From Alphaproteobacteria bacterium PA4 (GTDB lineage: Bacteria; Pseudomonadota; Alphaproteobacteria; Sphingomonadales; Sphingomonadaceae): DNA of 64,000 bases. A program made the translations under genes and the position numbers. This document shows positions 1 through 64,000 of this stretch, piece by piece (the first letter of the stretch is position 1; every line of letters begins with the position of its first letter). Where the stretch lies: the NCBI GenBank assembly GCA_002256005.1, contig NKIQ01000015.1, positions 1 through 64,000 on the forward strand. The letters run 5' to 3'. Below the pieces are notes generated by a model. It searched no databases, was not told the DNA's origin, and worked only from the letters and a program-made list of their open reading frames with translations.

Positions 1-912
1 TTCGGCGCGCTCGCGGCGCTGGGCGAGGCCGCGCGCCACGGCGCGGTCGAGCCGCGCCGCCTGCATGGCCAGCGCCGCCTTCAAGTCAGCCAGCACCGGC
101 ACGGCGCGCTCGGCGGCCGCGGTGGGGGTGGGGGCGCGCCAGTCGGCGGCATAGTCGATCAAGGTCGTATCGGTTTCATGGCCGACGGCGCTGATCAGCG
201 GGATGGCCGATTCGGCGGCGGCGCGGACGACATTCTCCTCGTTGAACGCCGCCAGATCCTCGATGCTGCCACCACCGCGCGCGACGATGATCAGGTCGGG
301 GCGCGGCACCGGGCCACCCGGCGCAATGGCGTTGAAGCCGCGGATGGCCGCGGCCACCTGCGCCGCCGCCGCCTCGCCCTGCACCGCCACCGGCCAGACG
401 AGGACATGGCGCGGGAAACGATCGGCGAGGCGATGCAGGATATCGCGGATGACGGCGCCGGTCGGCGAGGTGACGACGCCGATGACGCGCGGGATCTGCG
501 GCAATGCCTGCTTGCGCGCCGCGTCGAACAGGCCTTCGGCGGCGAGTTTCAGCCGCCGCGCCTCGATCTGCGCCAGCAGCGCGCCGACGCCCGCCGGTTC
601 CATGCGCTCGACGACGATCTGATATTTGGAACGGCCGGGGTAGGTGGTCAGCTTGCCGGTGGCGATGACCTCCAGGCCATCCTCCGGCCGGAACGTCAGC
701 GTCGCGGCGCTGCCCTTGAACATGACCAGGTCGATGACGGCGCGCTCGTCCTTGATCGCGCCATACCAATGGCCGGAGGTGTGGCGGCGAAAGCCCGACA
801 GTTCACCGCGCACCCGCACCTGGCCAAAGGCGGTCTCCACCGTGCGCTTCAGCGCGCCGGCAATCTCGCTCACCGAATATTCGGGCGTGTTGGTGGGGGC
901 TTCGTCCTGCAC
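1..912 (-). CDS. xseA: Exodeoxyribonuclease VII large subunit (partial)
   Basis: Large subunit of exonuclease VII, which with XseB degrades single-stranded DNA in the cytoplasm. About 304 N-terminal codons are visible; the C-terminal part lies beyond position 1. The reverse strand reads [18 protein letters not shown], then an OB-fold nucleic-acid-binding region ([20 protein letters not shown]), then the conserved [16 protein letters not shown] block that opens the catalytic domain. I place the start at a GTG (912), just before the family's conserved N-terminus. A TTG at 948 in the same frame is the alternative, and neither has a strong ribosome site. The gene diverges from purD. Family assignment is secure; the start is not. 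Confidence 0.9.
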
Positions 913-995
913 AGCTTCGTCATAATGGCGATTTCGGTGAAATGCCAAGCGTGCGGCGCTTGTCCCCATCGCCACGCCTGTTATGGAGCGCGACC

Positions 996-2249
996 ATGAG
1001 CGTGTTGACCTCCCCCATCGATATCCTGGTTCTGGGCGGCGGCGGCCGCGAACATGCCTTGTGCTGGAAACTGCGCCAGTCGCCGCTGACCGGCCGGCTG
1101 CTCTGCGCGCCGGGCAATGCCGGTATCGCCGCTGTCGCCGATTGCGTCGATCTTGCCATCACCGATCCGGCGGCGGTGACGGCCTTTGCGCTGAACCATG
1201 GTATCGGGCTGGTGGTGGTTGGCCCGGAAGACCCGCTGGTCGCCGGCGTCGTCGATGCATTGCGGACCGCCGGCGTCCCGGCCTTTGGCCCCAGCGCCGC
1301 CGCCGCGCAACTCGAAGGCTCCAAGGGCTTCACCAAGGATCTGTGCCGCGCCGCCGGCATCCCGACCGCCGGCTATCGCCGCTTCGCCAGCGCCGCCGAT
1401 GCCCATCATTATGTCGCCGTGCATCCGCTGCCAGTGGTGGTGAAGGCCGATGGCCTCGCCGCCGGCAAGGGCGTCACCGTCGCCGACAGCAATGAGGAAG
1501 GGCTGGCGGCGCTCGCCGATATCCATGGCGCGGTGGTCATCGAGGAAGCGCTGAGCGGCCCCGAAGCCAGCCTGTTCGTGCTGACCGATGGCAAGACCGT
1601 CTCGGTCTGGCCGTCGGCCCAGGATCACAAGCGGGCGTTCGATGGCGACACCGGGCCGAACACCGGCGGCATGGGCGTGATCTCGCCGGCGCCGCGGCTG
1701 ACCCCGGCCCTGAAGGCCCGCGCGCTCACCGAGATCATCGAGCCGACGCTGGCCGCCATGGCCGCTGCCGGCACGCCCTATACCGGCGTGCTCTATGCCG
1801 GGCTGATGCTGACGGCCGATGGCCCTAAGCTGATCGAGTACAACTGCCGTTTCGGCGATCCCGAGGCGCAGGCGCTGATGCTGCGGCTGGACGGTGACCT
1901 GACCGACATCCTGTTCGCCTGCGCCACCGGCCGGCTGGCCGAGGTGGCGGTCGACTGGTCGCCGGAAACCGCCGTCACCATCGTCTATGCCAGCATGGGC
2001 TATCCGCTGAAGCCGATCACCGGCACCATCGTCGACAATGTCGAGGCCGCCGAAGCGCTGGGCGTGCAGGTGTTCCACGCCGGCACCAAACGCCGGGCCG
2101 ATGGCGCGCTGGTCGCCGCCGGCGGCCGGGTGCTCGCCATTTCGGCGCTGGGCCATGATATTTCCGAGGCGCGGGCGCTGGCCTATGCGGCTATCAGAAA
2201 GATCCGCTGGCACGGCGGCTTTTTCCGGCGCGATATCGGAAAGGCCTGA
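996..2249 (+). CDS. purD: Phosphoribosylamine--glycine ligase
   Basis: ATP-grasp enzyme of purine synthesis joining phosphoribosylamine and glycine to GAR. The 417-residue protein has the N-terminal [13 protein letters not shown] motif, the ATP-grasp segment [17 protein letters not shown], and the metal/ATP-binding [15 protein letters not shown] near two-thirds of its length, all typical of PurD and at the family's usual length. The start is the ATG at 996, preceded by GGAG at 984-987; the frame is open further upstream but that part is not family-like. It diverges from xseA, a neighbourhood seen in other alphaproteobacteria. Confidence 0.96.
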
Positions 2250-2283
2250 CCAGCAAGGATCAGGGGAGAAAAATGCCGTGGAA

Positions 2284-3354
2284 ATGAGCGAACGCCAGCA
2301 GCAGTTTTCCGGCACTGGCGAGGTGCGCGCGGGCCAGGAGATCGATGCGGCGCGGCTGACCGCCTGGATGGCCGACAATGTCGCGGGCTTTGCCGGGCCG
2401 CTGACCATCCAGCAGTTCAAGGGCGGGCAATCGAACCCGACCTACAAATTGCTCACGCCGCACCAGAATTACGTGCTGCGCCGCAAGCCGCCGGGCGTGC
2501 TGCTGCCCAGCGCCCATGCCGTCGATCGCGAATACAAGGTGATCACCGCGCTGCACGGCGCCGGCTTTCCGGCGCCCAGGACCTTTGGCCTGTGCACCGA
2601 CAATGATGTCATCGGCACCTGGTTCTACATCATGGACTGTGTCGATGGCCGGGTGATCTGGGATGCGACCTTCCCCACCGTCGATCGCGACGAGCGCCGC
2701 GCCTATTTGGACGCGATGAACAAGACCATGGCCGATCTGCACATGGTCGATTATGTCGCCGCCGGCCTTGGCGATTTCGGCAAGCCCGGCAATTATTTCG
2801 CCCGCCAGATCGGCCGCTGGTCGAAGCAGTATCTGGAGGACAAGGACGCCGGCGTGGTGCCTTCGATGGAAAAGCTGGTGCGCTGGCTGCCGGAGAACAT
2901 CCCCGATGGCGACGAAACCAGCGTCGTCCATGGCGATTATCGCTGCGACAACATGATCTTCCACCCGACCGAGCCGAAAGTGCTGGCGGTGCTCGATTGG
3001 GAATTGTCGACGCTCGGCCACCCGCTCGCCGATTTCTCCTATCATCTGATGATGTACCGGATGCCGCCATCGGCGACCACCGGCCTCATCGGCAATGACC
3101 TGCCGGCGCTGAACATCCCGACCGAGGATGAATATGTCGCCGCCTATTGCGCCCGTACCGGCCGCGACGGCATCCCCAACCTCGATTTCTATGTCGCCTA
3201 CAACATGTTCCGGCTGGCCGGCATCATCCATGGCATCCGCGGCCGCGTGGTGCGCGGCACCGCTGCCAGCGCCCATGCCAAAAAGACGGCGGAGGGCGTC
3301 GAGCTGCTCGCCGACCTGGCCTGGGAACAGGCGCTGAAAGTGGGTGCGCGATGA
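2284..3354 (+). CDS. Phosphotransferase family protein (acyl-CoA-dehydrogenase-associated APH type)
   Basis: Aminoglycoside-phosphotransferase-fold protein of the subgroup found alone or fused to acyl-CoA dehydrogenases (ACAD10/11 N-domain type). In that group it phosphorylates 4-hydroxyacyl-CoAs rather than antibiotics; this substrate is inferred. Visible motifs are the nucleotide loop FKGGQSNPTYKL, the catalytic VVHGDYRCDNMIF (around residue 216) and the metal-binding VLDWELSTLGHPLADFSY. The ATG at 2284 is chosen. A GTG at 2278, two codons upstream, is better spaced from the GGGGAG at 2263-2268, so the protein may be 358 rather than 356 residues. It overlaps the next gene by four bases (ATGA). 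Confidence 0.85.
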   Translation: MSERQQQFSGTGEVRAGQEIDAARLTAWMADNVAGFAGPLTIQQFKGGQSNPTYKLLTPHQNYVLRRKPPGVLLPSAHAVDREYKVITALHGAGFPAPRTFGLCTDNDVIGTWFYIMDCVDGRVIWDATFPTVDRDERRAYLDAMNKTMADLHMVDYVAAGLGDFGKPGNYFARQIGRWSKQYLEDKDAGVVPSMEKLVRWLPENIPDGDETSVVHGDYRCDNMIFHPTEPKVLAVLDWELSTLGHPLADFSYHLMMYRMPPSATTGLIGNDLPALNIPTEDEYVAAYCARTGRDGIPNLDFYVAYNMFRLAGIIHGIRGRVVRGTAASAHAKKTAEGVELLADLAWEQALKVGAR

Positions 3355-3701
3355 ACAAGGCGCTGACTGCCGGCCTCTGGTTCCTGCAGATCGCCACGGC
3401 GGCGATCTTCCTGTTTGCCGGTTCGAAGAAGCTGATGGCCGATCCGCAGATGGTCGCGGTCTTTGCCAAGGTCGGCGTCGGCCAATGGTTCCGGGTGCTG
3501 ACCGGCGCCATGGAGGTCGGCGGCGGTCTGGCGCTGCTGGTGCCGCGTCTCGCGGCGGTCGCCGGCGTGATGCTCGCCGTCGTCATGGTCGGCGCCACCA
3601 TCGCGCATCTGACCGTGCTGGGCGGCAGCCCGATCCTCGCCATCGTGCTGCTCGTCGCCAGCCTCGCCATCGCCTGGTTGCGCCGCCCCGGCCGCGGCTG
3701 A
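3351..3701 (+). CDS. DoxX family membrane protein
   Basis: Small integral membrane protein of 116 residues with about four hydrophobic segments. It opens LWFLQIATAAIFLFAGSKK, the usual DoxX beginning with a lysine-rich turn after helix one, followed by TGAMEVGGGLALLVPRL. DoxX proteins are found in quinone and sulfur redox complexes and in oxidative-stress membrane complexes; no specific partner can be named here. The start codon overlaps the phosphotransferase stop (ATGA), so translation is probably coupled. The gene converges on the NADH dehydrogenase with a 25-base gap. Confidence 0.8.
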   Translation: MNKALTAGLWFLQIATAAIFLFAGSKKLMADPQMVAVFAKVGVGQWFRVLTGAMEVGGGLALLVPRLAAVAGVMLAVVMVGATIAHLTVLGGSPILAIVLLVASLAIAWLRRPGRG

Positions 3702-3726
3702 CGGCAGCGCCGGTTTCGATCCCGCC

Positions 3727-5079
3727 CTATTGGCGCGGCTGTTCCATCACCGGCATCTCCGGCACCACCATCAGCCCGCGGCGCTGCGCCACCATAGGCG
3801 CGCCGCTGCCGCCGCCGCTGCGCACGAAATGGATATGGGTGATGTCGGGGGCAAAGAACATGCCCCAGGTCCATTCGATCCAGACGCGCAGCTTGCGACC
3901 CAGTGTCGGCAGCAGCGCCAGATAATAGCCGCGCCAGGCCAGCCAGGCCGGCAGGCCGGCAAAGCGCCAGCCGAAGACTTCCGCGACGCCGTTCAAATGC
4001 CCCGTCGCCGCCATGGCGCCGCGCGGCCTGTACATGAAGGGCCGGGTCGCGCGCCCGGCCGCCACCGCAAGCAGCGTTTCGGCGAGGTGCCCGGCCTCGG
4101 CCACGGCGAATTGCGCGGTGGGCGGGCAGACCGTGCCATCGGCGCTGTTCAGCGCATGGGCGCAATCGCCGAGCGCCCAGACATTGGCGAGGCCCGGCAC
4201 CGCCAGATCGGGCCCGACGCCCAGTCGCCCGCGCTCCAGCGCCACGCCCAGCGTCGCCAGCAGGCGATTGGGCCGGGTGCCGATGGTGGCGACCACGGTG
4301 CCGGCATCGATGCGCCCGCCATCGGCCAGGTCGATGCCCTCGGCATCGATCTGGCTGGCGCCGGTGTTCAGGCGCACTGCGACTCCGCGTGCACGCAACT
4401 GCCGCAGCGCGGCCATGCCCAGTTTCGGCGCCATTTCGGGCAACAGCCGATCGCCGGCATGGACCAGCGTCACCCGCGTGCAATCGCTCATCGCGTGCGG
4501 GAAATATTTGCCGATGCCCTTGATGCAGTCGATCAGCGCGCCGGCGACCTCCACACCCGAAAAGCCGCCGCCGATGACCAGGAAATGTCCCAGCAGGGCG
4601 CGGCGATCGGGATCCGGCTCCAGCTCCATGGCCGCCAGCCGGCGCAGCACGATGTTGCGGATGTGCAGGGCATCGCCCACCGATTTCAGCGGCAGCGCAT
4701 GCTCGGCCATGCCGGGAATCAGGTCGATGCGGGCGCGACTGCCCACCGCCAGCACCAGATGGTCATAGGCAAAGCGGCTTTCGCCGACCAGCGTCGAGGC
4801 GCTGACGGTGCGGGCATCGGGATCGATCGCCGAGACGGCACCCATCACGAAGCGTCCGCCGTTCGCCACATCGATGACCTCGCGCAGCGGGGCGACGGCA
4901 TGTTCGGGAAAGATGCTGGCACCCACGACCTCCGGCAGCAGCGGATTGAAGGTCGTGTAGCTGTCCTCGCTGATCAGCGTGATGTCCCAACCGGGCGGCA
5001 GCCGGCCCATCAGCCGCCGGGCCAGGGTCGCGCCGGCAAAGCCACCGCCGATGATCGTGATATTGGGCATGGCCGGCAT
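3727..5079 (-). CDS. ndh: Type II NADH dehydrogenase / FAD-dependent NAD(P) oxidoreductase
   Basis: Single-subunit, non-proton-pumping NADH:quinone oxidoreductase of about 450 residues, peripheral on the inner membrane. It begins with the FAD dinucleotide fold ITIIGGGFAGATLARRL, has a second nucleotide fold FLVIGGGFSGVEVAG around residue 165 for NADH, and the FAD-binding ANVWALGDCAHAL near residue 300. The conserved CPPTAQFAVAEAGHLAE segment follows, with a hydrophobic C-terminal region as in NDH-2. Two ATGs (5079 and 5070) fit the N-terminus and neither has a clear ribosome site. The open frame upstream to 5478 is arginine/proline-rich and unlike the family. A general pyridine nucleotide-disulfide oxidoreductase is the alternative reading. 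Confidence 0.87.
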   Translation of the reverse strand: MPAMPNITIIGGGFAGATLARRLMGRLPPGWDITLISEDSYTTFNPLLPEVVGASIFPEHAVAPLREVIDVANGGRFVMGAVSAIDPDARTVSASTLVGESRFAYDHLVLAVGSRARIDLIPGMAEHALPLKSVGDALHIRNIVLRRLAAMELEPDPDRRALLGHFLVIGGGFSGVEVAGALIDCIKGIGKYFPHAMSDCTRVTLVHAGDRLLPEMAPKLGMAALRQLRARGVAVRLNTGASQIDAEGIDLADGGRIDAGTVVATIGTRPNRLLATLGVALERGRLGVGPDLAVPGLANVWALGDCAHALNSADGTVCPPTAQFAVAEAGHLAETLLAVAAGRATRPFMYRPRGAMAATGHLNGVAEVFGWRFAGLPAWLAWRGYYLALLPTLGRKLRVWIEWTWGMFFAPDITHIHFVRSGGGSGAPMVAQRRGLMVVPEMPVMEQPRQ

Positions 5080-5281
5080 CAAGGGCCGGTTTCGTCGGCG
5101 GCGAAAGCCGTGCCGCTGGCGGCGGCGCGGGACGTCGCAATCCGTCGCACGCATTGGCAATGATCGGCAACCGCCGGTTCGAATCCGCCAGCGCGCTTTC
5201 CGGTTGCGCCGCGGCGGCACAGGCGGCACCAGTGGCAGACGCGGTTCGGCAATGGCGGTTCGCGTCCGGGGGAGTGTGACG

Positions 5282-7006
5282 ATGGGCAAATGGCTGGTGT
5301 TGCTGCTGACATTGTTCGGCGCCGCTGTGCTCGGGGTGCAGGCGGCGCTGCCGCCGGCGCCGGTCGCGGCCGATGCGCCGCCGTCCGACTTTGCCGCCGG
5401 GCGCGCCATGGCCGATGTGCGCCGCATCGCCGTCGCGCCGCACCCGACCGGCTCCGCCGCCAATGCCGCGGTGCGCACCTATCTCATCGACCGGCTGATC
5501 CGGTCGGGCTTCACCGTGCGCACCAGCCGCGTCGTCCTGCCCGAAAAGGTCCGCACCCGCATGGCCGGGCGCGGCGCGCCGGCAACCGAAGCGATCAACA
5601 TCATCGCGCTGCGCCCCGGCCGCGATCCCGCCGCCGATGCCGTGCTGCTGATGGCGCATTATGACAGCGTGCCGGGCTCGCCGGGCGCCGCCGATGATGC
5701 CGCCGGCGTCGCCGCCATCCTCGAGATCGCCCGCGCCATCCCGCGCGCCGATCAGGCCCGCGACCTCGTCGTGCTGTTCAGCGATGCCGAGGAGGCCGGG
5801 CTGAACGGCGCCCGCGATTTCTTCGGCCGGCCGTCGAAAACCGAAGTGACGCTCGGCGATCCGCTGGCCGGGCGCACCGGCGTCGTCATCAACCTCGAAT
5901 CGCGCGGCGGTGGCGGCCGGGCGATGATGTTCGAAACCGGGCCGGGCAATGGCGGCATGGTCGGCGTCTTCCAGTCCGTGGTGCACGACCCCGCCGCCAA
6001 TTCGCTGGCCGTGAAAATCTATGAGCTGCTGCCCAACAACACCGATTTCTCGCCCGCCAAATGGCGCGGCCTGCCCGGCTTCAACTTCGCGTTCCTTGGC
6101 GATGCCCGGCTCTATCATTCGCCGCTGGCGACGCCCGACGCGCTCGACCAGGGCGCGCTCCAGCACATGGGGGCACAGGCGCTCGACCTGACCCGCGCGC
6201 TGCTGGCGGCGAAGGCGCTGCCGGACCGCGCGCCCGATCTGGTGTTCGGCGATGTGCTGGGGGCGTTCGTCATCGCCTATCCGCCGGCCATCGGCTGGCT
6301 GGTGCTGGCGGCGGCGGGCGGCCTGATCGTTTATGCCGCCCGCGCGCGCCGGCAGGACTGGACGCCCGGACAGACCGGCCTCGCCCTGCTCGATGCACTG
6401 GTCGCGGCGCTGCTCGCCGCCGTGCTGCTCTATGCCGGCAATCTCCTGTCCGGCGGCGATGGCGTCACCAACTACTATGACCGGCTGGCAGCGCTGCCGC
6501 GGCTGGAGGTCCAGGCGCTGCTGCTGTCCGCCGCGGCCCTGCTGCTCACCCGCACGCTGATCGCCGCGCGGCGCAGCCTGTGGGACGGCTGGCTGGGGCT
6601 GGCGCTGTTCGTGCTGGTCGTCACCACGGCGCTGCAGGCGCTGCTGCCCGCCGGGGCGCCGATCTTCGCCTGGCCGCTGCTGCTTATCGCCATCGCCATG
6701 GCGCTGACGGCGCGCGCCCGGCCCGGCACGCTGTGGCCGACGCTGCTCGCCGCCATCCCCAGCCTCGCGCTCATCGGCGGCTTTGCGCATTTCGTGCTGC
6801 TCGGCGTCGGCATCAGCATGCCGATGGCAGTGGCGGTGTTCGCGCCGCTCGTCCTGCTATTGCTCTGGCCGCTGCTGCCCGCCGCGCCACGCCGGCCGAT
6901 CCTGCTGGCGGCGCTGGCGCTGGTGCTCGCCGCCGGCGCACTGGCGCTGTGGGTGCGGCTGGATCCGATGGCGCCGAGCGTGCCGCCTTATTCGGATACG
7001 AAGTAA
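5282..7006 (+). CDS. M28 family zinc peptidase with C-terminal transmembrane domain
   Basis: Aminopeptidase-type metalloprotease of 574 residues. An N-terminal signal/anchor (WLVLLLTLFGAAVLGVQA) precedes a periplasmic M28 catalytic domain. Zinc ligands are recognisable in LLMAHYDSVPGSPGAADDAAG (His, bridging Asp), LFSDAEEAGLNG (Glu pair) and LYHSPLATPDALD (His). From about residue 340 the protein becomes a series of eight or nine hydrophobic helices, the architecture of M28 peptidases with a multi-pass C-terminus. Start ATG 5282 follows a GGGGGAG about ten bases upstream. Substrate unknown. It diverges from the NADH dehydrogenase and is followed by a palindromic repeat. Confidence 0.87.
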   Translation: MGKWLVLLLTLFGAAVLGVQAALPPAPVAADAPPSDFAAGRAMADVRRIAVAPHPTGSAANAAVRTYLIDRLIRSGFTVRTSRVVLPEKVRTRMAGRGAPATEAINIIALRPGRDPAADAVLLMAHYDSVPGSPGAADDAAGVAAILEIARAIPRADQARDLVVLFSDAEEAGLNGARDFFGRPSKTEVTLGDPLAGRTGVVINLESRGGGGRAMMFETGPGNGGMVGVFQSVVHDPAANSLAVKIYELLPNNTDFSPAKWRGLPGFNFAFLGDARLYHSPLATPDALDQGALQHMGAQALDLTRALLAAKALPDRAPDLVFGDVLGAFVIAYPPAIGWLVLAAAGGLIVYAARARRQDWTPGQTGLALLDALVAALLAAVLLYAGNLLSGGDGVTNYYDRLAALPRLEVQALLLSAAALLLTRTLIAARRSLWDGWLGLALFVLVVTTALQALLPAGAPIFAWPLLLIAIAMALTARARPGTLWPTLLAAIPSLALIGGFAHFVLLGVGISMPMAVAVFAPLVLLLLWPLLPAAPRRPILLAALALVLAAGALALWVRLDPMAPSVPPYSDTK

Positions 7007-7012
7007 GGAATG

Positions 7013-7171
7013 CCTCCGGCGGCTGGGGCCTCAGGCCCCAGATCCCATCAACTGGCTGCCGCCCAGAACCGCAGGTGGCTTTCCAGGCTGAACAAAAGCG
7101 AAATGGGGTCTGGGGCCTACGGCCCCAGCCTGTCACCCCGGACTTGATCCGGGGCGGAGGCCTCTCGAAAT
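7013..7171. repeat. Palindromic intergenic repeat, family 1, copy A
   Basis: The left arm (7013-7047) begins CCTCCGGCGGCTGGGGCC and contains the hairpin CTGGGGCC-tca-GGCCCCAG. An inverted arm at 7104-7130 reads TGGGGTCTGGGGCC. The outer end differs from the other copies: a second short palindrome (CCCCGGA-cttga-TCCGGGG, about 7136-7154) sits between the inner arm and the closing GGAGGCC. The element fills the gap between the M28 peptidase and the convergent CNNM gene. Related copies are at 9456-9581 and 60987-61100. Confidence 0.85.
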
Positions 7172-7212
7172 TTGATTGTCGATACGCCCGAGGCCCAGCC
7201 GCCGGCGGCCCG

Positions 7213-8529
7213 TCAATCCGGCGCCACCACCTGCACCACCGGCATCGCCAGGATCTTGTCGATCTTGCGGCCGTCCATGTCGACGATCTCGAAGCGCCAG
7301 CGCTTCAGGCTGAAGCTTTCGCCGGTTTCCGGCAGATGGCGGAAATGTTCGAGCATGAAGCCGGCGACGGTTTCGTAATCGCGGTCCTCGGGCAGGTCGA
7401 AGCCGAGGCGGTCGGCCATTTCATCGGCGGGCAGGGCGCCGGAGAACAGCCAGCTGCCATCGTCGCGTTCGACGGCGGGCGGATCGCTGGCATCGTCGAC
7501 ATCGCTGCGAAATTCGCCGGCGATGGCGGCGAGCAGGTCGGCGGGGGTGACGATGCCTTCGAAATGGCCATATTCGTCATGGACGAGGGCGATGGGGATG
7601 GCGGCATCGCGCAGCACGGCCAACGCATCGACGGCGTCGATGACATCGGGAATGATCGGCGCCGGTTGCGCCAGCGCGGCGAGATCGAGCGGTCGCCCTT
7701 CGATCAGCGCCTGCACCACGTCGCGGGCCTGCAACACGCCGATGATGTCGTCGACGGTGCCGCGCGCCACCGGCAGACGGGTGTGCGGGCTGGCGGCGAG
7801 GTGCGCGCGGATGGCGGCATCGTCCATGTCGGCATCGATCCAGTCGACCTCGCCGCGCGGGGTCATCACGCCGCGCACCCGGCGGTCGGCAAGGCGCATG
7901 ATGCCGGAAATCATCTGGCGCTCGCTCTCCTCGATGACGCCGGCGGTTTCCGCCTCCTGCACCACGCTGCGCAATTCCTCCTCGGTCACCGCATGGTCGG
8001 CGTCGCGGCGCTGGCCGAGCAGCCGGAAGACCAGCGCCGATGAGGCATCGAGCGCCCAGGCGAAGGGCGCCGACACCTTGGTCAGGATCTCCATGGCCGG
8101 GGCGACGGCGCTGGCAATGGCTTCGGGCGAACGCAGCGCGAACTGCTTGGGCACCAGCTCGCCGATGATCAGCGAGACATAGGTGATGATGATGATGACG
8201 ATGGAAAGCCCGATGTCGTCGGCAAGCTGGGGCTTCACCCCGAACCAGGCGGTCAGCCGCTCCGCCACCGGCCCGGCCAGCGCCTCGCCCGAAAAGGCGC
8301 CGTTGACGATGGCGACGAGCGTGATGCCGATCTGGGCGGACGAGAGGAATTTCGCCGGGTCCGCCGCCAGCCGCAGCGCTGCCGCCGCCCCGCGGCTGCC
8401 GCTCGCCGCCAGCCCGCGCAGCCGCGGCCGGCGCGAGGAAACGATGGCGAGTTCCGACATGGCCAAAAGGCCGTTGAGCAGGATGAGCCCCGCGATGATC
8501 GCGGCGTCGAACCAGGGGAAGGGCTGCAT
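7213..8529 (-). CDS. CNNM/CorC-type (hemolysin family) membrane protein
   Basis: A 438-residue protein with three parts. First comes an N-terminal CNNM (DUF21) domain of three to four membrane helices carrying the conserved NGLLAMSELAIVSSRR and GEALAGPVAE segments. A tandem CBS pair follows (roughly residues 205-330; MISGIMRLADRRVRGVMTPR opens it), then a C-terminal CorC/HlyC FAD-like domain ending FEIVDMDGRKIDKILAM. The family is linked to magnesium or cobalt efflux, and CBS domains sense adenine nucleotides. The old 'hemolysin' label is historical. It diverges from the OmpA-like lipoprotein gene with about 170 bases between. Confidence 0.9.
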   Translation of the reverse strand: MQPFPWFDAAIIAGLILLNGLLAMSELAIVSSRRPRLRGLAASGSRGAAAALRLAADPAKFLSSAQIGITLVAIVNGAFSGEALAGPVAERLTAWFGVKPQLADDIGLSIVIIIITYVSLIIGELVPKQFALRSPEAIASAVAPAMEILTKVSAPFAWALDASSALVFRLLGQRRDADHAVTEEELRSVVQEAETAGVIEESERQMISGIMRLADRRVRGVMTPRGEVDWIDADMDDAAIRAHLAASPHTRLPVARGTVDDIIGVLQARDVVQALIEGRPLDLAALAQPAPIIPDVIDAVDALAVLRDAAIPIALVHDEYGHFEGIVTPADLLAAIAGEFRSDVDDASDPPAVERDDGSWLFSGALPADEMADRLGFDLPEDRDYETVAGFMLEHFRHLPETGESFSLKRWRFEIVDMDGRKIDKILAMPVVQVVAPD

Positions 8530-8702
8530 TGGCTCCGAAGGGGCGGCGCGGGGCTTGGCTGCCCGCTCGGGTCCAGCATAGGGGCAAAGCGGCGATTTGC
8601 GAAGGGCCGTTCATCGCCGGCTAACGGGATGCGGCTATCAACGGATCCGAAATGCCTCATGCATGTTATGCTGGTGCATCGAATTTGAAAGGGAGCATCA
8701 CC

Positions 8703-9410
8703 ATGGCCATCAAGACCCGCGCCATCATCGCCATCATCGTCACCAGCCTGACGCTGACCGCCTGCGTCACCGACCCCGAAACCGGCAAGCAAACCTTGTC
8801 CAAGGGCGGCGGCGGCGCGCTGGCCGGGGCGGGCGCGGGCGCGCTGCTCGGCGCCATTCTTGGCGGCCGCGACAATCGCGCCGAAGTGCTGATCGGCACG
8901 GCCGTCGGCGCCATCGCCGGCGGCGCCGTCGGCAGCTATATGGACAAGCAGGAGCGCGAGCTGCGCGCCCGCACCGCCAACACCGGCATCGAGGTGGAGC
9001 GCCAGGGCGACGAGATCAACCTGAAGCTGCCATCGGGCATCAGCTTCGATTTCAACTCCGCCACCGTGAAACCGGAATTCCGCCCGGCGCTCGACCAGGT
9101 GGCGCAGACGCTGGCCAGCTATCAATCGACCTTCATCGATGTGTCGGGCCACACCGATTCGATCGGCAGCGACGCGGTCAACCAGCGCCTGTCCGAACAG
9201 CGCGCCGCCGCCGTCGCCGATTATCTGCAATATCAGGGCGTCAACCGCGCCCGTGTCGCCACCCGCGGCTATGGCAAGCAATTCCCCATCGCCAGCAACG
9301 ACACCGAAGCCGGCCGCGCCCAGAACCGCCGCGTCGAAATCAAGCTGTCGCCGGTGACCGAGCAGGACCTGAACGGCGCCCAGCCGCCGCGCCCGGGCCG
9401 CCCGATGTGA
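8703..9410 (+). CDS. OmpA family lipoprotein with glycine-zipper segment
   Basis: Outer-membrane lipoprotein of 235 residues. A signal peptide ends in the lipobox LTAC with Cys20 as the predicted lipidated residue. Then comes a glycine-zipper stretch (ALAGAGAGALLGAILGG and GTAVGAIAGGAVGSYMDK) and a C-terminal OmpA/MotB peptidoglycan-binding domain with SFDFNSATVKPEFRPALDQ and DVSGHTDSIGSDAVNQRLSEQR. It should tether outer membrane to peptidoglycan. ATG 8703 is preceded by GGGAG, and the upstream in-frame codons lack signal-peptide character. A family-1 palindromic repeat follows and may serve as its terminator. Confidence 0.92.
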   Translation: MAIKTRAIIAIIVTSLTLTACVTDPETGKQTLSKGGGGALAGAGAGALLGAILGGRDNRAEVLIGTAVGAIAGGAVGSYMDKQERELRARTANTGIEVERQGDEINLKLPSGISFDFNSATVKPEFRPALDQVAQTLASYQSTFIDVSGHTDSIGSDAVNQRLSEQRAAAVADYLQYQGVNRARVATRGYGKQFPIASNDTEAGRAQNRRVEIKLSPVTEQDLNGAQPPRPGRPM

Positions 9411-9455
9411 GGCGGGCGTGGATGCGGGGCGTATCGGCTTTCAGGTTTTGAAAGG

Positions 9456-9581
9456 CCTCCGGCGGCTGGGGCCGCAGGCCCCAGACCCCATTTCGCTTTG
9501 ATCTGGCCTGAAAAGCCGCCTGTGGTGCCAAGCGGTAGCCAGTAAATGCGGTCTGGGGCCTGAGGCCCCAGCCGCCGGAGG
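9456..9581. repeat. Palindromic intergenic repeat, family 1, copy B
   Basis: A 126-base element with near-complete terminal inversion: the left end CCTCCGGCGGCTGGGGCC is repeated inverted as GGCCCCAGCCGCCGGAGG at the right end. Each arm contains its own CTGGGGCC/GGCCCCAG hairpin. The right end is followed by ACTTTTTT (9583-9590), so the outer arm could act as a rho-independent terminator for the OmpA-type lipoprotein gene. The middle 45 bases are not shared with the other copies. Confidence 0.88.
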
Positions 9582-9622
9582 CACTTTTTTCATCGGTTTC
9601 AGCGTTCAAGACCGCCCGCGCT

Positions 9623-9937
9623 TCAATCGAACTTGCGGCCGCGGACCACTGCGACGTCGCTGGTCAGCAGCATCAGGTGATGGCTTTCGAGCAGCGGTGC
9701 CAGCCGGTCGATGAAGTCTTCGGCGTGTTCGGCGCTGGTGATGGCGAGCAGCATCACCTTGGCGGTGGCGCCCGACAGTTGGTCGTCGTGCCAGCGGCCG
9801 TGTGCGCCGGCGCCGCCCAGTGTCGGCAGCAGCGTGTAGTGCGTGATGCCGGCGGCGCCGGCCAATTTGACGATGGCGGGAATCAGCGGCGCATCGGCGA
9901 GCACTTCGATGCGGCGGCGGCTGTGGGTTTCGGTCAT
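9623..9937 (-). CDS. sbtB: SbtB-like PII family signalling protein
   Basis: A 104-residue PII-fold protein. The sequence RRRIEVLADAPLIPAIVKLAGAAG... HYTLLPTLGGAGAHGRW... ATAKVMLLAITSAEHAEDFIDRLAPLL follows the PII pattern. The T-loop region is short, centred on the RWHDDQLSG stretch, as in SbtB rather than GlnB. In cyanobacteria SbtB binds cAMP/AMP and adenylates and controls the bicarbonate transporter SbtA. The CGxxGC-type C-terminal redox hairpin of many cyanobacterial SbtBs is absent. The start is 7 bases after the stop of an SbtA homologue, which is the main support for this call. Confidence 0.72.
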   Translation of the reverse strand: MTETHSRRRIEVLADAPLIPAIVKLAGAAGITHYTLLPTLGGAGAHGRWHDDQLSGATAKVMLLAITSAEHAEDFIDRLAPLLESHHLMLLTSDVAVVRGRKFD

Positions 9938-9944
9938 GGCGTCA

Positions 9945-10916
9945 TCATCCGGGGCCGATCGCGGCGGAGAGCCGGGACGCGACATAGGCATAATAGCCGA
10001 TGCCCAGCGTCAGGTTGAAGGGGAAGGTGACGGCAAGGCTCATGCCCAGATAGAGGCCGGGGTCGGCGGCGGGCAGGGCCAGGCGCATCACGGCGGGCAC
10101 GGCGATATAGCTGGCGCTGCCGGCGAGGATGCCGAGCGCTGCGGCCGAACCCGGCGACAGGCCCAGTTCGATGCCCAGCACCACGCCGAGCGTGCCGTTC
10201 AGCAGCGGCAGGGCGAGGGCGAGCAGCACGGTGCGCAGCGTCAGCGCCCGCCGGTCCATCATCCGGCGCGCGGCGATCAGGCCCATGTCGAGCAGGAAGA
10301 TGCACAGCAGCCCGCGAAACAGCGTGTCGAACACCGGCGCGATGGGGGCCAGCCCGGTCTTGCCGGCAATGAGGCCGATGAGGAAGCTGCCGAGCAGCAG
10401 CACCACCGAGCCGTTGAGGAAGGTTTCGTGGAGCAGCCCGCCGCGCGGCGCCAGATTGTCGGCAGCGGCACCGCGCGCCAGCAACAGGCCGGAAATGATT
10501 GCGGGGGTTTCCATCACCGCCAGCACGGCGACCATGTAGCCGGCGGCCGGCATGCCGGCCTGGCGCAGGATCTCGCTGCCGGTGGCAAAGGTGACGACGC
10601 TGACCGAGCCATAGTGCGCCGCCACCGCCGCGGCGTTGACGCGGTCGAGCCCGCCGAGGCGGCGCAGCAGCCAGAAGGCCGGGACCGGCAGCAGGAAGGA
10701 CAGCAGCAGCCCGGCGCCACCGGCCACCAGCATGGCGTGCGTGAAACCGGTTTCCGCAACCTCGCCGCCGCCGCGCAGGCCGATCGACATCATCAGATAG
10801 AGCGAGATGCCCTTGGCCACTGCTTCCGGCACGGCGAGGTCGGACCGGCAGAACGCCGCCAGCGCGCCGAGCAGGAAGAACAGCACGACCGGCTGGAGCA
10901 GGGCGTCAACCGCCAT
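9945..10916 (-). CDS. sbtA: SbtA-like sodium-dependent bicarbonate transporter
   Basis: Inner-membrane protein of 323 residues with about ten hydrophobic segments, matching the SbtA (DUF897) family. SbtA imports bicarbonate with sodium in cyanobacteria and related proteins occur in many proteobacteria. Conserved stretches include LYLMMSIGLRGG near the N-terminus, AAHYGSVSVVTFATG, LAVMETPAIISGLLLAR and GILAGSASYIAVPAVMRLALP. It is somewhat shorter than cyanobacterial SbtA. ATG 10916 was chosen because the upstream in-frame codons are Arg/Ala-rich and non-membrane. It lies 63 bases after pheT on the same strand and directly before an SbtB-like PII gene. Substrate is inferred from homology. Confidence 0.82.
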   Translation of the reverse strand: MAVDALLQPVVLFFLLGALAAFCRSDLAVPEAVAKGISLYLMMSIGLRGGGEVAETGFTHAMLVAGGAGLLLSFLLPVPAFWLLRRLGGLDRVNAAAVAAHYGSVSVVTFATGSEILRQAGMPAAGYMVAVLAVMETPAIISGLLLARGAAADNLAPRGGLLHETFLNGSVVLLLGSFLIGLIAGKTGLAPIAPVFDTLFRGLLCIFLLDMGLIAARRMMDRRALTLRTVLLALALPLLNGTLGVVLGIELGLSPGSAAALGILAGSASYIAVPAVMRLALPAADPGLYLGMSLAVTFPFNLTLGIGYYAYVASRLSAAIGPG

Positions 10917-10979
10917 GCACGGTCCGGCACGGGTCGGGGCGGCGCGCGCTGCCCGCAAATGTCGCGAAACCCGGCACGC

Positions 10980-13364
10980 CTAGCCCCGCAGCACCGCGCC
11001 CAGCTTGGCGGCGGCTGCTACCACCTTGGCCGACACGGCCTCGATCTCGGCATCGGTCAGCGACTTGTCGCCGGGTTGCAGCGTCACTTCGATGGCGAGG
11101 CTGACCTTGCCCGGCCCCAGCCGTTCGCCGGCGAAGCGGTCGAACAGCGTGACGTTGCTGATCAGCGCCTTGTCGGCCGCGGCGGCGGCGCGCAGCAGCG
11201 CATCGGCGGCGAGGCTGTCATCGGCGACAAAGGCGAAATCGCGGCTCAACGCCTGCAAGGCCGGCGGGGCATAGGCACCGCGCGCCTTGCGGCCGCGCGG
11301 CGGCGGCAGCGCATCGAGATAGAGTTCGACGGCGGCGACCGCGCCCTTGACGCCGAAGCGCGCCAGCGTTGCCGGATGCACCATGCCGAAATCGGCGAGC
11401 GCCACCTTGCCCAGCACCAGCCGCCCGGCGCGGCCGGGGTGCCACCAGCCATGCGTCGGGGCGACGACGTTCAGCCGATCGACCGGGGCGCCGGCGGCGG
11501 CGAGGGCGGCCAGCGCCTCGGCCTTGGCATCATAGGCGTCGAAGCCGGTGGCGGCACCGCTGCGCCAGTCACGCGCCCGCGCCTCGCCGGCCAGCAGCAG
11601 CGCGACGGTCGCATGCTCGCCATCGGCGAGATAGCGCTGGCCGAGTTCGAACAGCCGCACCGACGCCTGGCCGCGATCGGCGTTGCGCTTCGCCGCGGCC
11701 AGCAACCCGGGCAGCAGCGACGGCCGCATCGCCGCCATGTCGGCGGAAATCGGATTGGCGACGGTCCAGGCCGCGCCGCCAAAGGCCTCGGCCTCGGCCG
11801 GCGGCAGGAAGCTCCAGGTCACCGCCTCGTCGAAACCGCGCGCGGCGATGCTGCGGCGCAGCTTGCGCTCCAGCCGTTGCGCCGGCGTGGCGGTGGGCAG
11901 GGCGACGCCATCGGCGCGCGGCAGCGGCGTCGCCGGCACGCGGTCGAGGCCATGGATGCGGACCACCTCTTCGACCAGATCGGCTTCGCCATCGACATCG
12001 CGGCGCCAGGTCGGCACGGTGACCTGCCAGGGGGTGCCGGTGGTGACGCCGAAGCCCAGCCCGGTCAGGATGGCCGCCTGTTCGGCCTCGGCGACTTCGA
12101 TGCCAGCGAGGCCCATGACGCGGGCCGGGCGATAGGCGACGGTCTTCGTCGCCAGCGGCGGCGCGCCGGCGCGGGTGATGTCGCTCGCCGTGCCGCCGCA
12201 CAGTTCCAGCACCAGATGCGTGGCAACGGCCAGGCCTTCGTCGAGGAAGCCCGGATCGACGCCGCGTTCGAAGCGCGTGCGGGCATCGCTGGTCAGCAGC
12301 AGCTTCTGGCCGGTGCGCGCGATGCTCTCGGGATCGAAATAGGCGCATTCGATCAGCACGTCGGTGGTGGTTTCGGAACAGCCCGAATCCATGCCGCCCA
12401 TGATGCCGCCGATGTCGTGGACATGATTGTCATCGGCGATGACGGTCATTGTCGCATCGACGGTATAGGTCTTGCCGTTGAGCGCGACGACCTGCTCGCC
12501 ATCGCGGGCCTTGCGGGCGACGAGCGCGCCTTCGAGCCTGGCGCGGTCATAGACGTGCAGCGGCCGGCCGAGGTCGAACATGATGAAATTGGTGATGTCG
12601 ACCAGCGCCGAAATCGGTTTCTGCCCGATGGCCTTCAGCTTCTGCTGCAGCCAGGCCGGCGATGGCCCATTGGCCACGCCGCTGACGGTGCAGCCGTAGA
12701 AGGCCGGGCAGCCGGCGGGGTCTTGGGTAGCAACGTCCGGCCCGGCGCCGCTGCGGGGACGGTCGAACGATGCGACGCGATAGGCCTCGGCCAGCGGCTT
12801 CAGCCGGCCCAGCCCCAGTGCGGCCAGATCGCGGGCGATGCCGCGCACGCCCATGCAGTCCTGCCGGTTCGGCGTGATCGCCACATCGAACAGTGGATCG
12901 GCGAGCGCCGCATAATCGACATAGCGCGCGCCGACCGGCGCATCGGCCGGCAGCTCGATGATGCCGTCATGCTCGTCCGACAGTTCCAGCTCGCGCATCG
13001 AGCACATCATGCCGCGCGATTCGACACCGCGGATGGCCGCCACCTTCAGCGTGATGCCGCTGCCCGGCACGAACGTCCCCGGCGCGCCGAACACGCCCTT
13101 CATGCCGGCCCGCGCATTGGGGGCGCCGCAGACGACCTGCAGGGGTTCGCCGCTGCCGGTCGACACCGAAAGCACCTGCAACTTGTCGGCCTGGGGGTGG
13201 CGTTCCGCGGTCAACACCTCGGCGATGGTGAAGGGCGCCAGCCGCGCCGCCGGATCGTCGATGCTTTCGACCTCCAGGCCCAGCGAGGTGAGGGCGACCG
13301 AGATCGCCTCCACACCGGCGTCGGTGTCGAGATGCTCCTTGAGCCAGGACAGGGTGAACTTCAT
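10980..13364 (-). CDS. pheT: Phenylalanine--tRNA ligase beta subunit
   Basis: Beta subunit of the heterotetrameric PheRS, 794 residues, the usual bacterial length. Order: an N-terminal [21 protein letters not shown]; an EMAP/tRNA-binding domain ([22 protein letters not shown]); the B3/B4 editing region ([37 protein letters not shown]); B5; a catalytic-like core; and a C-terminal anticodon-binding FDX-ACB domain ([14 protein letters not shown] ... [22 protein letters not shown]). The start overlaps the pheS stop (ATGA), so the two subunits are coupled. Confidence 0.97.
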
Positions 13365-14437
13365 GCCGACACGCCCCCGCTCAGCGTAGGCACATCGAAG
13401 GCCGAGAAGCCGTGATGCTTCAGCCAGCGCAGATCGGCGTCGAAGAACGGCCTGAGATCGTTCATGCCGTACTTCAGCATCGCCAGCCGATCGATGCCGC
13501 AGCCAAAGGCAAAGCCCTGATAGACATCGGGGTCGAGCCCACAGGCGGCGATGACGCGTGGATGCACCATGCCGCTGCCCAGCACCTCCAGCCATTTGTC
13601 GGCCTCGCCGGCGCCGGCCGGCTTGTTGGTCTGCGACGAATAGCCGACATCGACCTCCACCGATGGCTCGGTGAAGGGGAAATAGCTGGGGCGGAAGCGC
13701 AGCGTCACGTCATCGACCTCGAAGAACGCCTTGATGAAGGTTTCCAGCGTCCAGCGCAGGTTGGCGAGGGTGACATTGCGGTCGATGACCAGCCCTTCGA
13801 CCTGGTGGAACATCGGCGTATGGGTGGCGTCGCTGTCCGACCGATAGACGCGGCCCGGCGCAATGATGCGGATCGGCGGCTTTTGCGCCATCATCGTGCG
13901 GATCTGCACCGGGCTGGTGTGGGTGCGCAGCAGCGTGCGGGTGCCGGGCGGCGACTGGTCCATGTAGAAGGTGTCGTGCATCGCCCGCGCTGGATGCGTT
14001 TCGGGAATGTTGAGCGCGCTGAAATTGTGCCAATCGTCCTCGATCTCCGGGCCGGTGGCGACGGCGAAGCCAAGATCGGCGAAGATTTCGGCCAGCTCGT
14101 CCATCACCTGGGAAACCGGGTGGATGGAGCCGGTCAGCGCCGGCGCCACCGGCAGCGTTATGTCCTGGCGCTCGGCGGCGAGCCGGGCGTTCAGCGCCGA
14201 GGCTTCCAGCTCGACCTTGCGGGCAGCGAGCGCGGCGGTGACTGCCTCGCGCAGGCCGTTGAGGCGCGGGCCCTCGACGCTGCGCTGCTCCGGTGTCATG
14301 CCGCCCAGCGTCTTCAACAGCGCGGTGACGCTGCCGGATTTGCCCATGGCAGCAACGCGCACCGCCTCCAGCGCCTCCGGACTGCTGGCGGCGGCGATCT
14401 GGCCGAGAATGTCGGATTGCAGGGTGTCGGTGCTCAT
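13361..14437 (-). CDS. pheS: Phenylalanine--tRNA ligase alpha subunit
   Basis: Catalytic alpha subunit of PheRS, 358 residues. An N-terminal coiled-coil arm is followed by the class II core, with motif-2-like [10 protein letters not shown]...[25 protein letters not shown] and the C-terminal motif 3 [18 protein letters not shown]. The start ATG at 14437 ([10 protein letters not shown]) is chosen because the open frame upstream enters a repeat element and is not family-like. No phenylalanine-rich leader peptide or attenuator is evident in the roughly 75 bases before it. Confidence 0.96.
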
Positions 14438-14510
14438 GGGCGTGCGGTCTAGCTTTGCGAACGCGGAAACGGAAGGGGCATCGGTCATCATCTCACTCCC
14501 CCCATCTCCC

Positions 14511-14563
14511 TCCCCCCACGTGAGCGCAGCGAACGTAGAGTGGGGAGGGTCGGGGTGGGGGTG
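14511..14563. repeat. Left terminal inverted repeat of DUF559 cassette
   Basis: A block of about 53 bases containing TGAGCGCAGCGAACGTAGAG followed by TGGGGAGGGTCGGGGTGGGG. It is repeated in inverted orientation, with a few mismatches, at 14945-14997, and together the two flank the DUF559 gene. The C/G-biased ends and the central GAGCGCAGCGAAC stretch are shared by both copies. Confidence 0.82.
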
Positions 14564-14597
14564 GTCAGGCGCTGTCCCAGGAATTAGTCTCGCCACC

Positions 14598-14942
14598 ATG
14601 CCCCACCGGCCCTTGCAAGCCCGAGCCCAGCGTCTGCGCCGCGCCCAGACGCCCGCCGAGCGCGCGGTCTGGACCATCCTGCGGGCGCCGCCATTCGATG
14701 CCTTGCATTTTCGACGCCAGGTGCCGTTCGGCAATCGCTATATCGCCGATTTCGCCTCGCACCGGGCGGGCGTCATCATCGAAATCGATGGCAATACGCA
14801 TGATCTCGACTCCTCCCGGGAAGTGGCGCGGACCGCCTGGTTGACGGCGCAAGGCTATCGCGTGCTGCGGCTCACCAATGCCGAGGTGGCGGAATGGCAG
14901 CTGGTGGCGCGGACCTTGCTGGCGGAACTCGGTCTGGCGTGA
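14598..14942 (+). CDS. DUF559 family endonuclease-like protein
   Basis: A 114-residue protein of the DUF559 group, which has a Vsr/PD-(D/E)XK nuclease-like fold. Recognisable features are [21 protein letters not shown], then [20 protein letters not shown] (the family's FRRQ-x-PIGPYIVDFA motif), then [11 protein letters not shown] with the acidic catalytic-like residues, and the closing [12 protein letters not shown]. Activity has not been established for most members. No good ribosome site is visible; AGGA lies 15 bases upstream. The gene lies between two inverted copies of a 53-base repeat, only two bases from the right copy, and points opposite to pheST and rpmI-rplT. The arrangement suggests a mobilisable cassette. 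Confidence 0.85.
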
Positions 14943-14944
14943 AA

Positions 14945-14997
14945 ACCCCCACCCCGACCCTCCCCACTCTCGGTTCGCTGCGCTCACCGGGGGGGAG
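14945..14997. repeat. Right terminal inverted repeat of DUF559 cassette
   Basis: Inverted counterpart of 14511-14563: CCCCCACCCCGACCCTCCCC, then ACTCTCGGTTCGCTGCGCTCAC and a G-rich end. It begins two bases after the DUF559 stop codon, so gene and repeat form a compact unit of about 487 bases. Confidence 0.82.
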
Positions 14998-15013
14998 GGG
15001 GGACTGACTGTGC

Positions 15014-15052
15014 ACAAACAAAAACGGCGCGGCAGGTTGCCCTGCCGCGCCG
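15014..15052 (-). terminator. Rho-independent terminator of rpmI-rplT
   Basis: On the minus strand a perfect 12-base stem (CGGCGCGGCAGG with its complement, 4-base loop, 15025-15052) is followed by TTTTTGTTTG. It lies 25 bases after the rplT stop codon and is a textbook intrinsic terminator. Confidence 0.88.
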
Positions 15053-15077
15053 CTTGTTGTCCGAAAAATCGCTGCTG

Positions 15078-15449
15078 TTACGCGGCGACCTTGGCATCAA
15101 GCGCGGCCTGGGCCTGCGCGATGATGGCCTTGAACACTTCGGGTTCGTGCATGGCGATGTCGGCCATCACCTTGCGGTCCAGCTCGATGCCGGCCAGCTT
15201 GGTGCCGTGCATGAACACGCCATAGGTCAGGCCCTGTTCGCGCACCGCAGCGTTGATGCGCTGGATCCAGATAGCGCGGAAGCTGCGCTTCTTGACCTTG
15301 CGATCGCGATACGCATACTGGCCGGCCTTTTCGACGGCCTGCTTGGCGATGCGGATGGTGTTCTTGCGACGGCCATAATAGCCCTTCGCCTGTTCGAGAA
15401 TGCGCTTGTGACGAGCGTGGGTCGTCGTACCGCGTTTGACGCGTGCCAT
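15078..15449 (-). CDS. rplT: 50S ribosomal protein L20
   Basis: Ribosomal protein L20, 123 residues, binding 23S rRNA early in 50S assembly. The N-terminus [20 protein letters not shown] and the following [19 protein letters not shown] are diagnostic, as is the basic [20 protein letters not shown]. It follows rpmI by 14 bases and ends before a strong terminator. infC, often the first gene of this operon, is not upstream here. Confidence 0.98.
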
Positions 15450-15463
15450 GGTTCAGTGCTCCC

Positions 15464-15670
15464 TTACTTGCCGAGGCCGTAGGGCGCCCACAGCTTCACG
15501 CGGGGCGTGTCGGCAGCGGACAGCACGTCGGTGCCGCGATTCTGGCGGATGTACTTGGCGTTGTGGCTGATCAGGCGGTGGCGCTTGCCAGCGACACCAT
15601 GCTTGATCTTGCCGGTCGCGGTGATCTTGAAGCGCTTCTTCACACCGCTCTTGGTCTTCATCTTGGGCAT
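15464..15670 (-). CDS. rpmI: 50S ribosomal protein L35
   Basis: Ribosomal protein L35, 68 residues. [20 protein letters not shown] is the classic beginning and [20 protein letters not shown] follows. The ATG at 15670 has AAAGGAG eight bases upstream on the minus strand, which decides this start over the longer open frame. First gene of rpmI-rplT; no infC upstream. Confidence 0.98.
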
Positions 15671-15858
15671 TTCGTCTCCTTTGGACGCATCATTGAACAG
15701 ACACGGCAGCCCATTCAGCCGGCCCGTTCGGTCATGCGAGCCGGGGCGTATAGCGGCGACCCCGGCGCGATGCAACCATCCTTGCAGCGTGCGGCAGATT
15801 CCGCTTGGCAGGCCGTCAATATGTTCCTATTATGTTCCCATCAAATGGGGAGCGTTCG

Positions 15859-16227
15859 ATGATTGGCTATGTGACCTTGGGCACCAACGACCTGCCGCGC
15901 GCCGCGGCCTTTTACGATGCCATCGCCGCCGACATGGGCGTCGGTCGTATGATGGAGTTTCCGACCTATATCGCCTGGGGCGTTGCCGATGGCCCCGCCG
16001 GCGTGGCGGTGATCAAGCCCTTCGATGGCCAGCCGGCAACGGTCGGCAATGGCGTGATGGTGGCGTTGCAGGCGAGCGACCGCGCCCAGGTCGATCGCAT
16101 CCATGCGCTGGCGCTGGCGCATGGCGGCGTCTGCGAAGGCCCGCCGGGACCGCGCGGCGAGGGCTTCTACGCCGGCTATTTCCGCGATCCGGACGGCAAC
16201 AAGCTGAACGCGTTCGTGATGGGGTGA
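15859..16227 (+). CDS. VOC family (glyoxalase/dioxygenase-like) protein
   Basis: A 122-residue single-domain vicinal-oxygen-chelate protein: MIGYVTLGTNDLPRAAAFYD opens the first beta-alpha-beta unit and GFYAGYFRDPDGNKLNAFV closes the second. Such proteins bind a metal and act in glyoxalase, dioxygenase or resistance reactions. Nothing here fixes the substrate. ATG 15859 follows GGGGAG (15847-15852) at good spacing. It converges with the YqgE gene, one base apart. Confidence 0.85.
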   Translation: MIGYVTLGTNDLPRAAAFYDAIAADMGVGRMMEFPTYIAWGVADGPAGVAVIKPFDGQPATVGNGVMVALQASDRAQVDRIHALALAHGGVCEGPPGPRGEGFYAGYFRDPDGNKLNAFVMG

Positions 16228-16228
16228 G

Positions 16229-16804
16229 TCAGGCCCGGCCCGGCGTCGCGCTCAACTGGCCGACGGCGATGCCCAGCCGGCCATAGGCATCCGGCCAGCG
16301 CGATTCGAGCGCGGTGTCGAACAGCAGGTCGGTCGCGCCCGGCGCCAGCAGCCAGCCATGGCGGGTCATTTCACCTTCCAGCTGGCCGCCGGCCCAGCCG
16401 GTATAGCCGAGCATGGCCAGCCATTGCCGTGGCCCCTTGCCGGCAGCGATGTCCTTCAGCACGTCGAGCGTCGAGGTCAGGCTCCATCGGCCATCGACCT
16501 GGATGCTGCTCTGGCCTTCATAGTCCGGGCTGTGCAGCACGAAACCGCGGGTCGGTTCCACCGGGCCGCCGTTGAGCACCGGTGTGTCCTCCGGCGTGTC
16601 GCCCGGATCGATGTCCAGCTGCGCCATCAGGCCGCGCACCGTCAGGCTGTCGTGGCGGCGGTTGACGACCAGGCCCAGCGCGCCCTCCTCGTCATGCAGG
16701 CACATGGCGATGACGCTGCGTTCGAAACGCGGATCGCCGATGCCGGGCATCGACAGCAGCAATTGGCCGACAAGGAAGCGGGGCGCGAGCATGTCGCGTT
16801 CCAT
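16229..16804 (-). CDS. YqgE/AlgH family protein
   Basis: A 191-residue UPF0301 (YqgE/AlgH) protein of unknown biochemical role, once linked to alginate regulation in Pseudomonas. Diagnostic stretches are FLVGQLLLSMPGIGDPRFER near the start, CLHDEEGALGLVVNRR, VLNGGPVEPTRGFVLHS and AMLGYTGWAGGQLEGEM. Starts are possible at 16822 (GTG), 16804 (ATG) and 16792 (ATG); 16804 gives the usual short lead-in. A 90-base palindromic repeat lies immediately upstream. Confidence 0.92.
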   Translation of the reverse strand: MERDMLAPRFLVGQLLLSMPGIGDPRFERSVIAMCLHDEEGALGLVVNRRHDSLTVRGLMAQLDIDPGDTPEDTPVLNGGPVEPTRGFVLHSPDYEGQSSIQVDGRWSLTSTLDVLKDIAAGKGPRQWLAMLGYTGWAGGQLEGEMTRHGWLLAPGATDLLFDTALESRWPDAYGRLGIAVGQLSATPGRA

Positions 16805-16829
16805 AGACCGGATTGTATCCACGGGGAAT

Positions 16830-16919
16830 CGTCATGCTGAACTTGTTTCAGCATCCAGCTTACCAACGGCGCAGGCGTCCGCGGAGCAAGCTGGATGCTG
16901 AAACAAGTTCAGCATGACG
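16830..16919. repeat. Palindromic repeat with perfect 32-base arms
   Basis: Left arm 16830-16861 (CGTCATGCTGAACTTGTTTC...) and right arm 16888-16919 are exact reverse complements over 32 bases, with a 26-base spacer. The arm resembles a REP-like element frequent between alphaproteobacterial genes, often mistranslated as HAELVSASS or MLKQVQHDD. It sits between the divergent YqgE and peroxiredoxin genes, so it is not simply a terminator. Confidence 0.93.
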
Positions 16920-17082
16920 GCTTGCTGGAAACACAATGGTCGCAACCCTGACGCGGTTGCGCCTTTGAGACACCGTCCGCCTGCGGCATTGCGCGCTGGC
17001 GGCGTGGCCTCTCCGTGCTGGACGCTGCGACAGGGGGCGGCTATCGGATGGCCAGACGAATCCCGGATAAGGACAGTCCGAT

Positions 17083-17568
17083 ATGACGATCAAGGTTGGC
17101 GATAGCATTCCCGAAGCCGTGCTGGTCAAGGCGACCGACGCCGGCCCCGCGCCGATCACCACGGCGGAACTGTTCGGCGGCCGCACCGTCGCGCTGTTCT
17201 CGGTGCCCGGCGCCTTCACCCCCACCTGCTCGGCCAAGCATCTGCCGGGTTTCGTGATCAATGCCGACACCATCAAGCAGCATGGCGTCGATGAAATCGT
17301 CTGCCTGTCGGTCAATGACGCGTTCGTGATGGGCGCCTGGGGCAAGTCGGCCGACGCCGGCGACAAGGTGACGATGGTGGCCGATGGCAGCGCCGCCTTC
17401 ACCACCCTGCTCGGCCTTACCATGGACGCCACCAAGTTCGGCATGGGCATTCGCGGCCAGCGCTTCTCGATGCTGGTCAAGGACGGCGTCGTCACCCATC
17501 TGAACGTCGAGGACCCCGGCGCCTTTGCCGTGTCGTCGGCCGAACATCTGATGAGCCAGCTCGCCTGA
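17083..17568 (+). CDS. Peroxiredoxin (Prx5-like / AhpE-TSA redoxin family)
   Basis: Cytoplasmic thiol peroxidase of 161 residues related to Prx5. The peroxidatic cysteine lies in VPGAFTPTCSAKHLPGF, a Prx5 signature, and NDAFVMGAWGK is the other conserved family stretch. It would reduce hydrogen peroxide and organic peroxides using glutathione or thioredoxin. ATG 17083 follows AAGGA. Its stop codon is overlapped by the next gene's apparent start (CTGA). Confidence 0.93.
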   Translation: MTIKVGDSIPEAVLVKATDAGPAPITTAELFGGRTVALFSVPGAFTPTCSAKHLPGFVINADTIKQHGVDEIVCLSVNDAFVMGAWGKSADAGDKVTMVADGSAAFTTLLGLTMDATKFGMGIRGQRFSMLVKDGVVTHLNVEDPGAFAVSSAEHLMSQLA

Positions 17569-19772
17569 GCACGCAGCCGGCCTCGACGCGCCCGCGGATT
17601 TCGCGGCGCAATCTGCTGATCGCCGCGGGTGCGGGCGCGGGTCTGGCCATCGGCTGGGCGGCCTGGCCGCGCCGTCATGCCTTCACCTGGAGCGCGGCGG
17701 CGGGCGAGACGCTGGTCAACAGCTTCGTCAAGATCGGGCCCGATGGCCGGGTCGTCGTCGCCGTGCCGCAGGCCGAAATGGGGCAGGGCATCTGGTCCGG
17801 CCTCGCCCAGATCGTCGCGGGTGAACTGGGGGCCGACTGGCGCGCCGTCGGCGTCGAGCCGGCGCCGCTGGGGCCGGATTATGGCAACAAGGGCATGCTG
17901 ATCGACCAGGTGTCGGGCATGCCTGCCGCGATGCGCGCCGTCGCCAACTGGGCCGGGGGTGCGCTGGTCGAGGCCTATGATTTCCAGATCACCGGTGGCA
18001 GCACCTCGGTGCGCGGCTTCGAGGCGCCGTTGCGGCTGGCCGGGGCCGCCGCGCGCGAAATGCTGTGCAAGGCGGCGGCGCGGCGCTGGGATGTCGATTG
18101 GGCGGAATGCGACACTGCCGATGGCTTCGTCATCCACCAGGCCAAGCGGTTGCGCTTCGGCGATGTGGCGGCGGATGTCGAACAGGATGATGCGCCGTCG
18201 CAACCGACGCTGCGCAGCAAGGCGACCCTGCACGGCAAGCCGGTGCTGCGCCTCGATATCCCGTCGAAGACCGATGGCAGCGCGCGCTTCGGCGCCGATG
18301 TGCGGCTGCCCGGCATGGTGTTTGCGGCGATCACGCAAGGGCCCATCGGCGCGACGCGCACCGGCATCGACAAATCGAAACTGCCGGCCGGCGCGCAGCT
18401 GGTCGAAGGCCCGGATTTCGTCGCCGTGGTGGCGGACGGCTGGTTCGCGGCTAAGACCGCGCTGGATCTGGTGCAGGTCCGCTACACACCCGCCGACAAG
18501 CCCGCCGGCCCCTGGCTGGAGACCGGCCTGAAGGCAGCGCTGGCGGGCGAGGGCAAACAGGTGCGCAGCGAGGGCGATGTCGCGGCGGCCAGTGGCGCCG
18601 GCGCCATCACCGCCAGCTATTCGCTGCCCTTCCTCGCCCATGCCTGTCTGGAGCCGATGACAGCGACGGCGCGCATTGCCGAGGGCAAGTGCGAGGTCTG
18701 GGCGCCGACGCAATCGGCAACGCTGGCCAATTGGGCGGTGGCCAAGGCCGTCGACATGCCGGAAAGCGCCGTGACGATCTTCCCGACGCTGCTCGGCGGC
18801 GGTTTCGGCCGCAAGGTCGAAAAGGATGCCTGTGTGCAGGCCGCCATCATCGCCAAGGCGGTGGGCAAGCCGGTGCAGCTGATCTGGAGCCGCGAGGAAG
18901 ATTTCGGCCATGACATGTGGCGGCCGGCGGTGGCCGCGACGCTGAAGGGCAAGGCGACGGCGACCGGCATCGCCGCCTGGGATTCGCGCATCGCCGTGCC
19001 GGATGTCGGGTCCGGCTTCATCGGCCGCAATTTGCCGGCCATGGCCGGGGACCCCAAGGCCGGGGCCGGCGCCATCGAAGGCTCGGTAGAGCTGCCCTAT
19101 GCCATGGACGCCATCAGCGTCACCCACTGCCTTGGCGACTGCAATGTGCCATTGGGCTTCTGGCGCTCGGTCGGCCACAGCTTCTCGGCGTTCATCACCG
19201 AAAGCTTTGTCGATGAACTGGCGCTGTCGGCGCGCGTCGATCCCGGCCAGTTCCGGCTGGCGCTGCTGAAGGACAAGCCGCGCCACGCCGCGGTGCTGCG
19301 CGCCGCGCTGAAGGCCGGCGGCCCGCTCGGCCAGGTGGCGCCCGGCGTCGGCCGCGGCGTTGCCCTGGCCGAATGTTTCGGCAGCATCATCGCCCAGGTG
19401 GCGGAGGTGCAGCTCGACAAGGCCGGCAGCCCGCGCGTCACCCAGGTCTGGGCGGCGATCGATTGCGGCCGGGTGGTCAATCCCGATTCGGTGACGGCGC
19501 AGATCGAAAGCGGCATCATCTATGGCCTGACCGCGGCGCTGCATGGCCGCGTCAGCTTCGCCAATGGCGAGGCGGAGCAGCGCAATTTCGACACGCACCC
19601 GCTGCTGACGCTGGCCGAAACCCCGGTGATCAGCGTCGTCATCCTGCCGTCGACGGAAAATCCCGGCGGCGTCGGCGAGCCCGGCACGCCGCCGATCGCG
19701 CCGGCGGTCGCCAACGCCATTGCCGCTGCCGGGGGTGGCCGTCGCCGCGACCTGCCGCTGGTGCAGGCGTGA
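17565..19772 (+). CDS. Tat-exported molybdopterin oxidoreductase (isoquinoline oxidoreductase beta-like)
   Basis: Large molybdenum-cofactor subunit of the xanthine dehydrogenase family, about 735 residues, aldehyde/isoquinoline-oxidoreductase type. A twin-arginine signal (RISRRNLLIAAGAGAGLAIG) precedes NSFVKIGPDGRVVVAVPQAEMGQGIW. The cofactor motif is LLGGGFGRKVEKDACVQAA and the catalytic glutamate is in GVGEPGTPPIAPAVANAI. The only ATG/GTG start in frame is GTG 17763, which would delete the signal and the first conserved block. I therefore place the start at CTG 17565, overlapping the upstream TGA in the CTGA arrangement. No iron-sulfur partner subunit gene is nearby, so the electron acceptor is unknown. 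Confidence 0.82.
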   Translation: MSTQPASTRPRISRRNLLIAAGAGAGLAIGWAAWPRRHAFTWSAAAGETLVNSFVKIGPDGRVVVAVPQAEMGQGIWSGLAQIVAGELGADWRAVGVEPAPLGPDYGNKGMLIDQVSGMPAAMRAVANWAGGALVEAYDFQITGGSTSVRGFEAPLRLAGAAAREMLCKAAARRWDVDWAECDTADGFVIHQAKRLRFGDVAADVEQDDAPSQPTLRSKATLHGKPVLRLDIPSKTDGSARFGADVRLPGMVFAAITQGPIGATRTGIDKSKLPAGAQLVEGPDFVAVVADGWFAAKTALDLVQVRYTPADKPAGPWLETGLKAALAGEGKQVRSEGDVAAASGAGAITASYSLPFLAHACLEPMTATARIAEGKCEVWAPTQSATLANWAVAKAVDMPESAVTIFPTLLGGGFGRKVEKDACVQAAIIAKAVGKPVQLIWSREEDFGHDMWRPAVAATLKGKATATGIAAWDSRIAVPDVGSGFIGRNLPAMAGDPKAGAGAIEGSVELPYAMDAISVTHCLGDCNVPLGFWRSVGHSFSAFITESFVDELALSARVDPGQFRLALLKDKPRHAAVLRAALKAGGPLGQVAPGVGRGVALAECFGSIIAQVAEVQLDKAGSPRVTQVWAAIDCGRVVNPDSVTAQIESGIIYGLTAALHGRVSFANGEAEQRNFDTHPLLTLAETPVISVVILPSTENPGGVGEPGTPPIAPAVANAIAAAGGGRRRDLPLVQA

Positions 19773-19782
19773 CGCGCCGGAC

Positions 19783-20817
19783 ATGACCAACGTCTTCCCC
19801 AGCCCGCAGCCGGCGACGCCGGTGCTGCCCGATGGCCATCCCAAGGTGCGGGTCGGCCGCGTCGGTGTGTTGCTGGTCAATCTCGGCTCGCCCGATGCCC
19901 CCGATGTGCCATCGGTGAAGCGCTTCCTCGGCGAATTTCTCTCCGATCCGCGCGTCATCGAAATTCCGATGGCGATCTGGCGGCCGCTGCTCAACCTTGT
20001 CATCCTCAACATCCGGCCGCGCACCACGGCGCAGAATTATGCCAAGGTGTGGACGCCGGAAGGCTCGCCGATCACCGCCATCACCCGCCGCCAGTCGGAG
20101 GCCCTGCAGGGCGCCTTCGGCCCCAGCGTCATCGTCGACTGGGCGATGCGCTATGGCACGCGCTCCATCCCCGAACAGCTGAAGGCGCTGATGGACCAGG
20201 GCTGCGACCGCATCGTGCTGGCGCCGCTGTACCCGCAATATTCGGCCGCGACCAATGCGACGGTGGTCGATGCCGCCAATGCCGCCATCGCCGGCTGGCG
20301 CTGGCAGCCGGCGCTGCGCACGCTGCCGCCCTATTATGACAGCCCCGATCATATCGCGGCGCTGGCCGCCAGCGTGCGGCAGGGGTTGGCCGGCCTCGAT
20401 TTCGTGCCCGATCTGATCGTCACCAGCTTCCACGGCATGCCGCAATCGACGCTCGACAAGGGTGATCCCTATCATTGCCAGTGCCAGAAGACCGGGCGAC
20501 TGCTGCAGGAAGCGCTGGGCCTGCCGGTGAAGGTGACCTTCCAGTCGCGCTTCGGCCGCGCCGAATGGCTGCGCCCCTATACCGATGCGACGCTGGAAGC
20601 GCTGCCGGCGGACGGTGTGAAGAAGATCGCCGTGGTTTGCCCCGGCTTTGCCGCCGATTGCCTGGAAACGCTGGAGGAAGTGGCGCTGGAAGGCCGCGAA
20701 ACCTTCATCGCACATGGCGGCACCCATTTCGCCTATCTGCCCTGCCTCAACGACAGCGATGTCGGCATCGAAATGTTGCGCGCTTTACTGGCGCGGGAAC
20801 TTGCGGGCTGGGTGTAA
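19783..20817 (+). CDS. hemH: Ferrochelatase
   Basis: Final enzyme of haem synthesis, inserting Fe2+ into protoporphyrin IX; 344 residues. Seen: GVLLVNLGSPDAPDVPSVKR, FLGEFLSDPRVIE, LAPLYPQYSAATNATVVD, the active-site histidine in IVTSFHGMPQSTLDKGDPYH, TFQSRFGRAEWLRPYTD and the C-terminal VVCPGFAADCLETLEE. ATG 19783 is chosen, since upstream in-frame codons belong to the preceding gene's end. No strong ribosome site is visible. Confidence 0.96.
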   Translation: MTNVFPSPQPATPVLPDGHPKVRVGRVGVLLVNLGSPDAPDVPSVKRFLGEFLSDPRVIEIPMAIWRPLLNLVILNIRPRTTAQNYAKVWTPEGSPITAITRRQSEALQGAFGPSVIVDWAMRYGTRSIPEQLKALMDQGCDRIVLAPLYPQYSAATNATVVDAANAAIAGWRWQPALRTLPPYYDSPDHIAALAASVRQGLAGLDFVPDLIVTSFHGMPQSTLDKGDPYHCQCQKTGRLLQEALGLPVKVTFQSRFGRAEWLRPYTDATLEALPADGVKKIAVVCPGFAADCLETLEEVALEGRETFIAHGGTHFAYLPCLNDSDVGIEMLRALLARELAGWV

Positions 20818-20876
20818 ACCTCGCTAGTCTGCAATCAGCACGCCGGCACCAAGCCGGCGGCCTGGGGTAATGAGAT

Positions 20877-21599
20877 ATGGCACGGGTAGCGATCGTCACC
20901 GGCGGCACACGCGGGATCGGGGAGGCGATCTGCCTCGCCCTGAAGGAACAGGGCGTTACCGTTGCCGCCAATTATGGTGGCGATGACAGCAAGGCGCGCG
21001 AATTCACCGAACGCACCGGCATCCCCGCCTTCAAATGGAATGTCGCCGATCACCAGGCCTGCCTCGATGGCGTGGCGGCGGTGGAGGCGGCGCTCGGCCC
21101 CGTCGATATCGTCGTCAACAATGCCGGCATCACCCGCGACGGCACGCTGATGAAGATGAGTTATGAGGCCTGGGACGAGGTCATCCGCGTCAACCTCGGC
21201 GGCTGCTTCAACATGGCCAAGGCGACCTTTTCCGGCATGAAGTCGCGCGGTTTCGGCCGCATCGTCAACATCGGCAGCATCAACGGCCAGGCCGGGCAGT
21301 ACGGCCAGGTCAACTATGCGTCGGCGAAATCGGGCATCCATGGCTTCACCAAGGCGCTGGCGCAGGAAGGCGCGCGCTTCGGCATCACCGTCAACGCCAT
21401 CGCGCCGGGCTATATCGACACCGACATGGTGGCCGCGGTGCCGGCGGACGTGCTGGAAAAGATCGTGGCCAAGATCCCGGCCGGCCGGCTGGGCCAGGCC
21501 AGCGAGATCGCGCGCGGCGTGGCGTTCCTGTGTGGCGAGGATGCCGGGTTCGTGACGGGGTCGACGCTGAGCATCAACGGCGGTCAGCATATGTACTGA
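20877..21599 (+). CDS. phaB: Acetoacetyl-CoA reductase
   Basis: NADPH-dependent short-chain dehydrogenase of 240 residues making (R)-3-hydroxybutyryl-CoA for polyhydroxybutyrate. The cofactor site is VTGGTRGIGEAICLALKEQG, the NNAG motif is VVNNAGITRDGTLMKMSYE, and the catalytic Ser-Tyr-Lys lies in NIGSINGQAGQYGQVNYASAK. The PhaB-type FKWNVADHQ and the C-terminal INGGQHMY are present. phaC is not in this window. A FabG paralogue is the alternative, but the NGQAGQYGQ segment favours PhaB. Confidence 0.9.
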   Translation: MARVAIVTGGTRGIGEAICLALKEQGVTVAANYGGDDSKAREFTERTGIPAFKWNVADHQACLDGVAAVEAALGPVDIVVNNAGITRDGTLMKMSYEAWDEVIRVNLGGCFNMAKATFSGMKSRGFGRIVNIGSINGQAGQYGQVNYASAKSGIHGFTKALAQEGARFGITVNAIAPGYIDTDMVAAVPADVLEKIVAKIPAGRLGQASEIARGVAFLCGEDAGFVTGSTLSINGGQHMY

Positions 21600-21612
21600 C
21601 GCAGCGCCGCGC

Positions 21613-21634
21613 GCGCGTAGCGCCAGCTACGCGC
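21613..21634 (+). terminator. Hairpin after phaB
   Basis: A 9-base perfect stem (GCGCGTAGC with its complement) closes a 4-base loop 14 bases after the phaB stop. There is no T-tract, so it may be a weak terminator or a mRNA-stabilising hairpin. Confidence 0.4.
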
Positions 21635-21759
21635 CGACAGGCGCAAGTCCGGCCAGCGAGGCGGCGCGCGCTCCTGCGCGCCGATCTCGTCTGACGTCAG
21701 CATGGGCTTTGCCCATGCCCTCCCTTCCTTTCCCCTTTTCCCCCCAACCCCCCCCCGAA

Positions 21760-21990
21760 ATGCCCCGCAAACACTCCCTCACCATCGCCGGCCATGCCAC
21801 CTCGCTGACGCTGGAACCCATCTTCTGGACGGCGCTGCACGAGGCCGCTGCCGCCGAAGGCAAGCCGCTCGCCGCGCTGGTCGCCGAGATCGACGAGGCG
21901 CGCACGACCAACCTCAGCAGCGCCGTCCGCGTCTGGCTGTTCGAGCGGGAACGTGGCCGCCCGGCCTTGGAGTCGATTGCGTTAAAGTGA
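21760..21990 (+). CDS. Ribbon-helix-helix domain protein (RHH_4 family)
   Basis: Small DNA-binding-type protein of 76 residues. MPRKHSLTIAGHATSLTLEPIFWTAL... AALVAEIDEARTTNLSSAVRVWLFE matches the RHH_4 (PF13467) pattern common in alphaproteobacteria, with a short beta strand for DNA contact and two helices. Its targets are unknown. The start at MPRKHS is preferred to an in-frame ATG at 21709, because the residues between are a pyrimidine-tract translation (SLPFPFSPQPPPE). No Shine-Dalgarno is visible. It is followed by a perfect 32-base inverted repeat. Confidence 0.8.
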   Translation: MPRKHSLTIAGHATSLTLEPIFWTALHEAAAAEGKPLAALVAEIDEARTTNLSSAVRVWLFERERGRPALESIALK

Positions 21991-21994
21991 AGTC

Positions 21995-22074
21995 GGCACC
22001 GGCCCGCTCCCCCGCCCGGCCACCCAATTCCAGTGTACGCTGTGGGTGGCCGGGCGGGGGAGCGGGCCGGTGCC
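21995..22074. repeat. Perfect 32-base inverted repeat between convergent genes
   Basis: Left arm 21995-22026 (GGCACCGGCCCGCTCCCCCG...) and right arm 22043-22074 are exact reverse complements with a 16-base AT-richer loop. It fills the gap between the convergent RHH gene and the outer-membrane protein gene, so it may form a very stable bidirectional hairpin. T-tracts are lacking. Confidence 0.9.
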
Positions 22075-22086
22075 GTCCGACGTGCG

Positions 22087-22854
22087 TCAGAACGGCAGGG
22101 AGATGATCGTCTTCACCGTCCAGCGATCGGCGCCGGAAAAGCCGCGGCCGATCCCCAGATTGAAGACAAAGGGGCCGCGAACGACATCGACGACGGCATA
22201 GATTTCGGTGGCTTCCTGATGGATCGGCGCAAAGCCGGCGAAGCTGCCGAAATCGCGGTACATTTCCGTGCCGATCATCACGCCGCGGGCGATCTTGCGG
22301 CCGATCTTCACGCCCGGCGCGAAATCGGGGACGCCGTTGCTGTCGACCCCTTCCAGCGCGAATTCCAGATTGGGGTTGACGACCAGCAGCCAGTCCCTGG
22401 ACCGCCAGCCGAGGATCGGCCGCAGTTCCAGCCCGGTGCGCCCGGCTTCGAACCGGTGTCCGATCCGCCCGACTTCGACATTGACGCCATAGAAGAGCCC
22501 GCCGTCGGGCGCCGGGTGGATGATGTATTTCATCCTCAGCTTGGCGCCGGCCAGAAAGGCCGTGCCATGGCGATCGACCACCGTGTTCAGATACAGCCCG
22601 GCTTCGAAGCCACCGCCCAGGCCGAGGCTGAATTCCGGCGTCAACCTGGTGGCGCCGCCGGTGGTGACCTCGCCGGGATAGGTCGGCACGGTGGCGCCAT
22701 CGATGGTGTGGTTGAGGTGCAGTTCCACGCCGATCTTGCCGCGCGGATTGAAGCTGTCGTCATAGACCTGGATTTCGTCCGGCAGCACGGCCCGGGCCGG
22801 CGCGGCGAGGCCGAGCAGCGCGATCGCAAGCAGCACCTTCGCCCTGATGGTCAT
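22087..22854 (-). CDS. Predicted outer-membrane beta-barrel protein
   Basis: A 255-residue exported protein: signal peptide MTIRAKVLLAIALLGLAAPARA, then alternating amphipathic segments (GKIGVELHLNHTIDG, EFSLGLGGGFEAGLYLNTVV, AGAKLRMKYIIHP, LFYGVNVEVGRIG) and a terminal phenylalanine (KTIISLPF) as in BAM-inserted barrels. I do not recognise a named family, and no function is claimed. It is last in a run of four minus-strand genes for exported proteins, 68 bases after the DUF2147 gene. Confidence 0.72.
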   Translation of the reverse strand: MTIRAKVLLAIALLGLAAPARAVLPDEIQVYDDSFNPRGKIGVELHLNHTIDGATVPTYPGEVTTGGATRLTPEFSLGLGGGFEAGLYLNTVVDRHGTAFLAGAKLRMKYIIHPAPDGGLFYGVNVEVGRIGHRFEAGRTGLELRPILGWRSRDWLLVVNPNLEFALEGVDSNGVPDFAPGVKIGRKIARGVMIGTEMYRDFGSFAGFAPIHQEATEIYAVVDVVRGPFVFNLGIGRGFSGADRWTVKTIISLPF

Positions 22855-22922
22855 CGGCGATGTTGTGAACGGCGCGCGGCACGGCGACTAATGAACTGCC
22901 GGTTAGGGATGCGCCGGAACGA

Positions 22923-23330
22923 CTACCCCACCCGCACCCAGTCCTGCGCCTTGCACAGCGCATCGCCGAGCAGACAGCCCTTCACCGTCAGCGTCCTGCC
23001 GTTGAGCTCGGCGCTGCCGGAGACGGTCCGGTCCTTGTCGGGGATATAGACCTGGCCCTCCCAGCGGCGGGGCGCGCCCTTTTCGGTCGCCACCGGCAGC
23101 AGGTTGCGGAACAGTTGCAGGCCGATGAGTTTGGTCTGGCCGGCCCTGGCGGCGTCGGCGCGGGCCTTGGCATCGGCCTTGACGATGGTGCCGCACAACT
23201 GCTTGCCGCAATCGGCGAGCCTGACGTGCACGCTGCCCGACGGGTTGCGGAACACGCCATATTGGCCGGCCAGCGCCGGGGTGGGGGCGGCCAGTGCGAC
23301 GGCCAGCCCGATTGCGATACGTGAAATCAT
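22923..23330 (-). CDS. DUF2147 family periplasmic protein
   Basis: Exported protein of 135 residues with a signal peptide ending PTPALA. The body has the DUF2147 pattern: GVFRNPSGSVHVRLADCGKQLCGTIV, then GLQLFRNLLP, RWEGQVYIPDKDRTVSGSAEL and LTVKGCLLG. Two cysteines in the CGKQLCG stretch may form a disulfide. Function is not established. ATG 23330 is preceded by GGGAG at good spacing, which decides the start. Confidence 0.83.
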   Translation of the reverse strand: MISRIAIGLAVALAAPTPALAGQYGVFRNPSGSVHVRLADCGKQLCGTIVKADAKARADAARAGQTKLIGLQLFRNLLPVATEKGAPRRWEGQVYIPDKDRTVSGSAELNGRTLTVKGCLLGDALCKAQDWVRVG

Positions 23331-23353
23331 TCGCCTTGCTCCCGGTTGGTGGG

Positions 23354-24787
23354 TCAACCCGGCGATGCGATCTGCAAGCGGCCGAGCGGGTGGCTGCCGG
23401 CGGTGTTGGGGATCCAGCCCTCGACCCGCGGTGCCACCAGCGCCCAACGCACGGGGCGGAACAAAGGTGCCATCGGCGGATCGGCCTGCAACGCCGCCTC
23501 GACGGCGGCGGTCAGGGTGGCGCGTTCGCTGGTGGCGCGGGTCGCGGCGTCGATCAGCGTGTCGACGTTGCGGTTGCAATAGCTGCGATTGCAGCGGTAG
23601 CGGCCGGCCCAGCCGAGATCGTCGGGCATGGCGATGCTGGCTTCGCTGAGCGCAAGCTCATAATCGCCACGCGCCACCCGGGCATCGATGGTGGCGGCGG
23701 CGATGACGCTGATCGCCAGCTGCACGCCCAGCGGCGCCCAGGCCGTTGCCACCTGCTCGGCGATCTGGCGATGGTCGCCGCCGGGCGGGATCAGCAGTGT
23801 CAGCCGCACCGGCGGCGCATCGGTCGTGCGCAGCGTTGCCAGCATGGCCTTGTCGGTTTCGGTGTCGCGCGGCAGCGGCACGATCTGGCCGGGCAGCAGC
23901 CGATCGGTCGGCTGCAGCGCGCTGACGGCGTAGCGGCGGACGAGCGCCGGCCGGTCGATGGCGCGCAGCAGGGCGCGGCGCAGCCCGGCATCCTGCAGGG
24001 CGGCCACCCTGGTGTTGAAGCGATAGGCATAGAGGCCGAACAGCGGATCGATGCGCAGCGCCGGCTGCGGCGCCGTGGTGCGCGCCAGCGCCAGCCCGTC
24101 CAGCCCGTCGCCGATGATGATGTCGGTGTTGCGCGGAAAATCGCGGATGGCGGCGGCCGGATCCATGTTGCCGATGATGGCGATGGTGCCGATGCGGGCC
24201 GCCGGCGACGGCGCATCGGCGATGCGGGTCAGCAGGTGCAGCGCCGCCGTGCCGCTGCCGCGATAGGCGGCCAGGCCCGCCATGTCGCGGCGGGTGATGG
24301 CCAGCGCCGGTTCGGCCAGCCAGTCGAGCAGGAAGGGGGAGGGGCGATCGAGGCGGATTTCGACAACGCGGCTGATCGGTGCGAACATCTGCAGCCCGGC
24401 CTGCGGCTTGCCGGGCGCGGCCAGCCCGGCGATGCCGGTGGCGGCCAGCGCCGGCTCGCCGCGCGCCGCCGCGCGGCGAAACTGGGCGACGACATCGCTG
24501 GCCAGCAGCGGCTTGCCGATATCGGCGGGCACCGGGCGCAGCCGCAGAATGAGGCTGCGGCCATCATCGACGAAGCGCCAGCTGCTGGCCAGGCCGGCGA
24601 TGGCCTGGCCGGCAGTGTCCCGCGTTACCAGCGTCGGGCGTTCCTGCTCCGCCGCCAGCCGCCGGGCAAGGCTGGCCGAGCGCTTGGCATCGCCGACGAC
24701 GGTGACGTGCAGCCGGTCACGATCGGCGGCGGCATCACCACAGCCGGCGAGCAGCAGGGCGAGCGCCAGGCCGGCCCGGACCCGCAT
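23354..24787 (-). CDS. Peptide-type ABC transporter substrate-binding lipoprotein (SBP family 5)
   Basis: A 477-residue extracytoplasmic solute-binding protein with a lipoprotein signal (LALALLLAGCGD). It resembles the family 5 oligopeptide/nickel-binding proteins: LASDVVAQFRRAAARGEP near the start of the lobe, PLFGLYAYRFNTRVAALQDAGLRRALLRAIDR in the middle, and a C-terminal RNVDTLIDAATRA. No permease or ATPase genes are adjacent, so it is an orphan binding protein. The start overlaps the upstream CpcT-like stop by one base (TGATG). Confidence 0.78.
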   Translation of the reverse strand: MRVRAGLALALLLAGCGDAAADRDRLHVTVVGDAKRSASLARRLAAEQERPTLVTRDTAGQAIAGLASSWRFVDDGRSLILRLRPVPADIGKPLLASDVVAQFRRAAARGEPALAATGIAGLAAPGKPQAGLQMFAPISRVVEIRLDRPSPFLLDWLAEPALAITRRDMAGLAAYRGSGTAALHLLTRIADAPSPAARIGTIAIIGNMDPAAAIRDFPRNTDIIIGDGLDGLALARTTAPQPALRIDPLFGLYAYRFNTRVAALQDAGLRRALLRAIDRPALVRRYAVSALQPTDRLLPGQIVPLPRDTETDKAMLATLRTTDAPPVRLTLLIPPGGDHRQIAEQVATAWAPLGVQLAISVIAAATIDARVARGDYELALSEASIAMPDDLGWAGRYRCNRSYCNRNVDTLIDAATRATSERATLTAAVEAALQADPPMAPLFRPVRWALVAPRVEGWIPNTAGSHPLGRLQIASPG

Positions 24788-25410
24788 CAGGGCAGACGGC
24801 GGAAGATATAGCCGCCGGCGTCCGGCCCCCAGACACGGGCGCCGGCAGCATCGAAGCCGCGATCCCAATTGGCATAGGTATCGGGGCTGATGATCGCCAG
24901 CGACAGCATGGTGGCGGCGCCCCGGTAGCTGTTGGCGCAGTTTTCGGTGGTGGCGGTGAAATGGCCGGTGGCGATCGGCGTGATGATGTTGTGGCAGCCG
25001 GCCGCGCCCAGATCGTCGGGCCCCGGCAAGGGCCCATAATAGCCCGGCCGGCCCAGGCCGACGAAGCGCGCCGGATTCTTGATGACCATGTTGTCGCGGC
25101 GCAGCCGGCCATCGGGCAGGCGGACGATATGGGCGATGCGCTGGAAATAGGGGGTGTGGCGCGCCTCGGCCGGCGTCACGCCGGGGCGCGTGATGACCGC
25201 CTGTTCCTGGTACATCCAGATGCCGTCGGTGCGATCGGGCCAGATACGGGCGATCACCGCCTCGGCCTCGTCATAGCGCGGATCGGCGCGGTGCTGGGCG
25301 ATGGTCGAAAACACGCCGACGGAGGTGGTGGCATAGGCCGTCAGCACCGGATCGGGCGCCGGGGCCGGTGTGGCGGTGGCCAGCAACAGGCCAAGCAGCA
25401 GGATCGACAT
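24787..25410 (-). CDS. CpcT/CpeT-like (DUF1001) exported protein
   Basis: A 207-residue protein with an N-terminal signal (SILLLGLLLATATPAPA) and a body matching the CpcT/CpeT chromophore-lyase family: AYATTSVGVFSTIAQHRADP, ARIWPDRTDGIWMYQEQAV, YFQRIAHIVRLPDGRL and the closing ARVWGPDAGGYIFRRL. In cyanobacteria such proteins attach bilins to phycobiliproteins. This organism shows no phycobilisome genes and the protein is exported, so a bilin role is unproven. SD GGGAG precedes ATG 25410. It is translationally coupled to the solute-binding lipoprotein and diverges from cysK. Confidence 0.72.
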   Translation of the reverse strand: MSILLLGLLLATATPAPAPDPVLTAYATTSVGVFSTIAQHRADPRYDEAEAVIARIWPDRTDGIWMYQEQAVITRPGVTPAEARHTPYFQRIAHIVRLPDGRLRRDNMVIKNPARFVGLGRPGYYGPLPGPDDLGAAGCHNIITPIATGHFTATTENCANSYRGAATMLSLAIISPDTYANWDRGFDAAGARVWGPDAGGYIFRRLP

Positions 25411-25507
25411 CTGCAGGACTCCCTTCGGCGCTGACATTAGCCGCGTTGCAGCCCCATAAACCAGAGCTTCCTTGCCCGGCGCGGCGGCGATGGCTAAGCC
25501 GGACACC

Positions 25508-26482
25508 ATGCAAGGCTCAACCGTTCCCGACATCATCGCGCTCATCGGCAACACGCCGCTGGTGCGGCTGCGCGGACCCAGCGCCGAAACCGGCTGCGAG
25601 ATTTTCGGCAAGGCGGAGTTTCTCAACCCCGGCGGCAGCGTCAAGGATCGCGCCGCGCTGAGCATCATCGAGGATGCCGAGGCGCGCGGTGCACTGCTGC
25701 CCGGCGGCACCATCGTCGAAGGCACCGCCGGCAACACCGGCATCGGCCTTGCCGTCGTCGCCAGCGCGCGTGGCTACAAGACCATCATCGTCATGCCGGA
25801 AACCCAGAGCCGCGAGAAGCAGGACACGCTGCGCGCGCTGGGCGCCGAACTGGTGCTGGTGCCGGCGGCGCCCTATTCCAACCCGGCGCACTATGTCCAC
25901 ACCTCGCGCCGGCTCGCCGAGGAAACGCCGGGCGCGGTCTGGGCCAACCAGTTCGACAATGTCGCCAACCGCATGGCGCACATCAAGACGACGGCGCCGG
26001 AAATCTGGGCGCAGACCGGTGGCCGGGTCGATGGCTTCACCTGCGCGGCCGGCACCGGCGGCACGCTGGCCGGCGTGGCGCTCGGCCTGCGCGCCGAACG
26101 CCCGGATGTGAAGATCGCGCTGACCGATCCGGAAGGCGCCGCGCTCTACAATTGGTTCGCGCATGGCGAATTGCGCGGCGAGGGGTCGAGCGTGTCGGAA
26201 GGCATCGGCCAGAGCCGCATCACCGCCAATCTGGAAGGGCTGAGCGTCGATGCGCAATATCGCGTGCCGGATGCGGAGGGGCTTGCCTGGGTGCGCCGCC
26301 TGAATGCCGAGGAAGGCCTGTGCCTGGGCCTGTCGTCGGGCATCAATGTGGCGGGGGCGGTGCGTCTGGCGCATGCGATGGGGCCGGGCCATACCATCGT
26401 CACCATCCTGTGCGATTCAGGATTGCGTTATCTTTCAACGATTTATAACGCGGAATGGCTGGCCGCCAAGGGCCTCGCCTGA
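25508..26482 (+). CDS. cysK: Cysteine synthase A (O-acetylserine sulfhydrylase)
   Basis: PLP enzyme of 324 residues making cysteine from O-acetylserine and sulfide. The Schiff-base lysine is in FLNPGGSVKDRAALSI. The substrate loop is GTAGNTGIGLAVVAS and the PLP-phosphate loop is AAGTGGTLAGVALGL. The PETQSREKQDTLRALGAELV segment is typical of the proteobacterial CysK/CBS-like branch. An alternative ATG lies at 25490. The 97 bases upstream are shared with the divergent CpcT-like gene. Confidence 0.93.
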   Translation: MQGSTVPDIIALIGNTPLVRLRGPSAETGCEIFGKAEFLNPGGSVKDRAALSIIEDAEARGALLPGGTIVEGTAGNTGIGLAVVASARGYKTIIVMPETQSREKQDTLRALGAELVLVPAAPYSNPAHYVHTSRRLAEETPGAVWANQFDNVANRMAHIKTTAPEIWAQTGGRVDGFTCAAGTGGTLAGVALGLRAERPDVKIALTDPEGAALYNWFAHGELRGEGSSVSEGIGQSRITANLEGLSVDAQYRVPDAEGLAWVRRLNAEEGLCLGLSSGINVAGAVRLAHAMGPGHTIVTILCDSGLRYLSTIYNAEWLAAKGLA

Positions 26483-26631
26483 CGCGGGCGCCGGCCGGCG
26501 TCGACAAAGCCGGCCTGCCAGCCTATATTGCAATGGCAAGCGCGTGATTTTTGTCTTGCGGCCTTCCGGCAACGACCGGCAGGATCCTTCGGCTCCACCG
26601 GCAACGATAACGGGTCAGCACAGCAACGATC

Positions 26632-26913
26632 ATGGCATTGCTCAAATCCCCCTTTGGCAAGGCGAGTGTCGAATCGGCCGCCGTTCCGGTGCCGACCGGG
26701 GAGCGGGTGCGCGTCGGGCTGACCGGGCTGGCGGCGATCTTCCTGCTGATCCTGGTGGTCGCGGCGGGCATCAAGCCGGCGCCGGCGCCGAAGACCATGA
26801 GCAATGACACGCCGGGCGAGTCGCTGGCCGTGCTGGGCGTGGCCCCCGGCGCCGGATCGGGCGCGACGGCCCCCAACCCGCCGCCGCCGCCGCCGCGTCC
26901 GTCGCGCACCTGA
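26632..26913 (+). CDS. Hypothetical single-pass membrane protein
   Basis: A 93-residue protein: about 28 polar N-terminal residues, one hydrophobic helix (VGLTGLAAIFLLILVVAAGI) and a proline/glycine-rich tail ending PNPPPPPPRPSRT. By charge the C-terminal tail would face the periplasm. I do not recognise the family. It lies between cysK and the dcw promoter region. Confidence 0.6.
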   Translation: MALLKSPFGKASVESAAVPVPTGERVRVGLTGLAAIFLLILVVAAGIKPAPAPKTMSNDTPGESLAVLGVAPGAGSGATAPNPPPPPPRPSRT

Positions 26914-27033
26914 TGACGGCGCGCGCCGCCGCGATCCGGGGGGTACCGGCCCTGTCGGCCCGGGAAATCCCCGTTTTTGAACGCCTTGGCCGGACGCCGT
27001 CGCGACCGGCGTCCGGGACATTCACCCCCAGAT

Positions 27034-27042
27034 TTATCCACA
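27034..27042 (+). promoter_or_regulatory. Perfect DnaA box
   Basis: The sequence TTATCCACA matches the strong DnaA consensus exactly. A weaker related site (CTGTCCACA) lies near 27170. Binding of DnaA ahead of the division cluster is inferred, not shown. Confidence 0.5.
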
Positions 27043-27140
27043 GGCTTTGGAGTGCGTTTTTGCGCGCGCTGGCGCCGTTGCCACGCCGCGATTTCCCAAG
27101 GAAATCGCCCTGAAAAGGGTCTTCGGACCATAAAGTGGGT

Positions 27141-27169
27141 TTGAATACCACATAATCCCATGCTACTGT
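27141..27169 (+). promoter_or_regulatory. Candidate mraZ (dcw) promoter
   Basis: A sigma-70-like pair: -35 TTGAAT (27141-27146), exact 17-base spacer, -10 TACTGT (27164-27169). It lies about 110 bases before mraZ. GTGGGT just upstream and ATCCCA within the spacer resemble the G-triplet half-sites MraZ binds, which would place the repressor on its own promoter. Confidence 0.5.
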
Positions 27170-27281
27170 CTGTCCACAGTGCGGGCGGAAACGCTGCTGC
27201 GTGGCGACATCGAGAATTAGGACCGGAAGGAACCGGTAAAGTTTTCAATGGCGTCGCCTGCCCCATTGTCCGGGGCGGTGC

Positions 27282-27770
27282 GTGTCGAAGGGATTTTTCT
27301 CGAATTGCTTCCTGAACGGAATCGACGGCAAGAATCGCCTGTCGATCCCGTCGGACTATCGCGCCGCCGTCACCGCCCGTTCCGGCACGCGCGACCTCGT
27401 CATCGCGCCGTCGCGTATCGCCCCCTGCCTGCTCGGCTATGACGAAACCTTCTCGGCCCAGCTGAAGGCCGAGCATGACGCCCGCCATGCCAACCAGGTC
27501 AGCCGCGAGCGTGACCGTGACGCCACCGGCATTTTCGGCGTCGCCGCGCCGCTGACCATCGACGATGCCGGCCGCATCGTGCTGCCGTCGATGCTGAAGA
27601 AGATGCGCGGCATCGGCTCGCTGGTCTGGTTCATCGGTGCCGGCGATTTCTTCCAGGCCTGGGACCCCTGGACCTATCTCGGTTTCGAAGATGCCGATCC
27701 CGGCGTGCTCGAGGCGCTGGAATTCACCATGGACGAGCGCGGCCTGCCGCGCGAACGGCCGGCGGCATGA
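27282..27770 (+). CDS. mraZ: Transcriptional regulator MraZ
   Basis: First gene of the division/cell-wall cluster; a ring-forming AbrB-fold DNA-binding protein of 162 residues. Both MraZ half-repeats are visible: CFLNGIDGKNRLSIPSDYR at the N-terminus and VAAPLTIDDAGRIVLPSML in the second half. It represses its own operon in other bacteria. The start is GTG 27282, giving MSKGFFSNCFLNGID, close to the family's beginning. Its stop overlaps the rsmH start (ATGA). Confidence 0.93.
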   Translation: MSKGFFSNCFLNGIDGKNRLSIPSDYRAAVTARSGTRDLVIAPSRIAPCLLGYDETFSAQLKAEHDARHANQVSRERDRDATGIFGVAAPLTIDDAGRIVLPSMLKKMRGIGSLVWFIGAGDFFQAWDPWTYLGFEDADPGVLEALEFTMDERGLPRERPAA

Positions 27771-28723
27771 CGGCGCCGCACATTCCCGTGCTGCTCGCCG
27801 AAGTGCTGGCGGCGCTGGCGCTGCGCCCCGGCGATCTCTACGTCGATGGCACGCTCGGCGCCGGCGGCTATCTGCGCGCGGCGCGCGCCACCGGCATCGG
27901 CCATGCCTATGGCTTCGATCGCGATGCGACGGCGCTGGCGCTCAACGCCGATCTCGCCGGCGCCGATGATGTGACGCTGATCCACCGGCCGTTCGGTGAC
28001 ATGGTGGCCGGGCTGGCCGCGCATGACGTGTCGGCGGTCGATGCCATCGCTTTCGATATCGGTGTCTCGTCGATGCAGATCGACCAGGCGGAGCGTGGCT
28101 TTTCCTTCCAGGCCGATGGTCCGCTCGACATGCGGATGGGGCAGGACGGCATGACCGCCGCCGACTTCATCAACAGCGCCAGCGAAGCCGAAATCGCCGA
28201 TGTGCTCTATCATCTGGGCGACGAGACCGGCGCGCGTCGCATCGCCCGCGCCATCGTCGCCGATCGCCCGCTGACCCGCACCTCGGAACTGGCGCGGCTG
28301 GTGCGGTCGGTGCTGGGGCCGCAGCCCGGCGGCAAGGATGCTGCCACCCGCAGCTTCCAGGCGCTGCGCATCCATGTGAACGACGAACTCGGCCAGCTCG
28401 ACATGGGCCTGGCGGCGGCGGAACAGCTGCTGCGCCCCGGCGGTCGCCTTGCTGTCGTCAGCTTCCATTCCGCCGAGGACCGGCGGGTGAAGATGTTCCT
28501 GCGCGATCGCTCCGGCGGCGCACCGGCGGGATCGCGCCACATGCCCGCCGCGGTGCGGCCGCGGGCGCCCAGCTTCGAGCGCCCGGCGCGGGCCGTGCGC
28601 GCCTCCGCGGCCGAAATCGCTGCCAATCCGCGCGCCCGCTCCGCCACGTTGCGCGCCGCCGTGCGCACCGCCGCCCCGGCCTGGCCGGCCCCGCCCCCCT
28701 TCAGCCTTGCGAGGACAGCATGA
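27767..28723 (+). CDS. rsmH: 16S rRNA (cytosine-1402-N4)-methyltransferase
   Basis: S-adenosylmethionine-dependent methyltransferase of 318 residues acting on C1402 of 16S rRNA. Motifs: HIPVLLAEVLAAL, the SAM loop YVDGTLGAGGYLRA, AFDIGVSSMQIDQAERGFSF, GPLDMRMGQ and the C-terminal RLAVVSFHSAEDRRVK. The final 60 residues are alanine/arginine-rich and variable. Four-base overlaps with both neighbours imply coupled translation. Confidence 0.96.
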   Translation: MTAPHIPVLLAEVLAALALRPGDLYVDGTLGAGGYLRAARATGIGHAYGFDRDATALALNADLAGADDVTLIHRPFGDMVAGLAAHDVSAVDAIAFDIGVSSMQIDQAERGFSFQADGPLDMRMGQDGMTAADFINSASEAEIADVLYHLGDETGARRIARAIVADRPLTRTSELARLVRSVLGPQPGGKDAATRSFQALRIHVNDELGQLDMGLAAAEQLLRPGGRLAVVSFHSAEDRRVKMFLRDRSGGAPAGSRHMPAAVRPRAPSFERPARAVRASAAEIAANPRARSATLRAAVRTAAPAWPAPPPFSLARTA

Positions 28724-29235
28724 GGATTCAGACCGGTTCGATGCTGACCGCCTTCACCACGCTCGCCGTGCTGGTGGGCTGCTATACCGTCAATCTGCAG
28801 GTGTCGGCGGAACGCGCGCAGGTGAAGAAACTGCGCCAGCAGGTGCAGCGCGATGTCAGCGACATCCAGGATCTGCAGGCCGAGCTCGACACCCGCGCCG
28901 GGCAGACGGTGATGCAGCGCTGGAACGACGATGTGCTGCAGATGTCGGCGCCGGCGGCGCTGCAATATCTGCGCTCGCCGGTGCAGCTGGCCAGCTTCGT
29001 GCCGGCGCCGGCGGCGCAGCCGATGCTGCGCAACGCGGTGACCCCGGCCGAGCCGGTGATCGCCAAGGCCGATCCGGTCATCCGCGTCGCCTTTGCCCCG
29101 GCGGCGCCGGCAGCGGCCTCGGCGCGCCCGCAGGTCGTCAACGCCGCCTATGCGCTGCCCCGCGCCACCCCGGCCGATGATGTCGATGTCGTCATCACCG
29201 AGCCGCGCGAGCTGCTGCCGGAAGCGCCGCAATAA
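28720..29235 (+). CDS. ftsL: Cell division protein FtsL (divergent)
   Basis: A 171-residue bitopic protein: a single N-terminal membrane helix (TAFTTLAVLVGCYTVNLQV), then a periplasmic coiled coil (ERAQVKKLRQQVQRDVSDIQDLQAEL in register), then a proline/alanine-rich tail. Topology and position between rsmH and ftsI identify it as FtsL, the divisome subunit that with FtsB/FtsQ activates FtsWI. Sequence identity to named FtsL proteins is low, as is usual. It is longer than classical FtsL because of the tail. Confidence 0.78.
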   Translation: MRIQTGSMLTAFTTLAVLVGCYTVNLQVSAERAQVKKLRQQVQRDVSDIQDLQAELDTRAGQTVMQRWNDDVLQMSAPAALQYLRSPVQLASFVPAPAAQPMLRNAVTPAEPVIAKADPVIRVAFAPAAPAAASARPQVVNAAYALPRATPADDVDVVITEPRELLPEAPQ

Positions 29236-29236
29236 G

Positions 29237-30970
29237 ATGGCCAGCCACCCCGCCACCTATGGTGCGCTGCCGCCGCAGCGCGTGCCCGGCGAGCGGCGCA
29301 GCGCGCAGGCCCGGGCGCGGCAGCGGCTGGTCTGCCTGCTGCTGCTGTTCCTGTGCGTGCCGGTGGTGATCGGTGTGCGGCTGGTCGATCTGGCCGTTTT
29401 CGACGGGCCGCCGCCGCCGCGCCGGCTGGCCAGCAATGCGCCGCCGCGCGCCGATATCGTCGATCGCAACGGCGTGCTGCTCGCCCATAATTTCGAAGCC
29501 TATGCGGTGCAGGTCGAACAGGCCAATCTGGCCGGCGATCCGCGCGTGCTGGCCGGTCGCATCGCCGAAATCCTCACCGATCGCAGCGCGGCCGACATCT
29601 ATGCGGCGCTGACCCAGCGCGACAAGTTCGGCTATATCGCCCGCCGCGTGCTGCCGGCGGAGGCCAAGCGCATCAACGATCTCGGCGAACCCGGCATCCG
29701 CCTGCGCCGCGAGGCCGAGCGCGTCTATCCCAATTTCAACCTGGCCGCGCACCTGATCGGCTATGGCAGCGACCAGGGCGTCGGCACTGTCGGTGTCGAG
29801 AAGTCCTTCGATGCCCGGCTGGCCGACAGGACGCAGAGCAACACGCCGGTGATGCTGTCGATGGACGTGCGCGCCCAGCAGGCGCTGGAGCATGAGCTGC
29901 GCGCGCTCTACATCGATCAGAGCGCCAAGGGCGCCGCCGGGATCATCCTCGATGTCGACACCGGCGAGATCATCGCCATGACGTCGCTGCCCGATTTCAA
30001 CCCCAATGCGCCCGGCAAGCGCCCCGATGGCGAACGCTATGACAAGACCAAGGACGAGGCCGCGCTGAACAAGGTGGTGCAGGGCCGCTATGAACTCGGC
30101 TCGACCTTCAAGGCGCTGACCATCGCCTCGGGGCTCAACACCGGCATCCTGAAATCGCTCGACCAGACCTATGACGCCACCCAGCCGATGCATGTCGCGG
30201 GCTTCACCATCCATGACGATCACCCGCTCAACCGCTGGCTGAACGTGCCCGACATCTTCATCCATTCGTCGAACATCGGCACGGCGCGCATCGCGCTGGA
30301 GGTCGGCCGCGAAAACCAGCGCGCCATGCTGGAGCAGCTGGGCTTTTTCGAGCGCGTCAACATCGAGCTGCCGGAACGCATCAAGCCGCAATTCCCGCCG
30401 CTGTCGAACTGGGGCACGCTGGCGACGATGACCATTTCCTATGGCCATGGCATTTCGGTGTCGCCGCTGCACCTGGCCAATGCCTATGCGACGCTGGTCA
30501 ATGGCGGCATCTATCGCGACCCGACCGTGCTGAAGCGCGCACCGGGGACCGTGCCGGCCGGGCGGCGGGTGTTCACCTCCGCAACCTCCGACACGATGCG
30601 CAAGCTGCTGCGGCTGGTGGTCACCGATGGCACCGGGCGCCGCGCCAATGCGCCGGGCTATCGCGTCGGCGGAAAAACCGGCACCGCCGAAAAGAATGTC
30701 GGTCGCGGTTACAGCGGCAATAGCAACATCTCGACCTTTGCCGCCGCCTTTCCGATGGATGCGCCGCGCTATGTCATCATCGCCATGGTCGATGATCCGC
30801 GCGGCAGCAAGGAATCGGCCGGGTTCAAGACCGCCGGCATGGTGGTGGCGCCGGCCGTGGGCCGCATCGTCACCCGCATCGCCCCCATCCTCGGCGTCAA
30901 GCCGGAACCGGGCAAGGACCTCGACCTCAGCGCGCTGCGGCCGAACCTCACCGACGCGCCGAAGGACTAG
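29237..30970 (+). CDS. ftsI: Peptidoglycan D,D-transpeptidase FtsI (PBP3)
   Basis: Septal class B penicillin-binding protein of 577 residues. A cytoplasmic stretch and one membrane helix (LVCLLLLFLCVPVVIGVRLV) precede the pedestal (RADIVDRNGVLLAHN) and the transpeptidase domain. Catalytic motifs: S289-T-F-K in LGSTFKAL, S344-S-N in HSSNIGTA, and K480-T-G-T in GGKTGTAEK. It cross-links septal peptidoglycan with FtsW. ATG 29237 lies one base after ftsL; the frame extends upstream but the added residues are not family-like. Confidence 0.96.
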   Translation: MASHPATYGALPPQRVPGERRSAQARARQRLVCLLLLFLCVPVVIGVRLVDLAVFDGPPPPRRLASNAPPRADIVDRNGVLLAHNFEAYAVQVEQANLAGDPRVLAGRIAEILTDRSAADIYAALTQRDKFGYIARRVLPAEAKRINDLGEPGIRLRREAERVYPNFNLAAHLIGYGSDQGVGTVGVEKSFDARLADRTQSNTPVMLSMDVRAQQALEHELRALYIDQSAKGAAGIILDVDTGEIIAMTSLPDFNPNAPGKRPDGERYDKTKDEAALNKVVQGRYELGSTFKALTIASGLNTGILKSLDQTYDATQPMHVAGFTIHDDHPLNRWLNVPDIFIHSSNIGTARIALEVGRENQRAMLEQLGFFERVNIELPERIKPQFPPLSNWGTLATMTISYGHGISVSPLHLANAYATLVNGGIYRDPTVLKRAPGTVPAGRRVFTSATSDTMRKLLRLVVTDGTGRRANAPGYRVGGKTGTAEKNVGRGYSGNSNISTFAAAFPMDAPRYVIIAMVDDPRGSKESAGFKTAGMVVAPAVGRIVTRIAPILGVKPEPGKDLDLSALRPNLTDAPKD

Positions 30971-30974
30971 CGGG

Positions 30975-32393
30975 ATGCGGCTGGGGGATCTGGTGCCGGG
31001 CGGCGGCGAGGCGCAGGTCACCGGCTTTGCGCTCGATCACCGCAAGGTGGCGCGGGGCACGATCTTCGGCGCCTTCCAGGGCGCCCGCGTCAATGGCGAG
31101 GATTTCATCCCCGCCGCCATCGCCGCCGGCGCCATCGCCATCGTCACCCGCACCGGTGTCACCGTCACCGGCGCGCACGCCATCCACGCCGATGAACCGC
31201 GCGCCGTCTTTGCCCGGCTGGTGGCGCGCTACTTCGCGCCGTTCCCGGCCACCACCGTTGCCGTCACCGGCACCAACGGCAAGACCTCGACCGCCGAGCT
31301 GACCCGGCAATTGTGGCGGCTGGCCGGCCATGTCGCCGCCAGCATCGGCACGCTGGGCGTGACGACGGCGAACGAGCAGGTCTCGACCGGCCTGACCACG
31401 CCCGATGTCGTCACCTTCCTCGCCAACATGGCCGGCCTGCAGCGCGAGGGCGTGACCCATGCCAGCTTCGAGGCCTCGAGCCATGGCCTCGACCAATATC
31501 GCACCGAAGGACTGCCGGTCAGGGCCGCGGGCTTCACCAACCTGTCGCGCGACCATCTCGATTACCATGGCACCATGCAGGCCTATTTCGCCGCCAAGCT
31601 GCGGCTGTTCACCGATGTCGTCGACAGCGATGGCGCGGTGGTGGTCTGGGCCGATGACGGCGAATGGTCGGATGCGGTGATCGCCGCGGCGCGGGCGCGC
31701 GGACTGATGCTGCTGACCGTCGGCAGCAAGGGCGAGACCCTGCGGCTGGTGTCGCGCACGCCGACGCAATTGGGCCAGACGCTGGAAATCGCCGCCGAGG
31801 GGCGCATGTACAAGGTGCAGCTGCCGCTGATCGGCGCCTATCAGGCCGCCAATGCGCTGGTCGCCGCCGGGCTGGTCATCGCCAGTGGCGGGGCGATCGC
31901 CACGACGCTGGCCGATCTGGCGCGGGTACAGCCGGTGCGCGGCCGGCTGGAGCGCGCCGTCATCGCCCGCTCCGGCGCCGCCGTCTATGTCGATTATGCC
32001 CATACCCCCGATGCACTGGCGGCGGCGGCGGCCGCGCTGCGCCCGCACACCCGCGGCCGGCTGATCCTGGTGTTCGGCGCCGGCGGCGATCGCGACACCG
32101 GCAAGCGGCCGCTGATGGGTGCGACGGCGGTCGAGGTTGCCGACAGGGTGATCGTCACCGACGACAATCCGCGCAGCGAGGATGCCGCCGCCATCCGCGC
32201 CGCCATCATGGCCGCCGCCCCCGGCGCCCGCGAAGTCGCCGACCGGCGCAGCGCCATCGCCGCCGCCATCGCGATGAGCGCCGCCGACGATATCGTGCTG
32301 GTCGCCGGCAAGGGCCATGAACAGGGCCAGATCATCGGTGACCGCGTGCTGCCCTTCGACGATGTTCAGGTGGCGCGGGAGTGTGCGGCGTGA
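30975..32393 (+). CDS. murE: UDP-MurNAc-L-Ala-D-Glu:meso-diaminopimelate ligase
   Basis: Mur ligase of 472 residues adding meso-diaminopimelate. Seen: the ATP loop VAVTGTNGKTSTAELTRQL, the central HASFEASSHGLDQYR, NLSRDHLDYHGTM, VDYAHTPDAL, and the amino-acid-specificity motif DNPR within VIVTDDNPRSED (about residue 397), which selects diaminopimelate over lysine. ATG 30975 has GCGGG nearby and lies four bases after ftsI. The stop overlaps the murF GTG (GTGA). Confidence 0.96.
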   Translation: MRLGDLVPGGGEAQVTGFALDHRKVARGTIFGAFQGARVNGEDFIPAAIAAGAIAIVTRTGVTVTGAHAIHADEPRAVFARLVARYFAPFPATTVAVTGTNGKTSTAELTRQLWRLAGHVAASIGTLGVTTANEQVSTGLTTPDVVTFLANMAGLQREGVTHASFEASSHGLDQYRTEGLPVRAAGFTNLSRDHLDYHGTMQAYFAAKLRLFTDVVDSDGAVVVWADDGEWSDAVIAAARARGLMLLTVGSKGETLRLVSRTPTQLGQTLEIAAEGRMYKVQLPLIGAYQAANALVAAGLVIASGGAIATTLADLARVQPVRGRLERAVIARSGAAVYVDYAHTPDALAAAAAALRPHTRGRLILVFGAGGDRDTGKRPLMGATAVEVADRVIVTDDNPRSEDAAAIRAAIMAAAPGAREVADRRSAIAAAIAMSAADDIVLVAGKGHEQGQIIGDRVLPFDDVQVARECAA

Positions 32394-33790
32394 CGGCCCA
32401 GATGATGCCGCTGTGGACGGCCTCCGAAATCGCCGTCGCCACCGGCGGCACGCTGCACGGCGACTTTCGCGCCGATGGCGTCAGCTTCGACAGCCGCGAG
32501 ATCATCGGCGGCGAACTGTTCGTCGCCATGCAGGGCGAGGCGATGGACGGTCATCGCTTCGTGCCCCAGGCGCTGGCGCGCGGTGCGGCCGGGCTGCTGG
32601 TGACCGAGGCCGTCGACGCGCCGCATGTCCGCGTCGCCGATACCGGCGCCGCGCTGACCGCGCTGGCCATCGCCGCGCGTGACCGCGCACCGGCGCTGCG
32701 CATCGGCGTCACCGGCTCGGTCGGCAAGACCGGCGTCAAGGAGGCGCTGCGGCTGGCGCTCGGTCGCTATGCGCCCGACCGCGTCCATGCCTCGGTGAAG
32801 AGTTACAACAACCATACCGGCGTGCCGCTGAGCCTCGCCCGCATGCCGCGCGACAGTCGTTTCGGTGTCTTCGAAATGGGCATGAACCATGCCGGCGAAC
32901 TGGCGGCGCTGACCCGGCTGGTGCAGCCGCACATCGCCATTATCACCTGGGTCGCTTCCGCCCATCGCGAATTCTTCGCGACCGAGGCCGATATCGCCGC
33001 CGCCAAGGCCGAGATTTTCGAAGGCCTGCCGCCCGGCGGCACCGCCATCATCCCGCACGACAATGTCCATGCCGCGCAGCTGCGGGCGGCAGCCGCCGCG
33101 CAGGGCGTCAACATCGTCAGCTTCGGCATCGACGCGGGCGCCGATGTCCACGCGACACGCTTCGTCCTCCACCCCGATTGTTCCTGCGTCACCGCTCGCA
33201 TCGGCGAGGAGACGCTGACCTTCAAGATCGGCATGGCCGGACGGCACTGGGTCGGCAATGCGCTTGCGGTGCTGGCGGCGGTCAAGGCCGCCGGTGGTGA
33301 TCTGGCGCTGGCCGGCCTCGCGCTCGCCGACCTGTCCGACCTGCCGGGGCGCGGCAAGCGGCTGCGCGTCGCCGCCGGCGGTGGCCAGGCCGTCGTCATC
33401 GATGAAAGCTACAACGCCAACCCGGCCTCGATGGCGGCGTCGCTGGCCGTGCTCGGCGAGATCCAGCCGCAGCGCCAGGGCCGGCGCATCGCGATCCTCG
33501 GGGCGATGCGCGAACTCGGCACGCTGTCGGACCAGTTTCATGCCGAATTGGCACCACATGTTGTGTCGGCCGGCGTTTCGGCCATAATTCTTGTGGGTAA
33601 CGAGATGAAAGCGCTGGCGGCGGCGCTGGGCAGGCGGCTAGAAGTGCTGCACGTTGCCGATGCGCCCGCCGCCCAGACCGAGATCGCTCGGCTGCTCGGT
33701 GCGGACGATGTCCTGCTGGTCAAGGGTTCCAACAGCCTCAGGCTCGGCGATGTCGTGGCAGCGCTGCAGGATCGGGGGGCGGACGATTGA
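32390..33790 (+). CDS. murF: UDP-MurNAc-tripeptide:D-Ala-D-Ala ligase
   Basis: Final cytoplasmic Mur ligase, 466 residues, adding D-Ala-D-Ala. [20 protein letters not shown] is the MurF N-domain signature, [17 protein letters not shown] the ATP loop, and [15 protein letters not shown] and [14 protein letters not shown] follow. I use the GTG at 32390, which overlaps the murE stop as GTGA. GTG 32381 and ATG 32402 are alternatives in the same frame. Confidence 0.95.
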
Positions 33791-34860
33791 TCAACTTGAT
33801 CGCCTATTGGCTGGGGTTCGAGGGTGTCCTCAACCTGTTCCGCTACATCACCTTCCGGTCGGTGGGGGCGCTGGTGACGGCGCTGGCCATCGCGCTGATC
33901 ATCGGCCCGCGCTTCATCACCTTCCTGCGCTCGAAACAGGGCAAGGGCCAGCCGATCCGCGAGGACGGCCCGGCCTCGCACCTGCTGACCAAGAAGGGCA
34001 CGCCGACGATGGGCGGCCTGATGATCCTCATCGCCATGACGGTGTCGACCCTGTTGTGGATGGACACCGGCAACGGCTTTGTCTGGGCCTGCCTGTTCGT
34101 CACCCTGGGCTTCGGCGCCATCGGTTTCATGGACGATTATGACAAGGTGACGAAGCGCAGCCACAAGGGCGTGTCCGGCCGCACCCGGCTGATGATCGAG
34201 TTCCTCGTCGCCGGCCTGGCCTGCACCTGGATCGCCAGCCGCACCGGCACCATGCTCTATCTGCCGTTCCTCAAGGATTTCGGCGTGCCGCTCGGCATGT
34301 TCTACATCGCCTTTGCCGCCTTCATCGTCACCGGCTTCGGCAATGCGGTCAATCTGACCGACGGGCTCGACGGGCTGGCGACCATGCCGGTGGTCATCGC
34401 CGCCTCGGCCTTTGCCATCATCGCCTATCTGGTCGGCAACATCCGCTTTTCGGATTATCTCGGCATCCATCATGTGCCGGGCTCGGGCGAACTTGCGGTG
34501 TTCGCCGCGGCGCTGATCGGCGCCTGCCTCGGCTTCCTCTGGTACAATGCCCCGCCGGCGGCGGTGTTCATGGGCGATACCGGCAGTCTGGCGCTGGGTG
34601 GTGCGCTCGGCACCATCGCCGTCATCACCAATCACGAGCTGGTGCTGGTCGTCATCGGCGGGCTGTTCGTCCTCGAAACCGTCAGCGTCATCGTCCAGGT
34701 CGTCAGCTTCAAGACCACCGGCAAGCGCGTGTTCCGCATGGCGCCGCTGCACCATCATTACGAGCAGAAGGGCTGGGCGGAATCGACCGTCGTCATCCGC
34801 TTCTGGATCGTCGCCATCGTGCTGGCGCTGGCCGGCCTCGCCACGTTGAAGCTGCGGTGA
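33787..34860 (+). CDS. mraY: Phospho-N-acetylmuramoyl-pentapeptide transferase
   Basis: Ten-helix inner-membrane enzyme of 357 residues that makes lipid I from UDP-MurNAc-pentapeptide and undecaprenyl phosphate. Conserved: [22 protein letters not shown] (metal-binding DD), [28 protein letters not shown] and [11 protein letters not shown]. The start is a TTG at 33787 overlapping the murF stop (TTGA), consistent with coupling. Confidence 0.96.
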
Positions 34861-34870
34861 GGGGGTTGGC

Positions 34871-36157
34871 ATGATCACGTCCCCTGCCTTCGCCGGTCGC
34901 ACCTATGGCGTGTTCGGCCTTGCGCGCAGCGGCAAGGCGACGGTCGCGGCACTGCACGCCGCGGGCGCCAAAACGCTGAACTGGGACGATGGCGAAGCCG
35001 CCCGTGCCGGCTTCGACGGCGAACTGACCAACCTGCATGATGCCGACCTTGCCGGCCTCGCCGCGCTGGTCGTTTCGCCGGGCGTGCCGCACACGGCGCC
35101 GCTGTTCCAGCGCGCCATCGCCGCCGGCGTGCCGGTCATCGGCGATATCGAACTGTTCGCCCAGGCCCGCGCCGGCCTGCCGCCGCACCGTGTCGTCGCC
35201 ATCACCGGCACCAATGGCAAATCGACGACGACGGCGCTGATCCACCATATCCTCGCCGAAGCCGGTGTCCCGACGCTGATGGGCGGCAACATCGGCCTGC
35301 CGATCCTGGCGCAGGACCCGCTGCCCGCCGGTGGCGTCTATGTGCTGGAGCTGTCGAGCTACCAGATCGACATCTCCTTCAGCCTCGCCGCCGATGTCGC
35401 CGTGCTGCTCAACATCACGCCCGACCATCTCGAACGCCATGGCAGCGTCGCGGCCTATGCCGCCGCCAAGGCGCGGCTGTTCACCATGCAGGCGCCCGGC
35501 AGCATCGCCATCGTCGGCGCGCTTGCCGATGCCGATTTCGACGTGCTGGCCGGGGCGCCCGATGCGGCGGTGCTGTTCATCGAAAATGTCGACGCCGGCG
35601 ACCAGGACAATTGGCCGGGGCTGCAGGGCCCGCACAATCTGCAGAACGCCCGCGCCGCCGCCGGCGCCTGCCTGGCGCTCGGCCTGTCCAGCGAAGCCAT
35701 CGCCCGCGGCCTCGCCAGCTATCGCGCCCTGCCGCACCGCATGGAGCGTATCGGCAGCAAGGCCGGCGTGCTCTGGGTCAATGACAGCAAGGCGACCAAT
35801 GCCGACAGCACGGCGCCGGCGCTCAGCGCCTATCCCGACACGCACTGGATCGCCGGCGGCCGGGCCAAGCGCGCCGCCGATGGCAGCGCCGATCTGGCGG
35901 CGGTGCTGCCGCATCTGGGCGCGGTCAAGGCCGTCTATCTGATCGGCGAGGCGATGGAGGATTTCGCCGCCATCCTGTCGCCCCATGTCCCCGTCGTCCG
36001 CTCCGGCACCATGGCGCAGGCCGTCGCCGATTGCGCGGCGGCGGCGCGGCCGGGCGAGACCGTGCTGCTGTCGCCGGCCGCCGCCAGTTTCGACCAGTTC
36101 CGCGATTTCGAAGCGCGCGGCGAGCTGTTCCGGCAATTGGTGGAGGCGCTGCCTTGA
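34871..36157 (+). CDS. murD: UDP-MurNAc-L-alanine:D-glutamate ligase
   Basis: Mur ligase of 428 residues. The N-domain begins YGVFGLARSGKATVAAL; ALVVSPGVPH and the ATP loop VVAITGTNGKSTTTALIHH follow. ELSSYQID, NITPDHLERHGS and WVNDSKATNADS are standard MurD motifs. ATG 34871 is preceded by GAGGGGG. The gap to mraY is 10 bases, one of the few non-overlapping junctions in the cluster. Confidence 0.96.
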   Translation: MITSPAFAGRTYGVFGLARSGKATVAALHAAGAKTLNWDDGEAARAGFDGELTNLHDADLAGLAALVVSPGVPHTAPLFQRAIAAGVPVIGDIELFAQARAGLPPHRVVAITGTNGKSTTTALIHHILAEAGVPTLMGGNIGLPILAQDPLPAGGVYVLELSSYQIDISFSLAADVAVLLNITPDHLERHGSVAAYAAAKARLFTMQAPGSIAIVGALADADFDVLAGAPDAAVLFIENVDAGDQDNWPGLQGPHNLQNARAAAGACLALGLSSEAIARGLASYRALPHRMERIGSKAGVLWVNDSKATNADSTAPALSAYPDTHWIAGGRAKRAADGSADLAAVLPHLGAVKAVYLIGEAMEDFAAILSPHVPVVRSGTMAQAVADCAAAARPGETVLLSPAAASFDQFRDFEARGELFRQLVEALP

Positions 36158-37356
36158 ACAGCAACGGACGCAGCCAGGCCCTGTCCGCCACCATCGCCGG
36201 CGCCTTTTCGCGCGGCGACCGCACCGGGCTGGGCCGCTGGTTCTCCACCATCGATCGCACCCTGTTGCTGATCATCATCGCGCTGATCGGCTGCGGCGTG
36301 CTCGCCGTGGCGGCCGCCTCCCCGGCGGCGGCGCATCGCCTGTCGGGCGCGCGCTTCCATTATGACGATCTCTATTTCCTCAAGCGCCAGATCGGCTGGG
36401 TGATCGCGGGTGTCAGCGTCATGTTCGGCGTGTCCTTGCTCACCCCGGCCTGGGCGCGGCGGCTGGCGCTCGGCGGCACATTCTTCTGCCTGCTGGCGCT
36501 GGTCTATGTGCTGACCACCGGCGCCGATGCGAACGGCGCCCAGCGCTGGATCGATCTCCGCTTCACGCGCATCCAGCCGTCGGAATTCTTCAAGCCGATG
36601 TTCATCGTCACCACCGCCTGGCTGCTGGCGCTGCGCTTCGAGGATCGCAGCCTGCCGACGATGCAGCTGAGTTTCGGCATGCTGGTGCTGGTCGCGGCGC
36701 TGCTGGTCAAGCAGCCGGACTATGGCCAGACGGCGCTGATCGTCATGGTCTGGCTGGTGCAGGCGCTGCTTGCCGGCATGTCGCTGTGGATCGTCGGCGG
36801 CATCGTCGGCGCCGGGCTGCTGGGTCTGGGCGTCGCCTATCTGACTGTCGCCCATGTCACCGATCGCATCAACAAATTCGTGCTCGGCATCGGCGATACC
36901 GAACAGATCGAAAAGGCGCTCGACTGCTTCCGCGCCGGCGGCCTGTTCGGGGCAGGGCCTGGGGAGGGCGTGATGAAGTTCCGCCTGCCGGAACCGCACA
37001 CCGATTACATCTTCTCGGTAATCGGCGAGGAGTTCGGCATCCTCGCCTGTCTGTTGATCGCCGGGCTGTATCTGGCCTTTGTCGCCCGCGTCTATGTGAC
37101 GATGCTGGATGAGGAAGACCCGTTCCTGTTCCTCGCCGCCACCGGCCTTGCCACCCAGTTCGGCCTGCAGGCGACGATCAACATGATGGTCAATCTCAAC
37201 CTGATGCCGTCGAAGGGCATGACGCTGCCGCTGATCAGCCATGGCGGCTCGTCGTTCATCGCGCTGTGCCTCGGCCTTGGCCTGTTGCTCGCCTTCACCC
37301 GGCGCAATCCGTTCCTGAAGGCGTCGCCCTATGTCGAACGCTGGCGGGCGGGGTGA
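36154..37356 (+). CDS. ftsW: Peptidoglycan glycosyltransferase FtsW
   Basis: SEDS-family polytopic membrane protein of 400 residues polymerising septal glycan with FtsI. Seen: QIGWVIAGVSVMFG, NGAQRWIDLRFTRIQPSEFFK, LVKQPDYGQTALIVMVW, the catalytic-loop region with LPEPHTDYIFSVIGEEFG, and MTLPLISHGGSSF. The start is a TTG at 36154 overlapping the murD stop (TTGA). A roughly 35-residue cytoplasmic N-terminus precedes helix one. Confidence 0.95.
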   Translation: MNSNGRSQALSATIAGAFSRGDRTGLGRWFSTIDRTLLLIIIALIGCGVLAVAAASPAAAHRLSGARFHYDDLYFLKRQIGWVIAGVSVMFGVSLLTPAWARRLALGGTFFCLLALVYVLTTGADANGAQRWIDLRFTRIQPSEFFKPMFIVTTAWLLALRFEDRSLPTMQLSFGMLVLVAALLVKQPDYGQTALIVMVWLVQALLAGMSLWIVGGIVGAGLLGLGVAYLTVAHVTDRINKFVLGIGDTEQIEKALDCFRAGGLFGAGPGEGVMKFRLPEPHTDYIFSVIGEEFGILACLLIAGLYLAFVARVYVTMLDEEDPFLFLAATGLATQFGLQATINMMVNLNLMPSKGMTLPLISHGGSSFIALCLGLGLLLAFTRRNPFLKASPYVERWRAG

Positions 37357-38447
37357 GCGGCCGGCTGTACATTCTCGCCGCCGGCGGCACCGGCGGCCAT
37401 ATGGTGCCGGCGCATGTGCTGGCGCAGGAGCTGACAGCGCGCGGCCATCGCGTGCATCTGGTGACGGACACGCGCGGCCTGCGCTTTCCCGGCCTGTTCG
37501 AGGGCGTGCCGCGCACGGTGGTCGACAGCGGCTCGCCCGGCCGCTCCGGCTGGCGCGCGGCGCCGGCGGTGGCGCTCAGCATCTGGCGCGGCCGCGGCCA
37601 GGCGCGGGCGCTGTTCCGCGACCTGCGCCCCAATGCCGTCGTGGGGTTCGGCGGCTATCCGGCGCTGCCGTCGCTGCTGGCGGCGCTGGCGCTGAAACTG
37701 CCCAGCGTCATCCATGAACAGAATGCCGTGCTCGGCCGCGTCAACCGCTTCCTCGCCCCCCGCGTCGCCCGCATCGCCACCAGCTATGCACGGGTGCGGC
37801 GGCTCGATGCCGGCTGGGCGGGCAAGACGGTGCTGACCGGCAATCCGGTGCGCGCCGAGGTCGTCGCCGCCCGCGCCGTGCCGTTCAACGCCGACAGCCG
37901 CCGGCTGCGCCTGCTCGTCACCGGCGGCAGCCAGGGTGCCGCCGTGCTCAACCGCGTCGTGCCGGCGGCGGTGGCGCTGCTGCCCGACACGCTGCGCGCG
38001 CGCCTCGACGTCACCCATCAGGGCCGCGACGAGGATGCGGCGATGATGGCAGAGGCCTATCGCGCTGCCGGCGTGACCGCCGAAATCCGCGCCTATTTCA
38101 CCGATCTGCCCGCCGAGATCGCTCGCGCCCATGTCGTGATCGCCCGCGCCGGCGCCTCGACGGTGGCGGAACTGGCGGTCGCCGGGCGCCCGGCGATCCT
38201 GGTGCCGCTGCCCATCGCCACCGACGACCACCAGACCGACAATGCCGAAGGGCTGGCGGCCGCCGGCGGGGCCATCGTGGTGCCGCAGCCCCAGTTCACC
38301 GCAGAACGGGTGGCGGCTGCCTTGACGGCCTGGCTGGCAGACCCCAGTGCGCTGGCGGCGGCGGCAGCAGGGGCGCGCTCGGTCGGCCACCCCGATGCGG
38401 CCGCCCGCCTCGCCGATCTCGTCATTGCCACCGGAACCGCCGCATGA
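37353..38447 (+). CDS. murG: UDP-N-acetylglucosamine transferase MurG (lipid II synthase)
   Basis: Peripheral membrane glycosyltransferase of 364 residues that converts lipid I to lipid II. Motifs: [87 protein letters not shown] and [15 protein letters not shown]. The start GTG 37353 overlaps the ftsW stop (GTGA); the end overlaps murC (ATGA). Confidence 0.96.
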
Positions 38448-39880
38448 ACGCCAATCTCACTCCGTCCGGTCTTCGCCCCGGTTTCCGCACCGATATCGGT
38501 GTCATCCATTTCGTCGGCATCGGCGGCATCGGCATGTCGGGCATTGCCGAGGTGATGGCCAATCTCGGCTTTGCCGTGCAGGGCTCCGACAGCGCCGAAT
38601 CCTATGTCATCGAAGGGCTGCGCGCCAAGGGCATCACCGTGTTCATCGGCCAGAGCGCCGACAATGTCGCCAAGGCCGCGGTGCTGGTCACCTCCACCGC
38701 CATCAAGGCCGACAACCCGGAAGTCGTCGCCGCCCGCGCCCGCCGCGTGCCGATCGTGCGCCGTGCCGAAATGCTTGCCGAGCTGATGCGGCTGAAAAGC
38801 TGCGTCGCCGTCGCCGGCACGCATGGCAAGACGACGACGACCTCGATGGTGGCGGCGCTGCTCGACGCCGGCGGCATCGACCCGACGGTCATCAACGGCG
38901 GCATCATCAACACCTATGGCTCCAACGCCCGGCTGGGCGAGGGCGAATGGATGGTGGTGGAGGCCGATGAAAGCGACGGCAGCTTCCTGCGTCTGGGCGG
39001 CACCTTCGGCATCGTCACCAATATCGATCCCGAACATCTCGACCATTGGGGTGACTTCGACAAGGTGCGCGAGGGCTTCCGCCAGTTCGTCAACGCCGTG
39101 CCCTTCTATGGCGCCGGCATCCTCTGCATCGACCATCCCGAAGTGCAGGCGCTGATCCCGCGTGTCGGCGATCGTCGCATCGTCACCTATGGCTTTGCCG
39201 CTGCCGCCGACATCCGAGGCGATGCGGTGACGCCGGTGCCGGGCGGCAACCGCTTCAACGTCATCGTCCGCACCCGCGATGGCGAGCGGGTGATTTCCGA
39301 CCTGATGCTGCCGATGCCCGGCCGCCACAATGTCCAGAACGCGCTCTCGGCCGTCGCCGTCGCCATCGAACTCGGCATCGGCGACGATGCCATCCGCGCC
39401 GGCTTCGCCCGCTTCGGCGGGGTCAAGCGCCGCTTCACCAAGGTCGGCGAAACCGGTGGCGTGACGATCATCGACGATTATGGCCATCACCCGGTGGAGA
39501 TCCGCGCCGTGCTGGCGGCGGCCCGCGAAGGCGCCAAGGGCCGCGTGCTCGCCGTGGTGCAGCCGCACCGCTTCACCCGGCTGCGCGACCTGATGGCGGA
39601 CTTCCAGGCGGCGTTCAACGATGCCGATGCGGTGTATGTGGCGCCGGTCTATGCCGCCGGGGAATCGGCGATTCCGGGCGTCGATGCCGATGCGCTGGCC
39701 GCCGGCCTGCTCGCCGCCGGTCACCGTTCGGCGGTGACGGTGACAGGCGCCGACGATCTGGCGGCGAAGCTGGCAGCGGACGCACGGCCGAACGACATGG
39801 TCGTCTGCCTCGGCGCCGGTGACATCACCAAATGGGCGGCGGGACTGGCTGCGGCGATTGACAGGGTGCGGGCGGGATGA
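38444..39880 (+). CDS. murC: UDP-N-acetylmuramate:L-alanine ligase
   Basis: First Mur ligase, 478 residues. [19 protein letters not shown] is the N-domain signature, [20 protein letters not shown] the ATP loop, then [39 protein letters not shown] and the C-domain [12 protein letters not shown]. The last segment [17 protein letters not shown] is complete. Overlaps murG and murB by four bases each. Confidence 0.97.
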
Positions 39881-40827
39881 CCGCTGCGGCCGCCCTGGCG
39901 ACGGCAGTGCCGGCGGTGCGCGGCCGCTTGACGCCGCACGCGCCGCTGGCGCCGCTGGTCTGGTTCAAGGCCGGCGGCGCCGCCGACTGGCTGTTCGAAC
40001 CCGCCGATGCCGATGATCTGGCGGCGTTTCTGGCAGCCTTGCCCGCGGATGTGCCGGTGCTGGCGCTCGGCCTCGGCTCCAATCTCATCGTCCGCGATGG
40101 CGGCGTGCCGGGCGTCGTCGTCCGGCTCGGCAAGGCCTTTGGAAAGGTCGCGGCGCGCGACGAAGTGCTGGTGTGCGGCGGCGGCGCGTCCGGCATTTCG
40201 GTCAGCTCGGCGGCGCGCGATGCCGGCCTCGCCGGGCTGGAATTCCTGCGCGGCATTCCCGGCACCGTCGGCGGCTTCGTCCGCATGAACGGCGGCGCCT
40301 ATGGCCGCGAAGTCGCGGATGTGCTGGTCGATTGCACGCTGATCGACCGGCAGGGCCGGGTGCAGGTGCTGCCGGCAGCCGCGCTCGCCTATTCCTATCG
40401 CCATTCCAATCTCGCCGATGGCAGCATCGTCATCGGCGCGACGCTGCGCGGCACGCCGGGCGACAGGATCGCTATCCAGGCCGAAATGGACCGCATCGCG
40501 GCGGCGCGCGAGGCCAGCCAGCCGCTGCGCACCCGTACCGGTGGCTCCACCTTCAAGAACCCGCCGGGCCACAAGGCCTGGGAACTGGTCGATCGTGCCG
40601 GCTGCCGCGGGCTGCGCGTCGGCGGCGCCGAGGTCAGCGCCAAGCACACCAATTTCCTGATCAACGCGCACCGCGCCACCAGCGCCGATATCGAGGCGCT
40701 GGGCGAACTGCTGCGGGCGCATGTGGCGCGCAGCGCCGGCGTGCAGCTGGAATGGGAGATTCAGCGGGTGGGGCGGGTCAATGGCCCCGCCGCACATCTG
40801 GCGACACAAGCGGAGGCGCTGGCATGA
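39877..40827 (+). CDS. murB: UDP-N-acetylenolpyruvoylglucosamine reductase
   Basis: FAD/NADPH enzyme of 316 residues making UDP-MurNAc. Seen: [54 protein letters not shown], the catalytic region with [18 protein letters not shown], and [13 protein letters not shown]. The Ser proton donor lies in GGSTFKNP, type I MurB. Overlaps murC (ATGA) and ddl (ATGA). Confidence 0.96.
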
Positions 40828-41738
40828 AAGTCGCGGTCCTGATGGGCGGCTGGTCCGCCGAACGCGAAGTCTCGCTCACCTCCGGGCGCGGCATCGCCGC
40901 CGCCTGCCGGTCGCTCGGCCATGACGTGACCGAGATCGACATGGACCGCAATGTCGCGGCGGCGCTCACTGCGGCGGCGCCCGATGTCGTCTTCAATGCG
41001 CTGCACGGCACGCCGGGGGAGGATGGCAGCATCCAAGGGCTGATGGACATCCTTGGCCTCAAATACACGCACAGCGGCGTCACCACCTCGGCCATCGCCA
41101 TCGACAAGGAATTGACCAAGCGCATCCTTGCGCCCCACGGCATCCGCCTGCCGGTCGGGCGCATGGTGGCGTCGGAAAGCCTGTTCGCCGGCGATCCGCT
41201 GCCGCGCCCCTATGTGCTGAAACCGGTCAATGAAGGCTCCTCGGTCGGCGTCGCCATCGTCACCGATGCATCGAACTATGGCAATCCGATCGCCCGCGCG
41301 GCGGTGGGACCGTGGCAGGCGTTCGCCGAACTGCTCGCCGAGCCCTTCATCGCCGGCAAGGAGCTGACGGTGGCCGTGCTCGGCGACGAAGCGCTCGCCG
41401 TTACCGAGCTGCAACCGGTGCAGGGCTTCTACGATTATGAGGCGAAATATACCGACGGCCTGACCCGCCACATCTGCCCGGCGGAACTGCCGGCGGCGAT
41501 CGAGGCCGCCTGCCTCAGGATGGCGCTCGATGCGCACCGGCTGCTCGGCTGCCGCGGCACCTCGCGCTCCGATTTCCGCTGGGATCCGGCGCTTGGACTG
41601 GACGGGCTCTACCTGCTCGAGGTCAACACCCAGCCGGGCATGACGCCGCTGTCGCTGGTCCCTGAACAGGCGAGATACCGCGGCATCAGCTATGAAGCGC
41701 TGGTCCAGCGCCTGCTCGACATGGCGGTGGCGGCATGA
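40824..41738 (+). CDS. ddlB: D-alanine--D-alanine ligase
   Basis: ATP-grasp ligase of 304 residues supplying the D-Ala-D-Ala dipeptide to MurF. Conserved: VLMGGWSAEREVSLTSGRG, NALHGTPGEDGSIQGLMD, KYTHSGVTTSAIAIDK, YVLKPVNEGSSVGVAI, GCRGTSRSDFRWD, EVNTQPGMTPLSLVPEQA. ATG 40824 overlaps the murB stop. It is coupled to ftsQ by a four-base overlap. Confidence 0.96.
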   Translation: MKVAVLMGGWSAEREVSLTSGRGIAAACRSLGHDVTEIDMDRNVAAALTAAAPDVVFNALHGTPGEDGSIQGLMDILGLKYTHSGVTTSAIAIDKELTKRILAPHGIRLPVGRMVASESLFAGDPLPRPYVLKPVNEGSSVGVAIVTDASNYGNPIARAAVGPWQAFAELLAEPFIAGKELTVAVLGDEALAVTELQPVQGFYDYEAKYTDGLTRHICPAELPAAIEAACLRMALDAHRLLGCRGTSRSDFRWDPALGLDGLYLLEVNTQPGMTPLSLVPEQARYRGISYEALVQRLLDMAVAA

Positions 41739-42622
41739 GCAGCGCCTCGCTGAAGCGCGGCGCGACGCCGCCCCGGCAGAAGCCCAGGCCCGCGACGGTG
41801 ACGCTGCCGGTGGCGGCGGCCAAGCTGCGTCGCCGCGTCGCCATCACCGTCGCGGCGCTGGTCGGCGTCACCGCGCTCATCATCGCGGCGCTCGCCGGCG
41901 TGCCGCAGCGGCTGGGGGAGGAAGCGGTGCGCGCCACCGCCCGCGCCGGCCTTGAAATCGTCCATGTCGACATCACCGGCAATAAGGAAACCGCGCGGCT
42001 CGACATCATCCGCAAGGCGCTGCCCGGCCGCGACAACGCCATGCTGACCAGCGATCTGGCGACGATCCGCGCCGATCTGCTGGCGCTGCCCTGGGTGGCC
42101 GATGCCAGCGTCGGCCGCCGCCTGCCCGATACGCTCGCCATTCACATCGTCGAGCGGCGGCCGGTGGCGCTGTGGCAGCATGAGGGCCGTTTCGATGCCA
42201 TCGACATCAGCGGCAAGCCGCTGACCAACCAGCGGCTGGAACGCTTTGCCGGGCTGCCGCGCGTCATCGGCCGCGATGCCAATGCCCGGGTGCGCGAGAT
42301 GCTGGCGCTGACGGCCGTGGCGCCGACGCTGGAGCCGCAGATGAGCGCCATGGTGCTGGTCGGCGGCCGCCGCTGGGACGTGAAGTTCAAGACCGGCGAG
42401 ACACTGTCGCTGCCCGATACGCCCGCCGCCGCCAGCGCCGCGCTGCACCGCTTCGCCAATCTGGAGGCGGGGCTGGGGCCAGATCGCAAGCTGCTCGGCG
42501 GGCGCTTCGAACGTTTCGACATGCGGCTGCCCGGCCAGATGATCGTCGGCGGGCCGGCGGTCGAAAAGGCGCTGGAAGCCGCCGCCCGTGACGCCAAGCA
42601 AATGAAACCGACAACAATCTGA
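41735..42622 (+). CDS. ftsQ: Cell division protein FtsQ
   Basis: Bitopic divisome protein of 295 residues. A basic, proline-rich cytoplasmic tail of about 40 residues precedes a membrane helix (VAITVAALVGVTALIIAALA), the POTRA domain (IVHVDITGNKETARLDIIRKAL) and a beta domain (ALPWVADASVGRRLPDTLAIHIVER then PVALWQHEG). It links FtsL/FtsB to the ring. Its stop overlaps ftsA by one base (TGATG). Confidence 0.94.
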   Translation: MSSASLKRGATPPRQKPRPATVTLPVAAAKLRRRVAITVAALVGVTALIIAALAGVPQRLGEEAVRATARAGLEIVHVDITGNKETARLDIIRKALPGRDNAMLTSDLATIRADLLALPWVADASVGRRLPDTLAIHIVERRPVALWQHEGRFDAIDISGKPLTNQRLERFAGLPRVIGRDANARVREMLALTAVAPTLEPQMSAMVLVGGRRWDVKFKTGETLSLPDTPAAASAALHRFANLEAGLGPDRKLLGGRFERFDMRLPGQMIVGGPAVEKALEAAARDAKQMKPTTI

Positions 42623-43905
42623 TGGCCACCAAACTCCCTCTCGTCCGCGCCGTGGTGCCGAAAGCCGGCGGCGAACGCATGCTTGCCGTGCTCGATGTCG
42701 GCACGTCGAAGGTAGCGGCGATGATCTGCATCGCCGGCCCCGATGGCGAGCCGCGCGTCATCGGCACCGGCCAGAAACCCTGCGCCGGCCTGCGCCGCGG
42801 CCTGGTCACCGATTTCGAACGCACCGAGGCGGCGATACGCGGTGCCATGGACCAGGCCGAGCGCGCCGCCGGCGTGCAGGTCGAATATGTCCATGCCAGC
42901 ATGTCGGCCGGCAATCTCGGCAGCCTGGTCGCCAGCGCCGAAATCGATATCGCCGGCGCCAGCATCACCGCCGCCGACATGGCCAATCTGCGCGAGGAAG
43001 GCCGCAAGCGCATCGATCCGCATGGCCGCAGCGTCGTCCACGCCCAGCCGGCGCTCTATGCCCTTGATGGCCAGCCCGGCGTCGAAAGCCCCTTGGGCTT
43101 CCACGCCGATCGGCTGGGCATGGACATCCATGTCGTCACCGCCGACACGCCGCCGCTGAAGAACCTCGATCGCGCCATCAAGAATGCCCATCTGGGCCTC
43201 AACTCGCTGGTCGCCTCGCCGCTCGCCGCCAGCCTGGCGACGCTGGAGCGCGAGGAGCGCGAGATCGGCGTGGCGCTGGTCGAGATCGGCGCCGGTGTCA
43301 CCACCATCGCCGTGCATTTCCACGGCCTGCTGGTCGGCGTCGCCGCCATCCCGATGGGCGCCCACGACATCACCAACGATCTCGCCGCCGCCTTTGCCAC
43401 CAAGCGCATCCATGCCGAGCGGATGAAGGCGCTGGACGGCGCCGCCGTGGCGGTGCCCAAGGACAATCACGACCTGGTCGATGTGCCGCCGATCAGCGAC
43501 GATGGCATGGCCGAACCGATGCGCGTGCCCAAGGCGCAGATCATCGGCGTCATCCGCCACCGGCTCGACCTGTTGTTCCGCGAAGTGGCGCTGAAGCTCG
43601 ACCAACTGGGCTTTGTCGGTCCGCAGGCGCGGCAGGTGGTGCTGACCGGCGGCGGCGCCGAACTGCGCGCCATCGCCGATTTCGCTGCCGGCGCGCTCAA
43701 CCGCAATGTCCGCATCGGCCGGCCGCGCGGGCTGACCGGCCTGCCGCCGGCGCAGGGCGGCCCGGCCTTTGCCACATTGGCGGGGCTGGTGCTGTTCGCC
43801 GCCAGCGAACAGCCCGATATCTGGCACGTGCCGCCACCGGTGAAGCCCGGCGGCGGCGGCGGTCGCTTTGCCACGATGATCGAAAAACTGCGCGGCAGCC
43901 TGTGA
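42622..43905 (+). CDS. ftsA: Cell division protein FtsA
   Basis: Actin-fold membrane tether of the Z ring, 427 residues. Phosphate-1 motif LAVLDVGTSKVAAMICI, SHS2 region with RRGLVTDFERTEAAIRGAMD, phosphate-2 region VALVEIGAGVTTIAVHF and the adenosine loop VVLTGGGAELRAIADFA. The C-terminus FATMIEKLRGSL is the amphipathic membrane-targeting helix. The gene is followed by a 59-base gap before ftsZ. Confidence 0.96.
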   Translation: MATKLPLVRAVVPKAGGERMLAVLDVGTSKVAAMICIAGPDGEPRVIGTGQKPCAGLRRGLVTDFERTEAAIRGAMDQAERAAGVQVEYVHASMSAGNLGSLVASAEIDIAGASITAADMANLREEGRKRIDPHGRSVVHAQPALYALDGQPGVESPLGFHADRLGMDIHVVTADTPPLKNLDRAIKNAHLGLNSLVASPLAASLATLEREEREIGVALVEIGAGVTTIAVHFHGLLVGVAAIPMGAHDITNDLAAAFATKRIHAERMKALDGAAVAVPKDNHDLVDVPPISDDGMAEPMRVPKAQIIGVIRHRLDLLFREVALKLDQLGFVGPQARQVVLTGGGAELRAIADFAAGALNRNVRIGRPRGLTGLPPAQGGPAFATLAGLVLFAASEQPDIWHVPPPVKPGGGGGRFATMIEKLRGSL

Positions 43906-43911
43906 TGCCGC

Positions 43912-43938
43912 TTCCAACCGCTGAATCGCTCATATAGT
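43912..43938 (+). promoter_or_regulatory. Candidate ftsZ promoter with GANTC site
   Basis: Within the 59-base ftsA-ftsZ gap, TTCCAA (43912-43917) and TATAGT (43933-43938) form a weak promoter-like pair with a short 15-base spacer. A GAATC (GANTC, the CcrM methylation motif of alphaproteobacteria) lies between them at 43923-43927. Confidence 0.35.
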
Positions 43939-43964
43939 ATGCCGAATTGAACGGGAGACACGAA

Positions 43965-45455
43965 ATGCTGGAGTTCGAACGCGACACGCTGACCGAGCTG
44001 AAGCCGCGCATTACCGTCGTCGGCGTCGGCGGCGCCGGCTGCAACGCGGTGGCCAACATGATCGCGGCACAGCTGCAGGGCGTCGATTTCATCGTCGCCA
44101 ACACCGATGCGCAATCGCTGGCGGCGTCGAAGGCGGAAACCCGCATCCAGCTCGGCATGAAGATCACGCAAGGCCTGGGTGCCGGCGCCCGGCCGGAGAT
44201 CGGGCGGGCCGCGGCCGAGGAAACACTGGAACAGCTCGAAGCCAGCCTTGAAGGCGCGCACATGTGCTTCATCGCCGCCGGCATGGGCGGTGGCACCGGC
44301 ACCGGCGCCGCGCCGGTGGTGGCCCGCGCAGCGCGTGAAAAGGGCATCCTGACCGTCGGTGTCGTCACCAAGCCGTTCGATTTCGAAGGCAAGAAGCGCA
44401 TGCGCGCCGCCGAGGAAGGCATCGCCGAGCTGCAGAAGGTGGTCGACACCCTCATCATCATCCCCAACCAGAATCTGTTCCTGATCGCCAACGCCAAGAC
44501 GACGTTCATCGAAGCGTTCCAGATGGCCGACCAGGTGCTGCACCAGGGCGTGCGCGGCATCACCGACCTGATGATCATGCCCGGCCTCATCAACCTCGAT
44601 TTCGCCGATGTGCGCACTGTCATGTCGGAAATGGGCAAGGCGATGATGGGCACCGGTGAAGCCAGTGGCGAGCGTCGCGCCATCGAGGCGGCGGAAAAGG
44701 CCATCGCCAACCCGCTGCTCGACGAAGTTTCGATGCGCGGCGCCAAGGGTGTCATCATCAACATCACCGGCGGCGACGATCTGGGCCTGATGGAGGTCGA
44801 CGAGGCCGCCACCCATATCCGCAACATGGTCGACCCGGAAGCCAACATCATCGTCGGTTCGGCGTTCAACAAGGATCTGCACGGCATCATGCGCGTGTCG
44901 GTGGTCGCCACCGGCATCGACGCCGCCAGCCGGCCGATGCCGGCCGTCGCCCCGCCGCGCAGCCGCACGCCCGACAGCTTCCCGGCGCAGCCGAGCATCT
45001 TCGGCAGCGCGCCCGCCGTCGCCCCGCCGGCACCGCCGCCGCCGGTCGCCGCCTATCTGGAGCCGGAACAGGATTTCATGCCGGTGACCGCGCTCAACCG
45101 CGCGCTCGATGCGATGGCCGAGGCGGACGTGCCGCCGCCGCCCGTGGTCGAGGACGAGGAAGAAATCGACCTCGCCACCGCCGAGCGCGTCGAGGATGTG
45201 TCGCCGGCCGACAGCTTCCGCTTCACGCCGCGTGAAGCCCCGGTGGTGGCGCCCGCCGCCGCTGCGCCGCCGCCGCCGCCGGTTGCGGAGCCGGTCGAGG
45301 ACGAGCGCCCGCTGACCCTGTTCGAAAAGATGATGAACATGTCGCGCGGGCCCAAGCCCAAGCCCGCCCCCGCCGCCACGCTGGCACCGGAGCCCGACAA
45401 GGCGACGCCCGATGTCGACATCCCGCCGTTCTTCAAGCGGCAGGTGAACAACTGA
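43965..45455 (+). CDS. ftsZ: Cell division protein FtsZ
   Basis: Tubulin-like GTPase that forms the division ring, 496 residues. [14 protein letters not shown] opens the nucleotide-binding domain, the tubulin signature [10 protein letters not shown] is near residue 109, NADFADV-type synergy loop residues are in [14 protein letters not shown], and [10 protein letters not shown] ends the core. A linker of about 150 residues rich in Pro/Ala/Glu leads to the conserved C-terminal peptide [11 protein letters not shown] that binds FtsA. ATG 43965 has GGGAGA upstream. Confidence 0.98.
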
Positions 45456-45478
45456 GGCAGGGCTAGGGGCTGATCCCG

Positions 45479-45501
45479 TCCCTCCCCCTTGCGGGGAGGG
45501 A
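45479..45501. terminator. Bidirectional hairpin between ftsZ and the ars operon
   Basis: A 9-base perfect stem TCCCTCCCC / GGGGAGGGA with a 5-base loop lies 24 bases after ftsZ and 9 bases after the convergent aquaporin gene. No strong T-tract on either side. Confidence 0.5.
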
Positions 45502-45509
45502 GTTCAGTT

Positions 45510-46166
45510 CTATTCCGCCCCGAACAACCAGCCGCCCACCAGCATCGCCAGCAGCGCCCCCGCCAGCTGCGCCGCGATGAACGCCGGCGCATCCGCCGGC
45601 CGGATGCCGGCAAAACTGTCCGTCAGGGTGCGGGCGAGGGTGATCGCCGGGTTGGCGAAGCTCGTCGATGCCGTGAACCAATAGCCGGCGGTGATGACCG
45701 CGGCGACGCTGACCGGCAGCCAGGCCGGGCGATGCCGCAGCGTGCCGAGGATGGTGAGCAGCAGAGCGAAGCTGGCGACGCCTTCCGCCAGCCATTGGCC
45801 GGGGCCGGTGCGCACCTTTGTGGCCAGCTGCAACAGCGGCAGATCGAACATGGCATGGCTGAGCAGCACGCCGACGAAGCCGCCGCCGAGCTGCGCCAGC
45901 ACATACAGCCCGGCGTCGCGCCAGGCCAGGTCGCGGCGCAGCGCCATCACCAGCGTCACGGCGGGGTTGAACTGCGCGCCGGACACCGGCCCCAGCATGG
46001 TGATCAGCACGAACAGCATGGCGACCGTCGCTAGCGTGTTGCCGAGCAGCGCCACCGCGTCATTGCCGCCGGCCAGCGCCGCCGCCATGATGCCGGAGCC
46101 GATGACGGTGGCGAACAGCAGCGCGCTGCCCAGCGCCTCGGCGGCGAGCTTGCGGGCCAGTGTCAC
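45510..46166 (-). CDS. aqpS: Aquaglyceroporin (AqpS-like) of arsenic operon
   Basis: MIP-family channel of 218 residues with six membrane helices and the two hallmark pore motifs, NPA in SGAQFNPAVTLVMAL and NPA in STSFANPAITLARTLT. In Sinorhizobium meliloti AqpS replaces ArsB and lets arsenite, made by ArsC, leave the cell; here the arsenic-gene neighbours imply the same role, which is inference. The start is GTG 46166, overlapping the preceding acetyltransferase stop (GTGA). Confidence 0.8.
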   Translation of the reverse strand: MTLARKLAAEALGSALLFATVIGSGIMAAALAGGNDAVALLGNTLATVAMLFVLITMLGPVSGAQFNPAVTLVMALRRDLAWRDAGLYVLAQLGGGFVGVLLSHAMFDLPLLQLATKVRTGPGQWLAEGVASFALLLTILGTLRHRPAWLPVSVAAVITAGYWFTASTSFANPAITLARTLTDSFAGIRPADAPAFIAAQLAGALLAMLVGGWLFGAE

Positions 46167-46654
46167 AGGCTTTTCTGCATATAGACGACGTCGAGGCGGC
46201 GGCCGAACTTCAGCCCGACATTGTGAAGCGTACCGGCGGGCTGGAAGCCGCAAGCGGCATGCAGCCCGGTCGAGCCATGATTGTTGGTGCCATCGCCGAT
46301 GACGGCGATCATCTCGCGAAAGCCCGCCGCCCGCGCTGCATCGCACAGCGCCAGCAGCAACGCGCGGCCGACGCCCTGGCGGTGCGCATCGGCGGCGACA
46401 TAGATGGAATTCTCGCAAGTGTGCGCATAGGCGGCGCGGTCGCGGAACTGCGCGGCATAGGCATAGCCGCGCAGGCGCCCGCCCGCATCGTCGACCAGCC
46501 AGGGCCAGCCGCGATCCTGCACGCGCGCCAGCCGCGCCGCCATTTCGGCGGCATCGGGCGCTGCGGTTTCGAAGCTCGCCGTGCCGGTCAGCACCTGTGG
46601 CGCATAGATGGCGGCGATGGCGGCGGCATCGGCGGGAGTCGCTGCCCGGATCAT
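46163..46654 (-). CDS. GNAT acetyltransferase, ArsN-like
   Basis: N-acetyltransferase of 163 residues, close to phosphinothricin acetyltransferases: IRAATPADAAAIAAIYAPQV, ENSIYVAADAHRQGVGRALL (acetyl-CoA loop), MIAVIGDGTNNHGSTGLHAA, and GFQPAGTLHNVGLKFGRRLDVV. In arsenic operons this family (ArsN1) detoxifies arsinothricin or similar organoarsenicals. Here it lies between arsC and aqpS with four-base overlaps on both sides, which supports that reading. Confidence 0.78.
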   Translation of the reverse strand: MIRAATPADAAAIAAIYAPQVLTGTASFETAAPDAAEMAARLARVQDRGWPWLVDDAGGRLRGYAYAAQFRDRAAYAHTCENSIYVAADAHRQGVGRALLLALCDAARAAGFREMIAVIGDGTNNHGSTGLHAACGFQPAGTLHNVGLKFGRRLDVVYMQKSL

Positions 46655-47046
46655 GCGGGGCGCACGATCTCGCCGTCTTCCTTGACGAAGTCCGCCGGCA
46701 AAGCCGTGTCGAGCACGGCGAGCGCGCGTTCGGAGGGGCGGGCCAGCACCGTGCCGCGCGGCCCGATGACCACCGGCCGGTTGATGAGGATGGGGTGTGT
46801 GGCCATGGCGGCAAGGATGGTTGCATCATCGGCGCCGACGAGACCCAGCGCCTCCGCCGGCGTGCCCTTCACCCGCAGCAGCGCCACCGCGCCGCCGACC
46901 GCCGCCGCGACCCGCGCCAGCGTCGCCGCGTCGGGCGTGTCCTTCAGATAATCGACGACCACCGGCTCGACGCCCGTGGCGCGGATCAGCGCCAGCGTGT
47001 TGCGCGACGTGCCGCATTTGGGATTGTGCCAGATGGTGACCGACAT
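46651..47046 (-). CDS. arsC: Arsenate reductase (glutaredoxin-coupled)
   Basis: R773-type arsenate reductase of 131 residues reducing As(V) to As(III). The catalytic cysteine is in IWHNPKCGTSRNTLALI. The two downstream arginine sites are visible as LLRVKGTPAEALGL and HPILINRPVVIGPRGTVLARPSE. ATG 47046 shares one base with the upstream arsI stop (TGATG). Confidence 0.92.
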   Translation of the reverse strand: MSVTIWHNPKCGTSRNTLALIRATGVEPVVVDYLKDTPDAATLARVAAAVGGAVALLRVKGTPAEALGLVGADDATILAAMATHPILINRPVVIGPRGTVLARPSERALAVLDTALPADFVKEDGEIVRPA

Positions 47047-47519
47047 CAGCAGCAACCGCTCTTGGCGGGCGCCGGTGCCAGCGTCGGCGCGCAACAGGCG
47101 CCGTCTGCCGCGCTGTCGCCCGCCAGCCGTGACAGGGCGGGGGAGCTGCCATAGTCCGTCGCGCTGCCCCTGGTCAGGAATGTTTCCCACACCACGCCTT
47201 GCGGATCGGCGATCCACGCCTTGCTCGATGTCGCATAGCAGCAGCTGGTCGCGGCTTCTTCCAGCACCGGGCCATCGGCGGCGGCGAGGCGGGCGCCGAC
47301 CTCGGCCAGTTCCGCCTCATCCTCGACCTGGATGCCGAGATGTTCGATGCCACGCGTCGCATGGCCGACCGAAATGGCGAAGTTCAGCCGCGGGTCGTCC
47401 AGCATCCATTTGGCATAGTCGGGCCGGGTGACGCTGGGTTCGGCGCCGAACAGCGTCGTGTAGAACCGCATGGATTGCACCAGATCATCGACGCCGACAT
47501 GGACATGCATCCGCTTCAT
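47046..47519 (-). CDS. arsI: ArsI/CadI family dioxygenase (organoarsenical C-As lyase type)
   Basis: VOC-fold protein of 157 residues matching ArsI/CadI. MKRMHVHVGVDDLVQSMRFY opens it, DYAKWMLDDPRLNFAIS and GIEHLGIQVEDEAELAEV carry metal-ligand positions, and the vicinal cysteine pair TSCCYATSSKAWIADPQGV is the trivalent-arsenical site of ArsI. ArsI cleaves methylarsenite to arsenite with O2 and Fe(II). The C-terminal 35 residues add more cysteines (ACCAP and a final GCC), longer than typical ArsI and possibly metal-binding. Second gene of the operon. Confidence 0.85.
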   Translation of the reverse strand: MKRMHVHVGVDDLVQSMRFYTTLFGAEPSVTRPDYAKWMLDDPRLNFAISVGHATRGIEHLGIQVEDEAELAEVGARLAAADGPVLEEAATSCCYATSSKAWIADPQGVVWETFLTRGSATDYGSSPALSRLAGDSAADGACCAPTLAPAPAKSGCC

Positions 47520-47875
47520 GCGACATTCCTTTCCAATAGGGCGCGCAAGCCGTCACCCGGTTTTTCCACCGCGGGCGCGCAATCGGCCCCGGCACAGCAA
47601 TTTTCGGTCAGGAAATCCACCAGGCCGCGCATCGCACCGAAATCGGCGGCATAGCGCAGCGACCGTCCCGCCCGCGCCGCCGTCACCAGCCCGGCGCGCT
47701 TCAGATGCGCGAGATGGAAGGACAGCGACGAGGCCGGCAGGCCCAGGTCCATGGCAATATCGCCCGCCGCGCGCCCGTCCGGCCCCGCCACCACCAGCAG
47801 CCGGAACACAGCCAGCCGGTGCGGCTGCGCCAGCGCGGCGAGGCGGTCGACCATGGTGTCGAGGGTTGTTTCCAT
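47516..47875 (-). CDS. arsR: ArsR family arsenite-responsive repressor
   Basis: Winged-helix metalloregulator of 119 residues. ALAQPHRLAVFRLLVVAGPDG begins the domain and LGLPASSLSFHLAHLKRAGLV is the recognition region. The C-terminal ENCCAGADCAP gives a Cys-Cys-x4-Cys arsenite site similar to that of Acidithiobacillus-type ArsR, not the CVC of R773 ArsR. First gene of the operon; its stop overlaps arsI (ATGA). An upstream frame from 48040 is rejected as non-family. Confidence 0.92.
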   Translation of the reverse strand: METTLDTMVDRLAALAQPHRLAVFRLLVVAGPDGRAAGDIAMDLGLPASSLSFHLAHLKRAGLVTAARAGRSLRYAADFGAMRGLVDFLTENCCAGADCAPAVEKPGDGLRALLERNVA

Positions 47876-47877
47876 GA

Positions 47878-47911
47878 TTCTGGAAATATAGAAATAGCGC
47901 GCTCGCGTCAA
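47878..47911 (-). promoter_or_regulatory. ars operon promoter and operator
   Basis: On the minus strand TTGACG (47911-47906) and TATATT (47890-47885) flank a 15-base spacer. TTCT-N8-AGAA (47893-47878) overlaps the -10 box as a possible ArsR operator. The -10 is only 9 bases from the start codon and there is no ribosome site, so the mRNA would be leaderless. Confidence 0.5.
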
Positions 47912-48357
47912 GCCACCGGATTGCGCGCCGCATCCAGCCGCTGCCGCAGTACGCGCAGGCCGGGCAGCAGCGCCGCCAGCTCCGCCGCCGGCAGGATCTG
48001 CTCCAGCTCGGCGAGCAGCGGCAGTTGCGCGGTGATGCAATCCTGGCGCATCGCCCGCCCGGCCTCGGTGATGGCAACGATCTTGGCGCGGCCATCGCCG
48101 GGGTCGGGCCGGATGGCGACATAGCCCGCCGCCTCCAGCCGTTGCAGCGTGTTGGTCATGGTCTGGCGCGTCACCTGAAAGGCGGTGGCCAGCCCGGCCG
48201 GCGAGCGCTCCCCGCCCAGCCGAACGAAATTGTTGAGCACCGAGAATTGCGACAGGGTGATGCCGCGCGGCAGCACCCGCTCCACCGCGTTGCGCGCCAG
48301 CTGTTCGATGATGCCGATTTCGTTGAAGACTTCAAAGGCGATCGGGTCGTCGGTCAT
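47908..48357 (-). CDS. MarR family transcriptional regulator
   Basis: Winged-helix regulator of 149 residues: VLPRGITLSQFSVLNNFVRL, then the DNA-binding GERSPAGLATAFQVTRQTMTNTLQRLEAAGYV and the wing RPDPGDGRAKIVAITEAG. It lies downstream of and overlaps (ATGA) a nitroreductase-like gene, so it probably controls it. The likely operator is the direct repeat at 49515-49544. Its stop codon region also carries the -35 box of the ars promoter. Confidence 0.87.
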   Translation of the reverse strand: MTDDPIAFEVFNEIGIIEQLARNAVERVLPRGITLSQFSVLNNFVRLGGERSPAGLATAFQVTRQTMTNTLQRLEAAGYVAIRPDPGDGRAKIVAITEAGRAMRQDCITAQLPLLAELEQILPAAELAALLPGLRVLRQRLDAARNPVA

Positions 48358-49493
48358 GGGCGAAAATGGCTCTCCAGCGGCCAGCGGGGTGCCGGGCCGG
48401 TGGCGGGACCATAGCCGATGCGGCCGAACATCTGCACGCGTTCGTCGCCGCGCGCCCCCAGCTGTTCGTGCAGCCGCGCGAAACATGCGGTCATTTCGGG
48501 ATATTCCTGCAGCGCCTGGCTGTTGGGGTGCAGCTTCAGGCCCAGCGCCGTCGCCAGCAGGTTGAGCCGCAGCCAGGCCTGGCCGGCGGCGAACTGGTCG
48601 GGCCGGTCATTGCCCGGCGTCGTCAGCCAGATCGCGGCGGGCAGCGAGCCGATGATGGCCAGCTGTTCGTCCAGCCCCTGGCGAAACACGGTGGAGTGAC
48701 GGTCGGCGAGGCTGTCGGCATCGAGCACGCCGGCCAGCGCCAGCGCCTCGACCATCGGCCCCTGCAGGAACAGGCCATCGGGATGGGCATCGATGGCATC
48801 GGCGCCGATGCGCAGCAGGTCGACGCTTTCCTGCCAGGTGCGCGGGGTTTCCGCCTCGATGGTGAAGGCTTTCAGCGTCGTTTCGCGGATCGCGGCCAGC
48901 CGCACCGGGTCGTTGCTATGGGCGATGGTCACACCCGGCACGGCAATCGCGGCGCAGCGTTGCAGCAGCGCCGTCGGCACCGGCCGGTCGGCGAACGGCT
49001 GCCGCGTCGTGCGGCGGGCGGTGATGACGGCGGCGAGCGGATCGCGAGCGATGGCCGGATCGGCGACGAACTGCAACCGGGCGATGACGCGATCATCCAG
49101 CCTGTCGCCGGGCAGGCCATCCGGGAAGGCGATGATGTCGAGCCGGTGCCCGCGCGTGCTGGCCGCCACCCGCGCCAGCTCGCAAAAGGCACCGAAGCCG
49201 ATCAGGATCTGCCGGTCATGGGGGTCGGTCGCCGGCAACCGGCGATCGGGGTCGCAGCGCACATCGACGCCATTGCCTTCGGTCAGCGTCAGCAGCCAGG
49301 GCTGGCGGTTGTGCGGATTGGGGGCGAGGATGGCGTGACGCAGCGCATCGAGCCGGACATCGGCGACCGGTTCCGCGACCTGCCACGGCCGCATCGCCGT
49401 CTGCGGCACACGCATCACCCGCCAGGTGGCGCCGGCGCCGACCAGCGCGACGGCGCCACCCAGCCCCAGGATGATGGTACGACGACTGGCCAT
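48354..49493 (-). CDS. Acg-type nitroreductase family protein
   Basis: A 379-residue protein of the Acg/nitroreductase-like FMN family. A twin-arginine-like start (SRRTIILGLGGAVALVGAGA) suggests export or anchoring. Then come RHAILAPNPHNRQPW (the family's flavin-region motif), DRQILIGFGAFCELARVAAS, the duplicated second half AVITARRTTRQPFADRP, and DQFAAGQAWLRLNLLATALGL. Members may lack catalytic activity and sequester FMN; function here is unknown. It is coupled to the MarR gene. Confidence 0.8.
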   Translation of the reverse strand: MASRRTIILGLGGAVALVGAGATWRVMRVPQTAMRPWQVAEPVADVRLDALRHAILAPNPHNRQPWLLTLTEGNGVDVRCDPDRRLPATDPHDRQILIGFGAFCELARVAASTRGHRLDIIAFPDGLPGDRLDDRVIARLQFVADPAIARDPLAAVITARRTTRQPFADRPVPTALLQRCAAIAVPGVTIAHSNDPVRLAAIRETTLKAFTIEAETPRTWQESVDLLRIGADAIDAHPDGLFLQGPMVEALALAGVLDADSLADRHSTVFRQGLDEQLAIIGSLPAAIWLTTPGNDRPDQFAAGQAWLRLNLLATALGLKLHPNSQALQEYPEMTACFARLHEQLGARGDERVQMFGRIGYGPATGPAPRWPLESHFRP

Positions 49494-49514
49494 GCTGCGA
49501 CTCCTTTGGTTCGA

Positions 49515-49544
49515 TATCGAACTAGATAGTCAGCTATCGAACTA
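49515..49544 (-). promoter_or_regulatory. Candidate MarR operator: direct repeat of TATCGAACTA
   Basis: TATCGAACTA occurs at 49515-49524 and 49535-49544, exactly 20 bases apart. The palindrome TTCGATATCGAA (49510-49521) overlaps the first copy, and GATAG-tcag-CTATC (49525-49538) lies between. The site is 20-50 bases upstream of the nitroreductase start. Confidence 0.6.
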
Positions 49545-49601
49545 TCGTCAAGCGCGGCTTCGCGAACCGGCTTTGGCTGTTGCGGCTCTCATTCGGGTCG
49601 G

Positions 49602-50654
49602 TCAGGCCCGGTGCGCCAGTCGCCCGGCGCGGATGCGGGCGATCTCGGCGGCCAGCACATCGGCGAAATAGGCGTCGCAGCCGATGCAGACATTTTCGAC
49701 CGCGCGGCCCTTGGGATCGATTTTCGTCGACGCCGCGCGGAAATCGGCGCGGCTCCAGCCGGCGGCCAGGCCCATGGCCTCGGGGTCGCCGGCGTTGATC
49801 GCCTCGAACGCCGGATGGCCCTTCAGGCTGTCGAGAATGTCGGTCAGCCGCTCTTCGGTCAGCTTGCCCAGCGCCGCACCGGTCTTGAGGCAGCAGGGGT
49901 AGACCGAGCCATCGGGTTCGATCGCGACCTCCGATCCGGCAGCGCCATGATTGAGGAAATTCTTGCCGCCGCTCCAGCGCGCACAGAAGTTGGTTTCATA
50001 GGTCGCGTTGACGAGGCCGTTGGCAAAGGCGCGTCCCCGCGGCCACAATTCGCCGATCCACAGGTCGGGCTGCGCCCCGAAGAACAGGAAGCTGGGCCGG
50101 TCGTCACGGCGGCGGGCCGGGGCCGGGGCCTGCAGCCGGTCATCGGTCACGCCGCCCAGCCCGACCTCGACCAGGCCGAACGGCGCCATCATGGCACGGA
50201 TGTGCGCCATCAGGGCAAATTTGGCGTCGCCCTGATGCCCGACGTGATAATCGTCGATGCTGGCGATGGCGATGGTCGTCACACCGCGGTCCAGCATTTC
50301 GCCGATCAATTGCGGCGTCAGCACATCGCCGGTCGTCTGCACCGAAATGCGCGGCCCCATATCGCCCCAGCGCGCCCGGATCGCCGCCAGCACCGGATAG
50401 AATAATTCCTCGCGGACGCCATCGATCAGCAGTTCGCCGCCGGCCAGCACCAGCAGGCCACGCTGACGTTCGCCCTTGCGGTTCACGAAGCTGAAATCGT
50501 CCGGCAGATTGGCGAGGATGCGCTGATAGGCGGCCTGGCCTTCGCCGACGACGCGCTGCAACGCCTCGCGCACATAGGGCCGGAAGCGATCGTCATAGCA
50601 ATGCGGGCAGCGCCGGTGGCAGGCCCAGGTCAAGACCCAATAGATCGCTTCCAT
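49602..50654 (-). CDS. Radical SAM/SPASM-like protein
   Basis: Radical SAM enzyme of 350 residues. The [4Fe-4S] cluster motif CxxxCxxC is at the very N-terminus in WACHRRCPHCYDD. The C-terminal third has extra cysteines (SVYPCCLKTGAALG and NVCIGCDAYFADVLA) that resemble SPASM auxiliary cluster sites. The central part includes LLVLAGGELLIDGVR and VQTTGDVLTPQLIGEMLDRGV. Substrate unknown; no peptide precursor gene was recognised nearby. The ATG at 50654 puts the cluster motif at residue 11 onward, as usual. Confidence 0.82.
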   Translation of the reverse strand: MEAIYWVLTWACHRRCPHCYDDRFRPYVREALQRVVGEGQAAYQRILANLPDDFSFVNRKGERQRGLLVLAGGELLIDGVREELFYPVLAAIRARWGDMGPRISVQTTGDVLTPQLIGEMLDRGVTTIAIASIDDYHVGHQGDAKFALMAHIRAMMAPFGLVEVGLGGVTDDRLQAPAPARRRDDRPSFLFFGAQPDLWIGELWPRGRAFANGLVNATYETNFCARWSGGKNFLNHGAAGSEVAIEPDGSVYPCCLKTGAALGKLTEERLTDILDSLKGHPAFEAINAGDPEAMGLAAGWSRADFRAASTKIDPKGRAVENVCIGCDAYFADVLAAEIARIRAGRLAHRA

Positions 50655-50819
50655 GCCGGCACCTTGCCGCGCCGGCCCGGCGCCGGCAAGGGGCGGGCAG
50701 CGCGGTCTGTGACATTGGCCGGGACCGGACCACCCCCCAAAAGTCGCCGCTGTCGGGGAATGGCTTGACCGTGCCAAGGAACATGGCACGGAGACGTTCG
50801 TTACTTCAGGAGACAGACC

Positions 50820-51884
50820 ATGGCCGGGCCGCTTTCAGGGCTGCGCATCATCGAGCTGGCCGGCATCGGGCCGGGGCCGTTTGCGGCGATGATGCTCGCC
50901 GATCATGGGGCGGAGGTCATCCGCATCGATCGGCCCGGGGCGCGCATCGATGCGCGCGATCCGCTGCTGCGCTCGCGGCGGCTGATCGGCGTCGACCTGA
51001 AATCGCCGGAAGGCAAGGTGCGGGTGCGCGAGCTGGTCAAATCCGCCGATGGCCTGATCGAGGGTTTCCGCCCCGGCGTCACCGAGCGGCTGGGGCTGGG
51101 GCCGGATGTGCTGCTCGCCGACAATCCCCGCCTCGTCTATGGCCGCATGACCGGCTGGGGCCAGACCGGCCCCTATGCCCAGGCGGCAGGGCACGACATC
51201 AACTATATCGCGCTGGCCGGCGCGCTGCACACCTATGGCCGTGCGGGGGAAAAGCCGACGCCGCCGATCAACATGGTCGGCGATTTCGGTGGCGGCGGCA
51301 TGATGCTGGCCTTCGGCATGGTCAGTGCGCTGCTGCATGCGCAAAAGACCGGGCAGGGCCAGGTCATCGACACCGCGATGACCGATGGCGCAGCCGTGCT
51401 GATGAGCATGATCTGGGGCTTTCGCGCCAATGGCATCTGGAGCGACGACCGCGGCACCAATTTGCTCGATACCGGCGCGCACATGTACGACACCTATGAA
51501 ACCGCCGATGGCAAATGGATCAGCATCGGCAGCCTGGAACCGCAATTCTATGCCGAGCTGCGCGCCCGCGCCGGCCTCGCCGAGGACAAGGATTTCGACG
51601 CCCAGATGGACCGCAGCCAATGGGGCGCGCTGAAGGCGAAGCTGACCGCGCTGTTCCTGACGAAGTCGCGCGACGAATGGTGTGCGCTGATGGAAATGAC
51701 CGACGTCTGCTTCGCGCCGGTGCTGAGCATGGCGGAGGCGCCAACGCACCCGCACAATGCGGCGCGCGGCACCTTCATCGAGGTGGGCGGCGTGATGCAG
51801 CCGGCGCCGGCGCCGCGCTATTCGCTGACGATGACGGACACGCCGCGGATGACGACGGCGTTCGATACGGAGTTGGGCGCTTGA
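50820..51884 (+). CDS. mcr: Alpha-methylacyl-CoA racemase (CaiB/BaiF family)
   Basis: Class III CoA-transferase-fold enzyme of 354 residues. LSGLRIIELAGIGPGPFAAM opens it; the catalytic His and Asp of AMACR/Mcr appear in AAGHDINYIALAGAL and INMVGDFGGGGMM. LIGVDLKSPEGK and GRMTGWGQTGPYAQ are family motifs. It racemises 2-methylacyl-CoA esters during branched-chain lipid breakdown. AGGAG precedes ATG 50820. The stop TGA overlaps a TTG (TTGA) that looks like the natural start of the next gene. Confidence 0.9.
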   Translation: MAGPLSGLRIIELAGIGPGPFAAMMLADHGAEVIRIDRPGARIDARDPLLRSRRLIGVDLKSPEGKVRVRELVKSADGLIEGFRPGVTERLGLGPDVLLADNPRLVYGRMTGWGQTGPYAQAAGHDINYIALAGALHTYGRAGEKPTPPINMVGDFGGGGMMLAFGMVSALLHAQKTGQGQVIDTAMTDGAAVLMSMIWGFRANGIWSDDRGTNLLDTGAHMYDTYETADGKWISIGSLEPQFYAELRARAGLAEDKDFDAQMDRSQWGALKAKLTALFLTKSRDEWCALMEMTDVCFAPVLSMAEAPTHPHNAARGTFIEVGGVMQPAPAPRYSLTMTDTPRMTTAFDTELGA

Positions 51885-51929
51885 ACCTCCCTCCCCGGCC
51901 TGTCGCGCGGCCGCCGCTATCCGGAGCCG

Positions 51930-53033
51930 GTGTCGGCGACCCGCACCGCCTTTCAGCGCGACCGCGACCGCATCATCCATTCCGGCGCCTTCCGCCGCCT
52001 GCGCTACAAGACGCAGGTGTTCGTCGCCCCCGATGGCGACCATTTCCGCGTTCGCCTGACTCATAGCCTCGAAGTCGCGCAGATCGCCCGCAGCCTCGCC
52101 CGCGCGCTGGGGCTGGACGAGGATCTGACCGAGGCGCTGGCGCTGGCGCACGACCTCGGCCACCCGCCGTTCGGCCATAGCGGCGAGGATGCGCTGGAAG
52201 TGGCGCTCGCCCCCTATGGCGGCTTCGATCACAACGCCCAGACGCTGCGCATCGTCACCAAGCTGGAAAACCGTTATCCGGGCTGGGATGGCCTCAACCT
52301 CAGCTGGGAAACGCTGGAGGGCCTCGCCAAGCACAATGGCCCGATCTACGAACCCGGCTGGGCGCTGGCCGAGGCGGATGCCGGCTTCCCGCTCGATCTC
52401 GCCAGCCATGCCGGGCTGGAAGCGCAGGTGGCGGCGCTGGCCGATGACATCGCCTATGACAATCACGATCTCGACGATGGCATCCGCGCCGGGCTGTTCA
52501 CCATCGAGGAGCTGGTTGCCGAGGTGCCGTTTTCGGCGCGCAGCTGGGCCGCGGTGCAGGCGCGCTGGCCGGGGGTGACGGCGCGGCGGCGGCTGGTGCC
52601 GGAACTGGTGCGCGACCAGATCGGCCTGATGGTCGATGATCTGATCGTCGAAACCCGCGCCCGGCTGGGCATCATCCGCCCGCAATCGGTCGCCGATGTC
52701 CGCATGGCCGGGCAGACGCTGGTGGCGCTGTCCGCCACCATGCGCGCCGAAACCGATGTGCTGAAGGCGTTTTTGCGCGCCCGCATGTACCGCCACCCGC
52801 GCGTCGCGGCGCTGCGCGATCCGTCGCAACTGGTCGTCGCCGGGCTGTTCGCGGCGCTGCACGACCGGCCGGCGGCGATGCCCGGTGATTGGGCGACGCA
52901 GACGCCGGCCGAGGAACCGGCCCGCGCCCGGCACGTTGCCGATTTCATCGCCGGCATGACCGACCGCTATGCGCTGAAGGCCTATGAAAATCTGGTGGGG
53001 CCATCGCCGCTGCCGACCGATATCGCCATCTGA
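51930..53033 (+). CDS. dgt: Deoxyguanosinetriphosphate triphosphohydrolase-like protein (start disturbed)
   Basis: HD-domain dNTP triphosphohydrolase, about 367 residues from GTG 51930. RTAFQRDRDRIIHSGAFRRL, RLTHSLEVAQIARSLARALG and the HD motif ALAHDLGHPPFGHSGEDAL are diagnostic. The conserved N-terminal SRGRRYPEP lies upstream of the GTG in the same frame (51903-51929), with only a CTG (51900) as start. The TTG at 51881, overlapping the previous stop, is in another frame. Removing one C from the run at 51893-51896 would give an uninterrupted MNLPPGLSRGRRYPEP. So this may be a frameshift, a sequencing error or a CTG start. Confidence 0.82.
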   Translation: MSATRTAFQRDRDRIIHSGAFRRLRYKTQVFVAPDGDHFRVRLTHSLEVAQIARSLARALGLDEDLTEALALAHDLGHPPFGHSGEDALEVALAPYGGFDHNAQTLRIVTKLENRYPGWDGLNLSWETLEGLAKHNGPIYEPGWALAEADAGFPLDLASHAGLEAQVAALADDIAYDNHDLDDGIRAGLFTIEELVAEVPFSARSWAAVQARWPGVTARRRLVPELVRDQIGLMVDDLIVETRARLGIIRPQSVADVRMAGQTLVALSATMRAETDVLKAFLRARMYRHPRVAALRDPSQLVVAGLFAALHDRPAAMPGDWATQTPAEEPARARHVADFIAGMTDRYALKAYENLVGPSPLPTDIAI

Positions 53034-53049
53034 ACCCGGGGGAAGACCA

Positions 53050-54183
53050 ATGATCGAAGTCCATGGCACGCACGACCCGCGCTTTGCCGGCGTCGTCGCC
53101 GCCTTTGCCGCCAATTTCGACAATGATGGCGATGTCGGCGCCAGTTTCTGCGCAACGGTCGCGGGCGAAACCGTCGTCGACATCTGGGCCGGCCATGCCG
53201 ATGCGGCGCGCACCCGGCCCTGGGAACGCGACACGCTGGTCAATGTCTATTCGACGACCAAGACGATGTGCGCGCTGACGGCGCTGCTGCTCGCCGACCG
53301 CGGCGAACTGGATTTCGGCCAGCGCGTCGCGCATTACTGGCCGGAATTCGCCGCCGCCGGCAAGGCGGACGTGACCGTCGCCCAGCTGATGTCGCACGCC
53401 GCCGGCCTGTCCGGCTTTCGCGAAAAAATGACCAAGGACGACATGTATGACTGGGCGAAGGTCACCAGTCTCCTTGCCGCCCAGGAACCGTTCTGGGCGC
53501 CCGGCACGGCGCCCGGATACCATGCCATCACGCAAGGGTTTCTGGTCGGCGAGGTCATCCGCCGCATTACCGGGCAGACGCCGGGTACGGTCTTCCGCAC
53601 CGAAATCGCCGAGCCGCTGGGCAGCGATTTCCACATCGGCCTGGCGGCCAGCGAGGATGACCGGGTGGCCGAGCTGATCCCGCCGCCGCCGGGCGGTGGC
53701 ATCGCCGATATCGCCGACCGGCCGCTGACCGCCAACATGGCGACCAACCCAGCCGTCGATCCGCGCGAAACCCGCACCAGGGCGTGGCGGGCGGCCGAAA
53801 TCCCCGCCGCCAATGGCCAGGGCAATGCCCGCAGCGTCGCCGAGATCCAGACCTTGCTGTCGAACGGCGGCGTCTCGAAGGGCAAGCGCATCCTCAGCGA
53901 AGCCGGCGCCCGCCGCGTGCTCGAATCGCAGATCAAGGGCGATGACCTGGTGCTCGGCATGGCGGTGCACTACGGCCTCGGCCTCGGCCTTGCCGGCGGC
54001 CTCACGCCGATGCCGCACGACGAATGCTGCTATTGGGGCGGCTATGGCGGCTCGCTGGTCATCAACGATCTGAAGGCGCGCAGCACCATGGCCTATGCGA
54101 TGAACAAGATGGCCTCCACCACCACCGGCGACCTGCGCGCCTTCAACCTCGCCATCGCCATGTGGCAGGCGCTGGCGGCATGA
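53050..54183 (+). CDS. Serine hydrolase, class C beta-lactamase/esterase fold
   Basis: A 377-residue cytoplasmic-looking protein (no signal peptide) of the EstB/beta-lactamase-like group. The nucleophile motif SxxK is in VYSTTKTMCALTALLLADRG, the tyrosine motif in PGYHAITQGFLVGEVIRRI, and GYGGSLVINDL near the C-terminus replaces the KTG box. VDIWAGHADAARTRPWERDT precedes the nucleophile as in esterases. Substrate unknown. The stop overlaps the next serine hydrolase (ATGA). Confidence 0.85.
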   Translation: MIEVHGTHDPRFAGVVAAFAANFDNDGDVGASFCATVAGETVVDIWAGHADAARTRPWERDTLVNVYSTTKTMCALTALLLADRGELDFGQRVAHYWPEFAAAGKADVTVAQLMSHAAGLSGFREKMTKDDMYDWAKVTSLLAAQEPFWAPGTAPGYHAITQGFLVGEVIRRITGQTPGTVFRTEIAEPLGSDFHIGLAASEDDRVAELIPPPPGGGIADIADRPLTANMATNPAVDPRETRTRAWRAAEIPAANGQGNARSVAEIQTLLSNGGVSKGKRILSEAGARRVLESQIKGDDLVLGMAVHYGLGLGLAGGLTPMPHDECCYWGGYGGSLVINDLKARSTMAYAMNKMASTTTGDLRAFNLAIAMWQALAA

Positions 54184-55595
54184 GGGCGCTGCTCGCCGCG
54201 CTGCTGCTGGCATCGTCTACGAGTGTTTTGCCGGCTGCACCGGCGGCAGCTGCTGCCGCCGACCCGCACGCGCTGGCGCTCGCCGCCGGCTACAAGGCGG
54301 CGTTCCTCTGTTCCGGCATCTTCAACGCCGGGCAGAGCGAGGCGCAGGTGACGGCGGACGATCTCAACGGCGTCTATCCCGAAGTGCAGCCGCTGCTCGC
54401 CGATCTGTCGGCGGTGGTGGACCGCGACGCCCACAGGGTCAGCGTCACATTCGACGCCGCGCTGCCGCCGCGCATCGCCGTGTGGCGGCCGCTGCTCGGC
54501 TGCGCGCAGCTGCCGGTGGGCAGCACCAATGCCGATGTCGTGCCGCGGCTGACGCCGGATTTCCAGCGCCCCGACCTTGCCGCCATGGACGCGGCGCCCT
54601 GGCCGCTCGGTGACCGCGACGCGACGGCGAAGCTGCCGCGCCGCAGCGCCCGTGCCCTCGATGCCGTCATCGCCGATGCCTTCACGACGAAATTCGGCGG
54701 CCGCAACGGCGAGGCACCGTCCTCCACCGCCGTCATCATCCTCAAAAACGGCCGCATTATCGCCGAACGCTATCGCGCCGGCTATGATTTGCACACGCCG
54801 CAGCGCACCTGGTCGGTGGCGAAGAGCCTGACTGCGACGCTGGTGGGCCGCGCCGCGCAGCTGGGCCGCATCGATGTGGCCGCGCCGGCGCCGATCCCCG
54901 AATGGCAGCGCCCCGGCGATCCGCGCGCCGCCATCACCACGGCGCAGCTGTTGCAGATGAATTCGGGATTGTGGACCGCCGGCCCCGGCAACCGCACCGA
55001 TGAAGTCTATCTCGGCGGCGCCAGCGTCGCGCAGACCGCCGCCGCCATGCCGATCGCGCGCGCGCCGGGCAGTCATTTCAACTATTCGAACAATGATATC
55101 ATGCTCGCCGCCTATGCCGTCGAAACCCGGCTGGGGGCGGAGGCGCTGGGCTTTCCCTTCACGCAATTGCTCTGGCCGCTGGGCATGACGCGGACGACGC
55201 CCGAAACCGACTGGCAGGGCCATTTCATCCTGTCGAGCCAGGTGTGGACCACGGCGCGCGATATGGCGCGGCTGGCCTTGCTCTATCAGAATGACGGCAT
55301 GGCCAATGGCCAGCGCCTGCTGCCGCCCGGCTGGCGCGATTATGTCAGCACCCCGCACGGCACCCAGCCGATGCCGGCGACGCCGGGGCGCGGCGGCTAT
55401 GGCGCCGGCTTCTGGCTGTTCGGCGCCCGTGATGGCCTGCCGGACGGCAGCTACGCGATGGTCGGCAACCGCGGCCAATATGCGATCATCGTGCCGTCGC
55501 GTCAGCTGGTGATCGTGCGGCGGGGCTTCGATGCCGGCGGCGCCGCGTTCGATCCGCTGGCGTTCGCCAAGGCGGTGCTGGCAGCGGTGGAGTAG
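54180..55595 (+). CDS. Exported serine hydrolase, class C beta-lactamase fold
   Basis: A 471-residue protein with a signal peptide (RALLAALLLASSTSVLPAAP). A family-specific N-domain of about 150 residues has FLCSGIFNAGQSEAQVTADD. The hydrolase domain carries SxxK in RTWSVAKSLTATLVG, YxN in HFNYSNNDIMLAAYAVE and the C-terminal AMVGNRGQYAIIVPSRQLVIV. It resembles 6-aminohexanoate-dimer-hydrolase-like proteins. It is coupled to the cytoplasmic hydrolase before it. Confidence 0.85.
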   Translation: MRALLAALLLASSTSVLPAAPAAAAAADPHALALAAGYKAAFLCSGIFNAGQSEAQVTADDLNGVYPEVQPLLADLSAVVDRDAHRVSVTFDAALPPRIAVWRPLLGCAQLPVGSTNADVVPRLTPDFQRPDLAAMDAAPWPLGDRDATAKLPRRSARALDAVIADAFTTKFGGRNGEAPSSTAVIILKNGRIIAERYRAGYDLHTPQRTWSVAKSLTATLVGRAAQLGRIDVAAPAPIPEWQRPGDPRAAITTAQLLQMNSGLWTAGPGNRTDEVYLGGASVAQTAAAMPIARAPGSHFNYSNNDIMLAAYAVETRLGAEALGFPFTQLLWPLGMTRTTPETDWQGHFILSSQVWTTARDMARLALLYQNDGMANGQRLLPPGWRDYVSTPHGTQPMPATPGRGGYGAGFWLFGARDGLPDGSYAMVGNRGQYAIIVPSRQLVIVRRGFDAGGAAFDPLAFAKAVLAAVE

Positions 55596-55601
55596 CTTTT
55601 T

Positions 55602-55733
55602 CCTCTCCCTCGAGGGGAGAGGCGACTCGCGCGCCAGCGCGGCGGGTGAGGGTGATACCGGCTGTGGTCGCAGAAGCAGAACCCTCACCCGCTCGGGCAA
55701 TGCCCGAGTCGACCTCTCCCCTGAAGGGAGAGG
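55602..55733. repeat. Palindromic intergenic repeat, family 2, copy 1
   Basis: A 132-base element with complementary ends: CCTCTCCC-tcga-GGGGAGAGG hairpin at the left, CCTCTCCCctgaaGGGAGAGG at the right, with inner GGGTGAGGGT and ACCCTCACCCGCTCGG. A related copy lies at 61759-61900. It occupies the gap between the exported hydrolase and the convergent GntR gene and may terminate both. Confidence 0.85.
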
Positions 55734-55742
55734 TGGATGCGT

Positions 55743-56081
55743 TCACACCGTTTCCAGCAAATCCGCGACCGACAGGCCCAGCCGGTCGATGCGCGCCTGC
55801 ACGCGCGGCCATTCTTCGGCCAGGAACACCGCGCGCTCCGCCTTCAGCAATTCGCGCGCCGCGCCATCGGCGGCAAACAGGCCGACGCCCTTCCTGGCCA
55901 CCACCAGCCCGCTTGCCTGCAAATCGTGATAGGCCTTGGCAACGGTCAGCGGGTTGACGCCGGCTTCGGCGGCGAGGGCGCGGACGGAGGGCAACAGCGC
56001 ACCATCGCCGGAATCGAGAATGCGCGCGACGATGATGTCGCGGATCTGGCGATAGATGGGGCGGTCGTTGGCGTACATCAC
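55743..56081 (-). CDS. GntR family regulator, YtrA subfamily
   Basis: A 112-residue regulator: DRPIYRQIRDIIVARILDSGDG, then LLPSVRALAAEAGVNPLTVAKAYHDLQASGLVVARKGVGLF is the winged helix, followed by a short C-terminal helix pair with no ligand domain, as in YtrA. YtrA genes usually precede ABC-transporter genes, but none is present here. The start is GTG 56081 or ATG 56078. An inverted repeat overlaps the start region. Confidence 0.87.
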   Translation of the reverse strand: MMYANDRPIYRQIRDIIVARILDSGDGALLPSVRALAAEAGVNPLTVAKAYHDLQASGLVVARKGVGLFAADGAARELLKAERAVFLAEEWPRVQARIDRLGLSVADLLETV

Positions 56082-56096
56082 TGTGCTATGACAGTG
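56079..56096 (-). promoter_or_regulatory. Inverted repeat at GntR start (autoregulatory operator candidate)
   Basis: CACTGT-N6-ACAGTG, a perfect 6+6 palindrome, spans the GTG/ATG start region of the YtrA-type gene. A further ACAGT half-site follows at 56099-56103. Placement at the start suggests autorepression. Confidence 0.55.
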
Positions 56097-56185
56097 GGAC
56101 AGTAAAAGGTCAAGGCTTCGCGTGCCCCGTGGCGTGCGGCCCGGCGCCGCGCTATCATCGCCGAAACCATCGGGGACGATCCGCC

Positions 56186-56749
56186 ATGCACCGCCTGTTT
56201 GCCGCTGCCCTTCTGATCTCGCCCGCCCTGCTGCCGGCCGCCGCCATGGCGCAGGATGCCGGCAAGCTGGCGCAATGCGCCGCCATCGCCCGCGATGCCG
56301 AGCGGCTCGCCTGTTACGACGCCGCCATGGCCGATGCCTCCCCCGCCGCCCGCGCCGCCAGCGAGGCGCGGGCGAAGGAAAGCGCCCGCATCGCCGCCGA
56401 GGAAGCCGCCGCCGCCGCTGCCGCCGCCAAGGCCGCCGCCGCCGCCGCCGAACAGGCCAAGCGCGAAGCCTTTGGCGCCGAAACCGTCACCAGCCGCCCC
56501 GACCGTTTCAAGCCCCCCGCCGACGAGATCCAGACGGTGGAGGCGGCGCTGGTCGAGGTGCTGAGCAACCGCTCCGGCCTCGGCGTCTTCGTCCTCGACA
56601 ATGGCCAGATCTGGCGCCAGGTCGACACCGCCAGCCTCCCCAACCTCCGCCCCGGCGACAAGATCACCGTCGAACGCGCCGCGCTGGGGGGGTATCACCT
56701 GACCTTCCTGAAGCAGAAGCGCTGGGTGCTGGTGCGGCGGATGCGGTGA
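56186..56749 (+). CDS. Hypothetical exported protein with alanine-rich coiled coil
   Basis: A 187-residue protein: signal peptide (HRLFAAALLISPALLPAAAMA), a short KLAQCAAIARDAERLACYDA motif found at the start of many small alphaproteobacterial periplasmic proteins (two cysteines, perhaps a disulfide), a highly alanine-rich charged helix of about 60 residues, and a beta-rich C-terminal domain (GVFVLDNGQIWRQVD, RPGDKITVERAALGGYHLTF). Function unknown. Confidence 0.72.
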   Translation: MHRLFAAALLISPALLPAAAMAQDAGKLAQCAAIARDAERLACYDAAMADASPAARAASEARAKESARIAAEEAAAAAAAAKAAAAAAEQAKREAFGAETVTSRPDRFKPPADEIQTVEAALVEVLSNRSGLGVFVLDNGQIWRQVDTASLPNLRPGDKITVERAALGGYHLTFLKQKRWVLVRRMR

Positions 56750-57024
56750 GGGGGGCGGGCGGCTGTTTCTGAAATTACCTTCTAGCTCGATGACGTTAGC
56801 GTATGGCCATAACTGGGACGAAGCGGTCATGACCGGCGGCGTTGCTGTCCGTTAGCTTTTGTCAGAAATCGACGTTTTTACTGTGAGTTAGCGGTTTATG
56901 GAATGGCTAGGATAAGGTCGATCGTCGAATGTCCGATGCTTCCGCTTAAAAAAGCAAAGCTGTTGTCCAGAGTTTTATTGCCTGACGGCCATCCTCGCCT
57001 CGCCGCCAAGTGATGTTTGACCTG
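56750..57024. other. AT-richer gene-free stretch at the left edge of a small island
   Basis: No coding region is supported. Base composition changes sharply near 56765 from GC-rich to mixed, with TTAGCG/GTTAGC repeats (56796-56802, 56849-56855, 56887-56892). Likely the junction or remnant of an insertion. Confidence 0.45.
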
Positions 57025-57309
57025 TTAAGGGCGGGACTCGATCCACGTCCAAACCGATTTTGCGAGCCACCCTGCACGGTTGCCGGGGAAGACTTTAGAG
57101 ACAAAAAGCCGATCATTGTCATCGAGCTTCTGACGGAGATAGTCGGATACTTGCTGAGCGCTGTCATTTGTTGAAATCCAGCGCACAGTTTCCAGGCGAG
57201 GATCTTCGGTGTTATCGTACTTGGCAAGATGCTTGAGGAAGTTCGCGCGAGCGATAGTGTAGGGCGCACCTTCCTTGTTAAGATTCCACGTAACAACGTA
57301 AATAGCCAT
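57025..57309 (-). CDS. Small protein resembling the SinR/Cas2-like ferredoxin-fold group
   Basis: A 94-residue protein beginning MAIYVVTWNLNKEGAPYTIA, with VRWISTNDSAQQVSDYLRQKLDDNDRLFVSKV in the middle. This follows the pattern of small SinR-family proteins: a (V)(V)(T)(W/Y)DL strand, a W-IST-S strand and a DxDRLFV strand. That group has the VapD/Cas2-like ferredoxin fold and some members are toxin nucleases. No catalytic activity is proven for it. It has a strong ribosome site (TAGGAGGA) and follows the DUF2188 gene after a perfect palindrome. Confidence 0.55.
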   Translation of the reverse strand: MAIYVVTWNLNKEGAPYTIARANFLKHLAKYDNTEDPRLETVRWISTNDSAQQVSDYLRQKLDDNDRLFVSKVFPGNRAGWLAKSVWTWIESRP

Positions 57310-57331
57310 AACTTCCTCCTAAATCAAATAA

Positions 57332-57357
57332 GAGAGGCTCCTTTAAAGGAGCCTCTC
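57332..57357 (-). terminator. 26-base perfect palindrome between DUF2188 and SinR-like genes
   Basis: GAGAGGCTCC-TTTAAA-GGAGCCTCTC is a perfect palindrome 3 bases after the DUF2188 stop; on the minus strand it is followed by TTATTTGATTT. It looks like a terminator that could attenuate transcription into the SinR-like gene. Confidence 0.7.
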
Positions 57358-57359
57358 GA

Positions 57360-57584
57360 TTAACCCTCCGGCGGGAACGGATCGTTGCCGAAGCTGTCGC
57401 GTTCGCGAATCTGGCCGTTACGCCTGTGGATCAGCAATTCGCTTTCTTGATTACGAGCGATGTTGCGCGCCGCCTCAATCGCTTGAGCCTGCGTTTCATG
57501 GACCGAAGTTGCGCGCGTGTTGCCCGCCCCCTTAACCGCCCAACCGCTCTCGTGCGGCACGACATGCTGGTTCTTGCCCGACAT
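57360..57584 (-). CDS. DUF2188 domain protein
   Basis: A 74-residue protein matching DUF2188 across its whole length: NQHVVPHESGWAVKGAGNTR, TSVHETQAQAIEAARNIARN, SELLIHRRNGQIRERDSFGN ending DPFPPEG. Function unknown; such proteins are common in mobile and stress-related contexts. Its ribosome site AAGGAGGTGAT is an exact extended match to the 16S anti-Shine-Dalgarno, implying high translation. Confidence 0.88.
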   Translation of the reverse strand: MSGKNQHVVPHESGWAVKGAGNTRATSVHETQAQAIEAARNIARNQESELLIHRRNGQIRERDSFGNDPFPPEG

Positions 57585-57609
57585 AAAATCACCTCCTTCT
57601 CGGTTATCA

Positions 57610-57644
57610 TCGAACGAGTGTTAGATTAAACTAACGTCGAACGA
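57610..57644. promoter_or_regulatory. Divergent operator region of the island
   Basis: The octamer TCGAACGA is directly repeated at 57610-57617 and 57637-57644. Between them GTTAG-N6-CTAAC (57620-57635) is a perfect inverted repeat within AT-rich DNA. It sits in the 128 bases separating the DUF2188 and XRE genes and is the natural binding place for the XRE protein. Confidence 0.55.
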
Positions 57645-57712
57645 CTTGTCAAGCGGTTCGTCCAGTGCGTAAGATGCACCTAACGGAAAAAGTTGAGGTT
57701 GGTCAGCATCCC

Positions 57713-58030
57713 ATGTCGTTGGCGTCGAAATTGAAGAAGTTGCGTGGGCAGACCCGTCAATCGCTCCAGCAGGTCGCCGACGGGGTTGGTATTTCCAAGG
57801 TTCACGTCTGGGAGCTAGAAAAGGGGTCGAGTAAAAATCCCAGCATGGAAATCGTGAAGCGCCTCGCAGAGCATTTTGGCGTGCCAACCGCGTACTTTAA
57901 CGATGATTCTATCTACCCTAATGAAGCCAATGCACTACAGTTTTTTCGTGAGTTTGACGGCCAGCTTTCCGAAAAGGATTGGGAGGCCTTGCGGGGCGTG
58001 GCGGAAGCGCTGATGGCCAAGAAGCCATGA
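57713..58030 (+). CDS. XRE family helix-turn-helix regulator
   Basis: A 105-residue protein: LASKLKKLRGQTRQSLQQVADGVGISKVHVWELEKGSSKNPSMEIVKRLAEHFGVP is a complete HTH_3 domain (shown in two halves), followed by a short acidic helix region (LQFFREFDGQLSEKDWEALR). ATG 57713 starts directly before the domain; ATG 57674 and GTG 57665 are in frame upstream. It overlaps the ImmA gene by four bases (ATGA), the arrangement of HTH-ImmA regulator pairs. Confidence 0.88.
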   Translation: MSLASKLKKLRGQTRQSLQQVADGVGISKVHVWELEKGSSKNPSMEIVKRLAEHFGVPTAYFNDDSIYPNEANALQFFREFDGQLSEKDWEALRGVAEALMAKKP

Positions 58031-58893
58031 ACGTTGACTTGAGGATGGATTTAGCTGATTGCGGCTCCCCAGAACGGCTACTTCAGGTCCTTTTCGGTTA
58101 CTATCCTGATATATCGAGGCGGGTGCCTCTTGAGGCCATCGCGTCCGATGTTGGGATAATCGGTTTTACGACCCTAGAAGTTGAAGGATTCATAGGCGGC
58201 TTGACTGCCGATCCAGATAAAAATCAAGGAATTATTCTTACTAAAGATGGGCTATCGAATAAGCGAAAGCGATTTACCATAGGTCATGAGCTCGGGCATT
58301 TTCTTATTCCGACGCATAATTATCAAAGACAATGTAGTAAACAAGACTTGGAAGAAAACAGTCGGACTAGCACATACAAAAGGCAAGAATCCGAGGCTAA
58401 TCGATTTTCGGCAGGCTTGCTCATGCCAAAGCCGCTTTTTATTGCAGATATTGATAGTTTGGGTAGCATAGATGCAGGCCATATCCGCCAACTAAGCGAC
58501 CTCTACGATGTAAGTATGGAAGCTGTTGCCAACAGGTACGTAGATCTGTCGCCAGAGACATGCGCCGTAATTTTCTCGTATCAGGACGTGGTTCGCTACA
58601 GCCGAACATCAAAGGATTTCCCGCCGCTTGATATAAGGAATGGGTCACAACTGCCTCTTGCATCTTTGACGCGTCGATACAGAAGTACAGGTGGTACATC
58701 GCAGTGGGTCAGCCAGCACGGTGGCATTTGGCTTTTGCCTCAGTATAATGTGCGGTTTCCCACTGTGCTTGAGCAGGCAGTCTGTCAGTCGAATGGTTTC
58801 AAAGTCACCCTCCTTTACATTGATCAGGAAGGAGAAGACCAGGAAAACGAGTCTCGGGAACTCGTAGCAAGATGGACTCCGTACCTTCGTTGA
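58027..58893 (+). CDS. ImmA/IrrE family metallopeptidase
   Basis: A 288-residue zinc peptidase. The HExxH motif is in RKRFTIGHELGHFLIPTH, followed by RQESEANRFSAGLLMPKPLF, the second conserved block. In ICEBs1 ImmA cleaves the repressor ImmR encoded beside it, and IrrE/PprI acts similarly on DdrO; here the partner would be the overlapping XRE gene. The C-terminal 120 residues are not recognised and may sense a signal. AT-richer than flanking genes, consistent with acquisition. Confidence 0.88.
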   Translation: MNVDLRMDLADCGSPERLLQVLFGYYPDISRRVPLEAIASDVGIIGFTTLEVEGFIGGLTADPDKNQGIILTKDGLSNKRKRFTIGHELGHFLIPTHNYQRQCSKQDLEENSRTSTYKRQESEANRFSAGLLMPKPLFIADIDSLGSIDAGHIRQLSDLYDVSMEAVANRYVDLSPETCAVIFSYQDVVRYSRTSKDFPPLDIRNGSQLPLASLTRRYRSTGGTSQWVSQHGGIWLLPQYNVRFPTVLEQAVCQSNGFKVTLLYIDQEGEDQENESRELVARWTPYLR

Positions 58894-59129
58894 AGGGGCC
58901 TCAGACACTATTTCAATGGGCGCCGTACCCAGCGTGCGGTGGTCTATCTTCAAAATTTCTTCTCATGAGAAGCCTTGCTCTTAAGCTTAGTGACCGAGAC
59001 GAAGGTGCGTAGCTTCCGGGCTATGCGACAACAAACAAATGGCGGGTTTCAGCAATTGCAGCCGTTCACGCGCCGATGGGGAACGACTTTAACTGGATCG
59101 AAAGCCGCCGATTCCGCCGGTCGACCTCC
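58894..59129. other. Gene-free right edge of the island
   Basis: No supported gene. Composition returns to high GC by about 59110, at the end of the DUF1489 gene. No tRNA fragment or clear attachment-site repeat was seen. Confidence 0.4.
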
Positions 59130-59528
59130 CTACATCAACCACAACCCTTGCAACTCCCGCACCATCCCCACCGGCAGCGCATCGCCCGTCGCCGCCGCTT
59201 CATCCGGCGGCGCGTCCGCGTCTTCCAGATAGCGCCAGCCCTGATGCGCGCGGCGCGGCACCGGCGCCACCGGCACCGGCGGGCCGCCATAGCCGATGCG
59301 GCATTTTTCGCCCCATTCGGTCATCACCATGGCCAGTGACACGATCGGCTGGCGGGCGACCAGGCGGTGCTTGATGATCCAGAACAGCGAGCCGCCGATC
59401 AGTTCCTCGGCGCGTTTCGGCATGAAGCGGGTCAGCGAGCAGGGGGCGTCGCCCCAGCGCTCCGCCTGCAAGCGCACCAGCGTGTCGAGATCGGGGCAGC
59501 CGACGGCGACCTTGGTCAGGTGCAGCAT
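59130..59528 (-). CDS. DUF1489 family protein
   Basis: A 132-residue protein of unknown function found almost only in alphaproteobacteria: LHLTKVAVGCPDLDTLVRLQ, TRFMPKRAEELIGGSLFWIIKHRLVARQ (in two parts) and the aromatic HQGWRYLEDADAPPD. The start lies one base after the mgtE stop, so it is probably co-transcribed with mgtE. Confidence 0.88.
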   Translation of the reverse strand: MLHLTKVAVGCPDLDTLVRLQAERWGDAPCSLTRFMPKRAEELIGGSLFWIIKHRLVARQPIVSLAMVMTEWGEKCRIGYGGPPVPVAPVPRRAHQGWRYLEDADAPPDEAAATGDALPVGMVRELQGLWLM

Positions 59529-59529
59529 G

Positions 59530-60936
59530 TCAGCCGAGGTGACTGACGCCGACCAGCGTCGCAAGGCCCAGGAAGGACAGGAAGCCCATCGTGTCCGTCG
59601 TCATGGTGACGAACACCGATGAGGCGACGGCCGGATCGGCGCCGAAGCGATCCAGCGCCACCGGCACCAGCACGCCGGCGAGGCCCGCCACCATGATGTT
59701 GAAGATCACCGCCGCGGCGATGACCAGCCCCAGCACCGGATTGGCGAAGATCAGCGCGGTGCCGACGCCCATCAGCAGCGCGATGGTCGAGCCATTCAGC
59801 ATCGCCACGCGGATTTCGCGCCAGATCGTTCGCCGCGTATTCGATTCGGTCAGCTGGTTGGTGGCCAGCGCGCGCACCGCCACCGCCATCGTCTGGGTGC
59901 CGGCATTGCCGCCGACGCTGGCGACGATGGGCGTCAGCGCCGCCAGCGCCACCAGCTTTTCGATCGTCGGTTCAAAGGCATAGATGACCGAGGAGGAAAT
60001 CAGCGCGGTGCCGAGATTGGCGACCAGCCAGCGGATGCGCGCCTTGTAGGTTTCGGCGATCGGCTCGTTGATGTCGCCATCGCCGGCGCCGGACAGTTTC
60101 AGTGCGTCCTCCCCGGCTTCTTCCTGGATGATGTGGACGATGTCATCGACGGTGATGACGCCGACCAGCCGGTCATTGCCATCGACCACCGCGGCCGAGA
60201 TCAGCGCATATTTCTGGAACTGCAGCGCCACTTCCTCCTGGTCCATGTCGACCGGGATCAGCGTCTGTTCGCGCTGCATGATGTCGGCCACCGCGATGCC
60301 GGGCGGGGTGGTGAGCAGCCAGGACAGGCGCATGGTGCCGATGGGCCGGCGCTCCGCATCGATGACGAAGATTTCCCAGAAATCGGTGGCCGGATCGATG
60401 GTGGCGCGCACCTGATCGATGACCTCGCCCACCGTCATCCCGGCGCTGACCGCGACCAGTTCGCGCTGCATCAGGCGGCCGGCGGATTCGTCCGGATAGT
60501 TCAGCGCCGCCTCGATATCGGCGCGATCCTCCGGCGTCAGCGCGTCGAGCACCTCGCGCTGCTCGTCGTCCTCCAGATCCTCGATGACCGCCAGCGCGTC
60601 ATCGGTATCGAGCTGGGTGACGAGTTCGGCGACTTCGCCGACCGACATGGCGGCGAGCACATCCTCGCGGACATAATCGTCGAGCTCGGCGATGACATCG
60701 GCATCCAGTGCCTCGCCCAGCGCCTCGGCCAACGGGCTGCGCTGCCCTTCCGGCACCAGGCCGAACAGATCGGCGATATCGGCCGGGTGCAGCGGCGCCA
60801 CCAGTGTGCGCACGCCCTCGTCATTGCCGGCGTCCAGCGTGTCGATCACCTGATCGACAAAGGCACGACTCAGCCTGCCCTCCTCAAGGGCATCCCGCGG
60901 GGTATCCGCGTCGGCATGGAGCATGGGTTCGGCCAT
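59530..60936 (-). CDS. mgtE: Magnesium transporter MgtE
   Basis: Mg2+ channel of 468 residues. The N-domain of helical repeats (ALHPADIADLFGLVP-type, DEQREVLDALTPEDRADIE), then two CBS domains (YPDESAGRLMQRELVAVSAG, VDGNDRLVGVITVDDIVHII), the plug helix and five membrane helices with the signature VASVGGNAGTQTMAVAVRAL. CBS domains close the pore when Mg2+ is high. ATG 60936 is chosen; upstream in-frame codons run into a palindromic repeat. Confidence 0.95.
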   Translation of the reverse strand: MAEPMLHADADTPRDALEEGRLSRAFVDQVIDTLDAGNDEGVRTLVAPLHPADIADLFGLVPEGQRSPLAEALGEALDADVIAELDDYVREDVLAAMSVGEVAELVTQLDTDDALAVIEDLEDDEQREVLDALTPEDRADIEAALNYPDESAGRLMQRELVAVSAGMTVGEVIDQVRATIDPATDFWEIFVIDAERRPIGTMRLSWLLTTPPGIAVADIMQREQTLIPVDMDQEEVALQFQKYALISAAVVDGNDRLVGVITVDDIVHIIQEEAGEDALKLSGAGDGDINEPIAETYKARIRWLVANLGTALISSSVIYAFEPTIEKLVALAALTPIVASVGGNAGTQTMAVAVRALATNQLTESNTRRTIWREIRVAMLNGSTIALLMGVGTALIFANPVLGLVIAAAVIFNIMVAGLAGVLVPVALDRFGADPAVASSVFVTMTTDTMGFLSFLGLATLVGVSHLG

Positions 60937-60986
60937 GACGGGCTTATAGCGGGCGGGGCGGGGAGTGCCAGTGCGGCGTGAGGTTG

Positions 60987-61100
60987 CCTCCGGCGGCTGG
61001 GGCCGGCGGCCCCAGACCCCATTTGTGGCGGCGGTCCTCCAGCACCGACGGGTCGCCCCCACGATGGGGGTCTGGGGCCTCAGGCCCCAGCCGCCGGAGG
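60987..61100. repeat. Palindromic intergenic repeat, family 1, copy C
   Basis: A 114-base copy with complementary ends (CCTCCGGCGGCTGGGGCC left, GGCCCCAGCCGCCGGAGG right) and inner CCAGACCCCATTT / GGGGGTCTGG. It lies between the divergent mgtE and membrane-protein genes, so it is not acting as a terminator here. See 7013-7171 and 9456-9581. Confidence 0.88.
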
Positions 61101-61136
61101 CTCCTCTTTCGCGTTTTTCTGTTTTAAGGTCCCCCC

Positions 61137-61754
61137 ATGGCCTTCGTCCCATCCCCCCGCCCGTTCCCCGCGCTGCGCGCCGTGCAGGGCATTTTCGCCA
61201 TGGGCGCGCTGGCGTTCCTCTATGTCGCCAATGATGCGCCGCCGATCTGGGGGCCGCGGCTGGGCGTGTTCGGCGGGCTGGCGGCGGCGGGGCTGGGGCT
61301 GGCCGGCGTGGTCGGCGGCTGGGGCTGGCCGCAGGCGCGGCGGGCCGGCATGGCGGGCTGGGAATGGACGCTCTATGCGCTGGCGGCTTCGGCGCTGGCG
61401 CTGGTCTTCGGCGGGCTGGCGCTCAACGATCTGGCCAGCCCGGGCACGACGCGGGTGGTGGAGCAGCCGATCGCGGCAAAGCGGGTGCAGACGCGGCCGG
61501 TGGTCGGGGAAATGCTGTCGGTGCGCACGGTCGGGGAGCGCGGCCAGCTGGTGTGGCTGAAGCGGCAACCGAAGGAATTCGCGCGCGACCGGGTGGGTGG
61601 CTGCTATCGGCTGACGGTGCGGCGCGGCGCGCTAGGGCTGGATCTGGTGGATGGGGCGGTCAACGCCCGCTGCTCGCCGGCGCGCGGCGTGCCGGGGAAA
61701 CAGGCGCGGCTGGTCTTCGACGCCGCGAACCCGGAAGGCTGGCGCTGGGGGTAA
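61137..61754 (+). CDS. Hypothetical membrane protein
   Basis: A 205-residue protein with three hydrophobic segments in the first half (VQGIFAMGALAFLYVAN, LGVFGGLAAAGLGLAGVVGG, WTLYALAASALALVFGGLAL) and a soluble C-terminal half containing two cysteines. I do not recognise the family. A palindromic repeat lies on each side. Confidence 0.65.
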   Translation: MAFVPSPRPFPALRAVQGIFAMGALAFLYVANDAPPIWGPRLGVFGGLAAAGLGLAGVVGGWGWPQARRAGMAGWEWTLYALAASALALVFGGLALNDLASPGTTRVVEQPIAAKRVQTRPVVGEMLSVRTVGERGQLVWLKRQPKEFARDRVGGCYRLTVRRGALGLDLVDGAVNARCSPARGVPGKQARLVFDAANPEGWRWG

Positions 61755-61758
61755 AAAA

Positions 61759-61900
61759 CCCCCTCTCCCGCTTGCGGGAGAGGCGAGAGGCGCGCCAGCG
61801 CCCCGGGTGAGGGTGTGCCCGCGTCATGAAACAAGAAAAACACCCTCACCCGCTCGGCGAAGACGCCGAGTCGACCTCTCCCGCAGGCGGGAGAGGGGGG
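61759..61900. repeat. Palindromic intergenic repeat, family 2, copy 2
   Basis: A 142-base element: CCCTCTCCCGcttGCGGGAGAGG at the left, CCTCTCCCGCaggCGGGAGAGG at the right, with internal GGGTGAGGGTGT and ACACCCTCACCCGCTCGG. Same plan as 55602-55733. It lies between the convergent membrane-protein and queA genes, where it may terminate both. Confidence 0.86.
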
Positions 61901-61908
61901 ATTCGCCC

Positions 61909-62934
61909 TCACGGCAGCAGCAGGCTGCCATCGCCATAGGAATAGAAGCGATAGTCGCTGGCGATGGCGTGGGCATAGGCCGCCTGCATCACATCCAGCC
62001 CCATCAGCGCGCTGACCAGCATGAACAGCGTCGATTTCGGCAGGTGGAAATTGGTGATCAGGCCGTCGATGGCGCCGAAGCGATAGCCGGGCGTGATGAA
62101 GATCGCTGTGTCGCCGGTGAACGGCTGGATGACGCCGGCGCCATCCACCGCCGATTCGAGCAGGCGCAGCGAGGTGGTGCCGACAGCGATGACGCGGCCA
62201 CCGGCGGCGCGGGCGGCGTTCAGCCGGGCGGCGGTGGCGGCGTCGATGCTGCCCCATTCGGCGTGCATCCTATGGTCGTCGGTGTCCTCCGCCTTCACCG
62301 GCAAAAACGTGCCGGCGCCGACATGCAGCGTCACCGTCTCGCGGGTGACGCCGGCGGCGGCGAGGCCGGCCCAGAGTTCGGGGGTGAAGTGCAGCCCGGC
62401 GGTGGGGGCGGCGACGGCGCCGTCCTTGGCTGCGTGCAGCGTCTGATAGTCTTCGGCATCCCGGGCGTCGGTCGGGCGTTTGGACGCAATATAGGGCGGC
62501 AACGGCATCTGGCCGGCCGCCGCCATCGCGGTTTCCAGCATGCCATCGGCGGAAAAGCGCCACAGCACCGCGCCTTCGTCGCCGCGTTCCAGCACCGTGC
62601 CGGTCAGGCCGGCGCCGAAATCGACCCCGTCGCCGACCTTCAGCCGCCGGGCGTTCCTGACGAAGCTCCACCAGACATCGGCGGCGTCGCGCTTGTGCAG
62701 CGTCACGCCGATGCGTGCCTCGCCCTTCACCCCATGCAGTTGCGCCGGGATGACGCGGGTATCGTTGACGACGAGGACATCGCCCGGCGCCAGCCGCGCC
62801 GGCAGGTCGCGCATGATGTGATCGGAGAGGGCGCTGCCGCGCACCTCCAGCATCCGCGCGCTGTCGCGCGGGGAGACCGGGCGCAGGGCAATACGTTCGG
62901 GGGGCAGGTCGAAATCGAAATCGCTGACGCGCAT
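61909..62934 (-). CDS. queA: S-adenosylmethionine:tRNA ribosyltransferase-isomerase
   Basis: Enzyme of 341 residues making epoxyqueuosine in tRNA from preQ1-modified tRNA and [23 protein letters not shown] is the classic start; [61 protein letters not shown] and [16 protein letters not shown] follow. Complete and of standard length. tgt is not in the window. Confidence 0.97.
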
Positions 62935-62981
62935 GGGCTTTCCGGGGTGTTGCAGCGGCCCTGCCCGGCGCGCCTCTGGCT

Positions 62982-63746
62982 TTACTTGCGTTTGGGTTTG
63001 GCGGCGGGCTTCGCGGCAGCCGGCTTGGGCGCTGCGGGCGGCGGCGCGGCCACCACCGGTGCCGGCGGCGGCGCCGGTGTCAGTGCTGCGGCCGGGATCG
63101 GGCTGGACGGGGCCGGCGGCGGCACCTTGTCGGTGGCGATCGAGGCCTTGACGATCCTGGTCGGATTCTCCGGCGGCTCGCCGCGCTCGATGGCATCGAC
63201 CCATTCCATGCCGCTGACGACGCGGCCGAACACCGTATAGTTGCGGTCGAGCTTCAGCACCGGCTGGAAGACGATGAAGAACTGGCTGTTGGCGCTGTCC
63301 AGGCCTTGCGCGCGCGCCATCGACACGGCGCCGCGCACATGCGGCAGGTCGTTGAACTCGGCGGTCAGGTCGGGCAGCTTCGATCCGCCCTGGCCGGTGC
63401 CGGTGGGGTCGCCGCCCTGCGCCATGAAACCATCGATGACGCGGTGGAAGATGGTGCCGTCATAGAAACCCTGGCGCGCCAGCGTGCGCACCCGCTCGAC
63501 ATGTTTCGGCGCCACATCGGGGCGCATGACGATCTTGACGCGGCCGCCGGTCGACAGGTCGAGCAGCAGCACATCCTCGTCATTAACCGTCGCTATCATG
63601 CCGGCAACGTTCGATGCGGCTTCCATCTTGGGCAGCACCGGCGGCGCCTTCAGATCCTTGGCCGACGGCCCCTGCTGGGCCAGCGCGGCACTGCTGCCGA
63701 GCACCAGCGCCAGCATCACCGCCGAAATCCGCCGCAATGGCATCAT
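62982..63746 (-). CDS. ppiA: Periplasmic cyclophilin-type peptidyl-prolyl isomerase
   Basis: A 254-residue exported cyclophilin with a signal peptide ([15 protein letters not shown]). The catalytic domain includes [32 protein letters not shown] (given here in one run of overlapping motifs [10 protein letters not shown] and [13 protein letters not shown]), [16 protein letters not shown] and [17 protein letters not shown]-terminal extension of about 55 residues is rich in Pro, Ala and Lys and ends KPAAKPKRK, possibly cell-wall-binding. The start overlaps the coaD stop (ATGA). Confidence 0.92.
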
Positions 63747-64000
63747 GAACCCTTCAATCCCGTTTCGGCGACGCGGGCCACCACATCGGCGGCCACCCGC
63801 GGCGTCACGAACTTGCGAATATCGCCACCATAGACGGCGATTTCCTTTACCAGGCGTGAAGCGATCGGCTGCAACGCGACATCGGCCATCAGGAACACGG
63901 TTTCGATATTGGCGTTCAGCTGCTGGTTCATCCCCGCCATCTGATATTCATATTCGAAATCGGCGACGGCGCGCAGGCCGCGGATGATGACGGTGGCGCC
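63743..64000 (-). CDS. coaD: Phosphopantetheine adenylyltransferase (partial, C-terminal part)
   Basis: C-terminal 85 residues of CoaD, which makes dephospho-CoA. GATVIIRGLRAVADFEYEYQ, MAGMNQQLNANIETVFLMAD and ISS-type SRLVKEIAVYGGDI are diagnostic. The N-terminus with the HxGH motif lies beyond the window's right edge. Four-base overlap with the cyclophilin gene implies one transcript. Confidence 0.95.
   Translation of the reverse strand, partial: GATVIIRGLRAVADFEYEYQMAGMNQQLNANIETVFLMADVALQPIASRLVKEIAVYGGDIRKFVTPRVAADVVARVAETGLKGS

Follow-up and report, generated by a model that had tools for sequence, protein, structure and literature searches.

We identified, in the window analysed here (the whole stretch of 64,000 nucleotides, or 64 kb, of contig NKIQ01000015.1 from Alphaproteobacteria bacterium PA4), a four-gene island which is probably a ~1.9-kb horizontally moving cassette for stress response or anti-phage defence, controlled by CapH/CapP-like regulators and with a small protein of predicted Cas2 fold as its likely effector. 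Two genes on the minus strand (A and B) point away from two genes on the plus strand (C and D), and the features referred to below are as follows.

56750..59129, no strand: insert, between a VasI-like gene (ends at 56749) and the DUF1489 gene
57019..58914, no strand: core cassette delimited by blastn, flanks dissimilar
57025..57309, minus: gene A, 94 aa, predicted Cas2/VapD fold, WNLN clade
57315..57320, minus: Shine-Dalgarno AGGAGG of gene A
57332..57357, minus: hairpin between B and A, 11-bp stem and 4-nt loop
57360..57584, minus: gene B, 74-aa DUF2188 protein (PADLOC PDC-S16; PF09954, 6.1e-28)
57588..57598, minus: full Shine-Dalgarno AAGGAGGTGAT of gene B
57619..57636, no strand: proposed operator O1 TGTTAGATTAAACTAACG, over the putative -10 of the B-A promoter
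57625..57652, minus: putative sigma-70 promoter of B-A, TTGACA (57652-57647), 16 nt, TTTAAT (57630-57625)
57646..57675, plus: putative promoter of capH-capP, TTGTCA, 18 nt, TAAGAT
57668..57685, no strand: proposed operator O2 CGTAAGATGCACCTAACG, over the putative -10 of the capH promoter
57713..58030, plus: gene C, 105-aa XRE/HTH repressor, CapH-like (HTH_31/HTH_3)
58027..58893, plus: gene D, 288-aa M78/ImmA-type metallopeptidase, CapP-like (PF06114, 1.6e-15)
59130-59564, minus: DUF1489 gene, right flank of the island

The G+C content of positions 56760-59110 is 50.5%, compared with 68.9% in the rest of the window, in which the lowest stretch of the same length reaches 64.6% (steps of 50 bases). 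The AT-richer four-gene island described in the earlier sequence-only reading of this DNA was thus recovered. Within the genus, each of the 24 genomes searched, including that of the window, has the DUF1489 gene. Among the loci compared for 12 of these genomes (11 after leaving out the window's own), the VasI-like and DUF1489 genes abut or lie no more than ~140 bp apart in seven and lie ~0.8 kb apart in one, and the VasI-like gene was undetected near DUF1489 in the remaining three. As the flanking genes abut or nearly abut in seven of the 11 relatives' loci, the island is most likely an insertion between them. No tRNA was found anywhere in the window, no integrase or structural gene was seen within the insert, and a scan of the island's direct flanks in the window revealed no adjoining known defence gene.

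A contig scan with A yielded nine genome loci, three of which, all in Sphingomonadales genomes, match the window in having the full set of four genes with identical order and orientation: L016 (Novosphingobium clariflavum), L017 (Sphingosinicella microcystinivorans) and L018 (a Sphingomonas MAG). By blastn, the window matches L017 over 57019-58914 (81% nucleotide identity), L016 over 57020-58906 (83%) and L018 over 57091-58523 (69%). The dN/dS values for all four genes between the window and L016 or L017 are 0.05-0.15 (Nei-Gojobori method), and synonymous distances between the window and L018 are saturated for three of the four genes; judged from these alignments, all four cassette genes are under purifying selection. 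The genome of L017 contains a second A, whose surroundings (L284) contain a second complete, very divergent cassette, also in an AT-richer patch, with identities to the window over the aligned parts of 57% for A, 54% for B, 27% for C and 33% for D. The survey for co-occurrence suggested alongside the sequence-only reading retrieved the four families, in the same order and orientation, in five places (the window, L016, L017, L018 and L284).

These five are part of a set of 19 loci carrying the A clade (11 from genomes and eight from viral contigs), which contains several near-duplicates: L024, near-identical to L023, is counted, and L293, which is the contig of L119, is counted once. CapH/CapP lies beside A in six of the 19, the sixth being L020, which is without B. 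The other 13, including all eight viral loci, have no CapH/CapP beside A; in two of them, A lies close to or at the end of its contig, and in another three the available upstream sequence spans 1.0-1.3 kb only. Gene calls in the loci are mechanical ORF picks, and in one such pick an overlapping ORF masked gene B of L270 (the same copy as L017), which is nevertheless present. At five Sphingomonadales loci with members of the wider A family, neither CapP nor DUF2188 adjoins. A 62-aa XRE-like ORF is present at one of the five. The distribution of the cassette is sporadic; any relative of A occurs in seven of 396 genomes of the order, including the window's own, and a relative at E <= 1e-15 occurs in two of 297 genomes of the family of a Xanthomonas relative. 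Outside the cassette, A and B each also occur without the other.

The regulation of the cassette by CapH/CapP is well supported by sequence comparison. The PADLOC capP model matched D at 1.1e-49 and its capH model matched C at 1.8e-18. The best NCBIfam model for C is the phage repressor RstR, with 44.4 bits against a cut-off of 80. The reading frames of C and D share four bases (ATGA). The start of C is better placed at the ATG at 57713 (105 aa) than at the GTG at 57665, because relatives align from the former and the longer ORF would cover an operator. D carries HExxH, a conserved Cys103 and a downstream Glu, and the Cys between HExxH and Glu is invariant in five of five rows of alignment A3 and aligned with that of the crystallised CapP (PDB 7t5t). 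We take this conserved Cys of CapP to be the switch residue. A five-sequence profile of D matched 7t5t at 1e-23 with HExxH, the Cys and the downstream Glu region aligned, whereas the window D alone did so at only 5.8e-9; for the L284 protease, the value was 2.6e-57. The subfamily to which the CapP of the window belongs is far removed from that of the crystallised protein. The island pair resembles CapH+CapP controllers in comprising an XRE repressor and an M78 protease with a conserved Cys in overlapping reading frames, and in lying divergent from the controlled operon with dyads on putative promoters, but differs in the genes that it faces, which encode a DUF2188 protein and a Cas2-fold protein where those controllers face CBASS or Bub genes. 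According to the accessible part of PMC13373217, both CapW, a WYL protein, and CapH+CapP are ssDNA-responsive controllers, and 219 of 544 Bub operons carry one or the other.

Two dyads, O1 and O2, lie in the intergenic region between the divergent genes B and C, 49 bp apart (start to start), and share a CTTGACAAG core. The pattern GTTAGNNNNATCTWAC, composed after both sites had been seen, occurs twice in the 64 kb, both times in this intergenic region, against 0.00 expected. O1 is present in all three close relatives (L016, L017 and L018), and a pattern like O2 is found in two of the three, the site in L018 being degenerate. In L284, a different motif, CTACTCCGAA, recognised by eye, occurs twice around the same CTTGTCAAG core. 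A promoter scan, which listed the capH promoter, detected five promoter-like sites against 1.9 in shuffled sequences; the B-A promoter was read from the sequence, having been missed by a scan rule under which the second base of the second hexamer must be A. In 27 capH upstream regions (a set which includes related cassettes, L017 and L270 being one copy), dyads are in excess at a spacer of 6 (53 vs 24.5, z 5.6) and also at spacers of 2, 4, 8 and 10 (z 3.1-4.8); repeated counting of nested dyads and the inclusion of related cassettes account for part of this. Four of the 27 regions (L106, L278, L279 and L280) contain no spacer-6 dyad. We infer that CapH binds to the O1 and O2 dyads. The protease-releasable switch envisaged at the outset gains support from the CapH/CapP-like pair and from the paired dyads on both putative promoters.

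The leader of the B-A operon carries the 'perfect ribosome site' noticed previously, as AAGGAGGTGAT does precede the DUF2188 gene. The hairpin between B and A persists in four of four close cassettes although its sequence changes (z -2.5 to -3.6); that of L018 is seen in the centroid with its stem shifted, and the alignment fold gives broken pairs there. It is terminator-like in the window, and no U tract was seen in the other three close cassettes. We thus rejected a terminator between B and A, given that the hairpin is conserved and the U tract is not. Lying before A, the hairpin could lower the expression of A.

The model of the 94-aa protein A shows, with high confidence, the Cas2/VapD fold proposed for it (pLDDT 90.6, a predicted structure). 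In the sense of fold, the label 'VapD/Cas2-like' holds in the model; it should not be taken to mean nuclease, as an Asn occupies the position of the catalytic Asp which, in Cas2/VapD nucleases, stands at the end of strand 1. Asn9 of A is where the wider family has Asp: Asn is found in ten of ten rows of alignment A9 and Asp in the other rows of alignments A1 and A7, with the position set by sequence alignment and the end of the strand, not by residue-level superposition. Classical Cas2 catalysis by A is therefore doubtful, and Asn9 weakens the case for a canonical nuclease. A further difference from Cas2/VapD systems is that no CRISPR or VapX partner occurs among the four island genes. A shares 8% identity with BPSL1038 (PDB 7vxr). 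GhoS (2llz), an antitoxin, ranks fifth among the fold matches of the model, and PDB sequence searches with A or its family profile returned nothing useful. Searches with A gave one match below 0.001, to an unnamed protein, in a viral library and one weak match in a phage collection; A and B match phage families without known function (phrog_1090 and phrog_3220).

Gene B scored 97.2 bits against the Pfam model for DUF2188 (cut-off 22), which Pfam calls uncharacterised, and 2.6e-41 against PADLOC PDC-S16. The label PDC-S16 marks a single protein family as a candidate, whereas gene B is part of a regulated operon with A. Its predicted model (pLDDT 83) has no useful PDB match. Kinship of DUF2188 with YegP (DUF1508), which we also considered, gained no support, there being no YegP entry among the PDB matches listed. 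In the accessible part of PMC13373217, YegP-like genes are placed beside CapK/CapS, a YegP homologue following at 57 of 443 capKS loci; the main text does not contain the word DUF2188. The two arrangements are alike in that a damage-responsive controller is followed by a small uncharacterised protein (PMC13373217, as far as accessible), but the controllers differ, and we found no fold link between DUF2188 and YegP.

A search of 289 genomes of the class detected DUF2188 in 28, that of the window among them; at E < 1e-12 it occupies 16 places, all of which were read (the window and 15 loci). It is divergent from CapP or an XRE-ImmA pair in six of the 16 (the window, L085, L087, L088, L090 and L092; five of 15 without the window), the XRE genes of L085, L087 and L090 being named by eye, and from a WYL gene in one (L097). 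The remaining nine, one at a contig end, have neither beside DUF2188. From position lists alone, CapP lies near DUF2188 in three cases besides the window (G410, G436 and G499). About 100 CapP-like places in 289 genomes of some 3.5 Mb give a density at which roughly 0.01 CapP would be expected within 2 kb of 15 DUF2188 genes.

B heads several other operons, which encode a CD-NTase and a phospholipase (L275; in its near relative L274, the operon is the same and B is undetected), a ThsB-like TIR protein (L008 and L097), a weak multiubiquitin match with a ThiF E1 (L085), and a 390/315-aa pair of unknown kind (L088 and L092), remote relatives of which lie beside B in viral contigs. The island itself was rejected as CBASS, the cyclase gene being absent: none of its four proteins matched a CD-NTase cyclase. 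Relatives of A appeared in 41 plasmid records. Four plasmid loci (L012-L015) were read; a WYL gene lies divergently at two of them and none was seen at the other two. At both WYL loci, an Asp-type A relative follows a small gene opposite the WYL regulator.

The sister operons bear on the possibility, which we regard as rather unlikely, that the island is a stress or repair cassette in which CapH/CapP switches on A and B after damage and these two help the host to cope, for instance by binding nucleic acid, without killing or any action against phages. The missing Asp in A speaks against a toxic nuclease and the homologous regulators respond to DNA damage in general, both of which suit such a cassette, as does the fuzzy boundary between immune and stress pathways described, along with the YegP-like genes beside CapK/CapS, in PMC13373217 (accessible part). 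Nevertheless, genes of abortive-infection type (CBASS and ThsB-like TIR) are found in sister operons that share this leader and these controllers, and the sporadic distribution fits defence better than core repair.

When 29 CapP-like proteases were placed in a tree, those of the window cassette group clustered with the ones beside CBASS-like operons (L271 and L272) and with the one beside DUF2188 and ThsB (L008), whereas that of L284 grouped elsewhere, with L092, L088 and L112. The phospholipase of L271 was confirmed, while L272 is CBASS-like by likeness, with its cyclase-like gene named by eye. A single clade for the five cassette proteases was rejected (p-AU 3.6e-5), as was one including L020, whose CapP lies beside A without B (p-AU 4.3e-76); the tested group was defined by gene content, and the nearness of the L284 protease to 7t5t had already been seen. 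Thus, the phylogeny indicates that the B-A pair or its parts joined CapH/CapP more than once, or exchanged CapH/CapP.

Another alternative is a toxin-antitoxin or addiction module, in which XRE-ImmA and/or DUF2188-A would make up a toxin and its antitoxin and stabilise the island. The genes are small, the operon is apparently autoregulated and carriage is mobile, GhoS is among the fold matches of A, and XRE-metalloprotease pairs have been termed toxin-antitoxin systems (PMC10538038, accessible part); yet the divergent layout, the paired dyads and the protease fit a regulator pair better, and B and A are each found without the other, so that we consider this explanation improbable. A remnant of a lysogeny or ICE switch of ImmR/ImmA type with A and B as hitch-hiking phage genes, for which relatives of DUF2188 and A in viral contigs and PHROGs and the 216 relatives in a viral scan with the CapP profile might be cited, is very improbable and was rejected, as the insert holds no integrase or structural gene that we could see, the homology stops at a common unit of four genes with unrelated flanks and dN/dS far below 1, and copies of the cassette carry CapP of different lineages although A and B remain paired.

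We return to a probable mobile cassette controlled by CapH/CapP. CapH (C) would bind the two dyad operators over the -10 boxes of both divergent promoters and thereby repress its own gene and the B-A operon. By analogy with work on homologues, we propose that ssDNA build-up during DNA damage or phage replication activates CapP (D), and that active CapP cleaves CapH, which would release the B-A operon. DUF2188 (B) may be a small accessory that heads several operons of this kind, and A may act on nucleic acid by binding or cleavage, occupying the slot taken in sister operons by CD-NTase/phospholipase, ThsB-like TIR or ubiquitin-like E1 genes. The part of A and B as effectors, their target and a role in defence are suggested by association. 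The evidence comes from sequence, namely gene content, recurrence, purifying selection, conserved dyads, fold prediction and phylogenetic re-association. More tentatively, it is possible that a Cas2-fold clade without the Asp has been recruited as an immune effector outside CRISPR, with DUF2188 as an interchangeable head gene; the DNA-damage controllers would then be CapH/CapP at least twice and WYL/CapW-like ones for the plasmid sister clade, and the DUF2188 head gene would be common to CBASS, TIR and ubiquitin-like operons.

The sequence-only reading had called the island a candidate undescribed module. This stands for the combination of effectors, since a B-A pair under CapH/CapP was not found in the literature searched, and fails for the regulators, which are of a known kind, and for DUF2188, already the PADLOC candidate PDC-S16. 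In the same literature, no title or abstract contains DUF2188, no paper was found on PDC-S16 or under the database label 'SinR family protein', and none has CapP/CapH with Cas2/VapD as its subject by title.

The presence of a damage-sensing controller such as CapH/CapP flags an operon that is kept off until infection or damage, and the cargo of such controllers is a short route to unknown effectors. The effector slot here holds a predicted Cas2 fold, and the non-CRISPR origin and roles of Cas2 are an open question. The presence of the B-A pair under two types of CapH/CapP implies that the pair likely has a function of its own, which is testable with four small genes.

The window carries two exact copies of the GC-rich motif CCTCTCCC-N6-GGGAGAGG, against 0.05 expected when up to two mismatches are allowed, and similar GC-rich palindromes were noticed by eye near window positions 55600-55740. 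The motif copies and these palindromes are REP-like repeats.

Copies of CCTCTCCC-N6-GGGAGAGG in the window
61762-61783, exact
61875-61896, exact

Among the loci from other sources compared with the window cassette, small genes were seen beside relatives of gene A, the predicted Cas2/VapD-fold gene. On enterobacterial plasmids, loci L012 and L015 each have a gene of 56-59 aa flanked on one side by a WYL regulator in divergent orientation and on the other by a relative of A of the Asp type. A 207-aa nucleoside-phosphorylase-like gene, named by eye, directly precedes the A-clade gene of viral contig L287.

Neighbours of gene A relatives
L012, 5478-5657, small gene (56-59 aa)
L015, 1185-1355, small gene (56-59 aa)
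L287, 21-644, nucleoside-phosphorylase-like gene, 207 aa, named by eye

DUF2188 is followed in L084 and L091 by a protein of 206-209 aa with F(V/I)NCPFD close to its N-terminal start; searches of Pfam and PADLOC with the L084 copy gave no match. At least six viral contigs were common to the DUF2188 scan and the CapP scan, the latter keeping 80 of 216 relatives. A ~430-aa ImmA-like protein is divergent from DUF2188 in eight viral loci (L221, L222, L223, L225, L226, L230, L233 and L237), matching the CapP profile with E values of about 1e-7 to 1e-8, and in six of them this arrangement has behind it a gene of 175 aa that was judged PIN-like by eye.

In L088 and L092, two paired genes, whose L092 copies encode 390 and 315 aa, adjoin both DUF2188 and CapH/CapP, the repressor-protease controllers. 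Remote relatives of these two genes stand beside DUF2188 in viral loci such as L212, L228, L231 and L245; at a cut-off of 1e-3, the first gene has a relative in 18 of the 36 viral DUF2188 loci and the second in nine.

A ParB-like/type II methyltransferase-like gene is divergent from CapH/CapP in L278-L281, L102 and L104, with further genes behind it in most of these loci. The L279 copy, the sole one scored, was identified as MTase_II by PADLOC (1.8e-94), and those of L278, L280, L281, L102 and L104 were grouped with it by eye from their sequence starts. This gene set is a candidate for a further CapH/CapP-linked operon.
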